Shown here piece by piece: positions 1-64,000 of a stretch of DNA of 64,000 nucleotides. Each line of letters begins with the position of its first letter. The first letter of the stretch is position 1. Origin of the DNA: Caldanaerobacter subterraneus (GTDB lineage Bacteria; Bacillota; Thermoanaerobacteria; Thermoanaerobacterales; Thermoanaerobacteraceae); assembly GCF_004345675.1 (NCBI RefSeq), contig NZ_SLWU01000012.1, positions 1 to 64,000 of the forward strand, given 5' to 3'. Both the position numbers and the translations under genes were made by a program. The notes beneath the pieces were generated by a model. That model was given only the letters and a program-made list of their open reading frames with translations. It was not told where the DNA came from and did no database searches.

Positions 1-32
1 GTTTATTTTGATAATTCGAGGTAAGTTCTTAA

Positions 33-467
33 ACTTACACTCTGTATTTTATCAGGAGGTACTTATTTTTTCAAAGTCCATTCTCCCTTATTTTTATTCA
101 TTACAGGAATGCTCCATTAATTTATTTTTTACTCGCAATCATAATTTTATTTCTAAGAAAAAAAATTATTTCTACCAGAATATATACCTACACGTATTAT
201 ACCCCTTTCTTTGTTAAATTTATAAATGATGATGGTATTTTCTTACACTACAAACTTTACATAATCGATGATTCATATGCCTTCTTGGGATCTTTAAATT
301 TTACGTCTTCCGGATTTTTTAAAAATTACGAATCATGTATAACTATAAGCGATGAAAATATAGTAAAAGCTCTTTCCGAATACTTCGAATATATAGCTAA
401 TAGTCAAATCAATGAAATTGATATTTCATCTTTGGGGCACAGGCTTTACAACGAACCTATTAATTAA
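33..467 (+). pseudogene. Remnant of a phospholipase D-like (HKD) protein, C-terminal part
   Basis: The frame is open from a TAA at 30-32 to the stop at 465-467. It encodes a complete HKD signature, HxK(x)4D(x)6GSxN: His is encoded at 246-248, Lys at 252-254, the first Asp at 267-269 and the GS of GSLNFT at 288-293. A typical PLD tail (SGFFKNYES) follows. In the PLD superfamily this His/Lys/Asp set attacks phosphodiester bonds and usually occurs twice or in dimers. There is no in-frame ATG upstream of the motif, and residues 1-60 look like a poor hydrophobic stretch rather than a PLD N-terminus. A broken gene is therefore more likely than an intact small enzyme; a TTG start at 285 would remove the catalytic His and Lys. 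It lies 64 bp before an integrase, so it may be cargo or debris of an integrated element. Confidence 0.55.
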
Positions 468-530
468 ACTTTAATGCTTAAAAAACAATTTTATAGTAAA
501 TTTACAATAAATCTATAGGGAGGCATTAGT

Positions 531-1652
531 ATGAGGGGGCACATAAGAAAAAGGGGATCTACATATTCAATTGTTGTAGATGTAGGAAGAGATGAAAATG
601 GGAAAAGAAAGCAGAAGTGGATAAGCGGGTTTAAAACAAAAAAAGAGGCTGAAAAAGCGCTAGCAGAAATTATAGCTAAAATTGAAAAAAACGAATTTAT
701 AGAGCCTTCAAAGATAACCCTACAGCAGTTCATCAATGAATGGCTCAAAATATACGGCGAACCTAAGTGGGCTCCAAAAACTCTTGTCTCAAACAAATCC
801 CTTATTGATAATTACATAATACCTAATTTAGGTCATATAGAACTCCAGAAGCTAAAACCCGTGGAAATTCAGAAATTTTATAACTCATTAAAAGAAAAGC
901 AGCTTTCTAACACAACAATTAACTATGTACACAGGCTTCTTAATCAGGTTTTGAAATTTGCAGTTAAATGGCAGTATATAGCCAAAAATCCGTGTGAATT
1001 GGTAGAAGCACCTAAAAAAGACAAAAAGGAATTTGTAACGTGGAATTTTGAACATGTAAAAAAAGCAAAGAAAATTTTTAAAGATACTCCAATATACATC
1101 CATGTTATGATTGCTTTGTACACAGGTCTAAGGCTGGGTGAAATATGCGGTTTAAGGTGGGAAGATATAGACTTTAAAAATCAAACAATAACTGTGCGGC
1201 GGACAGCACAGAGAATAGACGGGCGGTTCATCTTTAAAGAACCAAAAACAGAAACAAGTAAAGGAATTATATCTATTCCAGACTTTTTAGTTCAAATCTT
1301 AAAACAAGAAAAAAACAAGCAGCTGCAGAATAAACTGATTTTTGGCGAAAAATATGTAACTGAGTACGAAGGTTTTATAAGTGTCTGGGAAGATGGAAGA
1401 TTTAAAGAACCTGATTATGTTACAAAAAAATTCAGGAAAATTCTTAAGAAACAGTCTGATATACCGGTTATAAGATTTCATGACCTGAGGCACACACATG
1501 CAACTCTCATGCTGCGCTCTGGAGTTGACTTAAAAACCATCTCTAAAAGATTAAGGCACGGGCAGATAAGCACTACTGCAGATTTTTACTCTCATGTAGA
1601 TTTAGAAATGGATAGAGAAGCACTGAGAAAATTAGAATCAAATTTATCTTAA
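531..1652 (+). CDS. Tyrosine recombinase / phage-type integrase
   Basis: This is a 373-aa site-specific recombinase of the lambda integrase family. It has an N-terminal AP2-like arm-binding segment (about residues 1-55), a SAM-like core-binding domain (about 64-155) and a catalytic domain (about 170-373). The catalytic set is visible: R201 (TGLRLGE), K239, H317 and R320 (HDLRHTHA), H343 and the nucleophile Y353 (DFYSHV). The loop before H343 reads RLRHG where most relatives have GHS. An AGGGAGG ribosome site precedes the ATG by 7 nt. The gene points at the 3' end of a tRNA-Arg gene 84 bp away, the usual layout for an integrase at its own attachment site. The element it served would lie to the left, mostly outside the window. 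Confidence 0.93.
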   Translation: MRGHIRKRGSTYSIVVDVGRDENGKRKQKWISGFKTKKEAEKALAEIIAKIEKNEFIEPSKITLQQFINEWLKIYGEPKWAPKTLVSNKSLIDNYIIPNLGHIELQKLKPVEIQKFYNSLKEKQLSNTTINYVHRLLNQVLKFAVKWQYIAKNPCELVEAPKKDKKEFVTWNFEHVKKAKKIFKDTPIYIHVMIALYTGLRLGEICGLRWEDIDFKNQTITVRRTAQRIDGRFIFKEPKTETSKGIISIPDFLVQILKQEKNKQLQNKLIFGEKYVTEYEGFISVWEDGRFKEPDYVTKKFRKILKKQSDIPVIRFHDLRHTHATLMLRSGVDLKTISKRLRHGQISTTADFYSHVDLEMDREALRKLESNLS

Positions 1653-1658
1653 AAAAAC

Positions 1659-1690
1659 AACTCTCACCTACAAGGTGAGAGTTAATTTTT
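1659..1690. terminator. Bidirectional Rho-independent terminator
   Basis: A perfect 11-bp stem (1659-1669 with 1673-1683) with an ACA loop is followed by TAATTTTT on the plus strand. On the minus strand a run of T follows, from the A-rich 1651-1658. It can end both the integrase transcript and the UPF0182/tRNA-Arg transcript. Confidence 0.9.
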
Positions 1691-1691
1691 G

Positions 1692-1713
1692 ATGTTTGCA
1701 AAATGTTTGCAAA
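1692..1713. repeat. Tandem 11-bp direct repeat, possible integrase arm sites
   Basis: ATGTTTGCAAA occurs twice head to tail (1692-1702 and 1703-1713), between the integrase terminator and the 3' end of tRNA-Arg. Integrases of this family bind short direct repeats (arm sites) flanking the core site. The position fits, but binding is inferred. Confidence 0.5.
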
Positions 1714-1736
1714 TTGAGGTTGTAAGATTATCAAAA

Positions 1737-1813
<77 letters not shown>

Positions 1814-1866
1814 AATCATTTTTGCTATCAATATAATAGCATATTTCGCTTCAGTTTTCAATCTTT

Positions 1867-4605
1867 TTAATCTTTTACCCCTTCTTTGAGAAGCTTCAAA
1901 ATCTCTTTGAGTTCCTCCATGTACTTTCCAAAAGAAGCCCAATCTCCTTTTTTCACAGCTTCCACAGCTTTTTCATAAGTATCATGAGCTTTTATTATCA
2001 ACTCCCTTTGCCCCTCTGCCGATCCTTTCGTCTCTTCTTGAGTTTTCTCAATAATTTCAGGAGCTGTAGCATTTCCTAAAAACACCTTCTTAAGCGATTC
2101 TTCTAAAGTGGGCTCCATGGCTATCTGGTCCTTGTAAGCTACAATGACCCTCTTTACCTCAGGGAGAGCATTTTGATTTTGCGATTGTATATAAAGTGGT
2201 TCAACGTAAAGTATAGAATCATCTATTGGAATTACCAGCAAATTTCCCCTGCTTACAGTAGACCCTTGCTGATTCCACAGACTTAACTCTTTTGAAATAT
2301 TTGGATCCTGATCTATCATGTTCTCTATTTGTAAAGGCCCATATACAATAGTGTTCTTAGGAAATTTATATACTACCAGTTTACCATAATTGTCTTTGTC
2401 CATCCTTGCAGCCATCCATGCCACCATGTTGGCTTTAGTTGAAGGAGTATAAGGTATCATCAGTATAAATTCTTCCTTTTGCTCTCCAGGAAGTCTCATT
2501 ATCATGTACTGAGATTCCTGATATTGTACCTCATTATCAAACTTCTCCTTCGCAATATCCCACGCATCTTCTTTATTATAAAATACCTGTGGGTCTGTCA
2601 TGTGGTAAGTTTTATAAACTTCTGTCTGTATATCGAACAAAAATTGAGGATATCTTATGTGCTGGCGAATTCCTGCCGGCATTTTTTCAATGTCTTTAAA
2701 AAGCCCAGGAAAAATCTTTTTATATGCCTGGATGAGGGGATCTTTTTCATCTGCGATATAAAAATCCACCTCTCCGTTATAAGCATCCACCACAACCTTC
2801 ACAGAATTTCTAATGTAATTAATTCCTACATTACCATAAGGCTGTGAATAAGGAAAGTTTGTAGAATAAGTGTAAGCGTCTATTATCCAGTAGAGCTTTC
2901 CATCACTTACCACTATATACGGGTCATCGTCATACAAAAGGAAAGGAGCTATCTTGTTCGCTCTCTCTAGGATGTTGCGATGAATTAAAATTTTGCTATC
3001 TTTCGTTATATCAGCAGATAAAAGAATCCTCGCTTCCTTTTCATAAAGAGCAAAAAGGATTCTATTAGGGAAAGTCATCGGAATACCTGTTGTCCCCTTG
3101 TAATTTGTCTGGATGTTTTTATCTCCAGAAGGATAATCAAATTCTCCTGTTTTAGTGTTCACAATCACGTAATCATTAGTGAGCTCCCCAAAATAAATCT
3201 GGGGTCTGTCTATTCTTATATCAGTAGAAGTAGTAGGTGGAATATCTTTTACTATCATCTCTGGCTGCCCTGTGGGGGTAACATCATTCACCAGAGACAT
3301 AACCACTCCATAGCCATGGGTGTATTTAAGGTGCAGGTTTATCCATGTCTTAGCCTGTGGTGATAGATTTTCTTGGTCTATTTCTCTGGCTGCTATAAAT
3401 ACCTGTTTGTACTTCCCATTTATTGTGTATCTATCTATGTCTATGTCATTAAACTTATAATAAAGCCTTAAAGCCTGTAATTGGTTATAAGCCTGTTTTA
3501 CAGGGCGATAATCGTTAATCATTATATTGTCTATAGTATCCCTATTTTTCTGGAGCACTTCCCACGTAAGTTCTTTTTTCGACGGATAGTCCTTCTCCTC
3601 CACTTTATCCAGTCCAAAGCCCTTTCTCGTGTACTCTATGTTATAACTTATATACCTGCTTTCCTTGTCAAGCTCATTTGGAGACACTATTAAATTCTGT
3701 ACAGCTGTTTCTGTTAAAGCCATCACAAGAGAAAATAAAGGCAATAAGAGCACAGAAATTATGGCGTATTTTAAATTTTTCTTCATCAAAAATACGAATA
3801 CTAAAAAAGCCACAACAACAGAGAGGGCAGAGAGGATGTAGTAAAATGTCAAAGTTACGTGGACATCTGTGTATGTTGCTCCAAACACTCTCCCTTTTGT
3901 AGAATACAAAATCTGAAATCTAGCAAAATAATATCCAACCGCTAGAAGCAAGAAAAAAAACGCAGCAAGAGGAGCTATTTCTCTAAAAGCCTTCTCTAGA
4001 ATTTCCTTATTGTATATCGCCCTGAACAAATTGCCATCTCTTTCAGATATTTCATAAAATCTGGTTTTATCTGAAAGGTACATGAGAACATACGCTACAA
4101 CAGTAGCAGATATTACTAGAATTAAAACAACCATCAAAAGACGGTAAATGTCGTAAACAAATGGCAATCTAAATACATAAAAGCCCACGTCTTTTTTGAA
4201 AATGGGGTCAGAATAATTAAAACTGACAGCATTTTTAAAGAAAAGCCAGTCATTCCACCAGCTCAAAGCTGCATATAAACTTACAAGAAAGCTTACAAAA
4301 AGAGAGGTGTAAACACCTATTTTTTTATATTTACCTGCACTTCTTTTCACAACAATATCCTGAGCAAAATTCACATAGTCATTGACTACTTTTACAGAAT
4401 AAAAATACAAGAAAACAAAAATGATTAAAAAAACAGGTAAAGCTAGCTCTAGCTGAGCTAAAAATTTCCTAAAATATACAGTGAGATAATTAAGGTCAGA
4501 AAACCATTGCAAGTCGACTATAAAGTTTATTATTTCTTTTCCCACAGAAATAACCAATAAAATCAAAAAAGCCGCCAGCAAAAGTGTTATATTAGGCTTT
4601 TTCAA
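1867..4605 (-). CDS. UPF0182 family integral membrane protein
   Basis: This is a large (about 912 aa) conserved membrane protein of the UPF0182 family, whose function is unknown. The N-terminal third holds about seven hydrophobic segments, beginning with ITLLLAAFLILLVISVG. The rest is a large, mainly soluble part that is probably extracytoplasmic and ends in a charged helical tail. Length and architecture match the family. The frame is open to a GTG at 4614, but the ribosome site AAGGGG abuts that GTG. The TTG at 4605 sits 7 nt after it and gives MKKPNITLLL, so it is preferred. A tRNA-Arg gene follows in the same direction 53 bp downstream, then a shared terminator. Confidence 0.88.
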   Translation of the reverse strand: MKKPNITLLLAAFLILLVISVGKEIINFIVDLQWFSDLNYLTVYFRKFLAQLELALPVFLIIFVFLYFYSVKVVNDYVNFAQDIVVKRSAGKYKKIGVYTSLFVSFLVSLYAALSWWNDWLFFKNAVSFNYSDPIFKKDVGFYVFRLPFVYDIYRLLMVVLILVISATVVAYVLMYLSDKTRFYEISERDGNLFRAIYNKEILEKAFREIAPLAAFFFLLLAVGYYFARFQILYSTKGRVFGATYTDVHVTLTFYYILSALSVVVAFLVFVFLMKKNLKYAIISVLLLPLFSLVMALTETAVQNLIVSPNELDKESRYISYNIEYTRKGFGLDKVEEKDYPSKKELTWEVLQKNRDTIDNIMINDYRPVKQAYNQLQALRLYYKFNDIDIDRYTINGKYKQVFIAAREIDQENLSPQAKTWINLHLKYTHGYGVVMSLVNDVTPTGQPEMIVKDIPPTTSTDIRIDRPQIYFGELTNDYVIVNTKTGEFDYPSGDKNIQTNYKGTTGIPMTFPNRILFALYEKEARILLSADITKDSKILIHRNILERANKIAPFLLYDDDPYIVVSDGKLYWIIDAYTYSTNFPYSQPYGNVGINYIRNSVKVVVDAYNGEVDFYIADEKDPLIQAYKKIFPGLFKDIEKMPAGIRQHIRYPQFLFDIQTEVYKTYHMTDPQVFYNKEDAWDIAKEKFDNEVQYQESQYMIMRLPGEQKEEFILMIPYTPSTKANMVAWMAARMDKDNYGKLVVYKFPKNTIVYGPLQIENMIDQDPNISKELSLWNQQGSTVSRGNLLVIPIDDSILYVEPLYIQSQNQNALPEVKRVIVAYKDQIAMEPTLEESLKKVFLGNATAPEIIEKTQEETKGSAEGQRELIIKAHDTYEKAVEAVKKGDWASFGKYMEELKEILKLLKEGVKD

Positions 4606-4721
4606 ATCTAGCACCCCTTTTGACAGTTTCTTTTATAATTATAGCACACTTTTATAAATTACCGATAAGGGAATACTTTGCGAAATTAATAAAAATTTAA
4701 GAATTTGTAACATTGTATTAA

Positions 4722-4752
4722 TTGACATTGTCAAACTGAAGTGTTATATAAT
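4722..4752 (+). promoter_or_regulatory. Sigma-A type promoter of the LCP gene
   Basis: TTGACA at 4722-4727 is followed after 17 nt by TATATA (4745-4750), or after 19 nt by TATAAT (4747-4752). The LCP start codon lies 46 nt downstream with a GAGGAGG ribosome site. Confidence 0.7.
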
Positions 4753-4797
4753 AGGATATGGCACAAAGGGGGATGAAAATCTCGAGGAGGTCAGAAG

Positions 4798-6012
4798 ATG
4801 AAAAAAGTAGTAAAAATACTGGCCGTAATTTTTCTGGGAATAATACTTTCTGTAGGAATAGGTGCTTACATATTTTATAAAAATATACATGTACCTGCCG
4901 TACAAGAAGAAAATCCTATAGCTTCTTTGAACAATCCAGAAAAAAAAGAGGAAGACCTTTCTTCAAAAAACGTCCTCGTTGTGGGAAGTGATGAAAACAA
5001 TTTATCTGACACGTTATTTATAGCCAACTACAACCCTAAAAATAAAACTATAAGCATTTTATCAATTCCAAGGGACACCTATTATCCTCGTCCAGGTTAT
5101 AACTCTCCAGGGGATAAAAAGATAAACGCCGCTTTTACCGAAGATGGAATTGAAGGAACAAAGAAAGCAGTAGAAAATTTACTCGGCATAAATATAGACC
5201 ACTACATCATCATAGACTATGAAGGCTTTAAAAAAGTAATTGATACAATAGGCGGCGTAGAAGTAGATATTCCTTTTGACATGAAGTATGACGACAACAG
5301 CGCTAATCCCCCTCTTCACATCAATTTAAAAAAAGGTCGTCAGGTGCTGGATGGAGAAAAAGCAATCCAATTTGTAAGGTATAGACATGGTTACATTGAT
5401 GGAGACTTAGGGAGAATAAAGGCTCAACATCAATTTTTAGAAGCCTTGTTTAAAAAATTAACACAGCCTTCTACTCTGCCAAAGCTTCCTTCTCTAGCCA
5501 TTGCTGTAAGCAAACACATAAAAACAGACCTCACAGCAACAGAAATTGCCAAGTATGCTTATCAATTCGTAAAAGACAAGCCTTCTTCTATAAAATCTTT
5601 TACTCTGCCTGGCGAACCGGATTATAAAGATGGAGTAAGCTATTTCTTCGCAGATAACACAAAAATTCCCGAAGTAGTAGCAGAGTTTTTGGGAGATAAA
5701 ACTACTTTCTCTTTTGACCCTTCTGAAATAGAGAAAAATAAGGCCATAAAAGTGGAAGTATTAAATGGAACGAATATACCCGGTCTTGCTTCAAAATGCG
5801 CTGAAACTTTGAGAAAACAAGGTTTTGATGTAGTAAGAATAGGAAATGTCGTGGGAACCACTTTTTCCACATCTCACGTATATGCCAGAACTGATGAGGA
5901 AAAGGCAAAAAAAGTAGCAAACGCTCTTTCCATAATTTGTGTAGAAAAAGATATTACCCCTGATTCAAGCGTAGATGTAACTGTAATACTTGGAAAAGAC
6001 AAATCAAAATAA
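4798..6012 (+). CDS. LytR-CpsA-Psr (LCP) family cell-wall glycopolymer ligase
   Basis: LCP enzymes move undecaprenyl-linked teichoic acid or polysaccharide chains onto peptidoglycan at the outer face of the membrane. The 404-aa product has one N-terminal membrane segment (about 5-28). The LCP domain (about 55-225) contains the SIPRDTYYP lipid/phosphate-binding motif and the block FVRYRHGYIDGDLGRIKAQ with its conserved arginines and aspartates. A LytR_C domain (about 316-400, starting IKVEVLNGTNIPG) completes it. GAGGAGG lies 8 nt before the ATG. It is monocistronic: its own promoter lies upstream and a strong terminator follows. Exact polymer specificity cannot be read from the sequence. Confidence 0.9.
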   Translation: MKKVVKILAVIFLGIILSVGIGAYIFYKNIHVPAVQEENPIASLNNPEKKEEDLSSKNVLVVGSDENNLSDTLFIANYNPKNKTISILSIPRDTYYPRPGYNSPGDKKINAAFTEDGIEGTKKAVENLLGINIDHYIIIDYEGFKKVIDTIGGVEVDIPFDMKYDDNSANPPLHINLKKGRQVLDGEKAIQFVRYRHGYIDGDLGRIKAQHQFLEALFKKLTQPSTLPKLPSLAIAVSKHIKTDLTATEIAKYAYQFVKDKPSSIKSFTLPGEPDYKDGVSYFFADNTKIPEVVAEFLGDKTTFSFDPSEIEKNKAIKVEVLNGTNIPGLASKCAETLRKQGFDVVRIGNVVGTTFSTSHVYARTDEEKAKKVANALSIICVEKDITPDSSVDVTVILGKDKSK

Positions 6013-6017
6013 AAACA

Positions 6018-6052
6018 AAAAGCTGTGAAGTAAGTATGCTTCACAGCTTTTA
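6018..6052. terminator. Rho-independent terminator, probably bidirectional
   Basis: A 13-bp stem (6018-6030 with 6039-6051) encloses an 8-nt loop, with A-rich and T-rich flanks on the two strands. It ends the LCP gene on the plus strand and the serS/tRNA-Ser transcript on the minus strand. Confidence 0.88.
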
Positions 6053-6065
6053 TTTTCTTAGTAAA

Positions 6066-6160
6066 TGGCGGAGAAGGTGGGATTCGAACCCACGCGCCGG
6101 GGTTTTTCCCCGACCTACAGTCTTAGCAGGACCGCCCCTTCACCACTTGGGTACTTCTCC
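6066..6160 (-). tRNA. tRNA-Ser(GCT)
   Basis: This class II tRNA has a long variable arm. The acceptor GGAGAAG pairs with CTTCTCC, the discriminator is G and CCA is encoded. The anticodon loop CTGCTAA gives anticodon GCT, reading AGC and AGU. It lies 12 bp beyond a second tRNA-Ser and downstream of serS, all on the minus strand. Confidence 0.96.
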
Positions 6161-6170
6161 GCAAAGAGCT

Positions 6171-6261
<91 letters not shown>

Positions 6262-6335
6262 CAGCTGGGACGATATAAAGTATATCACAACCCAGCCTTA
6301 TTGTCAATATTATCTGCCAGTAAAATACTGGGAAA

Positions 6336-7613
<1,278 letters not shown>

Positions 7614-7641
7614 CTACACCCCTCCTCCTTTCTAAAAATAA

Positions 7642-7858
7642 TTCCCGTCCCACAAAGGGACGGGAACCCCGTGTTGCCACCCTCTTTCGGCCCAAAAATT
7701 GGGCCCTCCACATGATTTAACGGTCGCCCGAAGGTCATTACACCCTAGCTCCAGGATGGATTTCGTAAGTAAAACTTACTGGTTCGCACCACCCACCAGC
7801 TCTCTTAAAAGTCTTTACTTACTACTCGTCCCTTCATCGCCTAAAGTTATTCACTTTT
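7642..7858 (-). promoter_or_regulatory. T-box leader of serS, specifier UCC (Ser)
   Basis: The minus strand carries the T-box GGGTGGCAACACGG, a stem I with the AG-bulge and distal-loop sequences, and a specifier loop AAATCCA. The codon UCC (complement of 7758-7760) is followed by the expected purine. The terminator is a 10-bp stem (7642-7651 with 7657-7666) followed by ATTATTTTTA. T-boxes bind uncharged tRNA of the matching family and antiterminate. Confidence 0.93.
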
Positions 7859-7864
7859 TAAATT

Positions 7865-7893
7865 ATTATACTACTTTATTAAAGTATTTTCAA
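7865..7893 (-). promoter_or_regulatory. Promoter of serS T-box transcript
   Basis: On the minus strand TTGAAA (7888-7893) is followed by a 17-nt spacer and TATAAT (7865-7870). Transcription should start near 7858, just before stem I of the T-box. Confidence 0.75.
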
Positions 7894-7896
7894 CCC

Positions 7897-8427
7897 TCAT
7901 TTTCCCTCCATACTGCCAATTCTATTTGGAGGCCATATCCTAAATACTACTTTGCCCAAAATTTGATCCTTTGATACGTATTTGTGCTGCCAAAATCGGC
8001 TGTCCATAGATTCGTTCCGATTGTCTCCCAACATAAAATAGTGGCCTGGAGGCACCACATAAGGGCCAAAATTTCCTTTCATGGGTTCTTTTACATAAGG
8101 CTCATTTACAACCTTTCCGTTTCTTATGAGTTTTCCATCTTTTATTTCTATGACATCTCCTCCTATTCCTATCACTCTTTTCACAAAATTAACTTTTGGA
8201 TTGTCAGGAAAACGAAATACTACAATGTCTCCTCTTTTGACAGGTTCAAATCTGTATATAAATTTGTTCACAATGAATTTGTCGTTTATGTGTATTGTGT
8301 CCATCATTGAACCCGTAGGGACATCCACCAGCTCAAACACATAAGTCCTAATGAAAAGGGCAATTGCGAAAGCGAGAAGTATAGTAAATATCCAGCTTAA
8401 TATCTCTTTTCCTATATTTTTGCTCAT
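7897..8427 (-). CDS. lepB: Type I signal peptidase
   Basis: Membrane-anchored Ser/Lys peptidase that removes Sec and Tat signal peptides outside the cytoplasmic membrane. The protein is 176 aa from the ATG at 8427, which has a GAGGAGA ribosome site; an upstream extension to 8454 lacks one. A single N-terminal membrane segment (about 9-27) is followed by the catalytic Ser40 in PTGSMMDTI, Lys83 in NFVKRVIG, and the GDNRNESMDSR box. The small size is typical of Firmicute SipS-type enzymes. No partner gene is evident; serS lies downstream on the same strand but has its own promoter and leader. Confidence 0.95.
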   Translation of the reverse strand: MSKNIGKEILSWIFTILLAFAIALFIRTYVFELVDVPTGSMMDTIHINDKFIVNKFIYRFEPVKRGDIVVFRFPDNPKVNFVKRVIGIGGDVIEIKDGKLIRNGKVVNEPYVKEPMKGNFGPYVVPPGHYFMLGDNRNESMDSRFWQHKYVSKDQILGKVVFRIWPPNRIGSMEGK

Positions 8428-8556
8428 ACTGACTCTCCTCACTTGAAAGTACAATGATATTATAGCATAAACTTCAAATAAATTCTAATCTTCCTTGTAT
8501 ATTTTTGCTAATATTTGTCAATAATAAAATCAGCACAAAATGAAGGGGAGATAAGA

Positions 8557-8727
8557 ATGAGAGAAATTGAATATCTTATCACTTTAGCTGAAATAAAAGA
8601 CACAGAATATAAAAATTTGCTGGCGTTAATTTCCCTTATAGATTTATTGGTAGAAAAAGGAATTATAACAAGAAGTGAGCTTGCACAAAAGTCAAAAGAA
8701 ATAGCAAAAATAAAAACCGCCCTTTAA
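8557..8727 (+). CDS. Small hypothetical helical protein (56 aa)
   Basis: I do not recognise the family. The ATG at 8557 has a GGGGAG ribosome site 7 nt upstream and is better placed than the in-frame start at 8515. The product (MREIEYLITLAEIKDTEYKN at its N-terminus) is charged, predicted helical and without membrane segments. The sequence IITRSELAQKSKEI resembles part of a small DNA-binding or coiled-coil protein but is not diagnostic. It has its own terminator directly after the stop. Confidence 0.6.
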   Translation: MREIEYLITLAEIKDTEYKNLLALISLIDLLVEKGIITRSELAQKSKEIAKIKTAL

Positions 8728-8751
8728 AAATCCGTTTCGGCGGATTTTTTT
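8726..8751 (+). terminator. Rho-independent terminator
   Basis: A 9-bp stem (8726-8734 with 8741-8749) with a TTTCGG loop is followed by TTTATT, right at the stop of the 56-aa gene. Confidence 0.85.
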
Positions 8752-8779
8752 ATTACAGTCAACAATTACTCTTAATGAT

Positions 8780-8808
8780 AGACTTTTATCAATTCTCATA
8801 TTATAATA
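8780..8808 (+). promoter_or_regulatory. Probable promoter of the AI-2E family gene
   Basis: TAGACT (8780-8785), a 17-nt spacer and TATAAT (8803-8808) lie about 20 nt before the GTG start at 8830. Confidence 0.6.
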
Positions 8809-8829
8809 AAAAGGAAGGAGGTCAAAACG

Positions 8830-9894
8830 GTGAATAATTTTCTATTGAGATACGGTGATATAATAAAAAAAACACTACTCATTGTTGCTGTCTTTATTAT
8901 ATTTTACTTAATCATATTTAAAATTATTCCTTTCTTGATGCCGTTTGTAGTGGCTTTGCTTCTCGCTGTGATAATTGATCCTGGTGTAAATTTCTTAGAG
9001 AAAAAATTAAAGGTGCCGAGAGGACTAGCATCCTTTATTTTACTTTTGATATTAATAGGTGTGATAGGATCACTTATTGCAATATCAATAACACAACTTA
9101 TATATGAACTAAGTTCTCTTGCGGAAATAAGCACAAATTATGCAAATACTATTAATGACATAATTTTAAATCTTGTTGATAGAATAAGAATGTATTACAT
9201 ATCATTGCCCCCAAATATTACATCCCTTATTGAAAGCAACATGCAGTCGATTTTAAACTATGTATCATTATTTGCAAAAAATCTTGCTACATGGCTTTTG
9301 AATTTTGCAACAAAATTGCCTAACTTTTTCTTTATGACTTTGATAACACTTGTTGCTACTTTTTTTATAAGCAAAGATAAACAGCTTATACTAGATTTTA
9401 TAAAAAGGCAGATTCCATCTCATTGGGCACAGCATGCAAAAAATATTCAGGTAGACCTTTTAAAGACATTTTTCGGTTATCTGCGAGCAGTAGCAACAAT
9501 AATGCTTATAACCTTTTTGGAAGTCTCCATAGGCCTTGCAATAATAGGTTTTGACTATCCATTTCTATTGGGTCTTCTTGTAACCATTGTAGATGCATTG
9601 CCCGTACTAGGTTCTGGTGCTGTCATGGTACCATGGGCGCTTTATAACATCATAATGAAAAACTACATGGTAGGGATATATCTTTTAATACTGTACGGCT
9701 TGGTGGTAGTTGTAAGACAGATGATAGAGCCTAAGATTGTAGGTCAGAGCATCGGACTTCATCCTCTTGTTACGCTTTTATCTATGTTTATAGGTGTAAA
9801 ACTTTTTGGCGCTATAGGACTTGTAATAGGGCCTGTATTTGTAGTAGTATTTAAAGCTCTTCAAAAAGCAGAAATTATCCCGCCTTGGAAATAA
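8830..9894 (+). CDS. AI-2E family transporter (PerM/YtvI-like membrane protein)
   Basis: This 354-aa polytopic protein belongs to the AI-2E transporter superfamily. Members include putative autoinducer-2 exporters, sporulation YtvI and Na+/H+ antiporters, so the substrate is not predictable. About eight hydrophobic segments are visible: two near the N-terminus, a soluble loop (about 85-150), then a cluster in the C-terminal half. The family signature region PKIVGQSIGLHPLVTLLSMF is near the end. It begins at GTG 8830 with a clear AAGGAGG ribosome site, and a terminator shared with the convergent ilvB follows. It is monocistronic. Confidence 0.85.
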   Translation: MNNFLLRYGDIIKKTLLIVAVFIIFYLIIFKIIPFLMPFVVALLLAVIIDPGVNFLEKKLKVPRGLASFILLLILIGVIGSLIAISITQLIYELSSLAEISTNYANTINDIILNLVDRIRMYYISLPPNITSLIESNMQSILNYVSLFAKNLATWLLNFATKLPNFFFMTLITLVATFFISKDKQLILDFIKRQIPSHWAQHAKNIQVDLLKTFFGYLRAVATIMLITFLEVSIGLAIIGFDYPFLLGLLVTIVDALPVLGSGAVMVPWALYNIIMKNYMVGIYLLILYGLVVVVRQMIEPKIVGQSIGLHPLVTLLSMFIGVKLFGAIGLVIGPVFVVVFKALQKAEIIPPWK

Positions 9895-9923
9895 AAAGAA
9901 AGGGTCACAAACCCTTTCTTTTT
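9893..9923. terminator. Bidirectional terminator
   Basis: A 12-bp A/T-flanked stem (9893-9904 with 9912-9923) and 7-nt loop lies between the AI-2E family gene and the convergent end of the ilv-leu operon. It overlaps the ilvB stop codon. Confidence 0.88.
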
Positions 9924-11580
9924 ATGCAATAGTATCTTCCACAGTCCCACCTGCGGGAATAAATGGAAGCACCATTTCATCTTTGTCTATAATACATTCT
10001 ATCATAAAAGGTTTTTTTTCGCTATAGGCTTTTTTAAAAGCTTTTTCAAAATCCTCTTTTGTTGTAACTCTTATTCCTTCCACTCCAAAATCACTGGCAA
10101 TTTTGGCAAAGTTAAGGTGTGGATTTAAATCTGTCTGAGAAAATCTCTTTTCGTTAAAAAGATACTGCCACTGCCTTACCATTCCTAAAGCCTGATTATT
10201 AAGTAGTACTATAATAACCGGGATATTGTAGAAAGCAGCAGTCTCTAAGGCGTGTATATTCATTCTCAAGCTTCCATCTCCTGCAATATTCACAACCCTT
10301 TTATCTGGCCTTCCCACCTGCGCACCTATTGATGCGGGAAGGCCAAAACCCATTGCCCCTAATCCCCCTGAAGTGACAAAAGTTCTAGGCTTTTTAAATT
10401 TGTAAAACTGTGCTGCCCACATTTGATTTTGCCCTACTTCTGTAGCTATAATGAGATCATCATTTGAGAGCTCTTGAATTTTTTCTACTATCCATTGGGG
10501 CCTTAACATGTCGTCTTTTTTATATCTAAGCCCATGTTTCACTCTTAATTCTTCTACTTCCTCTAACCATTCTCTTCTTTCCATAGATGGAACTCTATCT
10601 GCAAGAAGCTTTAATACCTTCTTTATCTTCCCAACTATCCCCACATCCACTTCTACATTTTTGCCTATTTCTGCTGCATCGATGTCAATGTGTATAAATT
10701 TGGCCTTTGGTGCAAGCCCTCCGGCCTTTCCTGCCACTCTATCGCTAAATCTCGTTCCTACAGCTATCACAAGGTCTGAGTGATATACAGCTAAATTTGC
10801 AAATCTGCTTCCATGCATACCTATAAGTCCCAAAGATAGAGGATGGTCTCCGGGGAAGCATCCTAACCCCATCAGTGAAGTTGCAACAGGGATATTCGTC
10901 TTTTCAGCAAATTCCAAAAGTTCCCCACAGGCTTCTCCCCATATCACTCCCCCGCCTGCAAAGATAACAGGTTTCTTGCTTTCTAAAATCAACTCCACCG
11001 CCTTTGACAAGCTCTCTTCAGAAATAATTTCTTTTATTCCATTTTTGTATTCTATCTCTCCCTTTCTTTCATACTCTATTTCTGCATTTTGTATATCCTT
11101 TGGAATGTCCACCAAAACCGGCCCTGGCCTTCCGCTCTTTGCAATTGCAAATGCTTCCCTTAAAGTATCTGCCAGCTTTTCAGGAGATTTTACCACAAAA
11201 TTGTGCTTTGTAATAGGCATTGTGATGCCTGTAATGTCTACCTCCTGAAATGCGTCCTTTCCTATCAGGTAAGTTGGAACCTGGCCGGTTATAGCGACAA
11301 CCGGAACAGAATCCATATAAGCATTGGCAATCCCTGTAACTAAATTAGTAGCTCCTGGCCCTGAAGTTGCAATGCACACCCCAACTTTTCCGGTAGCCCT
11401 AGCATATCCATCTGCCATATGAGCAGCCATTTGTTCGTGTGTTGCTAAAATATGCCTTATGTCAGAGTCATACAAAGCATCGTAAATCGGAATAACTGCT
11501 CCTCCAGGGATTCCAAATACATTATCAACCCCCATCTCCTTTAAAACTTCTATCACAACTTGAGCCCCTTTTAGCTTCAT
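9922..11580 (-). CDS. ilvB: Acetolactate synthase, large (catalytic) subunit
   Basis: ThDP enzyme that condenses two pyruvates to acetolactate, or pyruvate with 2-oxobutyrate, at the first common step of Val/Leu/Ile synthesis. The 552-aa length is normal. The ThDP-activating Glu is E49 in [12 protein letters not shown]. The FAD-binding middle domain and the [19 protein letters not shown] to NN ThDP/Mg motif (about 437-466) are present. It is the last gene of the operon and overlaps ilvD by 4 bp (ATGA), which suggests translational coupling. Its regulatory partner ilvN is at the opposite end of the same operon. Confidence 0.97.
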
Positions 11581-13247
11581 ACTCCTCCCTCCCTAAATAC
11601 CGCTCCTTTACTCCCCGAAGTCACCTCTCTTGTATACCTCGCCATATAACCCTTCTTTATCTTGGGTTCTGGCCTCTTCCAATTTGCCATCCTTTTCTTT
11701 ATTTCCTCATCACTCAATTTGACATTTATCTTCCTCGCTGGAATGTCAATTTCAATAATGTCTCCATCCTCAATTATGGCAATCTCTCCTCCCTCCATCG
11801 CCTCAGGAGAGACATGCCCTATAGAAGCCCCCCTTGTCGCTCCCGAAAACCTTCCATCCGTTATTAGGGCGACGTCCTTATCAAGACCCATACCTGCAAG
11901 GGCGGATGTAGGGCTTAGCATTTCTCTCATGCCTGGACCACCTTTAGGCCCTTCGTACCTTATAACCACAACGTCTCCTTTTTGTATCTTTCCACCGTAT
12001 ATCGCCTCAATAGCCTCTTCTTCTGAATCAAATACTCTAGCCGGTCCCTCATGTCTTAACATCTCTGGTGAGACAGCAGAAGCTTTCACAACAGCCCCTT
12101 CCCTAGCTATATTTCCAAATAATATTGCTATTCCTCCTGTCTTGCTGTAAGGATCTTCTATGGTCCTTATCACATCCCTATTTCGCACTTTTGCATCTTT
12201 TATGTTTTCTCCAAGAGTCCGACCTGTCACTGTCAAAGCATCAAGGTGTAAAAGGCCTGCTTTTGAAAGCTCTTTTAGCACAGCAGAAACTCCCCCTGCA
12301 AAGTGAAGGTCTTCTATGTGGTATTTCCCTGCAGGACTTAACTTGCAAAGGTTTGGAACCCTATCGCTTATGTCATTTATCTCTTCTAAAGGTATATCTA
12401 CTCCTGCTTCATGAGCTATGGCTTTTAGGTGAAGGACCGTATTAGTAGACCCTCCTAATGCCATGTCCAGGCTAAAAGCATTCACAAATGCTTCTTTTGT
12501 GAGTATCTGTGAAGGAGTTATGTTTCTTTCAACAAGCTCTACTATTTTCATCCCGGCTTCCTTTGCAAGCCTTATCCTTTCAGAGTAAACCGCCGGTATC
12601 GTTCCATTTCCAGGAAGTCCCAAACCTAAAGCTTCTGTAAGGCAGTTCATTGTATTTGCTGTAAACATTCCTGAACAGGACCCGCAAGTAGGACAGGCAT
12701 TTCTTTCTATACTGTAAAATTCCTCTTCTGTTATTTTGCCAGCCTTTAATGCTCCTACCGCCTCAAAAACTGTGCTCAAGTCACAAGTCGTGCCATCACA
12801 AATACCTGCCAGCATGGGGCCGCCGCTTACTACAATCGCTGGAATATCAAGCCTTGCCGCCGCCATAAGCATGCCTGGTACTATCTTGTCACAATTGGGT
12901 ATGAGTACAATTCCATCAAAGCCATGAGCCATTGCCATTATCTCTATGCTGTCAGCAATCACTTCTCTGCTCCCTAAAGAATACTTCATCCCTCCATGAC
13001 CCATGGCAATGCCATCACACACTCCAATGGTAGAAAATTCAACAGGCGTTCCTCCCGCCATCCTTATACCTGCTTTCACCGCTTCTGCTATTTTATCAAG
13101 GTGAATGTGCCCTGGGATTATTTCATTTTTTGAATTGGCCACTCCTATTATAGGCCTTTTTAGCTCTTCATCAGTAAGCCCTAAGGCATAAAGCAAGGAC
13201 CTATGAGGTGCCCTCTCCACCCCTTTTTTTACAGCATCGCTTCTCAA
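11577..13247 (-). CDS. ilvD: Dihydroxy-acid dehydratase
   Basis: Iron-sulfur enzyme that dehydrates 2,3-dihydroxy-isovalerate and -methylvalerate to the 2-oxo acids of Val and Ile synthesis. The 556-aa product has the family cysteines: [10 protein letters not shown] around residue 122 and [19 protein letters not shown] around 190-208. It also has the C-terminal [14 protein letters not shown] and GRFSGATRG blocks. It sits 4 bp after leuB and overlaps ilvB. The [2Fe-2S] or [4Fe-4S] type cannot be decided by eye. Confidence 0.97.
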
Positions 13248-13251
13248 AATA

Positions 13252-14319
13252 TCACCCCTTTATATACTCAACAACTTTATCTCCCATCTCTTCTGTAGAA
13301 AGCACAATTCCTTTGCCCAAATCTGCTGTTCTAAAGCCTTCCTCCAAAGCTCTTTCCACCGCTTTTCTTATATCCTGTGCAGCCTCCTCCTCGCCAAATG
13401 AATACTGAAGCATCATCGCAACAGATAAAATTGTGGCAAGAGGATTAGCTATTTTCTTTCCGGCAATATCCGGAGCAGACCCGTGTATTGGCTCATAAAG
13501 TCCAACCCTATCTCCTCTTAAGCTGGCAGAAGGGAGTATTCCAATAGAGCCCACGATTTGCGCTGCTTCATCGCTCAAAATATCTCCAAACATATTATTG
13601 GTGAGAATCACATCAAACTGGAAAGGGTTTTTCACAAGCTGCATCGCACAGTTATCTACGTACATGTGGTTTAGCTCCACCTCAGGATACCTCTTAGCAA
13701 CTTCTTCTACAGTCTTTCTCCAAAGCCTTGAAGATTCCAACACGTTTGCCTTGTCGACAGATGTAATCTTTTTTCTCCTCCTTAAGGCCGCCTCAAAAGC
13801 GATAACTGCAATTCTTTCTATCTCCTGCGTCTCATAAACTTCTGTATCATAAGCCCTAAATCCATATCCTATAGCCTCTTTTCCTCTTGGTCCAAAGTAA
13901 ATTCCGCCTGTGAGCTCTCTTACGACAAGTATATCCAGCCCTTTTTCCAAAAGTTCATTCTTTAAAGGAGAAGCATCTTTTAAAGAAGGGTATAAAACCG
14001 CCGGCCTTAAATTCGCGTACACCCCCAAACTTTTCCTTAAGGCCAGAAGACCTGCTTCAGGTCTTTTATCTCCCTCTAAACCGTCCCACTTAGGTCCCCC
14101 TACAGCCCCCAGAAGAACTGCATCACTTGAAAGGCAGCCATTTCGCGTCTCCTCAGGATAAGGCTCCCCATACTTGTCAATAGCCTCTCCTCCAAAAGGA
14201 TATTTCTTTATATCAAATCTGAGCCCGTACTTTTCTTCCACAGCTTTTAAAACCTTTAAACCTTCTTCTATCACTTCTGGACCTATCCCATCTCCTGGCA
14301 AAACTGCTATCCTGTACAT
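13252..14319 (-). CDS. leuB: 3-Isopropylmalate dehydrogenase
   Basis: NAD-dependent decarboxylating dehydrogenase, third step of leucine synthesis. The 355-aa product shows the N-terminal [10 protein letters not shown] motif, the [13 protein letters not shown] substrate-loop segment that separates LeuB from isocitrate dehydrogenase, and the [20 protein letters not shown] and [14 protein letters not shown] blocks. The start ATG overlaps the leuD stop by 1 bp. Confidence 0.97.
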
Positions 14320-14804
14320 TAACGCACCTTCTCTCTCACGTAATTTATAAGTCCTCCATATTTTATTATCTCTTTTATAAATTCCGGAAATGGCTGTGCT
14401 TTAAATTCTGTCCCTTTTGTGACATTTCTAATTATTCCATTATCTACATCCACAGAAACTATATCCCCTTCTTCAATGCCATCCACAGCTTCTCTAGATT
14501 CCAGTATAGGAAGTCCTATATTTATGGCATTTCTGTAAAAAATCCTGGCAAAAGACTTGGCAATTATACATGAAATTCCAGAAGCTTTAATGGCAAGAGG
14601 AGCGTGCTCCCTTGAGGAACCGCAGCCAAAATTTTCTCCTACGACTAATATATCCCCTTCTTTTACCTTATTTTTAAACTCCCTATCCAGATCCTCCATG
14701 CAGTGTTCTGCTAATTCTTTCGGATCGGAGGTATTTAAAAATCTAGCCGGTATTATCACATCTGTGTCGATGTTGTCCCCGTACTTTATAGCTTTGCCCT
14801 GCAT
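14319..14804 (-). CDS. leuD: 3-Isopropylmalate dehydratase, small subunit
   Basis: Small swivel-domain subunit of isopropylmalate isomerase (second step of Leu synthesis), forming a complex with LeuC. About 161 aa, matching the short HacB-type small subunits of archaea and anaerobic Firmicutes. It has the [16 protein letters not shown]-terminus and the [14 protein letters not shown] loop. Two adjacent ATGs (14807 and 14804) overlap the leuC stop; the second, with 7-nt spacing from GAGGAGG, is preferred. Confidence 0.95.
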
Positions 14805-16060
14805 CATTCCACCTCCTCAGGGCTTACAATGTAGCCAGCTATTGCTGAAGCCGCTGCAACTGCTGGACTTGCGAGATAAACCTCGCTTTCAGGATGTCCC
14901 ATCCTTCCCACAAAATTTCTATTTGTAGTAGCTAAAGCTCTTTCTCCCTTTGCCAGGACTCCCATATGCCCTCCAAGGCATGGACCACAGGTAGGAGTTG
15001 AAACTGCCGCTCCTGCCTTTATAAATTCTTCAATGTACCCTCTCTTCACGCATTCCAAGTATATCTCCTGTGTAGCCGGGAAAATTATAAGCCTTACATC
15101 TGGATGAACCTTTTTGCCCTTCAAAATCCTGTAAGCTATCTCCATGTCAGAAAGCCTTCCATTTGTACAGGACCCTATAACTACTTGATCTATCTTAACT
15201 TTTCCGACTTCATCAATACTTCTCGTATTCTCAGGCAAATGGGGAAACGCCACTTGAGGCCTTATATCATCAAGATTTATTTCAATTACTTCGCTGTACT
15301 CCGCATCCTCATCCCTTTCAAAAACTTTATACTCTCGCTTTGCCCTCTTTTTAACATAAGCTTCTGTAATCTCGTCAAAATCAAAGATTCCATTCTTTGC
15401 TCCTGCTTCAATCGCCATATTTGCAATTGTAAACCTGTCGTCAATTGACAAAGCTTTTATATTCCCTGTAAATTCCATGGATTTATATAAAGCCCCGTCA
15501 ACTCCAATCTTGCCAATGATATAGAGTATCACGTCCTTTCCACTCACCCATTTGCCGAGATTTCCTTTTAAAACAAACTTTATTGCCTCAGGCACCTTAA
15601 ACCAGGCTTTCCCTGTGGCCATAGCCGCAGCCATATCGGTGCTTCCCACTCCTGTAGCAAAGCAGGTAAGAGCACCGTAAGTGCAGGTATGAGAATCGGC
15701 TCCTATCACCACATCACCTGGAAGAACAAGGCCCTGTTCTGGAAGGAGGGCATGCTCAATGCCCATCCTTCCCACTTCAAAGAAATTAACTATATTATAT
15801 TTTTTAGCAAATTTTCTCATTACATTTACCTGCTCCGCTGATTTTATATCCTTGCTCGGCACAAAGTGGTCTGGCACTAAAGCTATTTTTGTGTTGTCAA
15901 AAACCTTATCTACCCCTATTTTTTCAAACTCTTTTATCGCAACAGGTGCCGTTATATCATTTCCCAGCACCATATCCACGTCTATCTCTATCAATTCTCC
16001 AGGTTTTACCTCTCTGCCCGCCTTTGCCGATAAAATCTTTTGTGTAAGAGTTAAGCCCAA
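14804..16060 (-). CDS. leuC: 3-Isopropylmalate dehydratase, large subunit
   Basis: Aconitase-superfamily catalytic subunit holding the [4Fe-4S] cluster. At 418 aa it is the short type that pairs with small LeuD. Cluster ligands are visible in GSCTNGR and in PTCGPCLGG; the [11 protein letters not shown] block supplies the third Cys. Translation starts at a TTG (16060) placed 10 bp inside the end of leuA, behind a GGGAGGGAG ribosome site, so leuA and leuC are coupled. Confidence 0.95.
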
Positions 16061-17244
16061 GCTTCTCCCTCCCTAAAGCTCCTAAATTCTTCTATAGTCT
16101 CCTCTACAACAAATCGAATATCCTCTTCCACTATGGTCTTTTTCCTATCGGCTAAATCTTTAAACTTTCTAAAAGCTTCACTTATCTCACCGGGAGAAAG
16201 GTTGTAGCCCAGTTGCCTTACTTTAAGTTCAAAAGCGTTTCTTCCTGAAAGTTTACCTAAAGCGAAAGTGTCAGGAACAACTCCTATATCCTCTGGTCTC
16301 ATTATTTCATAAGTTAATCTATTGTTTATGACTCCATGCTGGTGTATCCCGGACTGGTGCCTGAAAGCATTAGCTCCTACTATAGCTTTATTTGGCTGTA
16401 ACTTAATCCCTGTGAGTTCGCTAACTAGTTTGCTCGTATTGTATATCTCTTTTGTATTTATGCCGTGTACAAGTCCAAAATAATCTTTTCTGGTATTTAA
16501 AGCCATTATAACTTCTTCCATAGCAGCATTTCCTGCTCTTTCTCCTATCCCGTTCACAGTAACCTCTACTTGAGTTGCTCCATTTTCTATAGCAGAAAGA
16601 GAATTGGCTACAGCCAGCCCTAAATCATTGTGGCAATGCGCACTTATTATTACTCCATCAATATTTGGAACATTGTTTCTTATATACCTTATAAGCTCTC
16701 CATACTCCCTCGGCATAGCATAACCTACCGTATCAGGCACATTTATAATATGGGCTCCTGCATCAATTACTTCGCTAAACACTTTCACTAAAAAGTCCCA
16801 ATCAGTCCTTGAGGCATCCTCTGCTGAAAACTCTATCTCATCAAACTTCCCTCTAGCGTATTTCACCATTTCAACTGCTTTTTTCAGAACCTCATCTCTT
16901 GTCATCTTCAACTTGTACTGAAGGTGTATATCAGAAGTAGCTATAAAGACGTGCAATCTGGACTTTTCTGCATTTTTAAGAGCACTGCTGGCCCTGTCAA
17001 TGTCCTCTTTCACAGCTCTTCCCATCGCAGCAATGGTTACGCCTTTTACGTAGTCAGCAATATTCTTTACTGCCTCAAAATCCCCATTGGAAGCTGCAGG
17101 AAATCCCGCTTCTATCACGTCTACCCCAAGCTTTGCCAGCTGATAGGCAATTTCAAGCTTATCCCTGCTGTTAAAATTTACCCCTGGCGTCTGTTCACCA
17201 TCTCTTAAAGTAGTGTCAAAAACTATAACTCTCTTAACCCCCAT
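16051..17244 (-). CDS. leuA: 2-Isopropylmalate synthase, short form lacking the allosteric domain
   Basis: DRE-TIM metallolyase that condenses acetyl-CoA with 2-oxoisovalerate, the committed step of leucine synthesis. [14 protein letters not shown] and the metal-binding [15 protein letters not shown] are present, and the linker subdomains follow ([10 protein letters not shown]). The protein stops at 397 aa, soon after the helical linker. Canonical LeuA (about 510 aa) continues into a roughly 115-aa C-terminal domain that binds leucine. The final codons run into an efficient overlap with leuC, so this is not an obvious frameshift. Feedback inhibition by leucine may be absent. Homocitrate or citramalate synthase activity is possible, but the leuA-C-D-B context favours isopropylmalate synthase. 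Confidence 0.9.
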
Positions 17245-17262
17245 TTTTAACCTACCCCCTTT

Positions 17263-18763
<1,501 letters not shown>

Positions 18764-18784
18764 AAAGCATCACCCCCCTTAAAA

Positions 18785-19091
18785 ACTTTACCCGCCCTGC
18801 GTAACAGGGCGGGGACTTTTCATCCACGCGGTACCACCTGTCTTCGCTATTGCCTCACGGCAAATAGCCTCACCAAGTTTTTGCAAACTTGAACTGTAAC
18901 GGGCACCCCCGGTATAGCCTAATGAGTCCTTTTCAAAGGACCGTTCAGCTATACAGCTCCAGAGCGATCTAATATGTGCCTTGGCACCGGTTCGCACCAA
19001 CCACCGGCTCTCTTGAGCCTTAGCACATACCCCTCTCCTTCATCGCTTTTCTTCATTATCATTCTGAAACTGTAAATTTTCATGAGAGTTA
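18785..19091 (-). promoter_or_regulatory. T-box leader of the ilv-leu operon, specifier AUC (Ile)
   Basis: The minus strand has the T-box core GGTGGTACCGCGTGG and a stem I with AG bulge and distal loop like those of the serS leader. In the specifier loop TTAGATCGCTC, the codon AUC (complement of 18966-18968) is followed by a purine and then the lower helix. The terminator has a 9-bp GC-rich stem (18791-18799 with 18805-18813) followed by TAAAGTTTTT. The specifier call comes from aligning this loop by eye with the serS loop. Confidence 0.9.
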
Positions 19092-19097
19092 CTTGTT

Positions 19098-19126
19098 ATT
19101 TTATCAGCCTCTTTTACTTTAGTCAA
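19098..19126 (-). promoter_or_regulatory. Promoter of the ilv-leu operon
   Basis: On the minus strand TTGACT (19121-19126), a 17-nt spacer and TAAAAT (19098-19103) lie just upstream of the T-box leader. Confidence 0.7.
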
Positions 19127-19328
19127 CTAAATTGTTTGTAAATTTCCAAAAATCCATCGTTTACATTTACTAAAAAATTTTAAAAAGGTATCAAAAAAAT
19201 TGCTTATTTTTTAACTATCATTAAAAATTGCTTTAATCACATGTAGCTTAAATATTTTTGCTAAATTTGGTTTTTAAAAAGATATGTATTATGATTAAAA
19301 TCAGAAAGTTCCAGAAAGGAGGGTGTTT

Positions 19329-20342
19329 ATGAGTATTTTACATACACCTTTAAAGATAAAGGATATTACAATAAAAAACAGAATCATGATGTCTCCCATG
19401 TGTATGTATACAGCTTCTACTGAGGGAATGCCAAATGACTGGCATATAGTTCATTATGCCACAAGGGCTATTGGTGGAGTAGGACTCATTATGCAAGAAG
19501 CTACAGCTGTTGAAAGCAGAGGAAGAATAACTGACCGTGACCTTGGCATATGGAATGATGAGCAAGCTGAAGAATTAAAAAAAATTGTAGACATCTGCAA
19601 AGCAAATGGCGCTGTAATGGGAATACAGCTTGCTCATGCAGGAAGAAAATGTAATATACCCTATGAAGATGTTGTAGGACCTTCCCCTATTAAAGCAGGA
19701 GACCAGTACAAACTCCCAAGAGAATTAACCATTGATGAAATAAAATCTATAGTAAAAGCTTTTGGAGAAGCTGCCAAAAGGGCCAACTTAGCAGGTTATG
19801 ATGTGGTGGAAATACATGCAGCTCACGGCTATTTAATTCATGAATTTCTTTCTCCTCTTTCAAATAAACGAAAAGATGAATACGGCAATAGTATTGAAAA
19901 TAGAGCAAGATTTTTAATTGAAGTGATAGATGAAGTTAGAAAAAATTGGCCTCAAAACAAACCTATTTTCGTGCGCGTATCTGCAGACGATTACATTGAA
20001 GGCGGAATAAACATAGATATGATGGTAGAATATATCAATATGATAAAAGACAAAGTTGATGTAATTGATGTAAGCAGTGGGGGACTTTTAAATGTTGATA
20101 TAAACCCATATCCCGGATATCAAGTTAAATATGCTGAAACAATTAAAAAGCGCTGCAATATAAAAACCTGTGCAGTAGGATTAATAACGACACAAGAACT
20201 TGCAGAAGAAATTCTTTCAAATGAAAGGGCTGACTTGGTTGCACTGGGAAGAGAACTTTTAAGAAATCCCTATTGGGTTTTGCATACATACACTTCAAAG
20301 GAAGACTGGCCAAAACAATATGAAAGAGCATTTAAAAACTAA
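19329..20342 (+). CDS. Old-yellow-enzyme family NAD(P)H:flavin oxidoreductase (YqjM/NamA type)
   Basis: FMN enzyme that reduces activated C=C bonds of enones, maleimides and similar electrophiles. The 337-aa TIM barrel shows the YqjM-subfamily signature MSPMCMYTA, whose Cys and Tyr tune FMN and substrate binding. It also has the HAGRK motif, a catalytic EIHAAHGYLIHEFLSPLSN region and the C-terminal VALGRELLRNP phosphate-binding loop. The start at ATG 19329 is preferred over GTG 19323 because of the AAAGGAGG spacing. It is monocistronic; the physiological substrate is unknown. It has its own terminator before the convergent gyrA. Confidence 0.92.
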   Translation: MSILHTPLKIKDITIKNRIMMSPMCMYTASTEGMPNDWHIVHYATRAIGGVGLIMQEATAVESRGRITDRDLGIWNDEQAEELKKIVDICKANGAVMGIQLAHAGRKCNIPYEDVVGPSPIKAGDQYKLPRELTIDEIKSIVKAFGEAAKRANLAGYDVVEIHAAHGYLIHEFLSPLSNKRKDEYGNSIENRARFLIEVIDEVRKNWPQNKPIFVRVSADDYIEGGINIDMMVEYINMIKDKVDVIDVSSGGLLNVDINPYPGYQVKYAETIKKRCNIKTCAVGLITTQELAEEILSNERADLVALGRELLRNPYWVLHTYTSKEDWPKQYERAFKN

Positions 20343-20371
20343 GCCCCCAAAACTTGAGGGCTTAGTTTTAT
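20334..20371. terminator. Bidirectional terminator between OYE gene and gyrA
   Basis: The arms AAAAACTAAGCCC and GGGCTTAGTTTTA pair around CCCAAAACTTGA, with T-rich tails on both strands. The hairpin overlaps the end of both convergent genes. Confidence 0.82.
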
Positions 20372-22791
20372 TCCTCACTTTCAATTCTTGCCGTAGAGAC
20401 CACTCTATCTCCGTCTTCTAATTTCATAAGGGTGACTCCTTGAGTGTCTCTGTGCATTTTTGATATATCTTTTACTTTCATTCTTATCAAAATTCCGTTA
20501 GCAGAGATTATCATAAACTCATCTTCCGGTTGGACACACCTTATGGAGACGAGTTTTCCTGTTTTTTTGCTAAGTTTCATTGCAATTATTCCCTTACCTG
20601 CTCTTCCTTGGATTCTATATTCTTCTAAATCAGTTCTCTTGCCAAATCCCTTTTCTGTAACAGTCAAAACTTCTCCGTCAGGATGTACCAAATCCATTTC
20701 CACGACTTCATCGTCTTCTCTTAGCGATATAGCCATCACTCCTCTTGCAACCCTTCCCATTGGCCTTACATCTTTTTCGTTGAACCTTATCGCATATCCT
20801 TTGGCAGTACCTATTATTACCTCTCTTTCTCCATTTGTCAACTTTACATTTATGAGCTCATCATTTTCATCCAGAGTTATGGCAATTATTCCATTTCTCT
20901 TAATAGATTTAAATTCTTCAATGGAAGTTTTCTTTATTATGCCCTTTTTGGTACACATAAGGACATACTTTATGTCGTCTGACTTCTTAAGAGGAATAAC
21001 TGCCGTGACCTTTTCACCTTGAGAAATCTGTATCAAGTTTACTATAGCAGTTCCTTTGGCTTGTCTCCCACTTTCAGGAATATCTATAGTCCTCAAACTA
21101 TATACTTTCCCTTTATTCGTGAAAAACAACAGCCTATCGTGGGTAGTGGTTATGAATATATCTTCCACAAAATCATCTTCTCTGGTAGATATTCCTAAAA
21201 TTCCTTTACCGCCTCTCTTTTGAGACTTATAGGTGTCAAGAGGCATCCTCTTTATATACCCGTAGTGGGTCATAGTAACTACTACATCTTCCAGCTGAAC
21301 CAAATCTTCAAAATCTAATTCCTCTTCCTTTGCTACAATAACTGTCTTTCTTGGAGATGCGTATTTATTTTTTATTTCTAAAAGCTCTTTCTTTATTATC
21401 TCCAACACTTTCCTTTCATCTGCTAAAATCTCTTTCAACTCTTTTATCTTCTCTATGAGTTCTTTTAACTCATCTTCTACTTTTTGCCTCTCAAGCCCTG
21501 TCAGCCTTCCTAATCTCATGTCAACTATTGCTTGTGCTTGTTTATCGCTTAGTCCAAATCTCTTCATCAAATTTTCTTTAGCAATAGCTTCTGTTTTAGA
21601 ACTTCTTATTATGTTTATCACTTCATCTATGTAGTCGAGAGCTATTTTTAAACCTTCCAAAATATGCGCTCTTTCTTCCGCTTTTTTCAAGTCAAATTTA
21701 GTTCTTCTTGTCACTACATCAGCCTGATGGTCTACGTACTTTTCAATAATCTGCTTGAGATTGAGTATTTTTGGCTCTCCATCTACCAGAGCTAACATTA
21801 TAGCTCCAAAGGTCTGCTGCATCTGAGTATGCATGTACAATTTGTTAAGTATAACTTTTGGGTTGACATCCCTTTTTAGCTCTATTACAATTTTCATTCC
21901 ATTCCTGTCAGATTCATCTCTTAAGTCAGCAATTCCCTCTATTTGCTTGTTGTGCACCAATTCAGCAATTTTTTCAATCAATTTAGCCTTTAAAACCATG
22001 TAAGGAATTTCTGTGATTACAATTCTCGTTTTGCCTTTGTGCTCTTCAATTTCCGCCTTTGCTCTGACGATAATTTTGCCTCTACCTGTCTCATACGTCT
22101 CCTTTATTCCGTCCCTACCTAGGATTATACCTCCTGTTGGGAAATCTGGTCCTTTAATGTACTTCATCAGTTCATCCACTGTGATGTAAGGGTTGTCTAT
22201 ATAGGCAACAATGCCATCTATAACTTCTACTAAATTGTGAGGAGGTATATTTGTAGCCATTCCTACTGCAATTCCTTGAGATCCGTTTACCAGTAAGTTT
22301 GGAAAGCGAGAAGGCAAAACCACGGGCTCTTTCAAAGTTTCATCAAAGTTTGGAACGAAATCTACAGTCTCCTTGTTTATATCTGTAAGCATTTCAAGAG
22401 CGATACGGGAAAGCCTAGCTTCTGTATACCTCATTGCGGCAGGAGGGTCTCCATCTATGCTGCCAAAATTTCCATGCCCGTCTATCAAAACCTCTCTCAT
22501 GGAAAAGTCCTGTGCAAGCCTGACAAGCGTATCATATACAGCAGCATCTCCGTGAGGATGGTATTTCCCCAAAACTTCACCAACTACTGCTACGCTCTTT
22601 TTATAGGGCTTGTCTGGTGTCAAACCCATCTCATTCATGGCATAAAGAATTCTTCTATGAACAGGTTTTAAACCATCCCTCACGTCAGGAAGGGCTCTTC
22701 CTACAATCACGCTCATCGCATAATCAATATAGGAATTTCTCATCTCATCTTCTATATCAACAGGAATGACCTTGTCCATTTCTTCGTTCAT
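20368..22791 (-). CDS. gyrA: DNA gyrase subunit A
   Basis: Breakage-reunion subunit of gyrase, which introduces negative supercoils and relieves replication stress. About 807 aa. The catalytic tyrosine is Tyr122 in [11 protein letters not shown] when numbered from MNEEMD. The C-terminal beta-pinwheel carries a GyrA box QKRGGKG, which separates gyrase from Topo IV ParC. Three nearby ATGs are possible starts; 22791 has the best spacing from GAGG. It lies directly downstream of gyrB. Confidence 0.97.
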
Positions 22792-22804
22792 CCATTTCAC
22801 CTCT

Positions 22805-24811
<2,007 letters not shown>

Positions 24812-24860
24812 CTATACTATAATATACTTAACAAATCTGCCTATATTATAATATACTTAA
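24812..24860 (+). repeat. 20-bp imperfect direct repeat in the csaA upstream region
   Basis: CTATACTATAATATACTTAA (24812-24831) recurs with one change at 24841-24860, a 29-bp period. Each copy carries a TATAAT-like hexamer. The second ends 15 nt before the start codon, next to the ribosome site. Confidence 0.7.
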
Positions 24861-24875
24861 ATTGAGGTGAATTCA

Positions 24876-25205
24876 ATGGCCACATATGAAGATTTTTTAA
24901 AACTTGACATACGCGTGGGAAGAATAATTGAAGTGGAAGATTTCCCAAAAGCTAAAAAACCAGCCTACAAGTTAAAAATAGACTTTGGAGAGCTGGGCGT
25001 AAAAACCTCCAGCGCTCAAATAACAAAGCTCTACAAAAAAGAAGACTTGTACAACCGCTTAGTAGTCTGTGTTGTCAATTTCCCTCCGAAAAAAATTGCA
25101 GACTTCGTTTCAGAAGTATTAGTTTTGGGCGTTGACGATAAAGAGGAAAACGTCGTTTTACTTCAGCCAGAAAGAGAAGTAAAAGTAGGAAATAAAGTTT
25201 ATTAA
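24876..25205 (+). CDS. tRNA-binding-domain protein, CsaA-like
   Basis: The 109-aa single-domain protein has an EMAPII/Trbp111-type OB fold (DFLKLDIRVGRIIEVEDFPKAKKPAYKL at the start, VNFPPKKIADFVSEVLVLG later). CsaA proteins are dimers with chaperone-like activity linked to protein export; relatives bind the outer corner of tRNA. The ATG at 24876 follows GAGGTG by 6 nt. It is followed 13 bp later by murT on the same strand. The group is head-on to replication and divergent from gyrB. Confidence 0.85.
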   Translation: MATYEDFLKLDIRVGRIIEVEDFPKAKKPAYKLKIDFGELGVKTSSAQITKLYKKEDLYNRLVVCVVNFPPKKIADFVSEVLVLGVDDKEENVVLLQPEREVKVGNKVY

Positions 25206-25218
25206 AGGTGGGGAAAAA

Positions 25219-26571
25219 GTGAAAGGGCTAGGGGTAGCAATAGGAAAATTAGTAAACATCTCCTGTAAAATTACAGGCAAAGGAGGAACTTCATTACCAG
25301 GTAAAATTGCCCTCATGGCAGATGACCACTTAATAAAAAAGCTGATAGAACCTTTAAAAGAAAACAAAGTAATAGTCACCGGAACTAATGGAAAAACTAC
25401 TACTTCAGGGCTTATAGCTCACCTTCTTTCCTATTCCGGAAGAAAGGTAGTTCACAACAGAGAAGGGGCAAATATGAGAACAGGAATAGCCACTTCTCTT
25501 ATAAAAAGCAGTAGTTTGACGGGCAATCTAGACAGAGACGCCGCAGTATTTGAAGTAGATGAGGCAAACTTGAGCTTTGTGGTAAATGAAATAAATCCAA
25601 ATGTGGTTGTAATCACAAACTTCTTTAGAGACCAGTTAGACAGATTTGGTGAATTAGACCTTATTGTAAATAAGGTAAAAAAGGCTCTTTCAGACCTTTC
25701 CAAAGATTCTTTTGTCCTTTTAAACGCAGATGACCCCTTTACTGCCTCTATAGGAGAGGACTTAGAGGCAAAAGTTCTATACTATGGAATTGAGGATGAT
25801 ATAAAAAGTCTCAAATCTTCTTCCTTTGAGCAAAAATTTTGCCCTGTATGTGGCACAAAATACGAATACAAAAAGATATATTACGGCCACCTGGGAAACT
25901 ACTACTGTCCAAACTGCGGTAAAAAGCGCCCTTCTCTTGATTTTAGAGCAAGTGATATATTTTTAAGCGAAGATGGAATAAAGTTTAAATTATCCTATAA
26001 AGATAAAATTTTTACAGTTAAAAGCAACTTGGTAGGTTTATACAATGTTTACAACATCCTTGCTTCCACATCTGCTGGAATGCTTCTTAATTTAGATGAT
26101 TCTACTATTTTAAAGGCAGTAGAAAATTACTGGCCTATAGAAGGACGACTACAAAAAATCCAAATAAGAGGAAAAAAAGCTATAATAAATCTCATAAAAA
26201 ACCCCGTAGGATTTGAAAGCACATTAAACATGCTCTCCCAATTTGACAAACCTCTAAACCTTCTTATCTTAATAAACGATAACTATGCGGATGGAAGAGA
26301 TGTATCTTGGCTATGGGATGTAAATTTAGAAGAATTCTTATCAAAAGCTAAAGTAAACCACATAATAACCTCAGGGCTAAGAGCAGAAGACATGGCTTTA
26401 AGAGTGAAATATGCTGGCTTTGACACTGAAAGAATAAAGATAATGCCACTTAATGAAGCTGTAAAAGAAATCTTGGATATAACAAAAGAAGAGCTTATTG
26501 CAATCCTCCCAAATTACACTGCTTTACAAGACCTTAATAAATATCTCAAATCTCAGGGGGCATTAAAATGA
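25219..26571 (+). CDS. murT: Lipid II isoglutaminyl synthase, Mur-ligase subunit
   Basis: Together with GatD, MurT amidates the alpha-carboxyl of D-Glu in lipid II to D-isoglutamine. The 450-aa protein has the Mur ligase ATP loop VTGTNGKTTTSG, the middle-domain motifs (AVFEVDEANL), an inserted four-cysteine zinc ribbon (CPVCGTKY and CPNCGKK, about residues 213-235) and the C-terminal DUF1727 domain (NYADGRDVSWLWDV). It starts with GTG 25219 after AAGGTGGGG. The next gene, gatD, overlaps by 4 bp. Confidence 0.93.
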   Translation: MKGLGVAIGKLVNISCKITGKGGTSLPGKIALMADDHLIKKLIEPLKENKVIVTGTNGKTTTSGLIAHLLSYSGRKVVHNREGANMRTGIATSLIKSSSLTGNLDRDAAVFEVDEANLSFVVNEINPNVVVITNFFRDQLDRFGELDLIVNKVKKALSDLSKDSFVLLNADDPFTASIGEDLEAKVLYYGIEDDIKSLKSSSFEQKFCPVCGTKYEYKKIYYGHLGNYYCPNCGKKRPSLDFRASDIFLSEDGIKFKLSYKDKIFTVKSNLVGLYNVYNILASTSAGMLLNLDDSTILKAVENYWPIEGRLQKIQIRGKKAIINLIKNPVGFESTLNMLSQFDKPLNLLILINDNYADGRDVSWLWDVNLEEFLSKAKVNHIITSGLRAEDMALRVKYAGFDTERIKIMPLNEAVKEILDITKEELIAILPNYTALQDLNKYLKSQGALK

Positions 26572-27296
26572 AGCTAACTATTGGTCACATGTATCCCGAC
26601 CTTTTAAACTTATACGGTGACAGAGGAAATATAATCGCTCTAAAAAAAAGATGTGAATGGAGAAAAATTGATGTAGAAATAAAGGAAATAAAGGCAGGAA
26701 TAAATGAAAACTTTGCAGACATAGACCTTTTATTTTTTGGTGGAGGATCAGACAGAGAACAAAAAATAGTAAGCGAAGATTTGAAAAGTAAAAAGAAAAA
26801 TTTAATAAAAGCAATAGAAGACGGCATGCCAGTTTTAGCAATATGCGGAGGGTACCAGCTTCTGGGAGAGTATTACAAGACTTTAGAAGGAAATAAAATA
26901 GAAGGGCTTGGAATTTTAGATGCTTACACTGTGGCAAGTAATAAAAGATTAATTGGAAATATTGTAGTGGAAGCCCATCTTTTTAATAAAGAATTTTACC
27001 TGGTAGGCTTTGAAAATCACTCAGGAAAGACTTTTTTAAGAAATTGTAGCCCTCTAGGCACAGTAATAATAGGATATGGAAACAATGGTGAAGATAAAAA
27101 AGAAGGCTGTGTATACAAAAATGTCTACGGCACATATTTGCACGGCCCACTTCTTCCCAAAAATCCGGAAATGGCTGACATATTGATTGAAACTGCTCTT
27201 TCTAGAAAATACGGGAAAATAAATTTTGAACCTCTGGAAGATTCCATTGAACAAAGAGCAAAAGAAGCTTTTATAAAAAGATTTATGAAAAAATAA
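26568..27296 (+). CDS. gatD: Lipid II isoglutaminyl synthase, glutaminase subunit
   Basis: Class I glutamine amidotransferase subunit feeding ammonia to MurT. The 242-aa protein has the nucleophile Cys93 in AICGGYQLLG and the catalytic His192 in GTYLHGPLL. The N-terminal segment (GHMYPDLLNLYGDRGNI) is typical of GatD/CobB-CobQ-like amidotransferases. It overlaps murT by 4 bp. A mobile repeat begins 20 bp after its stop, inside its terminator. Confidence 0.93.
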   Translation: MKLTIGHMYPDLLNLYGDRGNIIALKKRCEWRKIDVEIKEIKAGINENFADIDLLFFGGGSDREQKIVSEDLKSKKKNLIKAIEDGMPVLAICGGYQLLGEYYKTLEGNKIEGLGILDAYTVASNKRLIGNIVVEAHLFNKEFYLVGFENHSGKTFLRNCSPLGTVIIGYGNNGEDKKEGCVYKNVYGTYLHGPLLPKNPEMADILIETALSRKYGKINFEPLEDSIEQRAKEAFIKRFMKK

Positions 27297-27297
27297 A

Positions 27298-27590
27298 CTG
27301 CCTCTATGCAGCCTATCAGACTGTTGACAAAATAAAAAAGTGGCATTTTGTGTGTAAATGCGACTTGTTGCCAAAGCGGTAACTAAACTTAGCGAGCTTA
27401 AGGAGCGAAGGCGGGGCGAGCAAAGCGAGCGGCCATCTGAGCCTGAAAGGCGAATTGGCCGGGACACCGCCTGAGCCCTTAAGCGAGCTTTAGTTTAGTC
27501 GCTTTGCAACTCTGGAGCATTAACACAAAATGCCACTTAAATAAGGGGAACTTTGTCAACAAGCCAATAAGCTGCCTTTATGCAGCCTAT
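27298..27590 (-). mobile_element. Terminator-targeting palindromic element, copy 1
   Basis: The element body is about 27317-27567. It is the reverse orientation of the copies at 40.7 and 61.0 kb and about 85-90% alike by eye. Ends are CAGACTGTTGACAAAA on the left and CTTTGTCAACAA on the right. It is flanked by two copies of a terminator hairpin, CTGCCTYTATGCAGCCTAT (27298-27316 and 27572-27590, one mismatch). Its GC-rich centre and long self-complementary arms contrast with the AT-rich surroundings. It contains no credible gene. Confidence 0.85.
27572..27590 (-). terminator. Terminator hairpin at the end of the GH31 gene (repeat-side copy)
   Basis: GCTGC and GCAGC pair around CTTTAT, directly after and overlapping the GH31 stop codon. 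It is the right-hand copy of the hairpin duplicated by the element. The original terminator probably served both gatD and the GH31 gene. Confidence 0.6.
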
Positions 27591-29842
27591 TTCACTACAA
27601 TCTCATACTCTTCTACTTCTTCTCCATTTATTTTGACTTTTTTTACCTCATCAAAATTCTTTAGTACAAATCTATACTTTTTTGCTCCATCCTCATATCC
27701 AAAGTGCACTTTATCGAATTTTATATCAATTTCTCCATCGAAGTATTCAAACTCTATCTCAAAGAGGTTATACACTCCTTTCTTGTAATCAAGGGTTTTT
27801 CCATCATCCTCGTAGTGAACATATTTTCCTCTATTTCCCCTATATATCTCAACCACCTTCTCCTCTATTCTATCTTCTTCCACATATGAAAGGGGCTTTT
27901 GTTTTACAATTATAGCTCCTTCTTTTACAAAAACAGGAATTGTATCGATGGGAGCTTCTACTAAATAATAATTTCCCCCTTCGTACCTCTCTCCCATAAA
28001 ATAGTCATACCAAATACCTGAAGGCAAGTACACTTCCCTTCTATCTTTGGAGGGGAGATATACTGGAGCTATGAGTAAATTTTGCCCAAGCATAAATTCG
28101 TCATAAATTTTGTGAGTATTCTCATCCTCCTGATACTCAAAAACTAGAGGTCTCATTACAGGATAGCCCTTCTTCGAGGCTTCATAAAACAAATCATAAA
28201 TGTAGGGCAAAAGCTCATACCTTATTTTTATAAATTTTCTAGCAATATCCTCTGCCTTTTTTCCAAAAGACCACGGCTCTTGGTCTTTCGTCCCTATAGC
28301 AGAGTGAACTCTTAAAAAAGGAGTAAAAACAGCAGCTTCTATCCACCTTATGAAAAGCTCTTCACTGCAATCTCCCTCAAACCCTCCTACGTCAGCTCCC
28401 GCAAACGGTTGTCCAGACAGACCTACGTTCATAAGCATAGGCATCATCATGAGGAGGTGCTCATAAAGGCTTCTATTATCTCCTGTCCACATGGCAGCAT
28501 ATCTCTGTATTCCAGCAAATGCTGCTCTTGTGAGGATAAAGGGCCTTTCATTAGTTCTTTCCTTTAAAAGGCCTTCTTTAGTCGCAAGAGCCATGTAGTT
28601 AGCATATACATTGTGAGCTTCTCTGTGGCTTATTTTCTCCCCATCTAGAATATGGATATTATCTTCCGGCATAGTTTTTGTAGGAGTTTCAAAAACAGCT
28701 GGTTCGTTCATGTCATTCCATATCCCATCGATTCCATCTCTTACAAAATTAGCAATCTTTTCTCCCCACCATTTCCTCACCTTATCCTGCAGGAAATCTG
28801 GGAAGCAAGCCTCTCCAGGCCACACTTTTCCTACATATGTAATGCCATACTTATCCTTGACAAAATAATCATTTTCAATCCCTTCTCTATAAACAAAATA
28901 CTCATAATCTCTTTTAACTCCCGGGTCAACAATTGTAACTACTTTAAATCCCATGCTCTTTAGATTTTTCAGCATTTCCTTATAATTTTTAAAAGTATCC
29001 TTGTTCCAGGTAAAAACCCTATACCCTTCCATATAGTCTATGTCTAAATAGATCACATCACAAGGTATGTCTTTTTCTCTGAAAGTCTTAGCTACTTCAA
29101 GCACTTTCTCCTGAGGAGTATAGCTGTATCTGCTCTGCTGGTTTCCTAAAGCCCACAAAGGAGGAAGTTCAATCCTTCCAGTCAAATATGTATAATTTTC
29201 TACTACCTCTTTTATGTCATTTCCGTAAATGAAGTAATAATTCATCTGCCCTCCATATGCCCCAAAATAATAGTACTCTTCGCTTTCTTCTCCCATGTTA
29301 AAAAAGCTTCTGAAGCTGTTGTCTAAAAAAATTCCATACGTATGCTTTTTATTCATTCCTATAAAAAAGGGATATGACTCATACAAAAGCTTGGTAGTTT
29401 GATTGTGAGTCATAAATTCGTCAGTATTCCACATTTCAAACTTTTCACCTTTTTTATCAAGATAACCAGCTTTTTCGCCAAAGCCGTAAAAATGGTCTTC
29501 TCTAAGCTTCTTATAACACCTAACCTTTGAGTCGCCTAACTTTACACCTTCCCCGTAATCTTCATTAATCACATCGCCATCTTTATCTTTAAAGGTGATA
29601 AAAAATGTTTTTTTATCTATTTCTACTTTGAGGTCTTTTGTAAGTACAAGCACCTTGTCTTTGCTTTCCTCTACATTGAAATCAGGAATGTCATATTTTT
29701 TCTTTTCTATGGCAATTGTATCTCTTCTCTTTTCTTCCTTGTCAGTGACAAAAATGTTGACTATCTTGTCTGTTATCACTCTCAACTCTAATTTTTTGCC
29801 TTCGGATCTAACTACAATTCCCTCAACAGTTCTTTGAAGCAT
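27587..29842 (-). CDS. Glycoside hydrolase family 31 alpha-glucosidase
   Basis: Retaining alpha-glycosidase, probably cytoplasmic because no signal peptide is seen. The 751-aa product has the N-terminal beta-sandwich, then the catalytic barrel. The GH31 nucleophile signature GIWNDMNEP is about residues 373-381 (Asp377), the acid/base Asp455 is in WTGDN, and the PFAGADVGGF block follows. GH31 also includes alpha-xylosidases; the motifs here fit alpha-glucosidase best, but the substrate is not proven. The start at ATG 29842 (MLQRTVEG) has GAGGAGG 6 nt upstream. It lies between remB and the gyrase genes, where many Firmicutes have nothing, and is probably a lineage-specific insertion into the cluster. 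Confidence 0.92.
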   Translation of the reverse strand: MLQRTVEGIVVRSEGKKLELRVITDKIVNIFVTDKEEKRRDTIAIEKKKYDIPDFNVEESKDKVLVLTKDLKVEIDKKTFFITFKDKDGDVINEDYGEGVKLGDSKVRCYKKLREDHFYGFGEKAGYLDKKGEKFEMWNTDEFMTHNQTTKLLYESYPFFIGMNKKHTYGIFLDNSFRSFFNMGEESEEYYYFGAYGGQMNYYFIYGNDIKEVVENYTYLTGRIELPPLWALGNQQSRYSYTPQEKVLEVAKTFREKDIPCDVIYLDIDYMEGYRVFTWNKDTFKNYKEMLKNLKSMGFKVVTIVDPGVKRDYEYFVYREGIENDYFVKDKYGITYVGKVWPGEACFPDFLQDKVRKWWGEKIANFVRDGIDGIWNDMNEPAVFETPTKTMPEDNIHILDGEKISHREAHNVYANYMALATKEGLLKERTNERPFILTRAAFAGIQRYAAMWTGDNRSLYEHLLMMMPMLMNVGLSGQPFAGADVGGFEGDCSEELFIRWIEAAVFTPFLRVHSAIGTKDQEPWSFGKKAEDIARKFIKIRYELLPYIYDLFYEASKKGYPVMRPLVFEYQEDENTHKIYDEFMLGQNLLIAPVYLPSKDRREVYLPSGIWYDYFMGERYEGGNYYLVEAPIDTIPVFVKEGAIIVKQKPLSYVEEDRIEEKVVEIYRGNRGKYVHYEDDGKTLDYKKGVYNLFEIEFEYFDGEIDIKFDKVHFGYEDGAKKYRFVLKNFDEVKKVKINGEEVEEYEIVVK

Positions 29843-29853
29843 CTTAAGCCTCC

Positions 29854-30111
29854 TCATTCGAATATTTTGTGAGCTCTTTTTATCAGCGTTACAGCTGAGA
29901 TAGGAGATAGATAAATGATACTTTTTTTATCCCTTTCAGTCAATATGAAAGATTTTGGTTTTTCTTTCGAAATATTTACAACAAATCCCTCTTCTTCAGC
30001 AATCTTTAAAAATTGAAGGGTTATGGAGGAAGTAGAGACAATATTCATGTCAAAAATTCCGATGATTTCTTTGTCCGGTACTACTACGTCTCCACCTAAA
30101 TGAATGTACAT
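29854..30111 (-). CDS. remB: DUF370 extracellular matrix regulator RemB-like
   Basis: This 85-aa DUF370 protein corresponds to Bacillus YaaB/RemB, which sits between recF and gyrB; the related RemA is a DNA-binding activator of biofilm matrix genes. The N-terminus MYIHLGGDVVVPDKEIIGIFD is characteristic. It starts with ATG behind an AGGGGG site. Placement right after recF and before gyrB (with the GH31 gene in between) supports the assignment. Its own role is poorly defined in any organism. Confidence 0.88.
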   Translation of the reverse strand: MYIHLGGDVVVPDKEIIGIFDMNIVSTSSITLQFLKIAEEEGFVVNISKEKPKSFILTERDKKSIIYLSPISAVTLIKRAHKIFE

Positions 30112-30123
30112 TTAAAAAACCCC

Positions 30124-31218
30124 CTATTCTCTCATGACAATTCCATCATAAATTTTAAAACAACAGTCTCCCTCTACATCTGACTTTGAAGTGTGGGTGA
30201 TAAAAGACTGAAAGCCTTCAAGCTTTTTTAAAATGTATTTCTTTCTGTTATCGTCCAACTCCGACATCACGTCATCCAAAAGCAAAACAGGCTTTTCTCC
30301 AGTCTCTTCTTCTAAAATCTCTAGTTCTGAAAGCTTGAGGCACAGGGCAGCTGTCCTTTTCTGCCCTTGTGACGAATACACCCTAGAATCATATCCATTT
30401 ATCAATATCTTAAAATCTTCCCTATGAGGACCCACTTGTGTAGACAGATATTTTAAATCTAGGGTCAAACTTTTAGTCAGCCTATTTTTTAACTTTTCTC
30501 TTATGAGATTTTCTTCGTGCACTTCCTTTACTCCTGCGCTGTTTAAATATATGATTTCCAACTTTTCATTAGAAATTTCCATTAAAAATTTTGACATGCT
30601 ATTTTTTAATTTCTCAAGGTAATTATTTCTCACCTTTATTATTCTAGCTCCATACTCTGCCAGCTTTTCATCAAATATTTCCAATAAATCTTCTCCTTTT
30701 CCTTCTTCTTTTATCTTTTTAAGCAAGCTATTCCTGTTAGATAGGGTTTTATTGTACTGAAGAAGGTCAAAAAAATAATTTTTGTCAATGACGGAAATGC
30801 AAGCATCTAAATATTTTCTTCTGCGGGAAGGCCCTTCTTTTATTATCTCTATGTCCTCAGGGGAAAATATAACTGTCAAAAAGTGCCCCAAAATCTCTCC
30901 TGTGCTCTTTAACTTATTGCCATTTACTTTAATAACCTTGTTTCCATTTACCTTATACCCAAATTCTATTTTCTTTTCATAAAAATCCGCACTTCTGACT
31001 AGACCTCTCACGTAAAAATACTCTTCATCAAATTTCACAAGCTCAGACATTTTACTTCCTCTGAAGGACCTTCCCATGCTGAGAAGCCTTATTGCCTCTA
31101 AAAGATTGCTCTTCCCTTGTGCATTTAGCCCATATATCAAATTGACTCCTTCACAGAATTCTAATTTTTGCTTTTTTAAATTTCTAAAATTGTCTACAAA
31201 AATTTCCTTTAAGTACAA
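30124..31218 (-). CDS. recF: DNA replication/repair protein RecF
   Basis: SMC-like ATPase that helps load RecA at gaps with RecO and RecR. The 364-aa product has Walker A (YGLNAQGKSNLLEAI), the ABC signature (SSQGQKRTAALCLKLSE) and Walker B (KPVLLLDDVMSELD). It starts at TTG 31218 behind GAGGAGT, 10 bp after yaaA, in the conserved dnaA-dnaN-yaaA-recF order. Confidence 0.96.
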   Translation of the reverse strand: MYLKEIFVDNFRNLKKQKLEFCEGVNLIYGLNAQGKSNLLEAIRLLSMGRSFRGSKMSELVKFDEEYFYVRGLVRSADFYEKKIEFGYKVNGNKVIKVNGNKLKSTGEILGHFLTVIFSPEDIEIIKEGPSRRRKYLDACISVIDKNYFFDLLQYNKTLSNRNSLLKKIKEEGKGEDLLEIFDEKLAEYGARIIKVRNNYLEKLKNSMSKFLMEISNEKLEIIYLNSAGVKEVHEENLIREKLKNRLTKSLTLDLKYLSTQVGPHREDFKILINGYDSRVYSSQGQKRTAALCLKLSELEILEEETGEKPVLLLDDVMSELDDNRKKYILKKLEGFQSFITHTSKSDVEGDCCFKIYDGIVMRE

Positions 31219-31228
31219 GATGGACTCC

Positions 31229-31435
31229 TCACTTTATCACAAAAGTCTTTCCTTCCACTTCAATTATATCATTTTTATAAAGTTTCCTTCCTCTTTTAAG
31301 CTCTATAACTCCGTTTACCTTTACTTTTCCTTCTTGGATAAATCTCTTTGCTTGTCCACCTGTATCGCACACCTTTGCATACTTCAAAAACTGTCCCAAA
31401 GTTATATACTCTGTTTTGATGGGAATCTCTATCAT
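31229..31435 (-). CDS. yaaA: S4-domain RNA-binding protein YaaA
   Basis: The 68-aa single S4 domain protein (TLGQFLKYAKVCDTGGQAKR, then EGKVKVNGVIELKRGRKLY) is encoded between dnaN and recF as in most Firmicutes. It presumably binds structured RNA and has been linked to ribosome assembly. ATG 31435 and the adjacent TTG 31438 are both possible starts after AGAGGTG. Confidence 0.93.
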   Translation of the reverse strand: MIEIPIKTEYITLGQFLKYAKVCDTGGQAKRFIQEGKVKVNGVIELKRGRKLYKNDIIEVEGKTFVIK

Positions 31436-31448
31436 CAAATAACACCTC

Positions 31449-32561
31449 TTAGTTAAGCTTCACCGGCAGTATCATGTAGAGGTATTCCTTTTCCCCCACT
31501 GGTTTTATTATTAGCGGATTTATGCTGTTTATGAAGTAAAGATTTACTTCTTCTTCATTAATTGCCTTGAGCGCATCAAGTAAATATCTAGAGTTAAAAG
31601 CAATCTCTAGAAGCATTCCTTTAACTTCCACTTCCAACTTTTCTGACATACTTCCTTTTTCCGAACTTGAAGAAATCACAATAAAGCTATCTCCTATTTC
31701 AAATTTTACTAAATTGTTCTTGCTCTCAGCAATTAGAGATGCCCTTTCAAGGCTTTCCATAAACACATCTTTATTTATAGTGATCTCTGTCTTAAAATCT
31801 TTAGGGAGCACAGCGTTGTAGTTTATAAAACTCCCTTCAAGAAGCCTTGAGATGACTTTAGTGTTATCAATCTGGAAAAGCACCTGGTTGGAAGTGTGGT
31901 ATATTATTACCTCTGTCTCTTCATCTTCCAATATCCTTGAAATTTCATCGAGGGTATCTCCCGGAATGACAAGAGAGTACTTCTCCGCTTCTTCGTCAAA
32001 AAAGGACTTTTCCGACTTATAAGAGTATATGGCCATTCTAAATCCGTCCAATGCCACTGCTTTAAGCTCATTTGGAAATACTTCAAAAAGTACCCCTGTT
32101 AGAATTGGCCTAGTCTGCTCTTCTGAGACGCAAAAAACTGTCTTTTTTATCAAGTCTTTGAGGATTGATTGGGGAAGTTTAAATGACTTTTCTCTTGATA
32201 CTTCAGGTATTTCAGGAAATTCTTCTGGATTGCTTCCTGCAATTGAGAAGTTTATGTCTCCTGAAACCACATTTACAGTATTCTGTGAATCGCTTTTTAC
32301 TTCCACTTCTCCTTCAGGCAATTTTTTTACGAGGTCACTAAAAATCCTTGCTGGAACAACTGTCTCCCCCTCTTCTTCAATAACTGCGGGTATTTGACAC
32401 TCTATCCCTATCTCGAGGTCAGTACCTGAAAGCTTTATGACATTGCCTCTTGCTGTTATTTTTATTCCTTGCAATATGGGAAGGGTGGTACGGGAGGATA
32501 CCCCCCTTATGGCTATATTGACGCCTTCCAACAATGAATTTTTATCACACACAAATTTCAT
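31449..32561 (-). CDS. dnaN: DNA polymerase III beta sliding clamp
   Basis: Ring-shaped processivity clamp of the replisome. The 370-aa product has three repeated clamp domains and the C-terminal motif YMILPVKLN. The start MKFVCDKNSLLEG at 32561 has AGGAGTG 6 nt upstream; the longer frame to 32606 runs into the unwinding region of the origin and lacks a ribosome site. Confidence 0.97.
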   Translation of the reverse strand: MKFVCDKNSLLEGVNIAIRGVSSRTTLPILQGIKITARGNVIKLSGTDLEIGIECQIPAVIEEEGETVVPARIFSDLVKKLPEGEVEVKSDSQNTVNVVSGDINFSIAGSNPEEFPEIPEVSREKSFKLPQSILKDLIKKTVFCVSEEQTRPILTGVLFEVFPNELKAVALDGFRMAIYSYKSEKSFFDEEAEKYSLVIPGDTLDEISRILEDEETEVIIYHTSNQVLFQIDNTKVISRLLEGSFINYNAVLPKDFKTEITINKDVFMESLERASLIAESKNNLVKFEIGDSFIVISSSSEKGSMSEKLEVEVKGMLLEIAFNSRYLLDALKAINEEEVNLYFINSINPLIIKPVGEKEYLYMILPVKLN

Positions 32562-32579
32562 ATTTTTCACTCCTGTTTT

Positions 32580-32760
32580 TGAGAATATTTTTTGAAGGCC
32601 TAGCATATAATATTTTTGTACAACAAAATCTAGTAGTAGTAAGAGTAGAGATTGTGAATTTGTTAGTATAAGATTTATAGGTTGTGATGTGTGGTTTTAA
32701 TAATGTGGATAAAATGAGGACAAACTTTAAAAATTATCGACATTATTCACAGAAGGCGAA
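32580..32760. other. oriC right lobe: DnaA-trio and probable unwinding element (dnaA-dnaN gap)
   Basis: TAGTAGTAGTAAGAGTAG (32631-32648) is a run of six trinucleotides that, read 3' to 5', matches the DnaA-trio consensus (G/A)AT with one exception. The AT-rich tract at 32601-32630 adjoins it on the dnaN side. DnaA boxes in this gap are TGTGGATAA (32704-32712), TTATCGACA (32734-32742) and TTATTCACA (32743-32751). The order box, trio, AT-rich agrees with the B. subtilis origin. Confidence 0.75.
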
Positions 32761-32798
32761 TTTTAAAACATATAAACAAGGTTATCCCTGTTTATATG

Positions 32799-34130
32799 TT
32801 AATAACCTTTTATCCTTTTTTTAAGTTCTTCAATCTGCCTTGCAAGGGATTCATCCTGCTTTATTTCATTTGAAATTTTTTCATAGGCGTGTATGACCGT
32901 GGTGTGGTCTTTTCCAAATTCTTCTCCTATTTTTGGAAGAGAGAGGTCTGTGAGTTCTCTTGCCAGGTACATAGCTATTTGCCTAGGATATGCGATATTT
33001 TTTGTCCTCTTTCTTGACCTAAAATCTTCTAACTTTATGTTGTAATATTTGCACACTTCTTCTTGAATGAGCTTTACTGTTATTTCTCTTGTTTTGTTAG
33101 ACACAATGTCTTTTAACGCATGCTTGGTGAGCTCTAGGTCTATGTTTGACTTTGTAAGAGTTGCAAAGGCAACTATCCTTATTAAAGCTCCTTCCAATTC
33201 TCTTATGTTTGACTGTATTTTTTCTGCAACATAAGCTAGCACTTCATCCGGGATATTGAGGTTTTCTGATTGAGCTTTTTTCTTAAGTATTGCCACTCTA
33301 GTTTCATAATCTGGTGGCTGAATGTCAGCTATAAGGCCCCATTCAAACCTCGACCTTAACCTTTCTTCTAAAGTCGGAATCTCTTTTGGGGGTCTATCGC
33401 TTGATATAACTATCTGCTTATTTGCTTCGTACAGGGTATTAAATGTATGGAAAAATTCCTCTTGAGTTCGTTCTTTATTTGCTATGAATTGAATATCATC
33501 TATTAGTAGGACATCAATATTTCTATACTTATTGCGGAATTCTTCGTTTTTATCGTCCTTGATGGAGTTCACCAGCTCATTTGTAAACGTTTCGGACGTT
33601 ACGTACATTATTTTGTAACCTGCGTGGTTCTTGTTGATGAAGTGTCCTATAGCGTGCATTAAGTGAGTTTTTCCAAGTCCAACTCCTCCATAAATGAAAA
33701 GAGGGTTGTACGCTTTTGCTGGAGATTGAGCTACTGCAAGGCATGCGGCATGGGCTAGTTTATTGCTATTTCCTACGACAAATGTGTCGAAGGTGTACTT
33801 TGGATTTAGAGTAGACAAAAGAGTTGATTCGGACGAATTTTCTCTTTCAATTGACTCTTTTATCTCTCTGTATTCTTCTTCGTCTTCTGAAAGTATCTTT
33901 ATTTCTATAAACCTATTTGTGACTTTGGAAGCTGCATCGTAAATTATATTAATATATCTTCCATTTATTATATTTTTTGTAAATGTGTTAGGAGTGCTCA
34001 AAAACAAGGTGTCTTCTGCAAAGGCTAAAGGCTTTATGTGAACAAGCCAAGTATTGTAGCTGGTGGGGGTTAGCTCACTTTTTATAACTTCTACTATCCT
34101 CTCCCAAATTTGACGGTAATCACCATACAT
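32799..34130 (-). CDS. dnaA: Chromosomal replication initiator DnaA
   Basis: AAA+ initiator that binds DnaA boxes and melts oriC. The 443-aa product has domain I (about 1-85), the AAA+ domain with Walker [16 protein letters not shown] and Walker [11 protein letters not shown], and the C-terminal helix-turn-helix with [18 protein letters not shown]. The start [10 protein letters not shown] at 34130 has AGGAGG 7-8 nt upstream; the 19 extra codons to 34187 cover a DnaA box and have no ribosome site. DnaA boxes on both sides suggest autoregulation. Confidence 0.97.
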
Positions 34131-34149
34131 TGTATGACCTCCTAGGCTA

Positions 34150-34600
34150 AAGAATAATGTGGATAATTTAATTAAAAAGGGTGGCATACTATATTATCGA
34201 CACAACTATTTTGTGGATAAGTAATTTTTAATTTTGTTGAAATCGCTTTTTGAAAAAACAGTTTTCAAGGTCCTGTTGATAAAATAGCTGTATATAAAAA
34301 ATGCGACAAAAAAATTGACCTATCGCCGTTTTTTAAAAATAAAATAGGTCCATTAACACTGAAATAACAACTTATCCACAAACTTATCAACAACCTGTGA
34401 ATAAGTTGTTATATTTGTGGCTACAATTTATTTAAGTTATCAACAGGTTTACTTCTATAATAGCAAATTATCAACAGATTATCAATAAGAAAAAATTTTT
34501 TATCTACATCTTCCTGTAGATAATTTCTGACCTGTTGATAAAGTCTTTGTTGACATCATATCCAATTAACGTTATAATTTTTATAGCATTTTTTAGGTTC
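34150..34600. other. oriC left lobe: DnaA-box cluster (rpmH-dnaA gap)
   Basis: A 484-bp gap without genes is packed with DnaA boxes. Perfect consensus sites TTATCCACA or its complement lie at 34158-34166, 34212-34220 and 34372-34380. One-mismatch sites lie at 34274-34282, 34384-34392, 34396-34404, 34437-34445, 34468-34476 and 34533-34541; TTATCGACA at 34194-34202 and TTATCAATA at 34479-34487 are also close. Together with the dnaA-dnaN lobe this is a bipartite Firmicute-type oriC. Confidence 0.92.
34550..34578 (+). promoter_or_regulatory. Promoter of rpmH-rnpA
   Basis: TTGACA (34550-34555), a 17-nt spacer and TATAAT (34573-34578) form a perfect sigma-A promoter 37 nt before rpmH, next to the last DnaA box. 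Confidence 0.88.
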
Positions 34601-34614
34601 TAGGAGGGGTAGTG

Positions 34615-34749
34615 ATGCTTCGCACTTATCAACCTAAAAAAAGACATAGAAAGAAAGTCCACGGGTTCAGAAAAAGGATGTCTACAAAAGCAGGAAGAAA
34701 CGTATTAAAAAGAAGAAGATTAAAAGGGAGACACAGACTTACAGCTTAA
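34615..34749 (+). CDS. rpmH: 50S ribosomal protein L34
   Basis: The 44-aa, highly basic protein of the large ribosomal subunit begins [20 protein letters not shown] and ends [12 protein letters not shown]. The ATG at 34615 follows TAGGAGGGG. Length and sequence match bacterial L34, and it is followed by rnpA as in nearly all bacteria. The gene is easily missed because of its size. Confidence 0.97.
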
Positions 34750-34769
34750 GGCCGGAATGGCCTTTTTTG
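34748..34769 (+). terminator. Terminator or attenuator between rpmH and rnpA
   Basis: AAGGCC (34748-34753) and GGCCTT (34759-34764) form a 6-bp stem followed by TTTT, between the highly expressed rpmH and the low-demand rnpA. It probably reduces read-through. Confidence 0.7.
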
Positions 34770-34785
34770 CCATGTGGAGGTATAG

Positions 34786-35136
34786 ATGAGGGAAAAGTTG
34801 ACGAAATTGAAAAAGACACAGGAGTTTAAAAGAGTTTACTCCAATGGAAAAACTGTTGCCAATCGTTTTATAGTTATGTACTACATGCCAAATGGGTTAC
34901 AGGTCAACAGAGCTGGATATTCTGTGAGTAAGAAGATTGGTAAAAGTGTAGTGAGAAATAGGGTAAAGAGGCTTTTGCACGAAAGTTTCCGGCTTTTAAA
35001 TTCCAATCTCAGGCAAGGTTATGATGTGGTTTTTGTGGCGAGGGGCAAGATTGCGGAGGCTGACTTTCATACTTTAAAGGAGTCTATAGAAAAATTGCTC
35101 AAAAAGACACCCTTGTATGAGGAGAAAGAAAGATGA
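34786..35136 (+). CDS. rnpA: Ribonuclease P protein component
   Basis: Protein subunit of RNase P, which matures tRNA 5' ends with the catalytic RNA. The 116-aa product has the RNR motif in [17 protein letters not shown] and many basic residues. GGAGG lies 5-6 nt before the ATG. It overlaps yidD by 4 bp. Confidence 0.96.
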
Positions 35137-35342
35137 AAAATTTTGTAATTTTTTTAATAAGATTGTATCAAAAGTATATTTCCCCTATGAAGCCAAGGAC
35201 CTGTAGATTTTATCCTACTTGCTCTCAGTATTCTATAGAGGCTATTTCTAAATATGGACTTTTAAAGGGTGGATTGATGTCAATTTGGAGGATTTTGAGG
35301 TGTAATCCCTTTAACCCTGGAGGATACGACCCTGTAAAATAA
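35133..35342 (+). CDS. yidD: Membrane protein insertion efficiency factor YidD
   Basis: The 69-aa protein shows the DUF37/YidD signature [21 protein letters not shown] and [10 protein letters not shown], with three conserved cysteines. It is an inner-membrane-associated helper of YidC-dependent insertion and lies in the invariant rnpA-yidD-yidC order, overlapping rnpA by 4 bp. Confidence 0.95.
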
Positions 35343-35360
35343 CTGTTTTGGAGGTATACT

Positions 35361-35981
35361 ATGGCAACAATTGCTATGTATTTAGGACAGCTTTTAGAGT
35401 TTATTCACCATTACGTGGGCAATTACGGCGTAGCTATAATAGTCTTTACAGTTTTCATAAGAATTCTTCTTTTGCCTTTTTACATTCAGCAGATGGCTAT
35501 GATGAAGAAAATGAAAGAAATACAACCTTTGGTGGAAGAGCTCAAGAAGAAGTACGGCAAGGACCCCCAAAAACTCAATATGGAAACCATGAAGCTTTAT
35601 CAGGAGAAAAAGATAAATCCTTTTGGTGGTTGTCTTCCAATGCTTTTGCCTTTAATAATTTTATGGCCGCTTTTTACGATGCTTAGAACCTATCCAGCCT
35701 TTTCGACAGCATCTTTTTTGTGGATGCACAGCCTAGCTGAGAGAGACCCTTATTATATAATTCCAATTTTAGCTACAGTAACTACTTATATATCTTCTGC
35801 TATGGTCGCTACAGATAAGAGTCAGAACTCTATGAATATAATGATGTCTCTTTTCATGGGTTGGATTACTGTCACATTGCCGGCTGGAGTGGGGATTTAT
35901 TGGGTTACGAGCAATATATTCCAGATAGTTCAGCAGTATATTTTCATGAGGGAGACCAAAACGCTCAAGGGGGAATCCTGA
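35361..35981 (+). CDS. yidC: Membrane protein insertase YidC/SpoIIIJ
   Basis: Oxa1/Alb3 family insertase. The 206-aa core has about five membrane segments and the conserved Arg of the hydrophilic groove in FTVFIRILLLPFYIQ, followed by the cytoplasmic helical hairpin KEIQPLVEELKKKYGKDPQK. Unlike Bacillus SpoIIIJ it has no lipoprotein cysteine or long N-terminal signal, as in many clostridia. Start ATG 35361 with TTGGAGG. It is followed by jag. Confidence 0.95.
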   Translation: MATIAMYLGQLLEFIHHYVGNYGVAIIVFTVFIRILLLPFYIQQMAMMKKMKEIQPLVEELKKKYGKDPQKLNMETMKLYQEKKINPFGGCLPMLLPLIILWPLFTMLRTYPAFSTASFLWMHSLAERDPYYIIPILATVTTYISSAMVATDKSQNSMNIMMSLFMGWITVTLPAGVGIYWVTSNIFQIVQQYIFMRETKTLKGES

Positions 35982-35982
35982 A

Positions 35983-36603
35983 TTGAAAGAATTAATAAGA
36001 ACTGGTAAAACAGTGGAGGAGGCCATAAATCTTGCGCTTAAAGATTTTGGCGTCCCGAGAGATATGGTAGAAGTGGAAGTGCTGGATGAAGGGGGAAAAG
36101 GTTTTCTAGGCCTTATCAGCAAGCAGGCCATTGTAAAAGTAGTTTTAAAAGACGTGATAAAGGAGTCTGCTAAAAATTTCCTAAAACAGGTAATAGATGC
36201 GATGAAACTGGATATCACTTTTGAAATTGAGGAGACAGAGGATACTATAAAGTTCAATTTGCAAGGCAAGAATGTGGGACTGCTTATAGGAAGAAGAGGA
36301 GAGACATTGGATGCTTTGCAGTACTTAGTAAATGTGGTGGCAAGCAAATACAAAGGGTATGAGAGATACAGAAGGATAATTTTAGATGCAGGAAATTACA
36401 GAAAAAGAAGAGAAGAAACTCTCACTCGACTTGCTAGAAAGCTTGCTAAAAAGGTGATGGAGACAAAGGAGAGCATAGAGCTAGAGCCCATGACTCCTAA
36501 TGAGAGAAGAATAATTCATTTAGCTTTGCAAGACCACCCCTATGTGGAGACCTATAGCGAAGGAGAGGAACCCAACAGAAGAGTTATAATTGCTTTGAAA
36601 TGA
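35983..36603 (+). CDS. jag: KH/R3H RNA-binding protein Jag (KhpB)
   Basis: SpoIIIJ-associated RNA-binding protein. The 206-aa product has three parts: Jag-N (about 1-50), a KH domain with LLIGRRGETLDALQYLVNVV (about 105-125) and a C-terminal R3H domain (MTPNERRIIHLALQDHP). With KhpA it influences cell elongation and division in Firmicutes. It starts with TTG 35983, two bases after yidC, behind AAGGGGG. Confidence 0.94.
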   Translation: MKELIRTGKTVEEAINLALKDFGVPRDMVEVEVLDEGGKGFLGLISKQAIVKVVLKDVIKESAKNFLKQVIDAMKLDITFEIEETEDTIKFNLQGKNVGLLIGRRGETLDALQYLVNVVASKYKGYERYRRIILDAGNYRKRREETLTRLARKLAKKVMETKESIELEPMTPNERRIIHLALQDHPYVETYSEGEEPNRRVIIALK

Positions 36604-36632
36604 GCCCTTTTGCGGGGTCTTTTTTATTTTTT
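36602..36632 (+). terminator. Possible weak terminator after jag
   Basis: GAGCCC and GGGGTC can pair around TTTTGC with one mismatch and are followed by TTTTTTATTTTTT. The stem is short, but the T tract is strong. Confidence 0.4.
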
Positions 36633-36699
36633 CTTGATTGAAAAGATTGAAAAATTGGTATATTATTTTATGTGATTGTGAAGTTAGCTGAGGCTGGTG

Positions 36700-38088
36700 A
36701 TGGAAATGGAATTTGATACAATTGCAGCTATCTCTACTTTCCCTGGAGAAGCGGGAATTGGAATAGTGAGAATAAGTGGAGATGAAGCTTTAGAAATAAT
36801 TTCAAAAATTTTTAGACCTTTCAGAAAAAAAGATATAAAATCTGTTAAAAGCCACACTATCCACTATGGTCATATTGTAGACCCTGAAACGGGTGAAGTT
36901 TACGATGAAGTGCTGGTAACTGTCATGAGGAAGCCCAATACTTACACTAGAGAAGATGTAGTGGAAATTAACTGCCATGGGGGTATAGTAGTAAGCTCAA
37001 AGATTTTAGAACTGGTTTTAAAACATGGAGCGCGCCTTGCTGAACCAGGGGAGTTTACTAAAAGAGCTTTTTTAAATGGGAGGATTGATTTGTCACAGGC
37101 AGAAGCTGTGATTGATATTATAACATCTAAAACTATGCTTGCTAATAGATATGCTCAAAAGCAGCTGGCAGGGGTTTTGGGGCAGAAGATGAAAGATTTG
37201 AAAAACAAGATAATGGAACTTTTGAGTCATCTTTTGGCTTTGATTGACTTTCCTGAAGAGGATGTGGAAGAGCTTGAAAGAGAGGAAATTAAAAGAAGGG
37301 CAAAAGACATATTAAATGACATAGAATATTTGATTGCTTCTTCTGAAAGCGGAAGGATAATAAGGGAAGGGCTCAAGACAGCTATAATAGGAAAGCCTAA
37401 TGTGGGGAAGTCCTCTCTTTTAAATGCTCTTTTAAAGCAAAATAGAGCTATAGTCACTGACATCCCTGGGACCACAAGGGATGTAATAGAGGAGTACATG
37501 AATATAAAAGGAATTCCAATAAAGCTCATAGACACTGCAGGAATAAGGCATACAGATGAACTGGTGGAAAAAATAGGAGTGGAAAAGAGCAAAGAAGTAC
37601 TGGCAGAAGCTGACCTTATTTTATTTGTTTTGGATGCTTCAAGAGACCTTACAAAAGAAGATTATGAGATCTTTGATATTCTTTCGGGAAAGAATATAAT
37701 ATTTGTTCTCAACAAAGTAGATCTGCCTAAAAAAATTGATGAAGAGGAGTTAAAAAAATTAGTAGGAAATGGTATAATAGTAGAGGTTTCTACTGTAGAA
37801 AGGACAGGACTTGACAAGCTGGAAAGCGAGATATACAATTTGGTATTCAAAGGGAAGGTTTCTGCTACGGAGGAAGAGATAATTACAAATGCAAGGCACA
37901 GGGAAGTGCTAATAAACGCAAAAAAACACATGGAAAGCGTCATAGAGGCAATTGAAAAAGGTTATAGCGAAGATTTAATAACGATTGATGTAAATGGAGC
38001 GCTAAATGAGATAGGAAAGATTACAGGTGAGACGGCAACAGAGGACGTGATAAATCAGATCTTTGAAAGATTCTGTGTAGGAAAGTAG
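36700..38088 (+). CDS. mnmE: tRNA modification GTPase MnmE
   Basis: With MnmG it installs the carboxymethylaminomethyl group at U34 of certain tRNAs. About 462 aa: an N-terminal folate-binding domain, a helical domain, and an inserted G domain with [14 protein letters not shown] (G1), DIPGTTRD (G2), DTAG (G3) and NKVD (G4). The C-terminus is FCVGK with the conserved Cys. ATG 36700 has GAGG at good spacing. It is followed 8 bp later by mnmG. Confidence 0.96.
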
Positions 38089-38096
38089 GTGGAGGT

Positions 38097-39998
38097 ATGA
38101 GGTATATTGCAGGAGAATATGATGTATGCGTTGTTGGATTGGGACATGCGGGAAGCGAAGCAGCTCTCGCTTCTGCAAGGCTGGGACTTGCAACGGTTGG
38201 CTTTGCGACAAATTTAGATGCTATAGCTCTTATGGCCTGCAATCCATCTATAGGTGGCCCTGCTAAGGCACAGTTGGTAAGGGAAATAGATGCTTTAGGG
38301 GGAGAAATGGCTGTAAATACAGACAAATCTCTCCTTCAAATGAGGACTTTAAATACCAGCAAGGGTCCTGCTGTCAGGTCTTTGAGAGCACAGGTGGACA
38401 AGAAACTGTATCAGGCGAATATGAAGCACACTTTAGAAAGGCAGAAAAATCTGGATATAAAGCAGGCGGAGATTGTAGATATTTTAGTGGAAAATAATAA
38501 GGTAGTAGGTGTTGTGACAAAACTTGGAGCTATTTATAAATGTAAAGCCTGCATAATAACTACAGGAACTTTTTTGAGAGGCAGAGTCATAATAGGAGAG
38601 GTTGGATTTGAAAGCGGTCCAAGTGGCCTTTTCCCGGCGAAGGAGTTGTCAGAAGCTATAAAGAGATTGGGTTTTAAAATGATGAGATTCAATACGTCCA
38701 CTCCTCCCAGAGTTGATAAAAGAACTGTCGATTTTTCTAAGATGATTATGCAACCTGGCGATGAGGTTATAACTCCATTTTCTTTCATGCATGATAAGAT
38801 TGAGATAGAGCAGATTCCCTGCTGGCTCACCTACACCAATGAAAAAACTCACAAAATAATAAGGGATAATATACACAGAGCTCCTCTGTACACCGGAGAA
38901 GTAGAAGGAGTGGGAGTTAGGTATTGTCCTTCCATTGAGGATAAAGTGATGAAATTTCCCCACAGAGACAGGCATCAGATTTTTGTGGAGCCAGAGGGAA
39001 GAGATACTTACGAAATGTACATTCAGGGATTGTTTTCTAGCTTCCCTGAAGACCTTCAGATGGAAATTCTAAGTACTATTCCTGGACTTGAGAATGCGAA
39101 GATTATGAGGCCAGCCTATGCGATAGAATACGACTGTATAGATCCTACTCAGCTTAAAGCTACGCTTGAGACAAAGTTGGTAGAAGGATTGTATTTTGCA
39201 GGACAGGTGAATGGAACTTCTGGCTACGAAGAGGCAGCAGCACAAGGGCTCATGGCTGGCATAAATGCAGCTTTAAAAATCTTAGGAAAACCGCCTCTAA
39301 TTCTAGATAGGTCTCAGGCTTATATAGGAATTTTGATAGACGATTTAGTTACAAAAGGTACAAATGAGCCTTACAGGATGCTTACTTCAAGAGCTGAGTA
39401 CAGATTGATTTTAAGGCAGGACAATGCGGACTTCAGATTGACTGAGATAGGAAAAGAAATAGGGCTTGTGACGGAAGAAAGGTATGAGAAATTTTTGAGG
39501 AAGAAAATACAGTTAGAAAAAGAGATGATGAGACTCCCCACTGTCATGGTGAGGCCGACAGAAGAAGTAAACAACTTTTTAATTTCAAGGGGAAGTACTC
39601 CTTTAGTTTCAGGAGTTGACCTGTACACCTTATTGAAAAGGCCTGAAATTGACTACAAATCCACTAAATTTTTGGACCCAACAAGGCCTGATGACATTTT
39701 GGATAGCGTTGCGGAGCAGATAGACATAAACATAAAATACGAGGGCTATATTTTAAAACAGTTAAGGCAGGTAGAGCAGTTTAAAGCAATGGAGAATAAA
39801 AAAATCCCAGAGGACATAGATTACTATCAAGTTCATGGGCTCAGCAATGAAGCAAAAGAGAAACTTTCAAAGATAAGGCCTACTTCTGTTGGACAGGCAT
39901 CCCGTATTTCAGGGGTTTCTCCTGCTGATATTTCTGTGCTTTTAATATACCTACAACAGATGAGGAGAAAGAGGTCCGATGAAGCAAAAATCAATTGA
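38097..39998 (+). CDS. mnmG: tRNA uridine-5-carboxymethylaminomethyl modification enzyme MnmG
   Basis: FAD-dependent partner of MnmE. The 633-aa protein has the dinucleotide fold [19 protein letters not shown], the GidA signatures [22 protein letters not shown] and [16 protein letters not shown], and a C-terminal tRNA-binding helical domain. GGAGG lies 4-5 nt before the ATG. The stop lies 20 bp inside rsmG. Confidence 0.97.
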
Positions 39999-40698
39999 AA
40001 TGCTAGTACAAGGAGCGAGTAGTTTAGGGATTACTTTGGAAATGTTCCATGTGGAACATTTCCAAAAATTTTATTCTCTTTTATTGGAATGGAATCAAAA
40101 GATGAATTTAACGGCAATTACTGAGGAAGAGGAAGTTGTGATAAAGCATTTTTTGGACAGCCTTTCTGTTATAAAAAGCGGCAAAATAAAAGGGGGAGAA
40201 AAAGTTATAGATATAGGAACAGGGGCTGGATTTCCAGGGATTCCTTTAAAAATAGTTTTTCCTGAAATTGGACTTACTCTTCTTGAAGCATCCAAAAAGA
40301 AAGTAAATTTTTTAAATTTCCTTTCTCAAGTTCTTCTTTTTGAGGGTATTGAAGTAATACACGGAAGAGCAGAAGAACTGGGAAAAGTTGAAAGGTTTAG
40401 AGAAAAATTTGATATTGCTACTGCAAGAGCCGTGGCTCCTCTCAATATTTTACTGGAATATGCTGTTCCTTTTGTGAGGGTGGGAGGACATTTTATTGCG
40501 ATGAAGGGAAGAGATATAGAAGAAGTATATCAGTGCAAGAATGCTTTAGAAGAGCTTAAATGCGAGATTGAAGATGTGATTGAAGTGAGGCTTCCTTTTA
40601 GTGATATTCTTCACCATTTGATTGTAGTGAAAAAGGTTGATGTCCTGCCTTCAAAGTATCCTCGAAGGGAAAAAGCCATAAGGACAAAACCTTTGTAA
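39979..40698 (+). CDS. rsmG: 16S rRNA (guanine-N7) methyltransferase RsmG
   Basis: SAM-dependent methylation of G527 in 16S rRNA, where loss gives low-level streptomycin resistance in other bacteria. The 239-aa Rossmann-fold protein has [20 protein letters not shown] and the catalytic-side [12 protein letters not shown] segment. It overlaps mnmG by 20 bp. A parS-like palindrome lies within the coding sequence around codons 22-27. A mobile repeat is inserted in its terminator 28 bp after the stop. Confidence 0.95.
40035..40066. promoter_or_regulatory. parS-like centromere site 1 (within rsmG)
   Basis: TGTTCCATGTGGAACA (40043-40058) lies in a longer dyad spanning 40035-40066: 15-bp perfect arms around TG. 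It differs from the canonical TGTTTCACGTGAAACA at three positions, two of them compensatory. It lies 3.3 kb upstream of parB. Confidence 0.8.
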
Positions 40699-40702
40699 TA
40701 TA

Positions 40703-40999
40703 GGCGCTTACCTTTTGTGGGCGCTCAGTTTGTTGACAAAGTCTTTCTTATTTAAGTGGCATTTTGTGTTAATGCTCCAGAGTTGCAAAGCGACTAAACT
40801 AAGGCTCACTTTTCGGGCTCAGGCGGGGTACCGGCCAATTCGCCTTTCAGGCTCAGGTGGCCGCTCGCTTTGCTCGCCCCGCCTTCGCTCCTCAAGTTCG
40901 CCAAGTTTAGTTACCGCTTTGACAACAAGTCGCATTTACACACAAAATGCCACTTCTTTATTTTGTCAACAGTCTGGGCGCTTACCTTTTGTGGGCGCT
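40703..40999 (+). mobile_element. Terminator-targeting palindromic element, copy 2
   Basis: The element body is 40726-40976 (251 bp). Ends are CAGTTTGTTGACAAAG and TTTTGTCAACAGTCTG, imperfect inverted repeats. Both sides carry an identical 23-bp copy of the rsmG terminator hairpin (40703-40725 and 40977-40999); only the right copy is followed by TTTTT. Arms such as AAGTGGCATTTTGTG pair with their complement at the other end. The centre is GC-rich (GGCGGGG pairs with CCCCGCC). No gene is supported inside. Confidence 0.9.
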
Positions 41000-41010
41000 T
41001 TTTTATTTTA
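40977..41010 (+). terminator. rsmG terminator (right-hand, functional copy)
   Basis: The hairpin GGCGC/GCGCT with a G-U closing pair is followed by TTTTTTATTTT. The left copy, before the element, has the same hairpin but lacks the T tract. Confidence 0.65.
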
Positions 41011-41087
41011 AGTTTTAATTTTAATTTGAGGGACAGCTTTTTATGTTATAATTCATTATATAGATGTTGATAGAATGAGGGATGGAA

Positions 41088-41534
41088 ATGAAAAAATTTC
41101 GCGCTAGCCTGCTTGTTGCGAGAGTTGTGATTGTAGAGAATAACAGGGTTTTGCTTGTGAAACACAGTGATGGAGAAAATGAGGCGTGGGTTTTTCCAGG
41201 AGGGAGGGTTGAGGAAAATGAATCTGTTGCAGCTGCAGCTATTAGAGAATGCAAAGAAGAGACAGGTTATGATGTAAAACTTCATGGAGTTTGCTATATT
41301 CAGGAATACGACATATACTATGTCACCTACTTTTACTCTACAATTATAGGCGGAGAAATGAAATTAGGAGAAGATCCCGAACTGCCAAAGGAGAAGCAGG
41401 TTTTAAAAGAGGTCAAGTGGGTGGATTTTGAAGAATTAAAAAATTACAAAGTGTATCCCAGAAAGCTGGCAGACCTCATACAGAGGGAAGGATTTCTAGA
41501 TTGCTTAATTCCAATACCTGAAACTTTTTTATAA
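41088..41534 (+). CDS. NUDIX hydrolase
   Basis: The 148-aa protein has a complete Nudix box, G-x5-E-x7-REx2EExG, seen as GGRVEENESVAAAAIRECKE followed by ETG. It hydrolyses a nucleoside diphosphate linked to another moiety; the substrate is unknown. The ATG at 41088, 7 nt after GAGG, is better placed than the one at 41082. It lies between rsmG and noc, with its own upstream TATAAT-containing region. Confidence 0.88.
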   Translation: MKKFRASLLVARVVIVENNRVLLVKHSDGENEAWVFPGGRVEENESVAAAAIRECKEETGYDVKLHGVCYIQEYDIYYVTYFYSTIIGGEMKLGEDPELPKEKQVLKEVKWVDFEELKNYKVYPRKLADLIQREGFLDCLIPIPETFL

Positions 41535-41599
41535 TTTTAGAAGGATTTTCCTTATTTTTGTCGAATATATAATTTAAAGGGGAAGAGTAATGGAGTGGG

Positions 41600-42415
41600 G
41601 TGTTAGAAATGGTGTCCAATAAGGCTTTAGAGATTGTCTATTTGCCTATTGAAGCTATAAGGCCTAACCCGTACCAGCCTCGCAAAACTTTTGATATAGA
41701 AAATTTAGAAGAATTGGCTGAATCCATTAAAATTTACGGGGTGCTGCAGCCTATTACAGTGAGAATGGTGGGCAACAATTCCTATGAATTGGTAGCTGGG
41801 GAGAGAAGGTTAAGAGCCTCTAAATTAGCAGGGCTTAAAGAAGTTCCTGCAATAGTCATCAATGCTCACGACCAAGATTCTGCAATTTTGTCTTTGATTG
41901 AAAATTTGCAAAGAGAAAATCTCAATTTTATTGAAGAAGCTCAGGCCTACTACAATTTAATAAATGACCATCATCTCACGCAGGAACAACTTGCAAAAGT
42001 GCTGGGGAAAAGCCAGTCCACAATTGCCAATAAACTTCGCATCTTAAAACTCAGCAAAGAAGTACAGGAAAAACTTTTAGAGAACGATTTGACAGAAAGA
42101 CATGCTAGGGCACTTTTGAGGCTTCCTGATGAGGAACTTCAGAAAAAGGCATTGGAAGTTATAGTAAAAAAGAAGCTCAATGTGAGTCAAACAGAAAAAT
42201 TAGTCCAGGAAATGATTGATAAGATAACAAAAAGGCCAGAGGTTTCTCAAAAGAATGGAAAGAAAATGATGAAGTTTTACAAAGACATTAGAATTTTTGT
42301 CAACACTATTAAACAGACTGTGGAGGCCATGAAAAGGTCTGGTGTGAATGCCGAGTACACACAAAGAGAAGAGGATGAGTATTTGGAATTTGTAATAAGA
42401 ATTCCTAAAAAATAA
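41600..42415 (+). CDS. noc: Noc-like ParB-family nucleoid occlusion protein
   Basis: ParB/Spo0J paralogue of 271 aa. It has the N-terminal ParB CTPase domain (IRPNPYQPRKTFD, then GERRLRASKLAGLKEVP), a helix-turn-helix (LTQEQLAKVLGKSQSTIANKL) and a C-terminal dimerisation part. In Bacillus the copy between rsmG and soj is Noc, which coats DNA from NBS sites and blocks division over the nucleoid. A perfect NBS match at 24.8 kb supports that role here. Start GTG 41600; ATG 41609 also fits. Confidence 0.82.
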   Translation: MLEMVSNKALEIVYLPIEAIRPNPYQPRKTFDIENLEELAESIKIYGVLQPITVRMVGNNSYELVAGERRLRASKLAGLKEVPAIVINAHDQDSAILSLIENLQRENLNFIEEAQAYYNLINDHHLTQEQLAKVLGKSQSTIANKLRILKLSKEVQEKLLENDLTERHARALLRLPDEELQKKALEVIVKKKLNVSQTEKLVQEMIDKITKRPEVSQKNGKKMMKFYKDIRIFVNTIKQTVEAMKRSGVNAEYTQREEDEYLEFVIRIPKK

Positions 42416-42438
42416 ATTAAATTTCACCCCCTGTTAGA

Positions 42439-42454
42439 TGTTCCATGTGGAACA
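42439..42454. promoter_or_regulatory. parS-like centromere site 2, overlapping the parA promoter
   Basis: TGTTCCATGTGGAACA, identical to the core of the site in rsmG. Its right half forms part of the -35 hexamer of the parA promoter, so binding may also repress parAB. Confidence 0.8.
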
Positions 42455-42476
42455 TTATTATAAACAATGATATAAT
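42448..42476 (+). promoter_or_regulatory. Probable promoter of parA-parB
   Basis: TGGAAC (42448-42453), a 17-nt spacer and TATAAT (42471-42476). The -35 is poor and lies within the parS-like site. The parA GTG start lies 40 nt downstream. Confidence 0.55.
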
Positions 42477-42516
42477 AGACGTGAGAAGGTGGTCCTGATA
42501 AACAGGGGGTGGAAAA

Positions 42517-43284
42517 GTGGGAAAAGTAATTGCTGTTGCTAATCAAAAAGGAGGAGTAGGTAAAACCACTACTGTTGTAAATTTGGGATATGCGTTGGCG
42601 GTCAAAGGGAAAAAAGTTCTTTGCATAGATATAGACCCACAGAGCAATATGACAAGCGGTTTTGGAGTAAATCCAGCTTCTTTAGATTACACTACATATA
42701 CTTTGTTAATTGACGAGGAAGAAATAGAAAATGCCATATTAAAGCTTGAACAGTACGGATTGGATATTGTACCTTCGAGTATACAGTTGGCAGGAGCAGA
42801 GATTGAACTTGTGCCAATGATTTCCAGGGAATACAGATTGAAAAAGGCTATAGAAAGCGTGAAAGAAAAATACGACTATATTCTTATAGATTGTCCTCCT
42901 TCATTGGGGCTCTTGACAATAAATGCTCTCACAGCTGCTGATTCTGTAATTGTGCCAATACAGTGCGAATATTATGCCTTGGAAGGCCTGACTCAGCTTA
43001 TGAATACTATAAACCTGGTGAAAAAAAGTTTAAATCCTTCTTTGGAGATTGAAGGAGTAGTTCTTACGATGTTCAATGCTCGGACAAACCTTTCTATTCA
43101 AGTAGTGGACGAGGTAAAAAAATTTTTTAAAGAGAAGGTGTACAGGACTATTATTCCCAGGAATATAAGGCTGGGGGAAGCCCCAAGTTATGGAAAGCCA
43201 ATTTCCCTCTATGACCCTACTTCCAAAGGGGCTGAAGCATATGAAGATTTGGCTGAAGAAGTAATAGAAAGGGCTGGAATATAA
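42517..43284 (+). CDS. parA: Chromosome-partitioning ATPase ParA (Soj)
   Basis: Deviant Walker ATPase of 255 aa with KGGVGKTTTVVNLGYALA at the N-terminus, DIDPQSNMTSG and YDYILIDCPPSLGLLT. It binds nucleoid DNA as an ATP dimer and works with ParB on parS; in sporulating relatives Soj also modulates DnaA. It starts with GTG after GGGGGTGG. It is followed 22 bp later by parB. Confidence 0.96.
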   Translation: MGKVIAVANQKGGVGKTTTVVNLGYALAVKGKKVLCIDIDPQSNMTSGFGVNPASLDYTTYTLLIDEEEIENAILKLEQYGLDIVPSSIQLAGAEIELVPMISREYRLKKAIESVKEKYDYILIDCPPSLGLLTINALTAADSVIVPIQCEYYALEGLTQLMNTINLVKKSLNPSLEIEGVVLTMFNARTNLSIQVVDEVKKFFKEKVYRTIIPRNIRLGEAPSYGKPISLYDPTSKGAEAYEDLAEEVIERAGI

Positions 43285-43306
43285 AATTTTAAAAGGTGGT
43301 GTTAGA

Positions 43307-44170
43307 GTGGCGGGGAAAAAAGGTCTGGGAAGAGGCTTGCAGGCGCTTATTCCGGAATACAGAGAGGAAGAGGCTCAAGGGGTAGAAACGGTTCAGATAG
43401 ATAAAATATTTCCTAATCAATACCAACCGAGAAAGCATTTTGACGAAGAAAGTTTAAGGGAATTGGCAGATTCTATAAAGGAACACGGTATTGTACAGCC
43501 ATTGGTTGTAAGAAGGCAGGGAACGGGCTATCAGCTGGTGGCAGGAGAAAGGAGATGGCGAGCGGCAAAAATTGCAGGGTTAAAGGAAGTTCCGGTTATA
43601 ATTAGAGATTTAGATGACTTACAGGTTATGGAAATTGCTCTCATTGAAAATCTCCAAAGAGAAGATTTAAATCCCATTGAAGAAGCAAAAGCATATAAGA
43701 CTTTGATGGAACAGTTTAATTTGACTCAAGAGGAAATTGCCAAAAAAATAGGAAAGAGCAGGTCAGTCATTGCTAACAGCATAAGGCTTTTGAATTTGGA
43801 CGACAGGGTGCAGGAAATGCTGATAGAAGGGAAAATAACAGTGGGACATGCAAAGGTGATTTTATCTATAACGAGCAAGACTCTTCAATATGAAGCAGCA
43901 AAAAAGATAGTGGAAGATGGACTCAATGTAAGGGAAACAGAAAAACTCGTGAAAACTCTCCTCAGTAGAAGTGAAAAGACAAAAGAAAAAAGAAAAGATA
44001 AAAGAATAGATGTACATATAAGGGAAATAGAAGATAATCTCTGCAGTCTATTAGGAACAAAAGTTCAGATACTTCAAAAAGGGAAAGAGAAAGGCATTAT
44101 ACAGATTGAGTATTATGGTGAAGAAGACCTGACTAGAATTTTGGATATTATTTACGGTTTTGAAAAGTGA
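43307..44170 (+). CDS. parB: Chromosome-partitioning protein ParB (Spo0J)
   Basis: parS-binding CTPase clamp of 287 aa. The N-terminus KKGLGRGLQALIPE is the usual ParA-stimulating peptide. The CTPase motifs GERRWRAAKIAGLKEVPVI and ENLQREDLNPIEEA follow, then a helix-turn-helix (LTQEEIAKKIGKSRSVIANS) and the dimerisation domain. It loads SMC at the origin. GTG start with an AAGGTGG site. The parS-like sites at 40.04 and 42.44 kb are the likely targets. Confidence 0.96.
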   Translation: MAGKKGLGRGLQALIPEYREEEAQGVETVQIDKIFPNQYQPRKHFDEESLRELADSIKEHGIVQPLVVRRQGTGYQLVAGERRWRAAKIAGLKEVPVIIRDLDDLQVMEIALIENLQREDLNPIEEAKAYKTLMEQFNLTQEEIAKKIGKSRSVIANSIRLLNLDDRVQEMLIEGKITVGHAKVILSITSKTLQYEAAKKIVEDGLNVRETEKLVKTLLSRSEKTKEKRKDKRIDVHIREIEDNLCSLLGTKVQILQKGKEKGIIQIEYYGEEDLTRILDIIYGFEK

Positions 44171-44208
44171 TAATAATATGCTTTGCAAATTGATACAAAA
44201 GTTGGAGA

Positions 44209-44240
44209 GGGACTTTTATAAGGTCCCCTAATTTATTTTT
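44209..44240 (+). terminator. Terminator after parB
   Basis: An 8-bp stem including one G-U pair (44209-44216 with 44220-44227) and a 3-nt loop is followed by CTAATTTATTTTT. Confidence 0.75.
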
Positions 44241-44253
44241 GTTGTCAAGGATT

Positions 44254-44352
44254 ATGAATAGGTATAAAATTATAGTAGAAGGTAATCCCTTTGAAGATGT
44301 AAGTGCATATATTAAATTAAAGAAAATAATTAAAAGGGGAATTGGGGAATGA
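44254..44352 (+). CDS. Possible 32-aa leader peptide overlapping the aminotransferase gene
   Basis: ATG 44254 opens 32 codons (MNRYKIIVEGNPFEDVSAYI at the start), ending in a TGA that overlaps the next ATG (ATGA). This is a coupling arrangement. An AAGG lies 4 nt before the start. The composition is Ile/Lys-rich and I do not recognise it. It may be a real small gene, a relic, or chance. Confidence 0.3.
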   Translation: MNRYKIIVEGNPFEDVSAYIKLKKIIKRGIGE

Positions 44353-45491
44353 TATATTTTGACAATGCTGCTACTACCTGGCCTAAACCTGAAGAGGTAT
44401 ATTTGGAAGTAGACAGAATGTTGAGAAACTGTGGCAATCCGGGAAGAGGAGGCCACAGAATGGCTTTGGAGGCCAGCAGGGTAATTTTTGAAGCGAGGCA
44501 AGAGATAGCTTCTCTTTTCAATATCAAAGACCCTATGAGGGTAGTTTTTACATTAAATACCACAGAAGCGTTGAACATAGCTCTAAAAGGCGTGTTAAAA
44601 GAAGGAGACCATGTGATAACATCCAGTATGGAACATAATTCCGTCGCACGACCCTTGAGCAGACTAAAGGAACAAGGAGTAGAAGTTACAATAGTCAAAG
44701 GGAGCGAAGAAGGAAAGATTGACCCTGAGGATATTAAAAGAGCCGTAAAAAAGAACACAAAAATGATTGCAATTACTCACGCTTCTAACGTCACAGGTAC
44801 TATCATGCCAATTGAGGAGATAGGAAATATTGCCCGGGAAATGAATTTAATTTTTTTAGTGGATGCCGCTCAGACAGCAGGAGTTTTACCTATAGATGTC
44901 GAAAAATATAATATAAGTTTGCTGGCTTTCCCAGGGCATAAGGGACTCTATGGACCCCAGGGTACAGGCGGGCTTTATGTCAAAGAAGGTATAGAGCTTG
45001 TTCCATTAAAAGAAGGAGGTACAGGAAGTAGGTCTGAACTTACACTTCAGCCCGATTTGATGCCCGACAAGCTGGAAAGTGGGACATTGAACACTCCGGG
45101 TATCGCTGGCCTTAAAGAAGGAGTGAAGTTTGTAAAAAAAGTAGGCGTAAATTCAATTAGGGAGCATGAGCTCAAACTTACAGAATTGCTTATAGAGGGC
45201 CTGAGAGAGATAAAAAAGGTGAGAGTTTACGGTCCTCAAGAAATAGATGATAGAGTGGGGGTAGTTTCAATAACGGTAGAAGGGATGGATGTTGGAGAAG
45301 TAAGCCATATACTGGATAGAGAATTTGACATTGCTACAAGGGCAGGGCTTCACTGTGCACCACTGGCTCATTCTACTATAGGTACTTTAAAGAGCGGAAC
45401 TTTGAGGTTTGGGATTGGATACTTTAACACGGAAGAGGAAATAATTAAAGCGGTAGAAGCTATTGAAACAATTATTCAAAAAAACTTTTAA
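44349..45491 (+). CDS. Cysteine desulfurase-family PLP aminotransferase (class V)
   Basis: The 380-aa fold type I PLP enzyme is related to SufS/CsdA. It begins IYFDNAATTWPKPEEV and has MEHNSVARP, the PLP-binding Asp in FLVDAAQTAGVLPIDV, and the Schiff-base Lys in AFPGHKGLYGPQGTGG. Near the C-terminus ATRAGLHCAPLAH carries the active-site Cys loop. It probably supplies sulfur, or removes selenium, for cofactor or tRNA thiolation. No partner scaffold gene lies nearby. AAGGGG is at moderate distance from the ATG. Confidence 0.9.
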   Translation: MIYFDNAATTWPKPEEVYLEVDRMLRNCGNPGRGGHRMALEASRVIFEARQEIASLFNIKDPMRVVFTLNTTEALNIALKGVLKEGDHVITSSMEHNSVARPLSRLKEQGVEVTIVKGSEEGKIDPEDIKRAVKKNTKMIAITHASNVTGTIMPIEEIGNIAREMNLIFLVDAAQTAGVLPIDVEKYNISLLAFPGHKGLYGPQGTGGLYVKEGIELVPLKEGGTGSRSELTLQPDLMPDKLESGTLNTPGIAGLKEGVKFVKKVGVNSIREHELKLTELLIEGLREIKKVRVYGPQEIDDRVGVVSITVEGMDVGEVSHILDREFDIATRAGLHCAPLAHSTIGTLKSGTLRFGIGYFNTEEEIIKAVEAIETIIQKNF

Positions 45492-45509
45492 AGAACTGGA
45501 GGAGAGGAT

Positions 45510-46013
45510 ATGCAGAACTTTTTAGAACTTGTATACAGCAATCTTCCACTTTTTACATTGGCACTGGCGGTTTTAGCAATCTTTGAGTTGATATTGATAT
45601 TGATTTTGAATGCCAAATTTTTAAAGATTAAAAGGACTTATGAAAAAGTCATAGACACTCTGCAAAAAGGAGATATTTTTGACCTTCTTCAAAGAATTTT
45701 AGTTGAGAAGGAAGAGATAAGAAATGACATCAATCAAATAAGAGTAAAAGTAAATGCTCTAGAAAAAGAGGGGAGAAGGGCCATTAAAAAAGTGGGGATA
45801 GTGAGGTACAATGCTTTTCCAGATGTAGGTTCTGATTTGAGTTATTCTATTGCTCTCTTGGATGAGGAAGACAATGGAGTAGTTCTATCGGGTATTTATG
45901 GGCGAAATGAGACGGCTACTTTCGCAAAACCTATAGAGAGAGGGCATTCCAAGTACCCTCTTTCTGCAGAAGAGGTACAAGCTATTGAGAGGGCGAAGAG
46001 AAAAGCATTGTAG
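45510..46013 (+). CDS. DUF4446 family membrane-anchored protein
   Basis: The 167-aa protein has one N-terminal membrane helix (about 13-35), a coiled-coil linker (about 36-85) and a C-terminal DUF4446 domain (GIVRYNAFPDVGSDLSYSIA, SKYPLSAEEVQAIERA). The function is unknown. It is conserved next to parB and replication genes in many Firmicutes. It starts after GGAGGAG. The stop overlaps the upstream candidate start of the lipid kinase. Confidence 0.85.
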   Translation: MQNFLELVYSNLPLFTLALAVLAIFELILILILNAKFLKIKRTYEKVIDTLQKGDIFDLLQRILVEKEEIRNDINQIRVKVNALEKEGRRAIKKVGIVRYNAFPDVGSDLSYSIALLDEEDNGVVLSGIYGRNETATFAKPIERGHSKYPLSAEEVQAIERAKRKAL

Positions 46014-46030
46014 TGTGGGGAGTGATTAGC

Positions 46031-46906
46031 TTGATCGCTTTCATTGTCAACCCTGTGGCAGGGGGAGGAAGAGCTTACAGGAAAATTCCTGAAATACGAA
46101 GAATTATGAAAAAGAAATTAATCGATTACAAAATATTTATAACAAAGTACGCAGGGCACGGCAAAATCTTAGCAAGAAAGGCTGCATTAAGCGGCTTTAA
46201 AGTGGTGGTAGCTGTAGGTGGAGATGGAACAGTTTTAGAAGTTGTCAATGGCATAAAAGGGACTCCTGCTGCTTTGGGAGTGATTCCTGTAGGGACAGGC
46301 AATGACTTTGCTAGGTTTTTCCATATACCCAAAAAAATAGAAAAAGCCATAGATGTTTTGATAATGGGAAATGTAAAAGTCATAGACGCAGCCTTGATAA
46401 ATGGCATATTAACATTTGGGAATATTGCCAGCACAGGGATTGCATCTGAGACTGCAGCTTTGGCTGTTCGGTTCAAAAAATTTCTCTCGGGAATTTGGGC
46501 CTATTTAGTTGCTCTTTTAAATGTCCTTTTTAGGTACAAGCCCTATTCTGTTAAGATAAAAATGGATGGAAAAGAGATAAAGAAAGATATAACGATTTTT
46601 GCTGCAGGAGTTTTGAGCTATTACGCTGGCGGCATAAAACTTTTGCCGGGAGCTGACCCCCACGATGGGTGTCTGGATGTGATGATAGTGGGAAGAGTGA
46701 ACAAGCTAAAGATTTTGGTGCTGCTTCCATTGGTTATTTTTGGAAAACATGTGCACTTGAAAAGTTTGGTGGAAACTTATAGGACAAAGAAAGTAGAAAT
46801 AGAGGCCGATAAAGAAATACCTATAACTGTTGACGGAGAAATACTTTATAGCAGTAAAATTGAAATAAAAGTAGAAGAAAATGCCATAAAATTATGTACC
46901 CTTTGA
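46031..46906 (+). CDS. Diacylglycerol kinase-like lipid kinase (DagK/YegS family)
   Basis: ATP-dependent lipid kinase of about 291 aa with the nucleotide motif AVGGDGTVLEVVNG and the earlier IVNPVAGGG. GTGNDFARFF supplies the conserved lipid-kinase acidic segment. It probably phosphorylates diacylglycerol to recycle it into phospholipid synthesis. The frame opens at GTG 46013, but TTG 46031 lies 8 nt after GGGGAG and gives the usual IAFIVNPVAGG beginning. It is followed by a terminator and then cphB. Confidence 0.87.
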   Translation: MIAFIVNPVAGGGRAYRKIPEIRRIMKKKLIDYKIFITKYAGHGKILARKAALSGFKVVVAVGGDGTVLEVVNGIKGTPAALGVIPVGTGNDFARFFHIPKKIEKAIDVLIMGNVKVIDAALINGILTFGNIASTGIASETAALAVRFKKFLSGIWAYLVALLNVLFRYKPYSVKIKMDGKEIKKDITIFAAGVLSYYAGGIKLLPGADPHDGCLDVMIVGRVNKLKILVLLPLVIFGKHVHLKSLVETYRTKKVEIEADKEIPITVDGEILYSSKIEIKVEENAIKLCTL

Positions 46907-46926
46907 AATTAAGGGTATATTGAAAT

Positions 46927-46976
46927 AAACTCTCAGGAATAATAAATTATGAAACCTGAGAGTTTAATTATTTTTT
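46927..46976 (+). terminator. Terminator between the lipid kinase and cphBA
   Basis: An 11-bp stem (46927-46937 with 46955-46965) is followed by AATTATTTTTT. The cphB ribosome site GGAGG starts immediately in the tail, so any cphBA transcript that starts upstream must pass this hairpin. Confidence 0.8.
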
Positions 46977-46989
46977 GGAGGAAGAGAAG

Positions 46990-47808
46990 GTGAAAGAAGG
47001 AGTAGGAAAGCTTGTCATAATAGGAGGAGCAGAAGATAAAGAGGACAGATGTGAAATTTTGAGGGAGGTTGTAAGTTTAGCAGGCGGAGAAAAAAGCAAG
47101 ATAGTTGTGATGACTACAGCGACGGAAAAGGCCGAGGAAGTAGGAGAAATGTACGAGACAATTTTTAAAAGATTGGGGGCAAAAGAGGTCCGGATAGTCA
47201 ATATAAATTCCAGGCAAAAAGAAGAAATAGAAAATGCCAAAGGCTTATTGAGAAACTGCGACTGCGTGTTTTTTACAGGAGGAGACCAGTTGAGGATAAC
47301 AAGCATTTTAGGAGGAAGTGGCATAGATGATATGCTAAGGGACATGCACGAAAAGGGGGTTTTGATAGTCGGGACGAGTGCAGGAGCATCTGTGATGTCT
47401 CAGACGATGATTGTAGAGGGGAATGACGATGATTCCCCTAGGAAATGCACTATAAAGATGGCACCAGGGCTGGGATTGTTAAAGAATGTAATAATAGACC
47501 AGCATTTTGCTCAAAGGGGTCGCATAGGGAGGCTTCTTGCTGCAATAGCACAGAATCCGAGCAATTTGGGCATAGGAATTGATGAGGATACGGCGATAGT
47601 GGTGGAGGAAAATCGCTTTAAAGTGATTGGCAATAATGCTGTAACAGTAGTGGACGGGAGGTGGCTTACTCATTCAAATGTCTCTGAATCGAAGCCCGAT
47701 GAGATTTTGGCTCTGACAAATGTGCTCATTCACATCTTGCCGTCAGGTTATCAATTTGACTTAAAAAGGTGGCGGTCTGAACCTGCGATTGAGGAGGATA
47801 AAATATGA
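46990..47808 (+). CDS. cphB: Cyanophycinase
   Basis: Serine hydrolase of the peptidase S51 fold that degrades cyanophycin to beta-Asp-Arg dipeptides. About 272 aa, cytoplasmic (no signal peptide). The nucleophile is the Ser in IVGTSAGASVMSQTM. The N-terminal GKLVIIGGAEDKEDRCEILR and the FFTGGDQLRITSI segment are typical of CphB. GTG 46990 lies 8 nt after GGAGG and is preferred over TTG 46975. It overlaps cphA by 4 bp, forming a synthesis/degradation pair. Confidence 0.93.
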   Translation: MKEGVGKLVIIGGAEDKEDRCEILREVVSLAGGEKSKIVVMTTATEKAEEVGEMYETIFKRLGAKEVRIVNINSRQKEEIENAKGLLRNCDCVFFTGGDQLRITSILGGSGIDDMLRDMHEKGVLIVGTSAGASVMSQTMIVEGNDDDSPRKCTIKMAPGLGLLKNVIIDQHFAQRGRIGRLLAAIAQNPSNLGIGIDEDTAIVVEENRFKVIGNNAVTVVDGRWLTHSNVSESKPDEILALTNVLIHILPSGYQFDLKRWRSEPAIEEDKI

Positions 47809-50444
47809 AAATAAAGGAAATAAGGGTGTACAGGGGAAGGAATGTATACAGCCACAGACCCGTGATAAAAATGACAGTAGACATAGAAGGGGAGGAAATC
47901 CCTACAAAAGATATACCCGGATTCAATGAAACTCTCCTTAATCTTCTTCCCGGATTAAAAAAACATACCTGCTCTTACGGCTATGAAGGCGGCTTTGCAA
48001 AAAGGCTGGAAGAGGGCACATACCTTCCCCATGTGACAGAACACATAATTTTAGAACTTCAAAACGTGCTGGGATATGACGTTAAGTTTGGAAGAGCGCG
48101 GAATGTTGAAGGAAGCCTGTATAATGTTATATTTGAATATAGCTTAGAAGAATGCGGAATAAGGGCAGCAAAGTTAGCTGTTGATTTAGTAAATAAGCTT
48201 ATAAGAGGCGAGAAAATAGATTTGGAGGAAAAGTTGGAGAAAATTAGCAATATAATTGCAGAAGTAGAGCTGGGGCCTAGCACAATGGCCATAAAAATGG
48301 AAGCACTAAAAAGGGGGATACCGGTTACAAGAGTTGGAAATGGGAGCATACTGAGATTAGGATATGGCAAATATCAGAAAATGATTGAAGGGACTATTTC
48401 TCAGAATACGAGCTGTATCGCTGTTGACATCGCCTCAGACAAAATCCTGACCAAGAAAATACTTAAAGACCACGGCCTTCCAGTTCCAGAAGGAGATGTA
48501 GCTTACAATGAAGAAGAAGCTATTTCAATTGCAGAAGAGCTGGGCTATCCCGTTGTCATAAAGCCCTACAATGGGAATCAGGGGAAAGGAGTTCACCTCA
48601 ATATCTCAAACAGAGAAGAAGTGGTGATAGCCTATAGAAATGCCAAAAATTACAGTGACCTTGTGATGGTGGAAAAGCAAATTAGAGGAAGACATTACAG
48701 AGTGCTGGTAGTGGGCGAGAAAGTCGTGGCTGTTGCGGAGAGAATTCCTGCCCACGTTATAGGGGACGGAGTTCACACAGTGAAAGAGCTTATTGAGATA
48801 GAGAATAAAAATCCTTTAAGAGGAAATGGCCATGAAAAACCCCTCACCAAAATAACAGTAGATGCTGTGTCAAAAATGGTGCTTCAGAAACAAGGGCTTA
48901 CCCTTGATGATGTGCCAAGGAAAGGTAGAAAGGTTTTCTTAAGGGAAAGTGCTAACTTGAGCACTGGAGGAATTGCCATAGACAGAACTGACGAAATACA
49001 CCCTCACAACATAGAAATTGCAGTAAGAGCAGCAAAAGCTATAGGACTTGACATAGCAGGAATAGACATTACTATGGAAGATATAAGAAAACCTCTATCT
49101 GCAACCAATGGGGCTATAATAGAAATAAATGCATCGCCTGGCATAAGAATGCACCATTATCCTAGCAAGGGCAAGCCCAGAAATGTTGCAAAAGCCATTG
49201 TTGACATGCTGTTTCCTAAAGGAAGCAAAGCTACAATTCCAATTGTGTCTATAACAGGCACTAACGGAAAGACGACAGTGACCAGAATGGTGGCCCATAT
49301 CCTAAAAACCTATGGATATACAGTGGGAATGACTACAACAGATGGCATATACATTGACGATAAATGCATATACAAGGGAGATAATACAGGCCCCAAAAGC
49401 GCTAGAACTTGCCTTGCAGATAAAAACATAGATGCGGCAGTTTTAGAGACAGCAAGAGGAGGCATTTTAAGAGAAGGATTGGGATATGACCTGGCAGACG
49501 TGGGAGTTATAACAAATATTTCAGAAGACCACTTAGGGATAGATGGTATAAATACACTGGAAGATCTGGCCTTTGTAAAGGCTCTTGTGGTAGAAGCAGT
49601 AAAGGACGATGGCTATAGCGTTTTGAATGCGGATGACCCGATGACCCCTTATCTTGCAAAAAAAGCTAAAGGGAAAATAATATACTTCTCTATGTATGAC
49701 AACAACTTAACTGTAAAAAGACATATTGAAAATGGCGGGATAGCTGTGTATGTAAAAGAAGGAGTTATTGTTATTGCCAATGGGCAGATAGTTCCTGTGG
49801 TAAGAATTGAAGAAATTCCCGCTACATTAGGAGGGAAAGTTTTACACAATATTGAAAATTCTCTTGCTGCAATTGCCGCTTCTTATGGAGTAAAGGTGCC
49901 AATCAACATAATAGCAAAAGGGATAAAGACGTTTTATCCTGACACCACCCACAATCCAGGAAGATTCAACCTATTCAACATTGGCAGTTTCCGAGTGTTG
50001 GTGGACTATGGCCACAATGTAGAAGGAATTAAAAAAGTCATAGAAGCAGCAAGAAAACTCGATGCAAATAGACTAATAGGTGTTATAGGGGTTCCCGGTG
50101 ACAGAATGGATTCCAGCATATTTAAAGTAGGAGAGGTGTGTGGAGGAGGATTTGACTTCATCTATATAAAAGAGGATGAGGATTTAAGAGGCAGAAAACA
50201 GGGAGAGGTGGCAAAAATTTTAGAAGAAGGCGCTATAAAAGGGGGAATGGATAAAAAGAATATAAAAATCATCCTGAAAGAGACAGAAGCTTTAAAAGCG
50301 GCTATGCACAGTGCAGAGGCTGGAGATTTAATTGTGGTGTTTTATGAGAAATATGAGCCTCTGGTGAAGGTTATAGAAGAATTTGTAAAAAACAGGCAGA
50401 TTAAAAACATGGAAGATGAAAACAAAGTAAGGGCCTATTCCTAA
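47805..50444 (+). CDS. cphA: Cyanophycin synthetase
   Basis: It polymerises Asp and Arg into the storage polymer cyanophycin using ATP. The 879-aa product has three parts: the N-terminal CphA domain, an ATP-grasp domain (about 220-475; GYPVVIKPYNGNQGKGVHLN, GAIIEINASPGIRMH) and a Mur-ligase-like domain with SITGTNGKTTVTRMVAHIL (about 483-501) and NPGRFNLFN. Length is typical. It overlaps cphB by 4 bp. Its stop overlaps that of the convergent yyaC by 4 bp, so their terminator is made of coding sequence. Confidence 0.95.
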   Translation: MKIKEIRVYRGRNVYSHRPVIKMTVDIEGEEIPTKDIPGFNETLLNLLPGLKKHTCSYGYEGGFAKRLEEGTYLPHVTEHIILELQNVLGYDVKFGRARNVEGSLYNVIFEYSLEECGIRAAKLAVDLVNKLIRGEKIDLEEKLEKISNIIAEVELGPSTMAIKMEALKRGIPVTRVGNGSILRLGYGKYQKMIEGTISQNTSCIAVDIASDKILTKKILKDHGLPVPEGDVAYNEEEAISIAEELGYPVVIKPYNGNQGKGVHLNISNREEVVIAYRNAKNYSDLVMVEKQIRGRHYRVLVVGEKVVAVAERIPAHVIGDGVHTVKELIEIENKNPLRGNGHEKPLTKITVDAVSKMVLQKQGLTLDDVPRKGRKVFLRESANLSTGGIAIDRTDEIHPHNIEIAVRAAKAIGLDIAGIDITMEDIRKPLSATNGAIIEINASPGIRMHHYPSKGKPRNVAKAIVDMLFPKGSKATIPIVSITGTNGKTTVTRMVAHILKTYGYTVGMTTTDGIYIDDKCIYKGDNTGPKSARTCLADKNIDAAVLETARGGILREGLGYDLADVGVITNISEDHLGIDGINTLEDLAFVKALVVEAVKDDGYSVLNADDPMTPYLAKKAKGKIIYFSMYDNNLTVKRHIENGGIAVYVKEGVIVIANGQIVPVVRIEEIPATLGGKVLHNIENSLAAIAASYGVKVPINIIAKGIKTFYPDTTHNPGRFNLFNIGSFRVLVDYGHNVEGIKKVIEAARKLDANRLIGVIGVPGDRMDSSIFKVGEVCGGGFDFIYIKEDEDLRGRKQGEVAKILEEGAIKGGMDKKNIKIILKETEALKAAMHSAEAGDLIVVFYEKYEPLVKVIEEFVKNRQIKNMEDENKVRAYS

Positions 50445-50460
50445 GCCCTTACTTTGCTTT
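50423..50460. terminator. Terminator formed inside overlapping convergent genes cphA and yyaC
   Basis: A perfect 12-bp stem (50423-50434 with 50445-50456) has a 10-nt loop containing both stop codons. Downstream T-rich stretches are CTTTTCT on the plus strand and TTTTCATC on the minus strand. Both arms are coding DNA. Confidence 0.75.
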
Positions 50461-51001
50461 TCTCGCTTATTTCTGTTATGGTTCTAAAAACACCTGCTGC
50501 AATTATGTCTGCCATCTTCATTACAGTTCTAAGCCTGGTGTTTTGCAAAACCATGTACTCCATGAAACCGGATATATTTACTATACCTGTGACAAACATA
50601 TCTCCCACAGGGGGGAGCTCTTTTGACACTCCTGCCCCTGGCTTTATGGGGCCTTTTCCAATGGAAATGTGGCCTACGTGTTTTAATGAGCCAAGAGAAG
50701 CATCAATAGCTATTGTAAAGGGCATATAAAAAGTATTTCTTATCTCTTTTAAAACATCAATTATGTTCTTCGCATGAAGGGGATCTTCCAAAGTTCCGAA
50801 GACATGAGCTTTATTTCTCAAAAGCGGCTTTAGCTTATGGCCTGTGAGGGGCCCCAAGCTATCTCCTGTAGACCTGTCTGTTCCTATGCAAAGGAGTATT
50901 ATTTCTCTATAAGGTTCTTTATAGAGGTTTTTGAAGTAAAATTGAAATGTTCTGTAAAAATTTTCAAAGGCGTTTTTATCTTCTATATTTATGAACTCCA
51001 T
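50441..51001 (-). CDS. yyaC: Sporulation protein YyaC (GPR-like fold)
   Basis: The 186-aa DUF1256 protein is related in fold to the germination protease. Conserved segments are LCIGTDRSTGDSLGPLTGHKL, VFGTLEDPLHAKNI and IAIDASLGSLKHVGHISIG, and the first carries the protease-like acidic motif. In Bacillus it is expressed in sporulation; its precise role is unclear. Its location near parB and gdpP is conserved. It indicates a spore-forming ancestry. Confidence 0.92.
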   Translation of the reverse strand: MEFINIEDKNAFENFYRTFQFYFKNLYKEPYREIILLCIGTDRSTGDSLGPLTGHKLKPLLRNKAHVFGTLEDPLHAKNIIDVLKEIRNTFYMPFTIAIDASLGSLKHVGHISIGKGPIKPGAGVSKELPPVGDMFVTGIVNISGFMEYMVLQNTRLRTVMKMADIIAAGVFRTITEISEKSKVRA

Positions 51002-51152
51002 TTAATACCCCTTTCTCTGCAGTAGTCTTAAATATATTTTTGTCAAATGTGTAAATTTACATACACTCAATTTAATCTAAAAGCAGCGGTTGAAAAAAAG
51101 AGTAGATTCGTGTAATATAAAGATAAAACAGAAAAACAAGGTGATGGAGAAA

Positions 51153-52001
51153 ATGTGGGCAGATATATACCACAAGCTAGTAGAAATTTATGACATAAAA
51201 GCAGTAAAATTTTTATTAGATGTGCTAAAAATACTCATCATTGCCTTCATTGGCATTAAGTTTGCTGATTTTCTAATATATAGGTTTTATAAGTTGTACA
51301 GTAAATCCAAAATTCAATTGCCTCAGAGGAAAATAGACACTCTGACATCTCTTACAAAAAATGCTGTCAGGTATATAATCTATTTTCTCGCCGGAGCTTC
51401 TATTCTCAAACTTTTCAACATAGATATGACCTCTTTACTGGCTGTTGCAGGTATCGGAAGCCTTGCCATAGGATTTGGAGCGCAGAATCTGGTGAAAGAC
51501 ATGATTTCAGGCTTTTTTATAATCTTTGAAGACCAGTTTTCTGTTGGGGATTATGTTACCATCAATGGGATTTCCGGTACAGTGGAGGAGATTGGTTTAA
51601 GAGTTACAAAAATTCGTGGCTTTTCTGATGGCCTTCACATAATACCGAACGGAGAAATAAAGATGGTAACTAATCTCACAAAAGACAGCATGATGGCAGT
51701 GGTCAATATAGCATTTCCGATAGATGAGGACGTAGACAAGATAATAGAAGGGCTTCAAGAGATATGCGAGGAAGTAAAGAAGTCGAGGGACGACTTAATA
51801 GAGGGCCCGACAGTATTAGGGATAACAGATATGCAGGATTCAAAGCTTGTCATAATGGTTTACGCAAAGACCCAGCCTATGCAAAAATGGGCGGTGGAAA
51901 GAGACATCCGCTACAGAGTTAAAAAGATGTTTGACCAGAAGAACATATCTTTCCCCTACCCGCGCACAACCGTCATTCTTTCAGAAAAGAAAACTAATTG
52001 A
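51153..52001 (+). CDS. Small-conductance mechanosensitive channel (MscS family)
   Basis: Tension-gated membrane channel releasing solutes on hypo-osmotic shock. About 282 aa: three membrane segments, the third being the pore helix TSLLAVAGIGSLAIGFGAQN, followed by the cytoplasmic beta domain (DQFSVGDYVTINGISGTVEEIG, HIIPNGEIKMVTNLTKD) and an alpha/beta C-terminus. The frame is open to TTG 51090, but AAGGTG before 51144-51153 favours the ATGs there. It is 4 bp from the next gene. Confidence 0.9.
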   Translation: MWADIYHKLVEIYDIKAVKFLLDVLKILIIAFIGIKFADFLIYRFYKLYSKSKIQLPQRKIDTLTSLTKNAVRYIIYFLAGASILKLFNIDMTSLLAVAGIGSLAIGFGAQNLVKDMISGFFIIFEDQFSVGDYVTINGISGTVEEIGLRVTKIRGFSDGLHIIPNGEIKMVTNLTKDSMMAVVNIAFPIDEDVDKIIEGLQEICEEVKKSRDDLIEGPTVLGITDMQDSKLVIMVYAKTQPMQKWAVERDIRYRVKKMFDQKNISFPYPRTTVILSEKKTN

Positions 52002-52005
52002 GGTG

Positions 52006-52218
52006 ATGGCTTTGCCTAAAGACTTGCACGTTGGTGATATAGTGAAGCTTAAAAAGAAACACCCTTGTGGGTCTGACGAGTGGGAAATTTTGAGGGTTGG
52101 CATGGATATACGGATAAAATGCTTGAAATGTGGCAGGATGGTGTTAATGCCGAGGGCTAAGTTTGAAAAGAGCATCAAAAAAATTTTAAAAACAGTTGAA
52201 AATCCATCGGGACAATGA
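52006..52218 (+). CDS. DUF951 family protein
   Basis: The 70-aa protein shows the DUF951 pattern VGDIVKLKKKHPCGSDEWEI and GMDIRIKCLKCGRMVLMPRA, with a CxxC pair and an upstream Cys that could bind zinc. The function is unknown, but the gene is conserved next to mscS-like, ychF or rpsF genes in Firmicutes. The ATG at 52006 is only 2 nt from GAGG; TTG 52012 (PKDLHVGD) at 8 nt may be the real start. Confidence 0.85.
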   Translation: MALPKDLHVGDIVKLKKKHPCGSDEWEILRVGMDIRIKCLKCGRMVLMPRAKFEKSIKKILKTVENPSGQ

Positions 52219-52224
52219 TAGAAT
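52196..52224 (+). promoter_or_regulatory. Promoter of the rpsF-ssb-rpsR operon
   Basis: TTGAAA (52196-52201), a 17-nt spacer and TAGAAT (52219-52224) overlap the end of the DUF951 gene. Confidence 0.65.
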
Positions 52225-52231
52225 AGGAATG

Positions 52232-52285
52232 TAAATTGCCGCCTTGCCCTATTTTGCAAATAGGGCCGCTTAGTCCAGAAGGAGG
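52232..52285 (+). promoter_or_regulatory. Candidate S6:S18 autoregulatory leader
   Basis: The leader before rpsF contains a hairpin, CCCTATTT pairing with AAATAGGG around TGC, with CCGC/CCGCTT elements on both sides. The known S6:S18-binding motif in rpsF leaders is a hairpin with a conserved CCG bulge. The resemblance is suggestive only. Confidence 0.45.
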
Positions 52286-52292
52286 TGAAAAG

Positions 52293-52580
52293 ATGAGGTC
52301 ATACGAGACTATGTATGTACTCTCTCCAGATTTGAATGAGGAAGAAAGAAAGGGCTTGATTGAGAGGTTCAAAAACCTCATAGTAGAAAGAGGCGGGGAA
52401 ATTACCAATTTTGATGAATGGGGTAAAAGAAAACTGGCTTACCCTATTCAAAAGAAGTCAGAGGGTTATTATGTTTTAATGAATTTCAATAGTAGCCCAG
52501 ATGTTTCACGCGAATTGGAGAGAGTATATAGGATTACTGATGGAGTCTTGCGCTACCTTATAATAAGGACAGACGATTAA
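52293..52580 (+). CDS. rpsF: 30S ribosomal protein S6
   Basis: The 95-aa small-subunit protein binds with S18 on the 30S platform. It begins [20 protein letters not shown] and contains the [18 protein letters not shown] strand. The ATG at 52293 has GGAGGTG 6 nt upstream. It is first in the conserved rpsF-ssb-rpsR operon. Confidence 0.96.
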
Positions 52581-52610
52581 TTTTTATTAATATAAAAAGG
52601 TGGGTTAAAA

Positions 52611-53063
52611 ATGTTAAATAAAGTAATTCTGATAGGCCGCTTGACAAAAGACCCTGTCATGAGGTATACCTCTGACATGGTTCCTGTTACTACCTTTACA
52701 CTGGCGGTTAACAGGAACTATGTGAGCCAGAGCGGGGAAAGGCCTACAGATTTTATACCCATCGTCACGTGGAGAAAGCTGGCGGAAATCTGTGCTAACA
52801 ATCTAAAAAAAGGGAGACTAGTAGCGGTTACAGGGAGTATACAGACAAGGACATGGGATGACAGCAGTGGTAACCGCCATTGGGTCACTGAAGTGGTAGC
52901 AGATGATGTGAGATTCTTAGAGCCTAAATCTGGCTTTGGTAGTGGCAGCGCTCCAGAAGAGGAGAAAGAATTGGATGAAGATTTTGATAAGCTATTCGAA
53001 GACATCCCCGACGATTTTGATGGGTTTACGCCTATAGAGAGCGAAGATGACTTGCCTTTTTAA
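52611..53063 (+). CDS. ssb: Single-stranded DNA-binding protein
   Basis: The 150-aa OB-fold protein begins MLNKVILIGRLTKDPVMRYT and contains FIPIVTWRKLAEICANNLKKG. It ends in an acidic tail with the DDLPF tip that recruits replication and repair partners. It lies between rpsF and rpsR, ensuring co-expression. Confidence 0.97.
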   Translation: MLNKVILIGRLTKDPVMRYTSDMVPVTTFTLAVNRNYVSQSGERPTDFIPIVTWRKLAEICANNLKKGRLVAVTGSIQTRTWDDSSGNRHWVTEVVADDVRFLEPKSGFGSGSAPEEEKELDEDFDKLFEDIPDDFDGFTPIESEDDLPF

Positions 53064-53084
53064 AGGAAGAAAGGAGGTTTGAAA

Positions 53085-53354
53085 GTGACGACGGCAAATA
53101 CCAATGAAACTGCGGCAGCTGCAGCTGCTAAAAATAGAAGAAACAAAAAGAAAAAGAGAGTATGCGCCTTTTGCGCAGATAACATAGATAGAATTGACTA
53201 CAAAGACGTAGCAAGACTTCGCAAATATATCACAGAAAGAGGCAAAATTTTGCCGAGGAGAATAACAGGAAATTGCGCAAGACATCAGAGGCAGCTCACT
53301 AAAGCGATCAAAAGAGCAAGGCAAATTGCACTGCTACCATATACAGTAGAATAA
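53085..53354 (+). CDS. rpsR: 30S ribosomal protein S18
   Basis: The roughly 89-aa basic protein has a low-complexity Ala/Lys N-terminus and the S18 core [21 protein letters not shown] and [20 protein letters not shown]. The CxxC plus Cys/His arrangement suggests a zinc-binding (C+) form. GTG 53085, 7 nt after GGAGG, is a better start than TTG 53079. Confidence 0.95.
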
Positions 53355-53366
53355 TGGTATAATTAT

Positions 53367-53392
53367 AAGAGGGCTATGCCCTCTTTTAGTTT
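53367..53392 (+). terminator. Terminator after rpsR
   Basis: AAGAGGGC (53367-53374) pairs with GCCCTCTT (53378-53385) around TAT and is followed by TTAGTTT. Confidence 0.85.
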
Positions 53393-53413
53393 ACTAAAAA
53401 GGGCGGAGGAAAG

Positions 53414-53722
53414 ATGAAAAGCGATTTGGAAATTGCTAAAAATATAAGGGAGATAGAGAACTTAAAAGTAGAAATTTTGGGGAAAATCTATAATCTGCTA
53501 AAGTCTTTTATTGATGCAGAAGAAGGAGATGCCCTTTTAGACGGGATTGTAGATATTTTAATTTACACTTATCTTTTGGGGGATAAAATAGGTTACAGGT
53601 TTGAAGAGATAGATGAGGCATTTACAAAAAAATTGAAATCTTTAATTGTTGATAAAAACTTTGATGTAGAATATAATTTTTCTGAGCTCTTGAAGTATGT
53701 TAAAAGTCGAAAGCGGGAGTGA
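53414..53722 (+). CDS. MazG-like family protein
   Basis: The 102-aa all-helical protein has the segment EGDALLDGIVDILIYTYLLG and GYRFEEIDEAFTKKL, resembling the short MazG-like proteins that precede yybS in this group. MazG relatives hydrolyse non-canonical NTPs, but the full ExxE...ExxD metal set is not evident, so catalysis is uncertain. GGAGGAAAG precedes the ATG. Confidence 0.6.
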   Translation: MKSDLEIAKNIREIENLKVEILGKIYNLLKSFIDAEEGDALLDGIVDILIYTYLLGDKIGYRFEEIDEAFTKKLKSLIVDKNFDVEYNFSELLKYVKSRKRE

Positions 53723-53726
53723 TTTA

Positions 53727-54635
53727 ATGGATACTAGAAAACTCACAAATGCGGCAATGATGGCGGCTTTGGCAGTAGTATTGAGCCTTTTAGGGGCATA
53801 CTTTCCACCACTTTTTTTGCTCTTTTTCCTGATTCCGGCCCCCATTGCTATAGCCTGTATTCGCGGTTCTGAATCTTACGCTATTGCCGCTTCTTTTATA
53901 GTCTTTACAGCAGATGTCATTTTTATAGACTTGGGGACTGCTTTTACTGCTCTTTTTTTCGCGCTACAGGGATTTCTAATGGGCTACCTCATCTCTAAAA
54001 AGAGAAAAGCTAGTGAGGTGCTTCTTGATGTCACTGCCCTTTCAATTGTTGGCATGGTCGGGATATTTTATTTACTCAAACTGGCATTTAATGTAGACAT
54101 AATGGCGCACTTTTTTAAAGCCATCGATGCCGCAGTTGCGAATATATCATCATCTTACAAGGGTCATCCTAATTTTTCCATGATACAGTCTAACCTGCTT
54201 TCTATAAAGCAGATGCTGGAGATGACAATACCTGCTTCTTTAATAATTGCTGTTTTGCTCATGGTTTGGCTAAACTATTTATTAGTTTACAGGATATTGA
54301 AAACGCAGCACTTTAATATAGAGCCATTGCCTCCTTTTGATGAGTGGAAAATGCCTTATATCACTGGCTGGATTTTTATCGTAGCCTTGCTGTATCAGTA
54401 TTTTACAAAAGAACCTAATTTGATAATTACCAATATAGTAGTTCTTTTATCTTTTGGCTTTACTGTAGGGGGACTGGCGTTAATAAAATTTTATCTCACC
54501 CGAAAATTAAACATGAACTCGTGGGGAGCGAACTTGTTGCTGGTGTTTTTGCTCTTTTTCCCTTTGACCTCCTGGCTTTTGGCGGTTGTGGGGATAGCTG
54601 ATACGAGCCTTGACCTTAGGAAATATTTAAGGTAA
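53727..54635 (+). CDS. yybS: DUF2232 membrane protein YybS
   Basis: The 302-aa polytopic membrane protein of unknown function has about eight hydrophobic segments and resembles the S components of ECF transporters (N-terminal TNAAMMAALAVVLSLLGAYFP). The start MDTRKLTNA at 53727 has GGGAG 7 nt upstream. In Firmicutes the gene directly precedes gdpP and rplI, as here. Confidence 0.88.
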   Translation: MDTRKLTNAAMMAALAVVLSLLGAYFPPLFLLFFLIPAPIAIACIRGSESYAIAASFIVFTADVIFIDLGTAFTALFFALQGFLMGYLISKKRKASEVLLDVTALSIVGMVGIFYLLKLAFNVDIMAHFFKAIDAAVANISSSYKGHPNFSMIQSNLLSIKQMLEMTIPASLIIAVLLMVWLNYLLVYRILKTQHFNIEPLPPFDEWKMPYITGWIFIVALLYQYFTKEPNLIITNIVVLLSFGFTVGGLALIKFYLTRKLNMNSWGANLLLVFLLFFPLTSWLLAVVGIADTSLDLRKYLR

Positions 54636-54647
54636 AGAGGTGTCTTT

Positions 54648-56615
54648 GTGGATAAAAAATTTTATAGGATAATATCTTCCATAAACATCTTAAACCTCTT
54701 GCTATCTGCTTTCTTAATAGGGTTTTTATTTTATTACAACAAAATAATCGCTTCTATTTCTTTTATCATCCTTTTATACATACTTTTGGCAGAATACTAT
54801 GGGGTAAAGAGGAAAAAGATAGAGCTTGACAGGTACATAGAGGATATATTTTTCAGTGTGGACAAGGCTTCAAAAACTGTCTTGGCAAAGATTCCGCTTC
54901 CTGCTGTTATTTTAAATGACAGAGGAGAAATTATATGGTATAACACCCATTATTCTCAAACCTTTAATGAAAATGAAGAGATAAAAAAGCTCATAAAAAA
55001 GTATGTCACAGCAAAAACAGAAGAATTAAAAGGGCAGATAGAATTCAATGGCAGATACTATTCTGTCTTGAAAATAGAATCCTCTTTCAAGAAAAAAAGA
55101 GAGGGAGATACAAGTGCTACCTTGCTCTTTTTTGACGATACAGACTATGTACAATTGAAAAAGAGCTTGGCAACTTCAAGGCCTGTTGTAGCTCATATAA
55201 TGATTGACAATTACGAAGAAGCATTGATGAGCGTGGAAGATGTAAAAAGAGCCGTCATCTCTTCTGAAATAGAGAAAAAACTCTCAGAATGGGCTTCTTC
55301 TATAAAAGCCTTTTTGAAAAAATATGATGACGACAAATACTTTGCAATTTTTAAAGAAGGAGAATTAAAAAAACTGGAAGAAAATAGATTTGACATATTA
55401 GACAAAATAAGAGAAACTGGAGAGGAAATGAGAGTCCTTCTCACCTTGAGCATAGGCGTAGGGGCAGAAGCTGACGATTTTCTCACTTTAAACGAGTACG
55501 CTTCTTCTGCTTTAGACCTTGCGCTGGGGAGGGGAGGAGACCAGGCTGTTGTAAAAAGAGGAGACAAAATATCTTTTTACGGCGGAAGGACACAGGCTGT
55601 AGAAAAAAGGACAAGAGTAAAAGCAAGAGTTATAGCCCACGCCTTAAGAGAACTTATTAAAGAATCTTCTACCATTTTTATAATGGGGCACAATTTTATG
55701 GACTTTGACTCTTTAGGTGCGGCTATTGGGATGTACAGAGCTTGTGCGGATTTGGGTAAAAAAGCTTATATAATCCTGGACAAATCCAATGTGGCTATAG
55801 ATGAGCTTGTGAAGAAAATAAAGGCAACAGATGGGTATCAAGACCTGTTTATAAAAAGTTCAGAAGTGAAAAACATGATAGATGAAAACAGCTTATTAAT
55901 AGTGGTGGATACACACAGGCCAAGTTATCTCAGCTACCCCGAAATTGTAGAATTGATTGATAGAATTGTTGTAATTGACCACCACAGAAGAGGTAAAGAA
56001 TTCATTGACAAAGCTGTGTTAGTCTACTTAGAGCCATATGCTTCTTCTGCCAGTGAGCTTGTGACTGAAATACTCCAGTATATTGTAGAAAAAGTCGATT
56101 TAAAACCGATTGAGGCAGAAGCTCTTCTTGCTGGAATAGCTGTTGACACTAAAAACTTCACTTTTAGAACAGGTTCCAGGACTTTTGAAGCGGCTTCTTT
56201 CCTGAGAAAAAAAGGAGCAGATACAACTTCTGTGAAACAGCTTTTCCAGAACGATTTGGCTTCCTACATCATAAAAGCGACTATAGTAAAAAATGCAGAA
56301 ATACTTGACAATGGCATTGCAATAGCTATAAGCCCTCCTGCTGCCAACAATTTAATAATCGCACAGGCGGCTGATGAACTTTTGACAATAAAAGGAGTAA
56401 AAGCTTCTTTTGTCCTTCTGCAGAGGGAAGAGGATGTCGCCATAAGCGGCCGTTCCATGGGAGATGTAAATGTACAAATAATACTAGAAAAATTGGGTGG
56501 AGGAGGACATTTGACTGTCGCCGGTGCACAGGTTAAAAAGCCTATGGAGGAAGTGTTAAATGAATTGAAACAGGCTATAAAAGAATACTTTGAAGAGGAA
56601 GGTGAAGATAGATGA
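54648..56615 (+). CDS. gdpP: Cyclic-di-AMP phosphodiesterase GdpP
   Basis: Membrane-anchored DHH/DHHA1 enzyme that degrades c-di-AMP to 5'-pApA and so affects wall, potassium and stress homeostasis. The 655-aa product has two N-terminal membrane helices (about 10-50), a degenerate PAS domain (about 75-180) and a degenerate GGDEF domain (about 185-310). The DHH domain follows with [24 protein letters not shown] and VIDHHRRG, then DHHA1 with the [12 protein letters not shown] motif. It starts with GTG; it overlaps rplI by 4 bp. Confidence 0.95.
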
Positions 56616-57055
56616 AAGTTATATTGGTAAAAGATGTAAAAAATGTGGGTAAGGCAGGAGAGGTTGTAAATGTAAGCGACGGATATGGAAGGAATTATCT
56701 GATTCCTAAGGGACTTGCAATTGAAGCTACAGAGTCAAATTTAAAAATGTTAAATGAAAAGAAAAAGGCAGAAGAGAGAAAGAGGCAGCAGGAATTAGAG
56801 CAGGCAAAGGAACTGGCTCAAAAACTTTCTAAAGTGGGAGTGACATTGAAAGTAAAAGCAGGAGAAAATGGCAAACTCTTTGGTTCTGTTACTTCAAAAG
56901 ATGTAGAAGAAGCCTTAAAAGAAAAGGGATTTGAAATTGACAAAAAGAAAATAGTCCTTCCTGAAAATATAAAGACAACTGGCACTTACTATGCCGAGAT
57001 AAAATTGTATCAGGGAGTTACAGCAAAAGTGCAGGTGGATGTGGTAGCCGAGTGA
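56612..57055 (+). CDS. rplI: 50S ribosomal protein L9
   Basis: The 147-aa large-subunit protein begins [21 protein letters not shown], has [13 protein letters not shown], a long connecting helix (about 45-75) and the C-terminal domain with [18 protein letters not shown]. It overlaps gdpP by 4 bp and is followed 19 bp later by dnaB, the usual order. Confidence 0.97.
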
Positions 57056-57074
57056 AAAGTGAGGGGGAATATGA

Positions 57075-58409
57075 ATGGACAGGACGCGCATCCCTCCCCA
57101 AAACATAGAGGCAGAACAATCGGTTTTAGGTTCAATGCTCTTGTCCAGAGAAGCCATAATAGAAGTGTCTGAGATATTAAGAGCAGAGGATTTTTATAAA
57201 GAATCCCACAAGAAACTTTTTGACGTAATAATGGAAATGTTTGAAAAGGACATACCAGTCGACCTTGTTACAGTAGTGGATGAGCTAAGGAAAAGGGACA
57301 TGCTGGAAGTAGTGGGCGGAATAGAATACCTTGCAAGCCTCACTTCCAGCGTAATTACCACAGCCAATGTCTCCTATTACGCTAAACTTATAAAAGAAAA
57401 AGCTACTTTAAGGCGGCTTATTGAGGCATCTTCAGAGATTATGGAACTAAGCTATCAGGAAGACGACGTGGAAACTGTTTTAGATATTGCCGAACAGAAA
57501 ATATTCGACATAGCCCAGGGAAGGAATACCACTACTTTTTCTTCAATGAAAGACATTTTAATGGATACTTTTTATAAAATTGAAGAGCTTTATAAAAACA
57601 AAGGAAAGCTTACAGGTATACCTTCGGGTTTTCCAGATTTAGATGCCAAGACAGCGGGATTTCAGCCTTCTGACTTTATATTAATCGCTGCAAGGCCTTC
57701 AATGGGCAAGACTTCATTTGCGCTAAACATTGCACAAAATGCCGCACTTTTAACAGGGCTTCCTGTTGCTATATTTAGTTTAGAGATGTCAAAAGAACAG
57801 CTTGTCACAAGGCTTATATGCTCAACGGCCAATATTGACAGCCAGAAACTCAGGACCGGAAATTTAGATGAAGAGGACTGGATGAAATTAGCAGCTGCCA
57901 TGACTCCTCTTTCAAAGGCTCCTATCTACATTGACGATACTCCCGGTGTAACTGTAATGGACATAAGAGCAAAAGCAAGGAGATTAAAGCTTGAAAAGGG
58001 CTTAGGGTTGGTGATGATAGATTACCTTCAGCTTATGCAGGGAAGAGGAAGAGCAGAAAACAGACAGCAAGAAATTTCAGAAATATCAAGGTCATTAAAA
58101 AGCCTGGCAAGAGAATTAAACGTCCCAGTAATCACCTTATCCCAGCTTTCACGCGCACCTGAGACCAGGTCAGACCACAGGCCTGTTTTAAGCGATTTAA
58201 GAGAATCAGGAGCAATAGAGCAGGATGCTGACATTGTCATGTTTTTGTATAGAGATGATTACTATCATAAAGACTCTGAAAAGAAAAACATAGCAGAAGT
58301 GATAATTGCAAAACACAGAAACGGACCTACAGGAGTGGTAGAGCTTTTGTGGCTCGCTCAGTATACAAAATTTGTAAGTTTAGATAAGTACAGGACAGAA
58401 GAAGGATAA
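57075..58409 (+). CDS. dnaB: Replicative DNA helicase DnaB (DnaC in Bacillus)
   Basis: Hexameric 5'-3' helicase at the fork. The 444-aa product has an N-terminal primase-interacting domain beginning IPPQNIEAEQSVLGSMLLS, then the RecA-like motor with ARPSMGKTSFALNIAQNA (Walker A), MIDYLQLMQG (Walker B) and the arginine-finger region ending in IVMFLYRDDYY. AGGGGG lies before the ATG. There is no intein. Confidence 0.97.
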   Translation: MDRTRIPPQNIEAEQSVLGSMLLSREAIIEVSEILRAEDFYKESHKKLFDVIMEMFEKDIPVDLVTVVDELRKRDMLEVVGGIEYLASLTSSVITTANVSYYAKLIKEKATLRRLIEASSEIMELSYQEDDVETVLDIAEQKIFDIAQGRNTTTFSSMKDILMDTFYKIEELYKNKGKLTGIPSGFPDLDAKTAGFQPSDFILIAARPSMGKTSFALNIAQNAALLTGLPVAIFSLEMSKEQLVTRLICSTANIDSQKLRTGNLDEEDWMKLAAAMTPLSKAPIYIDDTPGVTVMDIRAKARRLKLEKGLGLVMIDYLQLMQGRGRAENRQQEISEISRSLKSLARELNVPVITLSQLSRAPETRSDHRPVLSDLRESGAIEQDADIVMFLYRDDYYHKDSEKKNIAEVIIAKHRNGPTGVVELLWLAQYTKFVSLDKYRTEEG

Positions 58410-58412
58410 AGG

Positions 58413-59102
58413 GTGGTAAAGCCCGTGAAAGAACTTGAATATTTAAGAAAAATCCCTTACTTCAGTGAGCTAGAAGATGAAAAGCTCGAGAAACTACACA
58501 ACATTGCAACATTAAAACCTGTCAAAAAGGGATGCATTATCTTCACAGAAGGTCAAAAAGGAGAAGCTATATATTTTGTGAAGACAGGAAAAATAAAAAT
58601 CTCCAAAATCTCTTCTGTCGGGAAAGAATATACTATAAAGATAATGGAAGAAGGGGATGTCTTCGGAGAATCTACCTTATTTATAGGAGGCGAATATCCG
58701 GCTACTGCTGAAGCAATAGAGGATAGCGAAATTTTGGAACTAAGAAATAAAGACATAGAAGACCTAATTTTAAAAGATACCCAAATAGCCCTTAGCATAA
58801 TAAAGATATTGGCAAAAAGGTTGAAATACATAGCTGTTGTGATAGAAAACCTAGCTTTAAGAGACTCTGTAGGAAGAACAGCTTCTATTTTACTTACTTT
58901 TGCGAGAGAAAGGGGCATATCCACAAAAGAAGGAATTTTGGTAGAAATAGACCTAAAAAGACAGGAACTGGCCAATTTAGCCGGAACTTCTCGAGAAAAT
59001 ATCACAAGGATTTTAAGTCAAATGGATAGAGATGGAATAATAAAGCTTGGCAAAGACAAAATATTGATAAAAGATTTAGAAGAACTCAGAAAAATGCTCT
59101 GA
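58413..59102 (+). CDS. Crp/Fnr family transcriptional regulator, possible regulator of hcp
   Basis: The 229-aa product has an N-terminal cyclic-nucleotide-like sensor barrel (about 18-125; [39 protein letters not shown]), a dimerisation helix (about 128-155) and a winged helix-turn-helix ([20 protein letters not shown]). No Fnr-type cysteine cluster is visible, so it may sense haem-bound NO or another ligand. A TGTGA-N6-TCACA site lies between this gene and hcp. HcpR-type regulators of this family control hcp in other anaerobes, so that role is inferred. Confidence 0.88.
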
Positions 59103-59106
59103 TTTT

Positions 59107-59134
59107 GTCCCAAAGTTATTTGGGACTTTTTTAT
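59107..59134 (+). terminator. Terminator after the Crp/Fnr gene
   Basis: GTCCCAAA (59107-59114) pairs with TTTGGGAC (59119-59126) around GTTA, followed by TTTTTTATTTT. Confidence 0.9.
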
Positions 59135-59138
59135 TTTA

Positions 59139-59154
59139 TGTGATTTTTGTCACA
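59139..59154. promoter_or_regulatory. Crp/Fnr-type operator upstream of hcp
   Basis: TGTGA (59139-59143), 6 nt, TCACA (59150-59154): a canonical Crp-type dyad. A -10-like TATCAT at 59176-59181 would place the start near 59188, so the dyad centre is at about -41.5, the class II activator position. Confidence 0.7.
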
Positions 59155-59217
59155 GATTTTTCTCTTAATATACCCTATCATTTACTATGTAAAAACAAAT
59201 TTAAGGAGGTAGTGGGC

Positions 59218-60867
59218 ATGAAGATGTTTTGTTATCAATGTCAGGAGGCATTGAAGAATACAGGATGTACGACAATTGGTGTGTGCGGCAAAACAGCCGA
59301 TGTAGCAAACCTTCAGGATTTGCTAATTTTTACCCTGAAGGGCATATCTTTTTTAAACTTAAAGGCAAGAGAAGTCGGTGTAAATAAAGAAAAAACAGAT
59401 CGCTTCCTAATTGAAGGCTTATTTTCTACAATTACAAATGTGAATTTTGACAGGAACTTCTTCTTAAGAAAAATAAAAGAAGCAGTGGCATTGAGGGATG
59501 AAATCAAAGAAGACCTTAGAAATAAAGGTGTAAGAGTAGACGAATATGAAAATATAGATGCCATTTCATGGACTTATGGCACGGATGCCGATATAGAAGC
59601 AATTTCTCAGGAAGTAGGAGTTTTATCTACAGAAGATGAAGACATAAGGTCTTTAAGGGAGTTAATAACTTATGGTGTAAAGGGTATGGCAGCTTATGCA
59701 TATCATGCATATCAACTGGGGTATAAAGATGACAATATATTTAAGTTTATGGAGAAAGCTTTGGCTAAGGTTTTAGATGACAGTTTGACAGTGGATGACT
59801 ATGTGGCTTTGGCAATGGAGACAGGGAAATACGGCGTAGATACAATGGCACTTCTTGACAAAGCCAATACTTCTACCTACGGTCATCCTGAGATAACAAA
59901 AGTCAATATTGGAGTGAGAAATAATCCAGGAATATTGGTAAGCGGTCACGATTTAAAGGACTTAGAACAGCTTCTTGAGCAAACTGCTGGCACAGGTGTA
60001 GATGTATATACTCATGGAGAGATGTTACCAGCTCACTATTATCCTGCTTTTAAGAAATATCCTCACTTTGTAGGCAATTATGGCAATGCATGGTGGCAGC
60101 AGGACAAGGAATTCGAACTATTTAACGGACCAATTTTAATGACTACAAACTGCCTCATTCCGCCTAAAGACTCTTATAAAGACAGAGTCTACACTACAGG
60201 CGTCGTAGGCTTTGAAGGGGTAAAATACATTCCTGAAGGACCAGATGGTAAGAAAGATTTCTCAGAGATAATTGAGCATGCCAAAAGATGCAAACCTCCT
60301 GTAGAGATTGAAAGAGGAGAAATAATAGGAGGCTTTGCTCACAACCAGGTTTTACAGTTAGCGGATAAGATTGTAGAAGCAGTAAAGACAGGAGCAATAA
60401 AGAGATTCTTTGTAATGGCAGGCTGCGACGGAAGAATGAAAAGTAGAACCTATTATACAGAATTTGCCAAAGTTCTTCCAAAAGACACAGTGATTCTAAC
60501 CGCAGGATGTGCAAAATACAGATACAACAAGCTAAATCTTGGAGACATAGATGGCATTCCAAGAGTATTAGATGCCGGACAGTGCAACGACTCTTATTCC
60601 CTTGCTGTAATAGCAATGAAGCTTAAAGAAATATTCGGATTAAACGACATAAACGAACTTCCTATATCATATAACATTGCATGGTATGAACAAAAAGCTG
60701 TAATAGTACTTCTGGCACTACTTTACCTTGGAGTAAAAAATATTCACTTAGGCCCAACACTTCCTGCTTTCCTATCACCAAATGTGACAAAAGTATTAGT
60801 TGAGAAATTTGGTATTGGTGGCATAACAAACGTAGAAGATGACTTAAAAATGTTCTTAGGAGCGTAA
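59218..60867 (+). CDS. hcp: Hybrid cluster protein (hydroxylamine reductase / NO-detoxifying)
   Basis: The 549-aa Fe-S protein of anaerobes reduces hydroxylamine in vitro and acts in NO handling. The N-terminal [20 protein letters not shown] supplies the cubane cluster cysteines. Hybrid-cluster ligands lie further on ([53 protein letters not shown]). The start at ATG 59218 has AAGGAGG upstream; the longer frame to 59140 would cover the operator. It is monocistronic, probably activated by the upstream Crp/Fnr protein, and its terminator carries mobile element copy 3. Confidence 0.96.
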
Positions 60868-60945
60868 TCAAACACCGGAGACAGTTCAGTGGTGTGAAAA
60901 AATTCTCCAGCAAACCTTAGGGATAGTTCTATTTGTTTGAAAACA

Positions 60946-61248
60946 AAAAGCTCTCCATTTTCTGGAGAGCTTCAGTTTGTTGACAAAGTCTTTCTTAATC
61001 TAAGTGGCATTTTGTGTTAATGCTCCGGAGTTGCAAAGCGACTAAACTAAAGCTCACTTGAGGGCTCAGGCGGGGTACCGGCCAATTCGCCCTTTGGGCT
61101 CAGGTGGCCGCTCGCTTCGCTCGCCCCGCCTTCGCTCCTCAAGTTCGCCAAGTTTAGTTATCGCTTTGGCAACAAGTCGCATTTACACACAAAATGCCAC
61201 TTTTCTATTTTGTCAACAGTCAAAAGCTCTCCATTTTCTGGAGAGCTT
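60946..61248 (+). mobile_element. Terminator-targeting palindromic element, copy 3
   Basis: The element body is 60973-61221 (249 bp), same orientation as copy 2 and about 90% alike. Ends are CAGTTTGTTGACAAAG and TTTTGTCAACAGTC. A strong terminator hairpin of 27 bp is present identically on each side (60946-60972 and 61222-61248); only the right copy continues into TTTGTTTT. Internal hairpin GCC-TTTCA-GGC of copy 2 is GCCC-TTT-GGGC here, a paired change that keeps the stem. No gene is supported. Confidence 0.9.
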
Positions 61249-61256
61249 TTTGTTTT
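61222..61256 (+). terminator. hcp terminator (right-hand copy)
   Basis: AAAAGCTCTCC pairs with GGAGAGCTTTT around the loop, followed by TGTTTTG. The left copy at 60946-60972 forms the same stem but now runs into the element. Confidence 0.85.
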
Positions 61257-61352
61257 GTCCTTTGATAGAAAACACTGTCTCATCAATGGATGTGACAGAA
61301 TAATTGGAAATTTTGGGTGTCAAATATAAAAATGAGAGAGAAAAATTTCGTT

Positions 61353-62318
61353 TTATTCATGACTTTTTATTATAAGCATATTGTTTTCCTTAGAAATTTC
61401 CAAATTATAAAACTTCCTGCAGGACTCCATAATCGTCTTTATAAGTTTTTCCTGACCAGTTATTTCGAGTAAATGTATGGATTTAGATAAAGAGTCTTTG
61501 TATTCTTCTCTGCCAAGATTGTACTCTGCAATTGCTTTTCTAAAATACAGAAGTCCCAGACCACTTAAGATATTATTTTTTACACAGGTTTCTATTCCAA
61601 GATTTGCATAATGTAAAGATTCTTCAGCAAGAGAAAGAATGTGATAAGTATATGATATATTGTAATACAACCTTATTCTCGTTTCCCATTCTTCAGAAGA
61701 AAGATTATGTAAGCAGAATAAGAGGACTTCAAGGCTTTTTTCTGCACCTTCTATTTTTCTGAGGAGCAAAGCCATGTTCATTAGAATTCGAATTTCCATG
61801 TCACTGTAAACAAAATCCGCATAATTAGAAAGAGAGAAATTTGGGATAGTGATTTCCATCGCTTTTTGAAGCTTTTCCATAGCTTTTTCATAATTTTCAT
61901 TGATTGTTTTTTCAAAGACAGACTCAGCAGTTAGTAAAAGTTGATTTAATAACTTAGAGTAATATAGGCTCATATCACCTTTTTCAAGCAATTTCTTTAA
62001 CCTATCAATATCATCTCTCAAACTTTCAAAATCTCCGCTTTCAAGTTTCTTTTCGAGAGAGGATTTTATGTCAAAGAAAGTAGAATAATCTTTTAATCTG
62101 TATTTTAGGAGCAATTCATTTAAATCTTTTTTATAGAGATGGGACAAAAGATCTAAAGTTTCCTGTTTGGGTATGACTTTACCGTTTTCAATTTTTCTAA
62201 GTGTATCCCTGCTGATGAAAGCTTGTTCAGCAACATCGCTTTGGGAAAGTCCCAGAGATTTGCGAATATTTTTAAGTTCTTCACCAAATGCTTCTAAATC
62301 ATAATAGAAACCATCCAT
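61353..62318 (-). CDS. XRE-type HTH / TPR-repeat regulator, RRNPP-like peptide receptor
   Basis: The 321-aa cytoplasmic protein has an N-terminal XRE helix-turn-helix (about 11-65; LKNIRKSLGLSQSDVAEQAF, SRDTLRKIENGKVIPKQETL). A long array of antiparallel helices follows (about 85-315), with TPR-like repeats such as AEESLHYANLGIETCVKNN. That is the plan of RRNPP receptors (PlcR, Rgg, ComR and others), which bind re-imported signal peptides in the TPR groove. The start ATG 62318 follows GAGG by 9 nt. It is divergent from a small secreted-peptide gene 101 bp away, with a palindrome between them, as expected for an autoregulated receptor-pheromone pair. The ligand is an inference. Confidence 0.85.
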   Translation of the reverse strand: MDGFYYDLEAFGEELKNIRKSLGLSQSDVAEQAFISRDTLRKIENGKVIPKQETLDLLSHLYKKDLNELLLKYRLKDYSTFFDIKSSLEKKLESGDFESLRDDIDRLKKLLEKGDMSLYYSKLLNQLLLTAESVFEKTINENYEKAMEKLQKAMEITIPNFSLSNYADFVYSDMEIRILMNMALLLRKIEGAEKSLEVLLFCLHNLSSEEWETRIRLYYNISYTYHILSLAEESLHYANLGIETCVKNNILSGLGLLYFRKAIAEYNLGREEYKDSLSKSIHLLEITGQEKLIKTIMESCRKFYNLEISKENNMLIIKSHE

Positions 62319-62333
62319 TTTTTAACACCTCAT

Positions 62334-62349
62334 GCCGATTCAAATCGGC
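62334..62349. promoter_or_regulatory. Operator palindrome A (regulator / peptide 1)
   Basis: GCCGATT-CA-AATCGGC, perfect 7-bp arms. It lies directly before TTGAAA (62350-62355), 17 nt, TATTAT (62373-62378), the probable promoter of peptide 1. It is the likely binding site of the XRE regulator. Confidence 0.75.
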
Positions 62350-62378
62350 TTGAAAATATCCTGGTTATTATCTATTAT
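62350..62378 (+). promoter_or_regulatory. Promoter of peptide gene 1
   Basis: TTGAAA, 17-nt spacer, TATTAT, followed by ATAGTTAA, a motif shared with the second peptide promoter. Confidence 0.65.
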
Positions 62379-62419
62379 ATAGTTAAAAGGAGAAAATGTA
62401 AAGGGCAGGTGAAGATGGA

Positions 62420-62569
62420 ATGAATAAGAAACTAATAATTATGTTCTTTGTTGTAAACATTTTATTTACATCTTGCTTTTTTAGTCCATTAGGAGAAGGG
62501 AAAGTAGTTCCACTGTGGGAAGAAGATGCAATAGAACTACATTCCTATAATTCCATTGAGATGAAGTAA
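62420..62569 (+). CDS. Small secreted peptide, putative pheromone precursor 1 (49 aa)
   Basis: AGGTG lies 8 nt before the ATG. The product has a lysine start (MNKKLIIMFFVVNILFTSCF) with a hydrophobic core typical of a signal segment, possibly a lipobox-like TSC. A polar tail follows containing GKVVPLWEEDAIELHSYNS. This matches the design of Phr/PapR-type signal precursors: export, trimming, re-import by an oligopeptide permease, binding to the receptor. The mature peptide is unknown; the tail shares a P-x-W-x-E-E-like element (PLWEED) with PWGEEN of peptide 2. I know of no named family. Confidence 0.65.
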   Translation: MNKKLIIMFFVVNILFTSCFFSPLGEGKVVPLWEEDAIELHSYNSIEMK

Positions 62570-62862
62570 TGAATGAATCAATTTAAAGTATATCAAACGC
62601 CGAGACGTCTCCTTTTGTCCGATTCAAATATTATGCACTTTTCTTGAAAGCACAATCTTTATGCCTATTACCAATCTCTTTTTACTGATAAAATACCAAT
62701 CTTCCATCCTTGTCTAGCGAATAAGTCCACCTGTTCGACTTTTGGGGTTGTGAATAAGATGCTGCTTACTCATATTGCAACACTCCAAACCTTCTTAACA
62801 AAGACGGTTTCATTCCTCCAGGTGTCTACTTTATAGAAACCATTCATTTTTTAACATTTCAT
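62570..62862. other. Non-coding stretch with remnant of a second regulator start
   Basis: No gene is supported over about 290 bp. On the minus strand 62831-62848 reads ATGAATGGTTTCTAT, matching the first five codons of the XRE regulator (ATGGATGGTTTCTAT at 62304-62318), and then diverges completely. Upstream of that start the two loci agree through the palindrome. Further in, the minus strand has a short open stretch beginning MSKQHLIHNPKSRTGGLIR with no recognisable family, possibly debris of an insertion. Confidence 0.6.
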
Positions 62863-62878
62863 GCCGATTCAAATCGGC
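62863..62878. promoter_or_regulatory. Operator palindrome B (peptide 2)
   Basis: Identical GCCGATT-CA-AATCGGC to operator A, followed at the same distance by TTGAAC (62879-62884), 17 nt and TATTAT (62902-62907). Confidence 0.75.
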
Positions 62879-62907
62879 TTGAACTTTTTTGTTTTGCCAT
62901 ATATTAT
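62879..62907 (+). promoter_or_regulatory. Promoter of peptide gene 2
   Basis: TTGAAC, 17-nt spacer, TATTAT, then ATAGTTAA as at peptide 1. Confidence 0.65.
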
Positions 62908-62943
62908 ATAGTTAAGGGAAAGATATGTAAAGGGAAAATATAA

Positions 62944-63078
62944 ATGAAAAAGAAATCAATGAATATTTTCCTAGTATTTGTTATTTCAATATCTTTACTA
63001 TATTTGAGCTCAGATGCAATTAAACCATGGGGGGAAGAAAATTTAATAAGATGGTATTTTGTAATGCTTGGAAGGTGA
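62944..63078 (+). CDS. Small secreted peptide, putative pheromone precursor 2 (44 aa)
   Basis: Second small precursor, paralogous in layout to peptide 1. It has a basic start and hydrophobic segment (MKKKSMNIFLVFVISISLLY), then LSSDAIKPWGEENLIRWYFV and a short end. The ribosome site is weak (AAAGGG about 10 nt upstream). Promoter, operator and spacing are the same as for peptide 1, but it lacks an adjacent intact regulator. It may signal to the same receptor or be an orphan of a lost pair. Confidence 0.6.
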   Translation: MKKKSMNIFLVFVISISLLYLSSDAIKPWGEENLIRWYFVMLGR

Positions 63079-63206
63079 TGCTGCTATATGAAAAATTTAA
63101 ATTATTCTTGTGAGGTGGTGATAATAAAAAGATGTTAATTCAGTAAAAAATAAGCTTTTAAAACTTAATTAAGGTAAATTTAAACATGGAATTGGGAGGG
63201 ATTAAA

Positions 63207-63731
63207 ATGAAAAAATTACTGTTTGTTTTTCTGTTAATATTAGTATTGTCAGTTTCCTTAGTAAATATAGGCTTTGCTGCTTCTACTCAAAACTATATAC
63301 GTCATTATGCGTGGTCGAGCGATTGGGGAACTAAGATTTTTGCTTTTTATGTAAGCTATAGTGCATCTAATTACACTAGTTACCCCTTAAAGTATATTAG
63401 TGATCACTACGTTGCTGCTTTTAATCCATTACCCAATAGTCCTGAAATAGGTAATGGTAATTGCTATTTAATAGGTGTTGATGTGGTAGATGCTAGTTCT
63501 GGAACTTTACTTGGCTCCTTAGATTCTTCGCAATTCATAAACAATCCAAATGGTTCAATTTGGAATCCAGGTACGCTAATATATTTCGATTTATATAGTC
63601 CATATAGAATTAGTTATTATTCCACATCACCTAAGACAGTGAATGCTATAGCAAAGACACTTTTTCAATTAGATCCAAGTTGGATACCCAACAATTGGAC
63701 TGACTATACAACTTTAACATTTAATTTTTGA
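63207..63731 (+). CDS. Secreted protein of unknown function (174 aa)
   Basis: The start at ATG 63207 has GGGAGGG upstream. A classical signal peptide (MKKLLFVFLLILVLSVSLVN, cleavage probably after GFAA) precedes a soluble domain of about 150 aa rich in Tyr, Ser, Asn and Trp and poor in charge (HYAWSSDWGTKIFAFYVSYS). No cysteines besides one, no catalytic motif and no family that I recognise. The composition suggests a beta-rich extracellular protein or toxin-like effector. It lies just downstream of the peptide-signalling locus and upstream of a foldase gene, so it may be a regulated secreted product. Confidence 0.8.
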   Translation: MKKLLFVFLLILVLSVSLVNIGFAASTQNYIRHYAWSSDWGTKIFAFYVSYSASNYTSYPLKYISDHYVAAFNPLPNSPEIGNGNCYLIGVDVVDASSGTLLGSLDSSQFINNPNGSIWNPGTLIYFDLYSPYRISYYSTSPKTVNAIAKTLFQLDPSWIPNNWTDYTTLTFNF

Positions 63732-63750
63732 TTTAAGGAGGTAGATTGAA

Positions 63751-64000
63751 GTGAAAAAAAGTCGAACTTTAATCTTAGTTAGTTTAAGCATCTTTTTGAT
63801 TTTTATTTTAAGTATAGGTGCCTTTTCATTTTCAGCAAAAAATCCTCAGGAAAAGGCCAACGAATTACAATTTGATAATATTATGAAAAAAGTATCTTCT
63901 TTTTTCAAAAGCAACAAAGATAAGTTAGAAATTAATAAAGGGGATGTAATTGCAGAAGTTAATGGAATACCAATATACAAGAATGAATTTGAATTGAGGA
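63751..64000 (+). CDS. SurA/PrsA-like foldase or lipoprotein, N-terminal part (runs off window)
   Basis: GTG 63751 follows AAGGAGG. The 83 visible codons give a signal/anchor segment (residues about 5-28), a charged linker, and the segment DVIAEVNGIPIYKNEFELR. That is the typical beginning of SurA-N/PpiC peptidyl-prolyl isomerase-type extracytoplasmic foldases (VNGxxIyxxEf). The gene is cut by the window end, so no isomerase domain can be confirmed. It is 19 bp from the secreted protein gene, so it is likely co-transcribed and may assist its folding. Confidence 0.75.
   Translation, partial: MKKSRTLILVSLSIFLIFILSIGAFSFSAKNPQEKANELQFDNIMKKVSSFFKSNKDKLEINKGDVIAEVNGIPIYKNEFELR

What the first reader, a model, noticed from the sequence alone, without database searches (positions are those of the whole stretch)
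61353..63078. Putative new RRNPP quorum-sensing locus: TPR regulator, two secreted mini-peptides, two identical operators
An XRE/TPR regulator is divergent from a 49-aa secreted peptide. A second 44-aa secreted peptide lies 375 bp on. Both peptide genes have GCCGATT-CA-AATCGGC immediately upstream of a -35 box, a 17-nt spacer, TATTAT and ATAGTTAA. Peptide tails share PLWEED/PWGEEN-like elements. Operator centres lie near -43, fitting activation. The small ORFs are below usual annotation limits, so the system would easily be missed. RRNPP systems are well known in Bacillus, streptococci and some clostridia; I do not know one described for this group.
Basis: partly seen in the sequence, partly recalled or inferred. 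Interest (0 to 1): 0.88.

Follow-up and report, generated by a model that had tools for sequence, protein, structure and literature searches.

The report
Thermoanaerobacter peptide quorum-sensing cassette
The window holds what looks like a cell-to-cell signalling switch (a PlcR-like receptor-regulator facing a small secreted signal peptide, with a shared DNA site) of a well-known kind, here as a family confined to the heat-loving genus Thermoanaerobacter, repeatedly duplicated and recombined next to genes for secreted, bacteriocin-like and modified-peptide products.

Summary
In detail: regulator 61353-62318(-), two exact copies of GCCGATTCAAATCGGC (the only near matches in the 2.58-Mb genome), each directly before TTGAAN-N17-TATTAT, then a 49-aa and a 44-aa ORF. 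The regulator is an RRNPP protein by two tests: its profile aligns end to end with PlcR (E 1.4e-6), and its model's best PDB match is PlcR-PapR-DNA (Z 22.4). Related cassettes occur in 9 of 10 Thermoanaerobacter genomes and in none of 27 other genomes of the class. The first peptide is conserved beside its regulator (6 of 7 class-A loci), under purifying selection, with core P[LMW][GW]E[EK][DN]xI. The second peptide is probably not a second working pheromone: its unit is a decayed cassette, and the orthologous unit has lost the peptide but kept operator and secreted-protein gene. Operator, regulator helix and peptide vary together in about four classes, with mosaics. Cargo includes lactococcin-972-type export and radical-SAM/SPASM maturase genes. 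Best reading: pheromone-activated, self-amplifying control of secreted effectors, as PlcR/PapR works. A new subfamily of a known kind; no published description was found in the searched library. Pheromone activity, binding and activation are inferred.

The parts
61353..62318 (-). PlcR-like RRNPP regulator: N-terminal HTH (about residues 8-74) plus helical TPR-type sensor (about 78-304), 321 aa
   Evidence: Pfam HTH_3 4e-13, RNPP_C 3.7e-4 below cut-off; PlcR profile match; AF2 model pLDDT 85.9 and PDB matches
62334..62349 (.). Operator 1, GCCGATTCAAATCGGC (class A)
   Evidence: palindrome position conserved, with class variants, in 20 aligned copies
62350..62378 (+). Peptide-1 promoter TTGAAA-N17-TATTAT, predicted start about 62385
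62374..62402 (-). Predicted regulator promoter TTTACA-N17-TATAAT, predicted start about 62367, interleaved with the peptide promoter
   Evidence: core bases conserved in all copies
62420..62569 (+). Candidate pheromone precursor 1, 49 aa, hydrophobic N-terminus, core VPLWEEDAI
62833..62847 (-). Remnant of the start of a second, lost regulator (reads ATG AAT GGT TTC TA on the - strand)
   Evidence: homology block with regulator starts begins at 62833
62863..62878 (.). Operator 2, identical to operator 1
62879..62907 (+). Second-unit promoter TTGAAC-N17-TATTAT, predicted start about 62914
62944..63078 (+). Peptide 2, 44 aa, class-B-like (KPWGEENLIRWYF), probably decaying or diverged
   Evidence: orthologue truncated in L043
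63207..63731 (+). Secreted-protein cargo, 174 aa with signal-type N-terminus, no known family
63751..64000 (+). SurA-like foldase/lipoprotein-type cargo gene (238 aa, runs past the window to contig position 64467)
   Evidence: PF13624 36.8 bits against cut-off 27.2

Best explanation
This is a chromosomal RRNPP (PlcR-like) peptide quorum-sensing cassette with local targets. The 49-aa precursor is secreted by the Sec route, trimmed outside to a short peptide containing the P[LW][GW]EED core, and re-imported by an oligopeptide permease. Inside, it binds the TPR groove of the regulator, whose HTH then holds the palindrome next to the -35 box and recruits polymerase. This raises the precursor (positive feedback) and, at the second copy of the site, the secreted-protein genes from 63207 on. 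The same bound site lies just inside the regulator's own predicted transcript, so binding probably also limits the regulator. Shown: architecture, family by sequence profile and fold model, conservation, purifying selection on the peptide, conserved site and promoter sequences. Inferred: secretion, trimming, import, binding, activation, and that the second unit's job is the cargo.
For: Profile matches PlcR over 9-299 against 4-282, E 1.4e-6. Best PDB folds are PlcR-PapR7-DNA, then PlcR, Rgg2, ComR, PrgX; VIA Z 22.4 over 273 residues. A paralogue in the same genome passes the RNPP_C cut-off (26.6 against 26.5 bits). Invariant N220 aligns with PlcR N201, a peptide-contacting residue (own knowledge, not found in a held paper). 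10/10 congeners have promoter copies, 9/10 the regulator. 15 intact peptides share N-terminal charge, hydrophobic stretch and core. Class-A peptide pN/pS 0.39, lowest pN in N-terminus and core. Operator class follows HTH residue 37 in intact regulators: R in class A, I in B and D, T in C. Eight oligopeptide-binding proteins in the genome. Cargo is secreted or antimicrobial-like.
Against: No transcription, binding or peptide data. SignalP was not available; class-A peptides have a lipobox-like FTSC, so the export route is unsure. The window protein itself is under the RNPP_C cut-off. Five of the 12 regulators that are full length or nearly so have no intact peptide beside them, and many copies are fragments. 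The -35/-10 match is good without help, so repression relieved by peptide is also possible.
Confidence: 0.72

Rival explanations
1. RRNPP pair working as a repressor: the apo-regulator sits on the palindrome and blocks polymerase at the adjacent -35; imported peptide releases it, as with PrgX or Rgg3.
For: Operator abuts the -35 box and the promoter hexamers are strong without an activator; Rgg and PrgX folds are also matched.
Against: Closest relative by profile and fold is PlcR, an activator; a centre at -43.5 is a usual activator position (established knowledge).
Confidence: 0.18
2. The small secreted peptides are the product (bacteriocin-like or RiPP precursor) and the regulator senses something else.
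For: Radical-SAM/SPASM and ABC-exporter genes follow class-C peptides; the peptides are secreted-type with a conserved core.
Against: The same core stands with unrelated cargo, often with no modifying enzyme, and in register with the regulator's operator; the regulator is of the pheromone-receptor fold.
Confidence: 0.08
3. Two working pheromones, one regulator, as the first reader proposed (a variant of the best explanation, scored on its own).
For: Both have identical operators and a related core; peptide 2 is an intact ORF.
Against: The unit is a remnant duplication; the ribosome site is weaker than in class-B peptides (AAATATAAATG against GAGAGGAAATG); motif residues changed; peptide lost but operator and cargo kept in L043.
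Confidence: 0.2
4. Ordinary XRE regulator beside chance small ORFs.
For: Small ORFs and 7-2-7 palindromes are common by chance.
Against: Conservation of ORF, site and spacing across species, with purifying selection.
Confidence: 0.02

Closest known systems
PlcR-PapR of the Bacillus cereus group
   Same: HTH plus TPR-type fold over full length; small secreted peptide gene beside the regulator; 16-bp palindrome ahead of a sigma-A -35; regulon rich in secreted proteins, 49% (PMC2464732)
   Different: About 18-20% identity; operator GCCGATTCAAATCGGC, not the PlcR box wTATGnAwwwwTnCATAw; peptide divergent from the regulator and overlapping its promoter; pheromone core PLWEED-like, not ADLPFEF; two close sites in the genome, not tens
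Rgg/SHP systems driving RaS-RiPPs in streptococci (PMC8092268, PMC13361665)
   Same: RRNPP regulator beside a small peptide, controlling radical-SAM peptide clusters
   Different: Regulator here is closest to PlcR; the operator and peptide differ; cargo in the window is a secreted protein plus a SurA-like protein, radical-SAM genes stand with other copies
Clostridial RRNPP systems of C. acetobutylicum and C. saccharoperbutylacetonicum (QssR; PMC7376267, PMC7206700)
   Same: RRNPP in Clostridia in the broad sense
   Different: QssR is placed in the nine-TPR clan B (PMC12700828); the window protein is of the shorter, PlcR-clan size and fold

Membership tests
RRNPP receptor-propeptide systems (criteria of PMC10075063) | Receptor 250-500 aa with N-terminal HTH | tested here: met
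   321 aa; HTH_3 E 4e-13
RRNPP receptor-propeptide systems | C-terminal TPR-type sensor of the RRNPP fold | tested here: met
   PlcR top in fold comparison and the only full-length profile match; RNPP_C for this protein below cut-off, paralogue above
RRNPP receptor-propeptide systems | Propeptide gene of 10-100 aa within -60 to 400 bp | tested here: met
   49 aa, 101 bp, conserved across species
RRNPP receptor-propeptide systems | Secretion signal on the propeptide | tested here: inconclusive
   2-3 positive residues then a hydrophobic stretch in all 15; SignalP not available
RRNPP receptor-propeptide systems | Ribosome-binding site before the propeptide | tested here: met
   AGGTGA 7 nt before the ATG of peptide 1, read by eye; weaker for peptide 2
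RRNPP receptor-propeptide systems | Import by an oligopeptide permease | tested here: inconclusive
   8 SBP_bac_5 proteins present; link to this peptide unknown
RRNPP receptor-propeptide systems | Peptide binds receptor and changes transcription | not testable with these tools
   needs experiment
PlcR subfamily proper | PlcR box wTATGnAwwwwTnCATAw as operator | tested here: not met
   the conserved site is GCCGATTCAAATCGGC or its class variants
PlcR subfamily proper | PlcR-like overall fold | tested here: met
   Z 22.4, rmsd 5.8, 273 residues, 20% identity

The most novel reading that the evidence does not exclude
A genus-wide, recombining pherotype system: regulator HTH plus operator, sensor domain and peptide form exchangeable modules (about four operator/peptide classes), shuffled by gene conversion in front of changing secreted or RiPP cargo, so that new signal-receptor-operator combinations arise naturally. 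In one metagenome-derived genome (G007) a class-B HTH, operator and peptide go with a sensor identical over about 700 nt to that genome's class-A sensor.
Probability: 0.35. Interest if true: 0.7.

Novelty: new member of a known kind. Interest (0 to 1): 0.55.

Why it matters
If right, it gives Thermoanaerobacter, a genus of thermophilic anaerobes, a candidate peptide quorum-sensing system with a defined candidate signal, operator and receptor that could be tested with a synthetic peptide. The natural operator, helix and peptide variants give a ready set for studying how specificity changes, and the system marks unannotated bacteriocin- or RiPP-like clusters.

Tried and rejected
Phage or plasmid origin: no relative in IMG/VR by the pattern scan; plasmid hits only to the HTH part. 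A wide class-A regulon: no further site with up to 2 mismatches in the genome. PepF as a regulon member: one of two pepF genes has a close operator in G001 and G002, cassette-like remnants in G004 and G008 and a degenerate one in the window genome, but no operator in the five others, so left as a lead. Fold of the secreted 174-aa cargo: model pLDDT 40.8, unusable. The role of PlcR Asn201 could not be sourced from held papers. Literature: no held paper joins RRNPP with Thermoanaerobacter; the two that join PlcR with the genus name it once each and were not opened. Supplementary tables of RRNPP_detector could not be read, so detection there is not excluded.

Full report
What is there. The regulator (61353-62318, minus strand), the two small ORFs and the two identical palindromes are as described. 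GCCGATTCAAATCGGC occurs twice in the 2.58-Mb genome and nowhere else within two mismatches. Of 11 perfect 7-2-7 palindromes in the window only these two precede a promoter. Each is followed directly by TTGAAN-N17-TATTAT, with the operator centre at -43.5 from the predicted start. On the other strand lies a second conserved promoter, TTTACA-N17-TATAAT, which fits the regulator's own; its predicted start at 62367 puts the operator at about +25 of the regulator transcript. The bases of both promoters are among the most conserved in 19 copies.

What the regulator is. Pfam gives HTH_3 clearly and RNPP_C below its cut-off. A profile from nine congeneric regulators matches PlcR over nearly its whole length, E 1.4e-6. 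The AlphaFold2 model (pLDDT 85.9) has PlcR bound to PapR7 and DNA as its best PDB match, then Rgg2, ComR and, lower, PrgX; VIA-align gives Z 22.4 over 273 residues. A partial paralogue on contig C26 passes the RNPP_C cut-off by 0.1 bit. Invariant N220 aligns with PlcR N201. I take RRNPP identity as established by homology; PlcR is the closest solved relative, at about 20% identity, with a different operator.

Distribution. Regulator relatives at E <= 1e-12 occur in 9 of 10 genomes of the genus and in none of 27 others of the class. Named records are Thermoanaerobacter, including T. thermocopriae. A sequence profile of operator plus promoter finds 57 places in the ten genomes at E <= 0.01; the weakest are doubtful.

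The peptide. Beside class-A regulators the peptide is intact in 6 of 7 loci; over all 12 regulators that are full length or nearly so, in 7 (two of those seven regulators carry an internal stop or a small deletion). Fifteen intact peptides share two or three N-terminal positive residues, a hydrophobic stretch and the core P[LMW][GW]E[EKV][DN]xI, 18-21 residues from the C-terminus. Class-A pN/pS is 0.39; windows with lowest pN are the N-terminus and the core, highest the linker and the tail end. Pairwise counts are not independent, so this shows direction, not a test value.

The second unit. The block from 62833 still reads as the first bases of a regulator gene (ATG AAT GGT TTC TA on the minus strand), then operator and promoter. 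Its peptide resembles class-B peptides (PLGEEDLIRWHS) but reads PWGEENLIRWYF, and its ribosome site is weaker than theirs. Its promoter spacer is class-B-like while its operator is class A. In G005 the orthologous unit (L043) keeps operator and promoter, has a truncated, frame-broken peptide, and has the same secreted protein and SurA-like gene (97.5% over 1277 nt) directly behind. So the unit's lasting function is more likely to drive the cargo (63207 on) than to make a second signal.

Classes and mosaics. Four operator types occur: GCCGATTCAAATCGGC (A), CCCGATTCAAATCGGG (B), CCAGAATCAATTCGGG (C), GCAGATTCAAATCGGC (D). In intact regulators residue 37, in the predicted recognition helix, is R in A, I in B and D, T in C. 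The sample is small and follows the tree except for the B regulator, which falls inside A on whole-protein data because its sensor part is identical over about 700 nt to the A sensor of the same genome while its HTH, operator and peptide stay B-type. That is what linked HTH and operator would give, but the genome is metagenome-derived and a mis-assembly is not excluded. In G003 the peptide's signal sequence is fused to a longer secreted-type protein, 245 aa in all. The window genome also carries a class-C peptide and promoter at the end of contig C24 and a matching partial regulator at the end of C26, probably one locus broken by the assembly.

Cargo. Behind the window unit: a 174-aa secreted-type protein of no known family and a SurA-N-domain protein, a pair found in five other genomes, partly broken in some. 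Elsewhere: an ABC ATPase close to the lactococcin-972 export family (244 bits, cut-off 255), radical-SAM/SPASM maturases, ABC exporters and S41 peptidases. None of these shows that the cassette controls antimicrobial production; it fits the pattern.

Mechanism. By analogy with PlcR-PapR: secretion, trimming, re-import, binding in the TPR groove, activation from the site next to -35, with feedback on the peptide and a likely limit on the regulator. Activation against repression is not settled.

Known or new. RRNPP systems are a known kind. I found no description for this genus: no held paper has both RRNPP and Thermoanaerobacter, and the main text of the large RRNPP survey does not name it; its supplements could not be read. 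I file this as a new subfamily-level member of RRNPP, not as PlcR itself, since the operator differs.

Noticed in passing
window 60972-61222; also 40725-40974 and 27319-27562: A roughly 250-bp element with inverted ends (TTTGTTGACAAA-like, inner 16-bp exact arms) between flanking terminator-like GCTCTCC hairpins; 12 near-complete copies plus partial matches in the genome. Looks like a MITE.
   Followed up: partly
L095, L097, L101, L104 upstream of pepF: One of two oligoendopeptidase F genes has an operator-like palindrome close upstream in G001 and G002 and cassette remnants in G004 and G008. PepF overproduction is known to degrade a Phr pheromone in B. subtilis (cited in PMC7055314), so a signal-degrading target is possible.
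   Followed up: partly
L033:10114-11455 and L091:6876-8201: A radical-SAM/SPASM maturase gene is split into two ORFs in L033 but is one ORF in L091 of the same genome.
   Followed up: no
L033:11819-16157: Three tandem S41-type peptidase genes of about 460-475 aa beyond the window; one was checked against Pfam.
   Followed up: no
window 40043-40058 and 42439-42454: A second repeated perfect palindrome, TGTTCCATGTGGAACA, twice in the window.
   Followed up: no
L048:7816-8724 against L047:8927-9889: Two regulators of one genome are identical over about 700 nt of the sensor and differ in HTH, operator and peptide: recent gene conversion or assembly error.
   Followed up: partly
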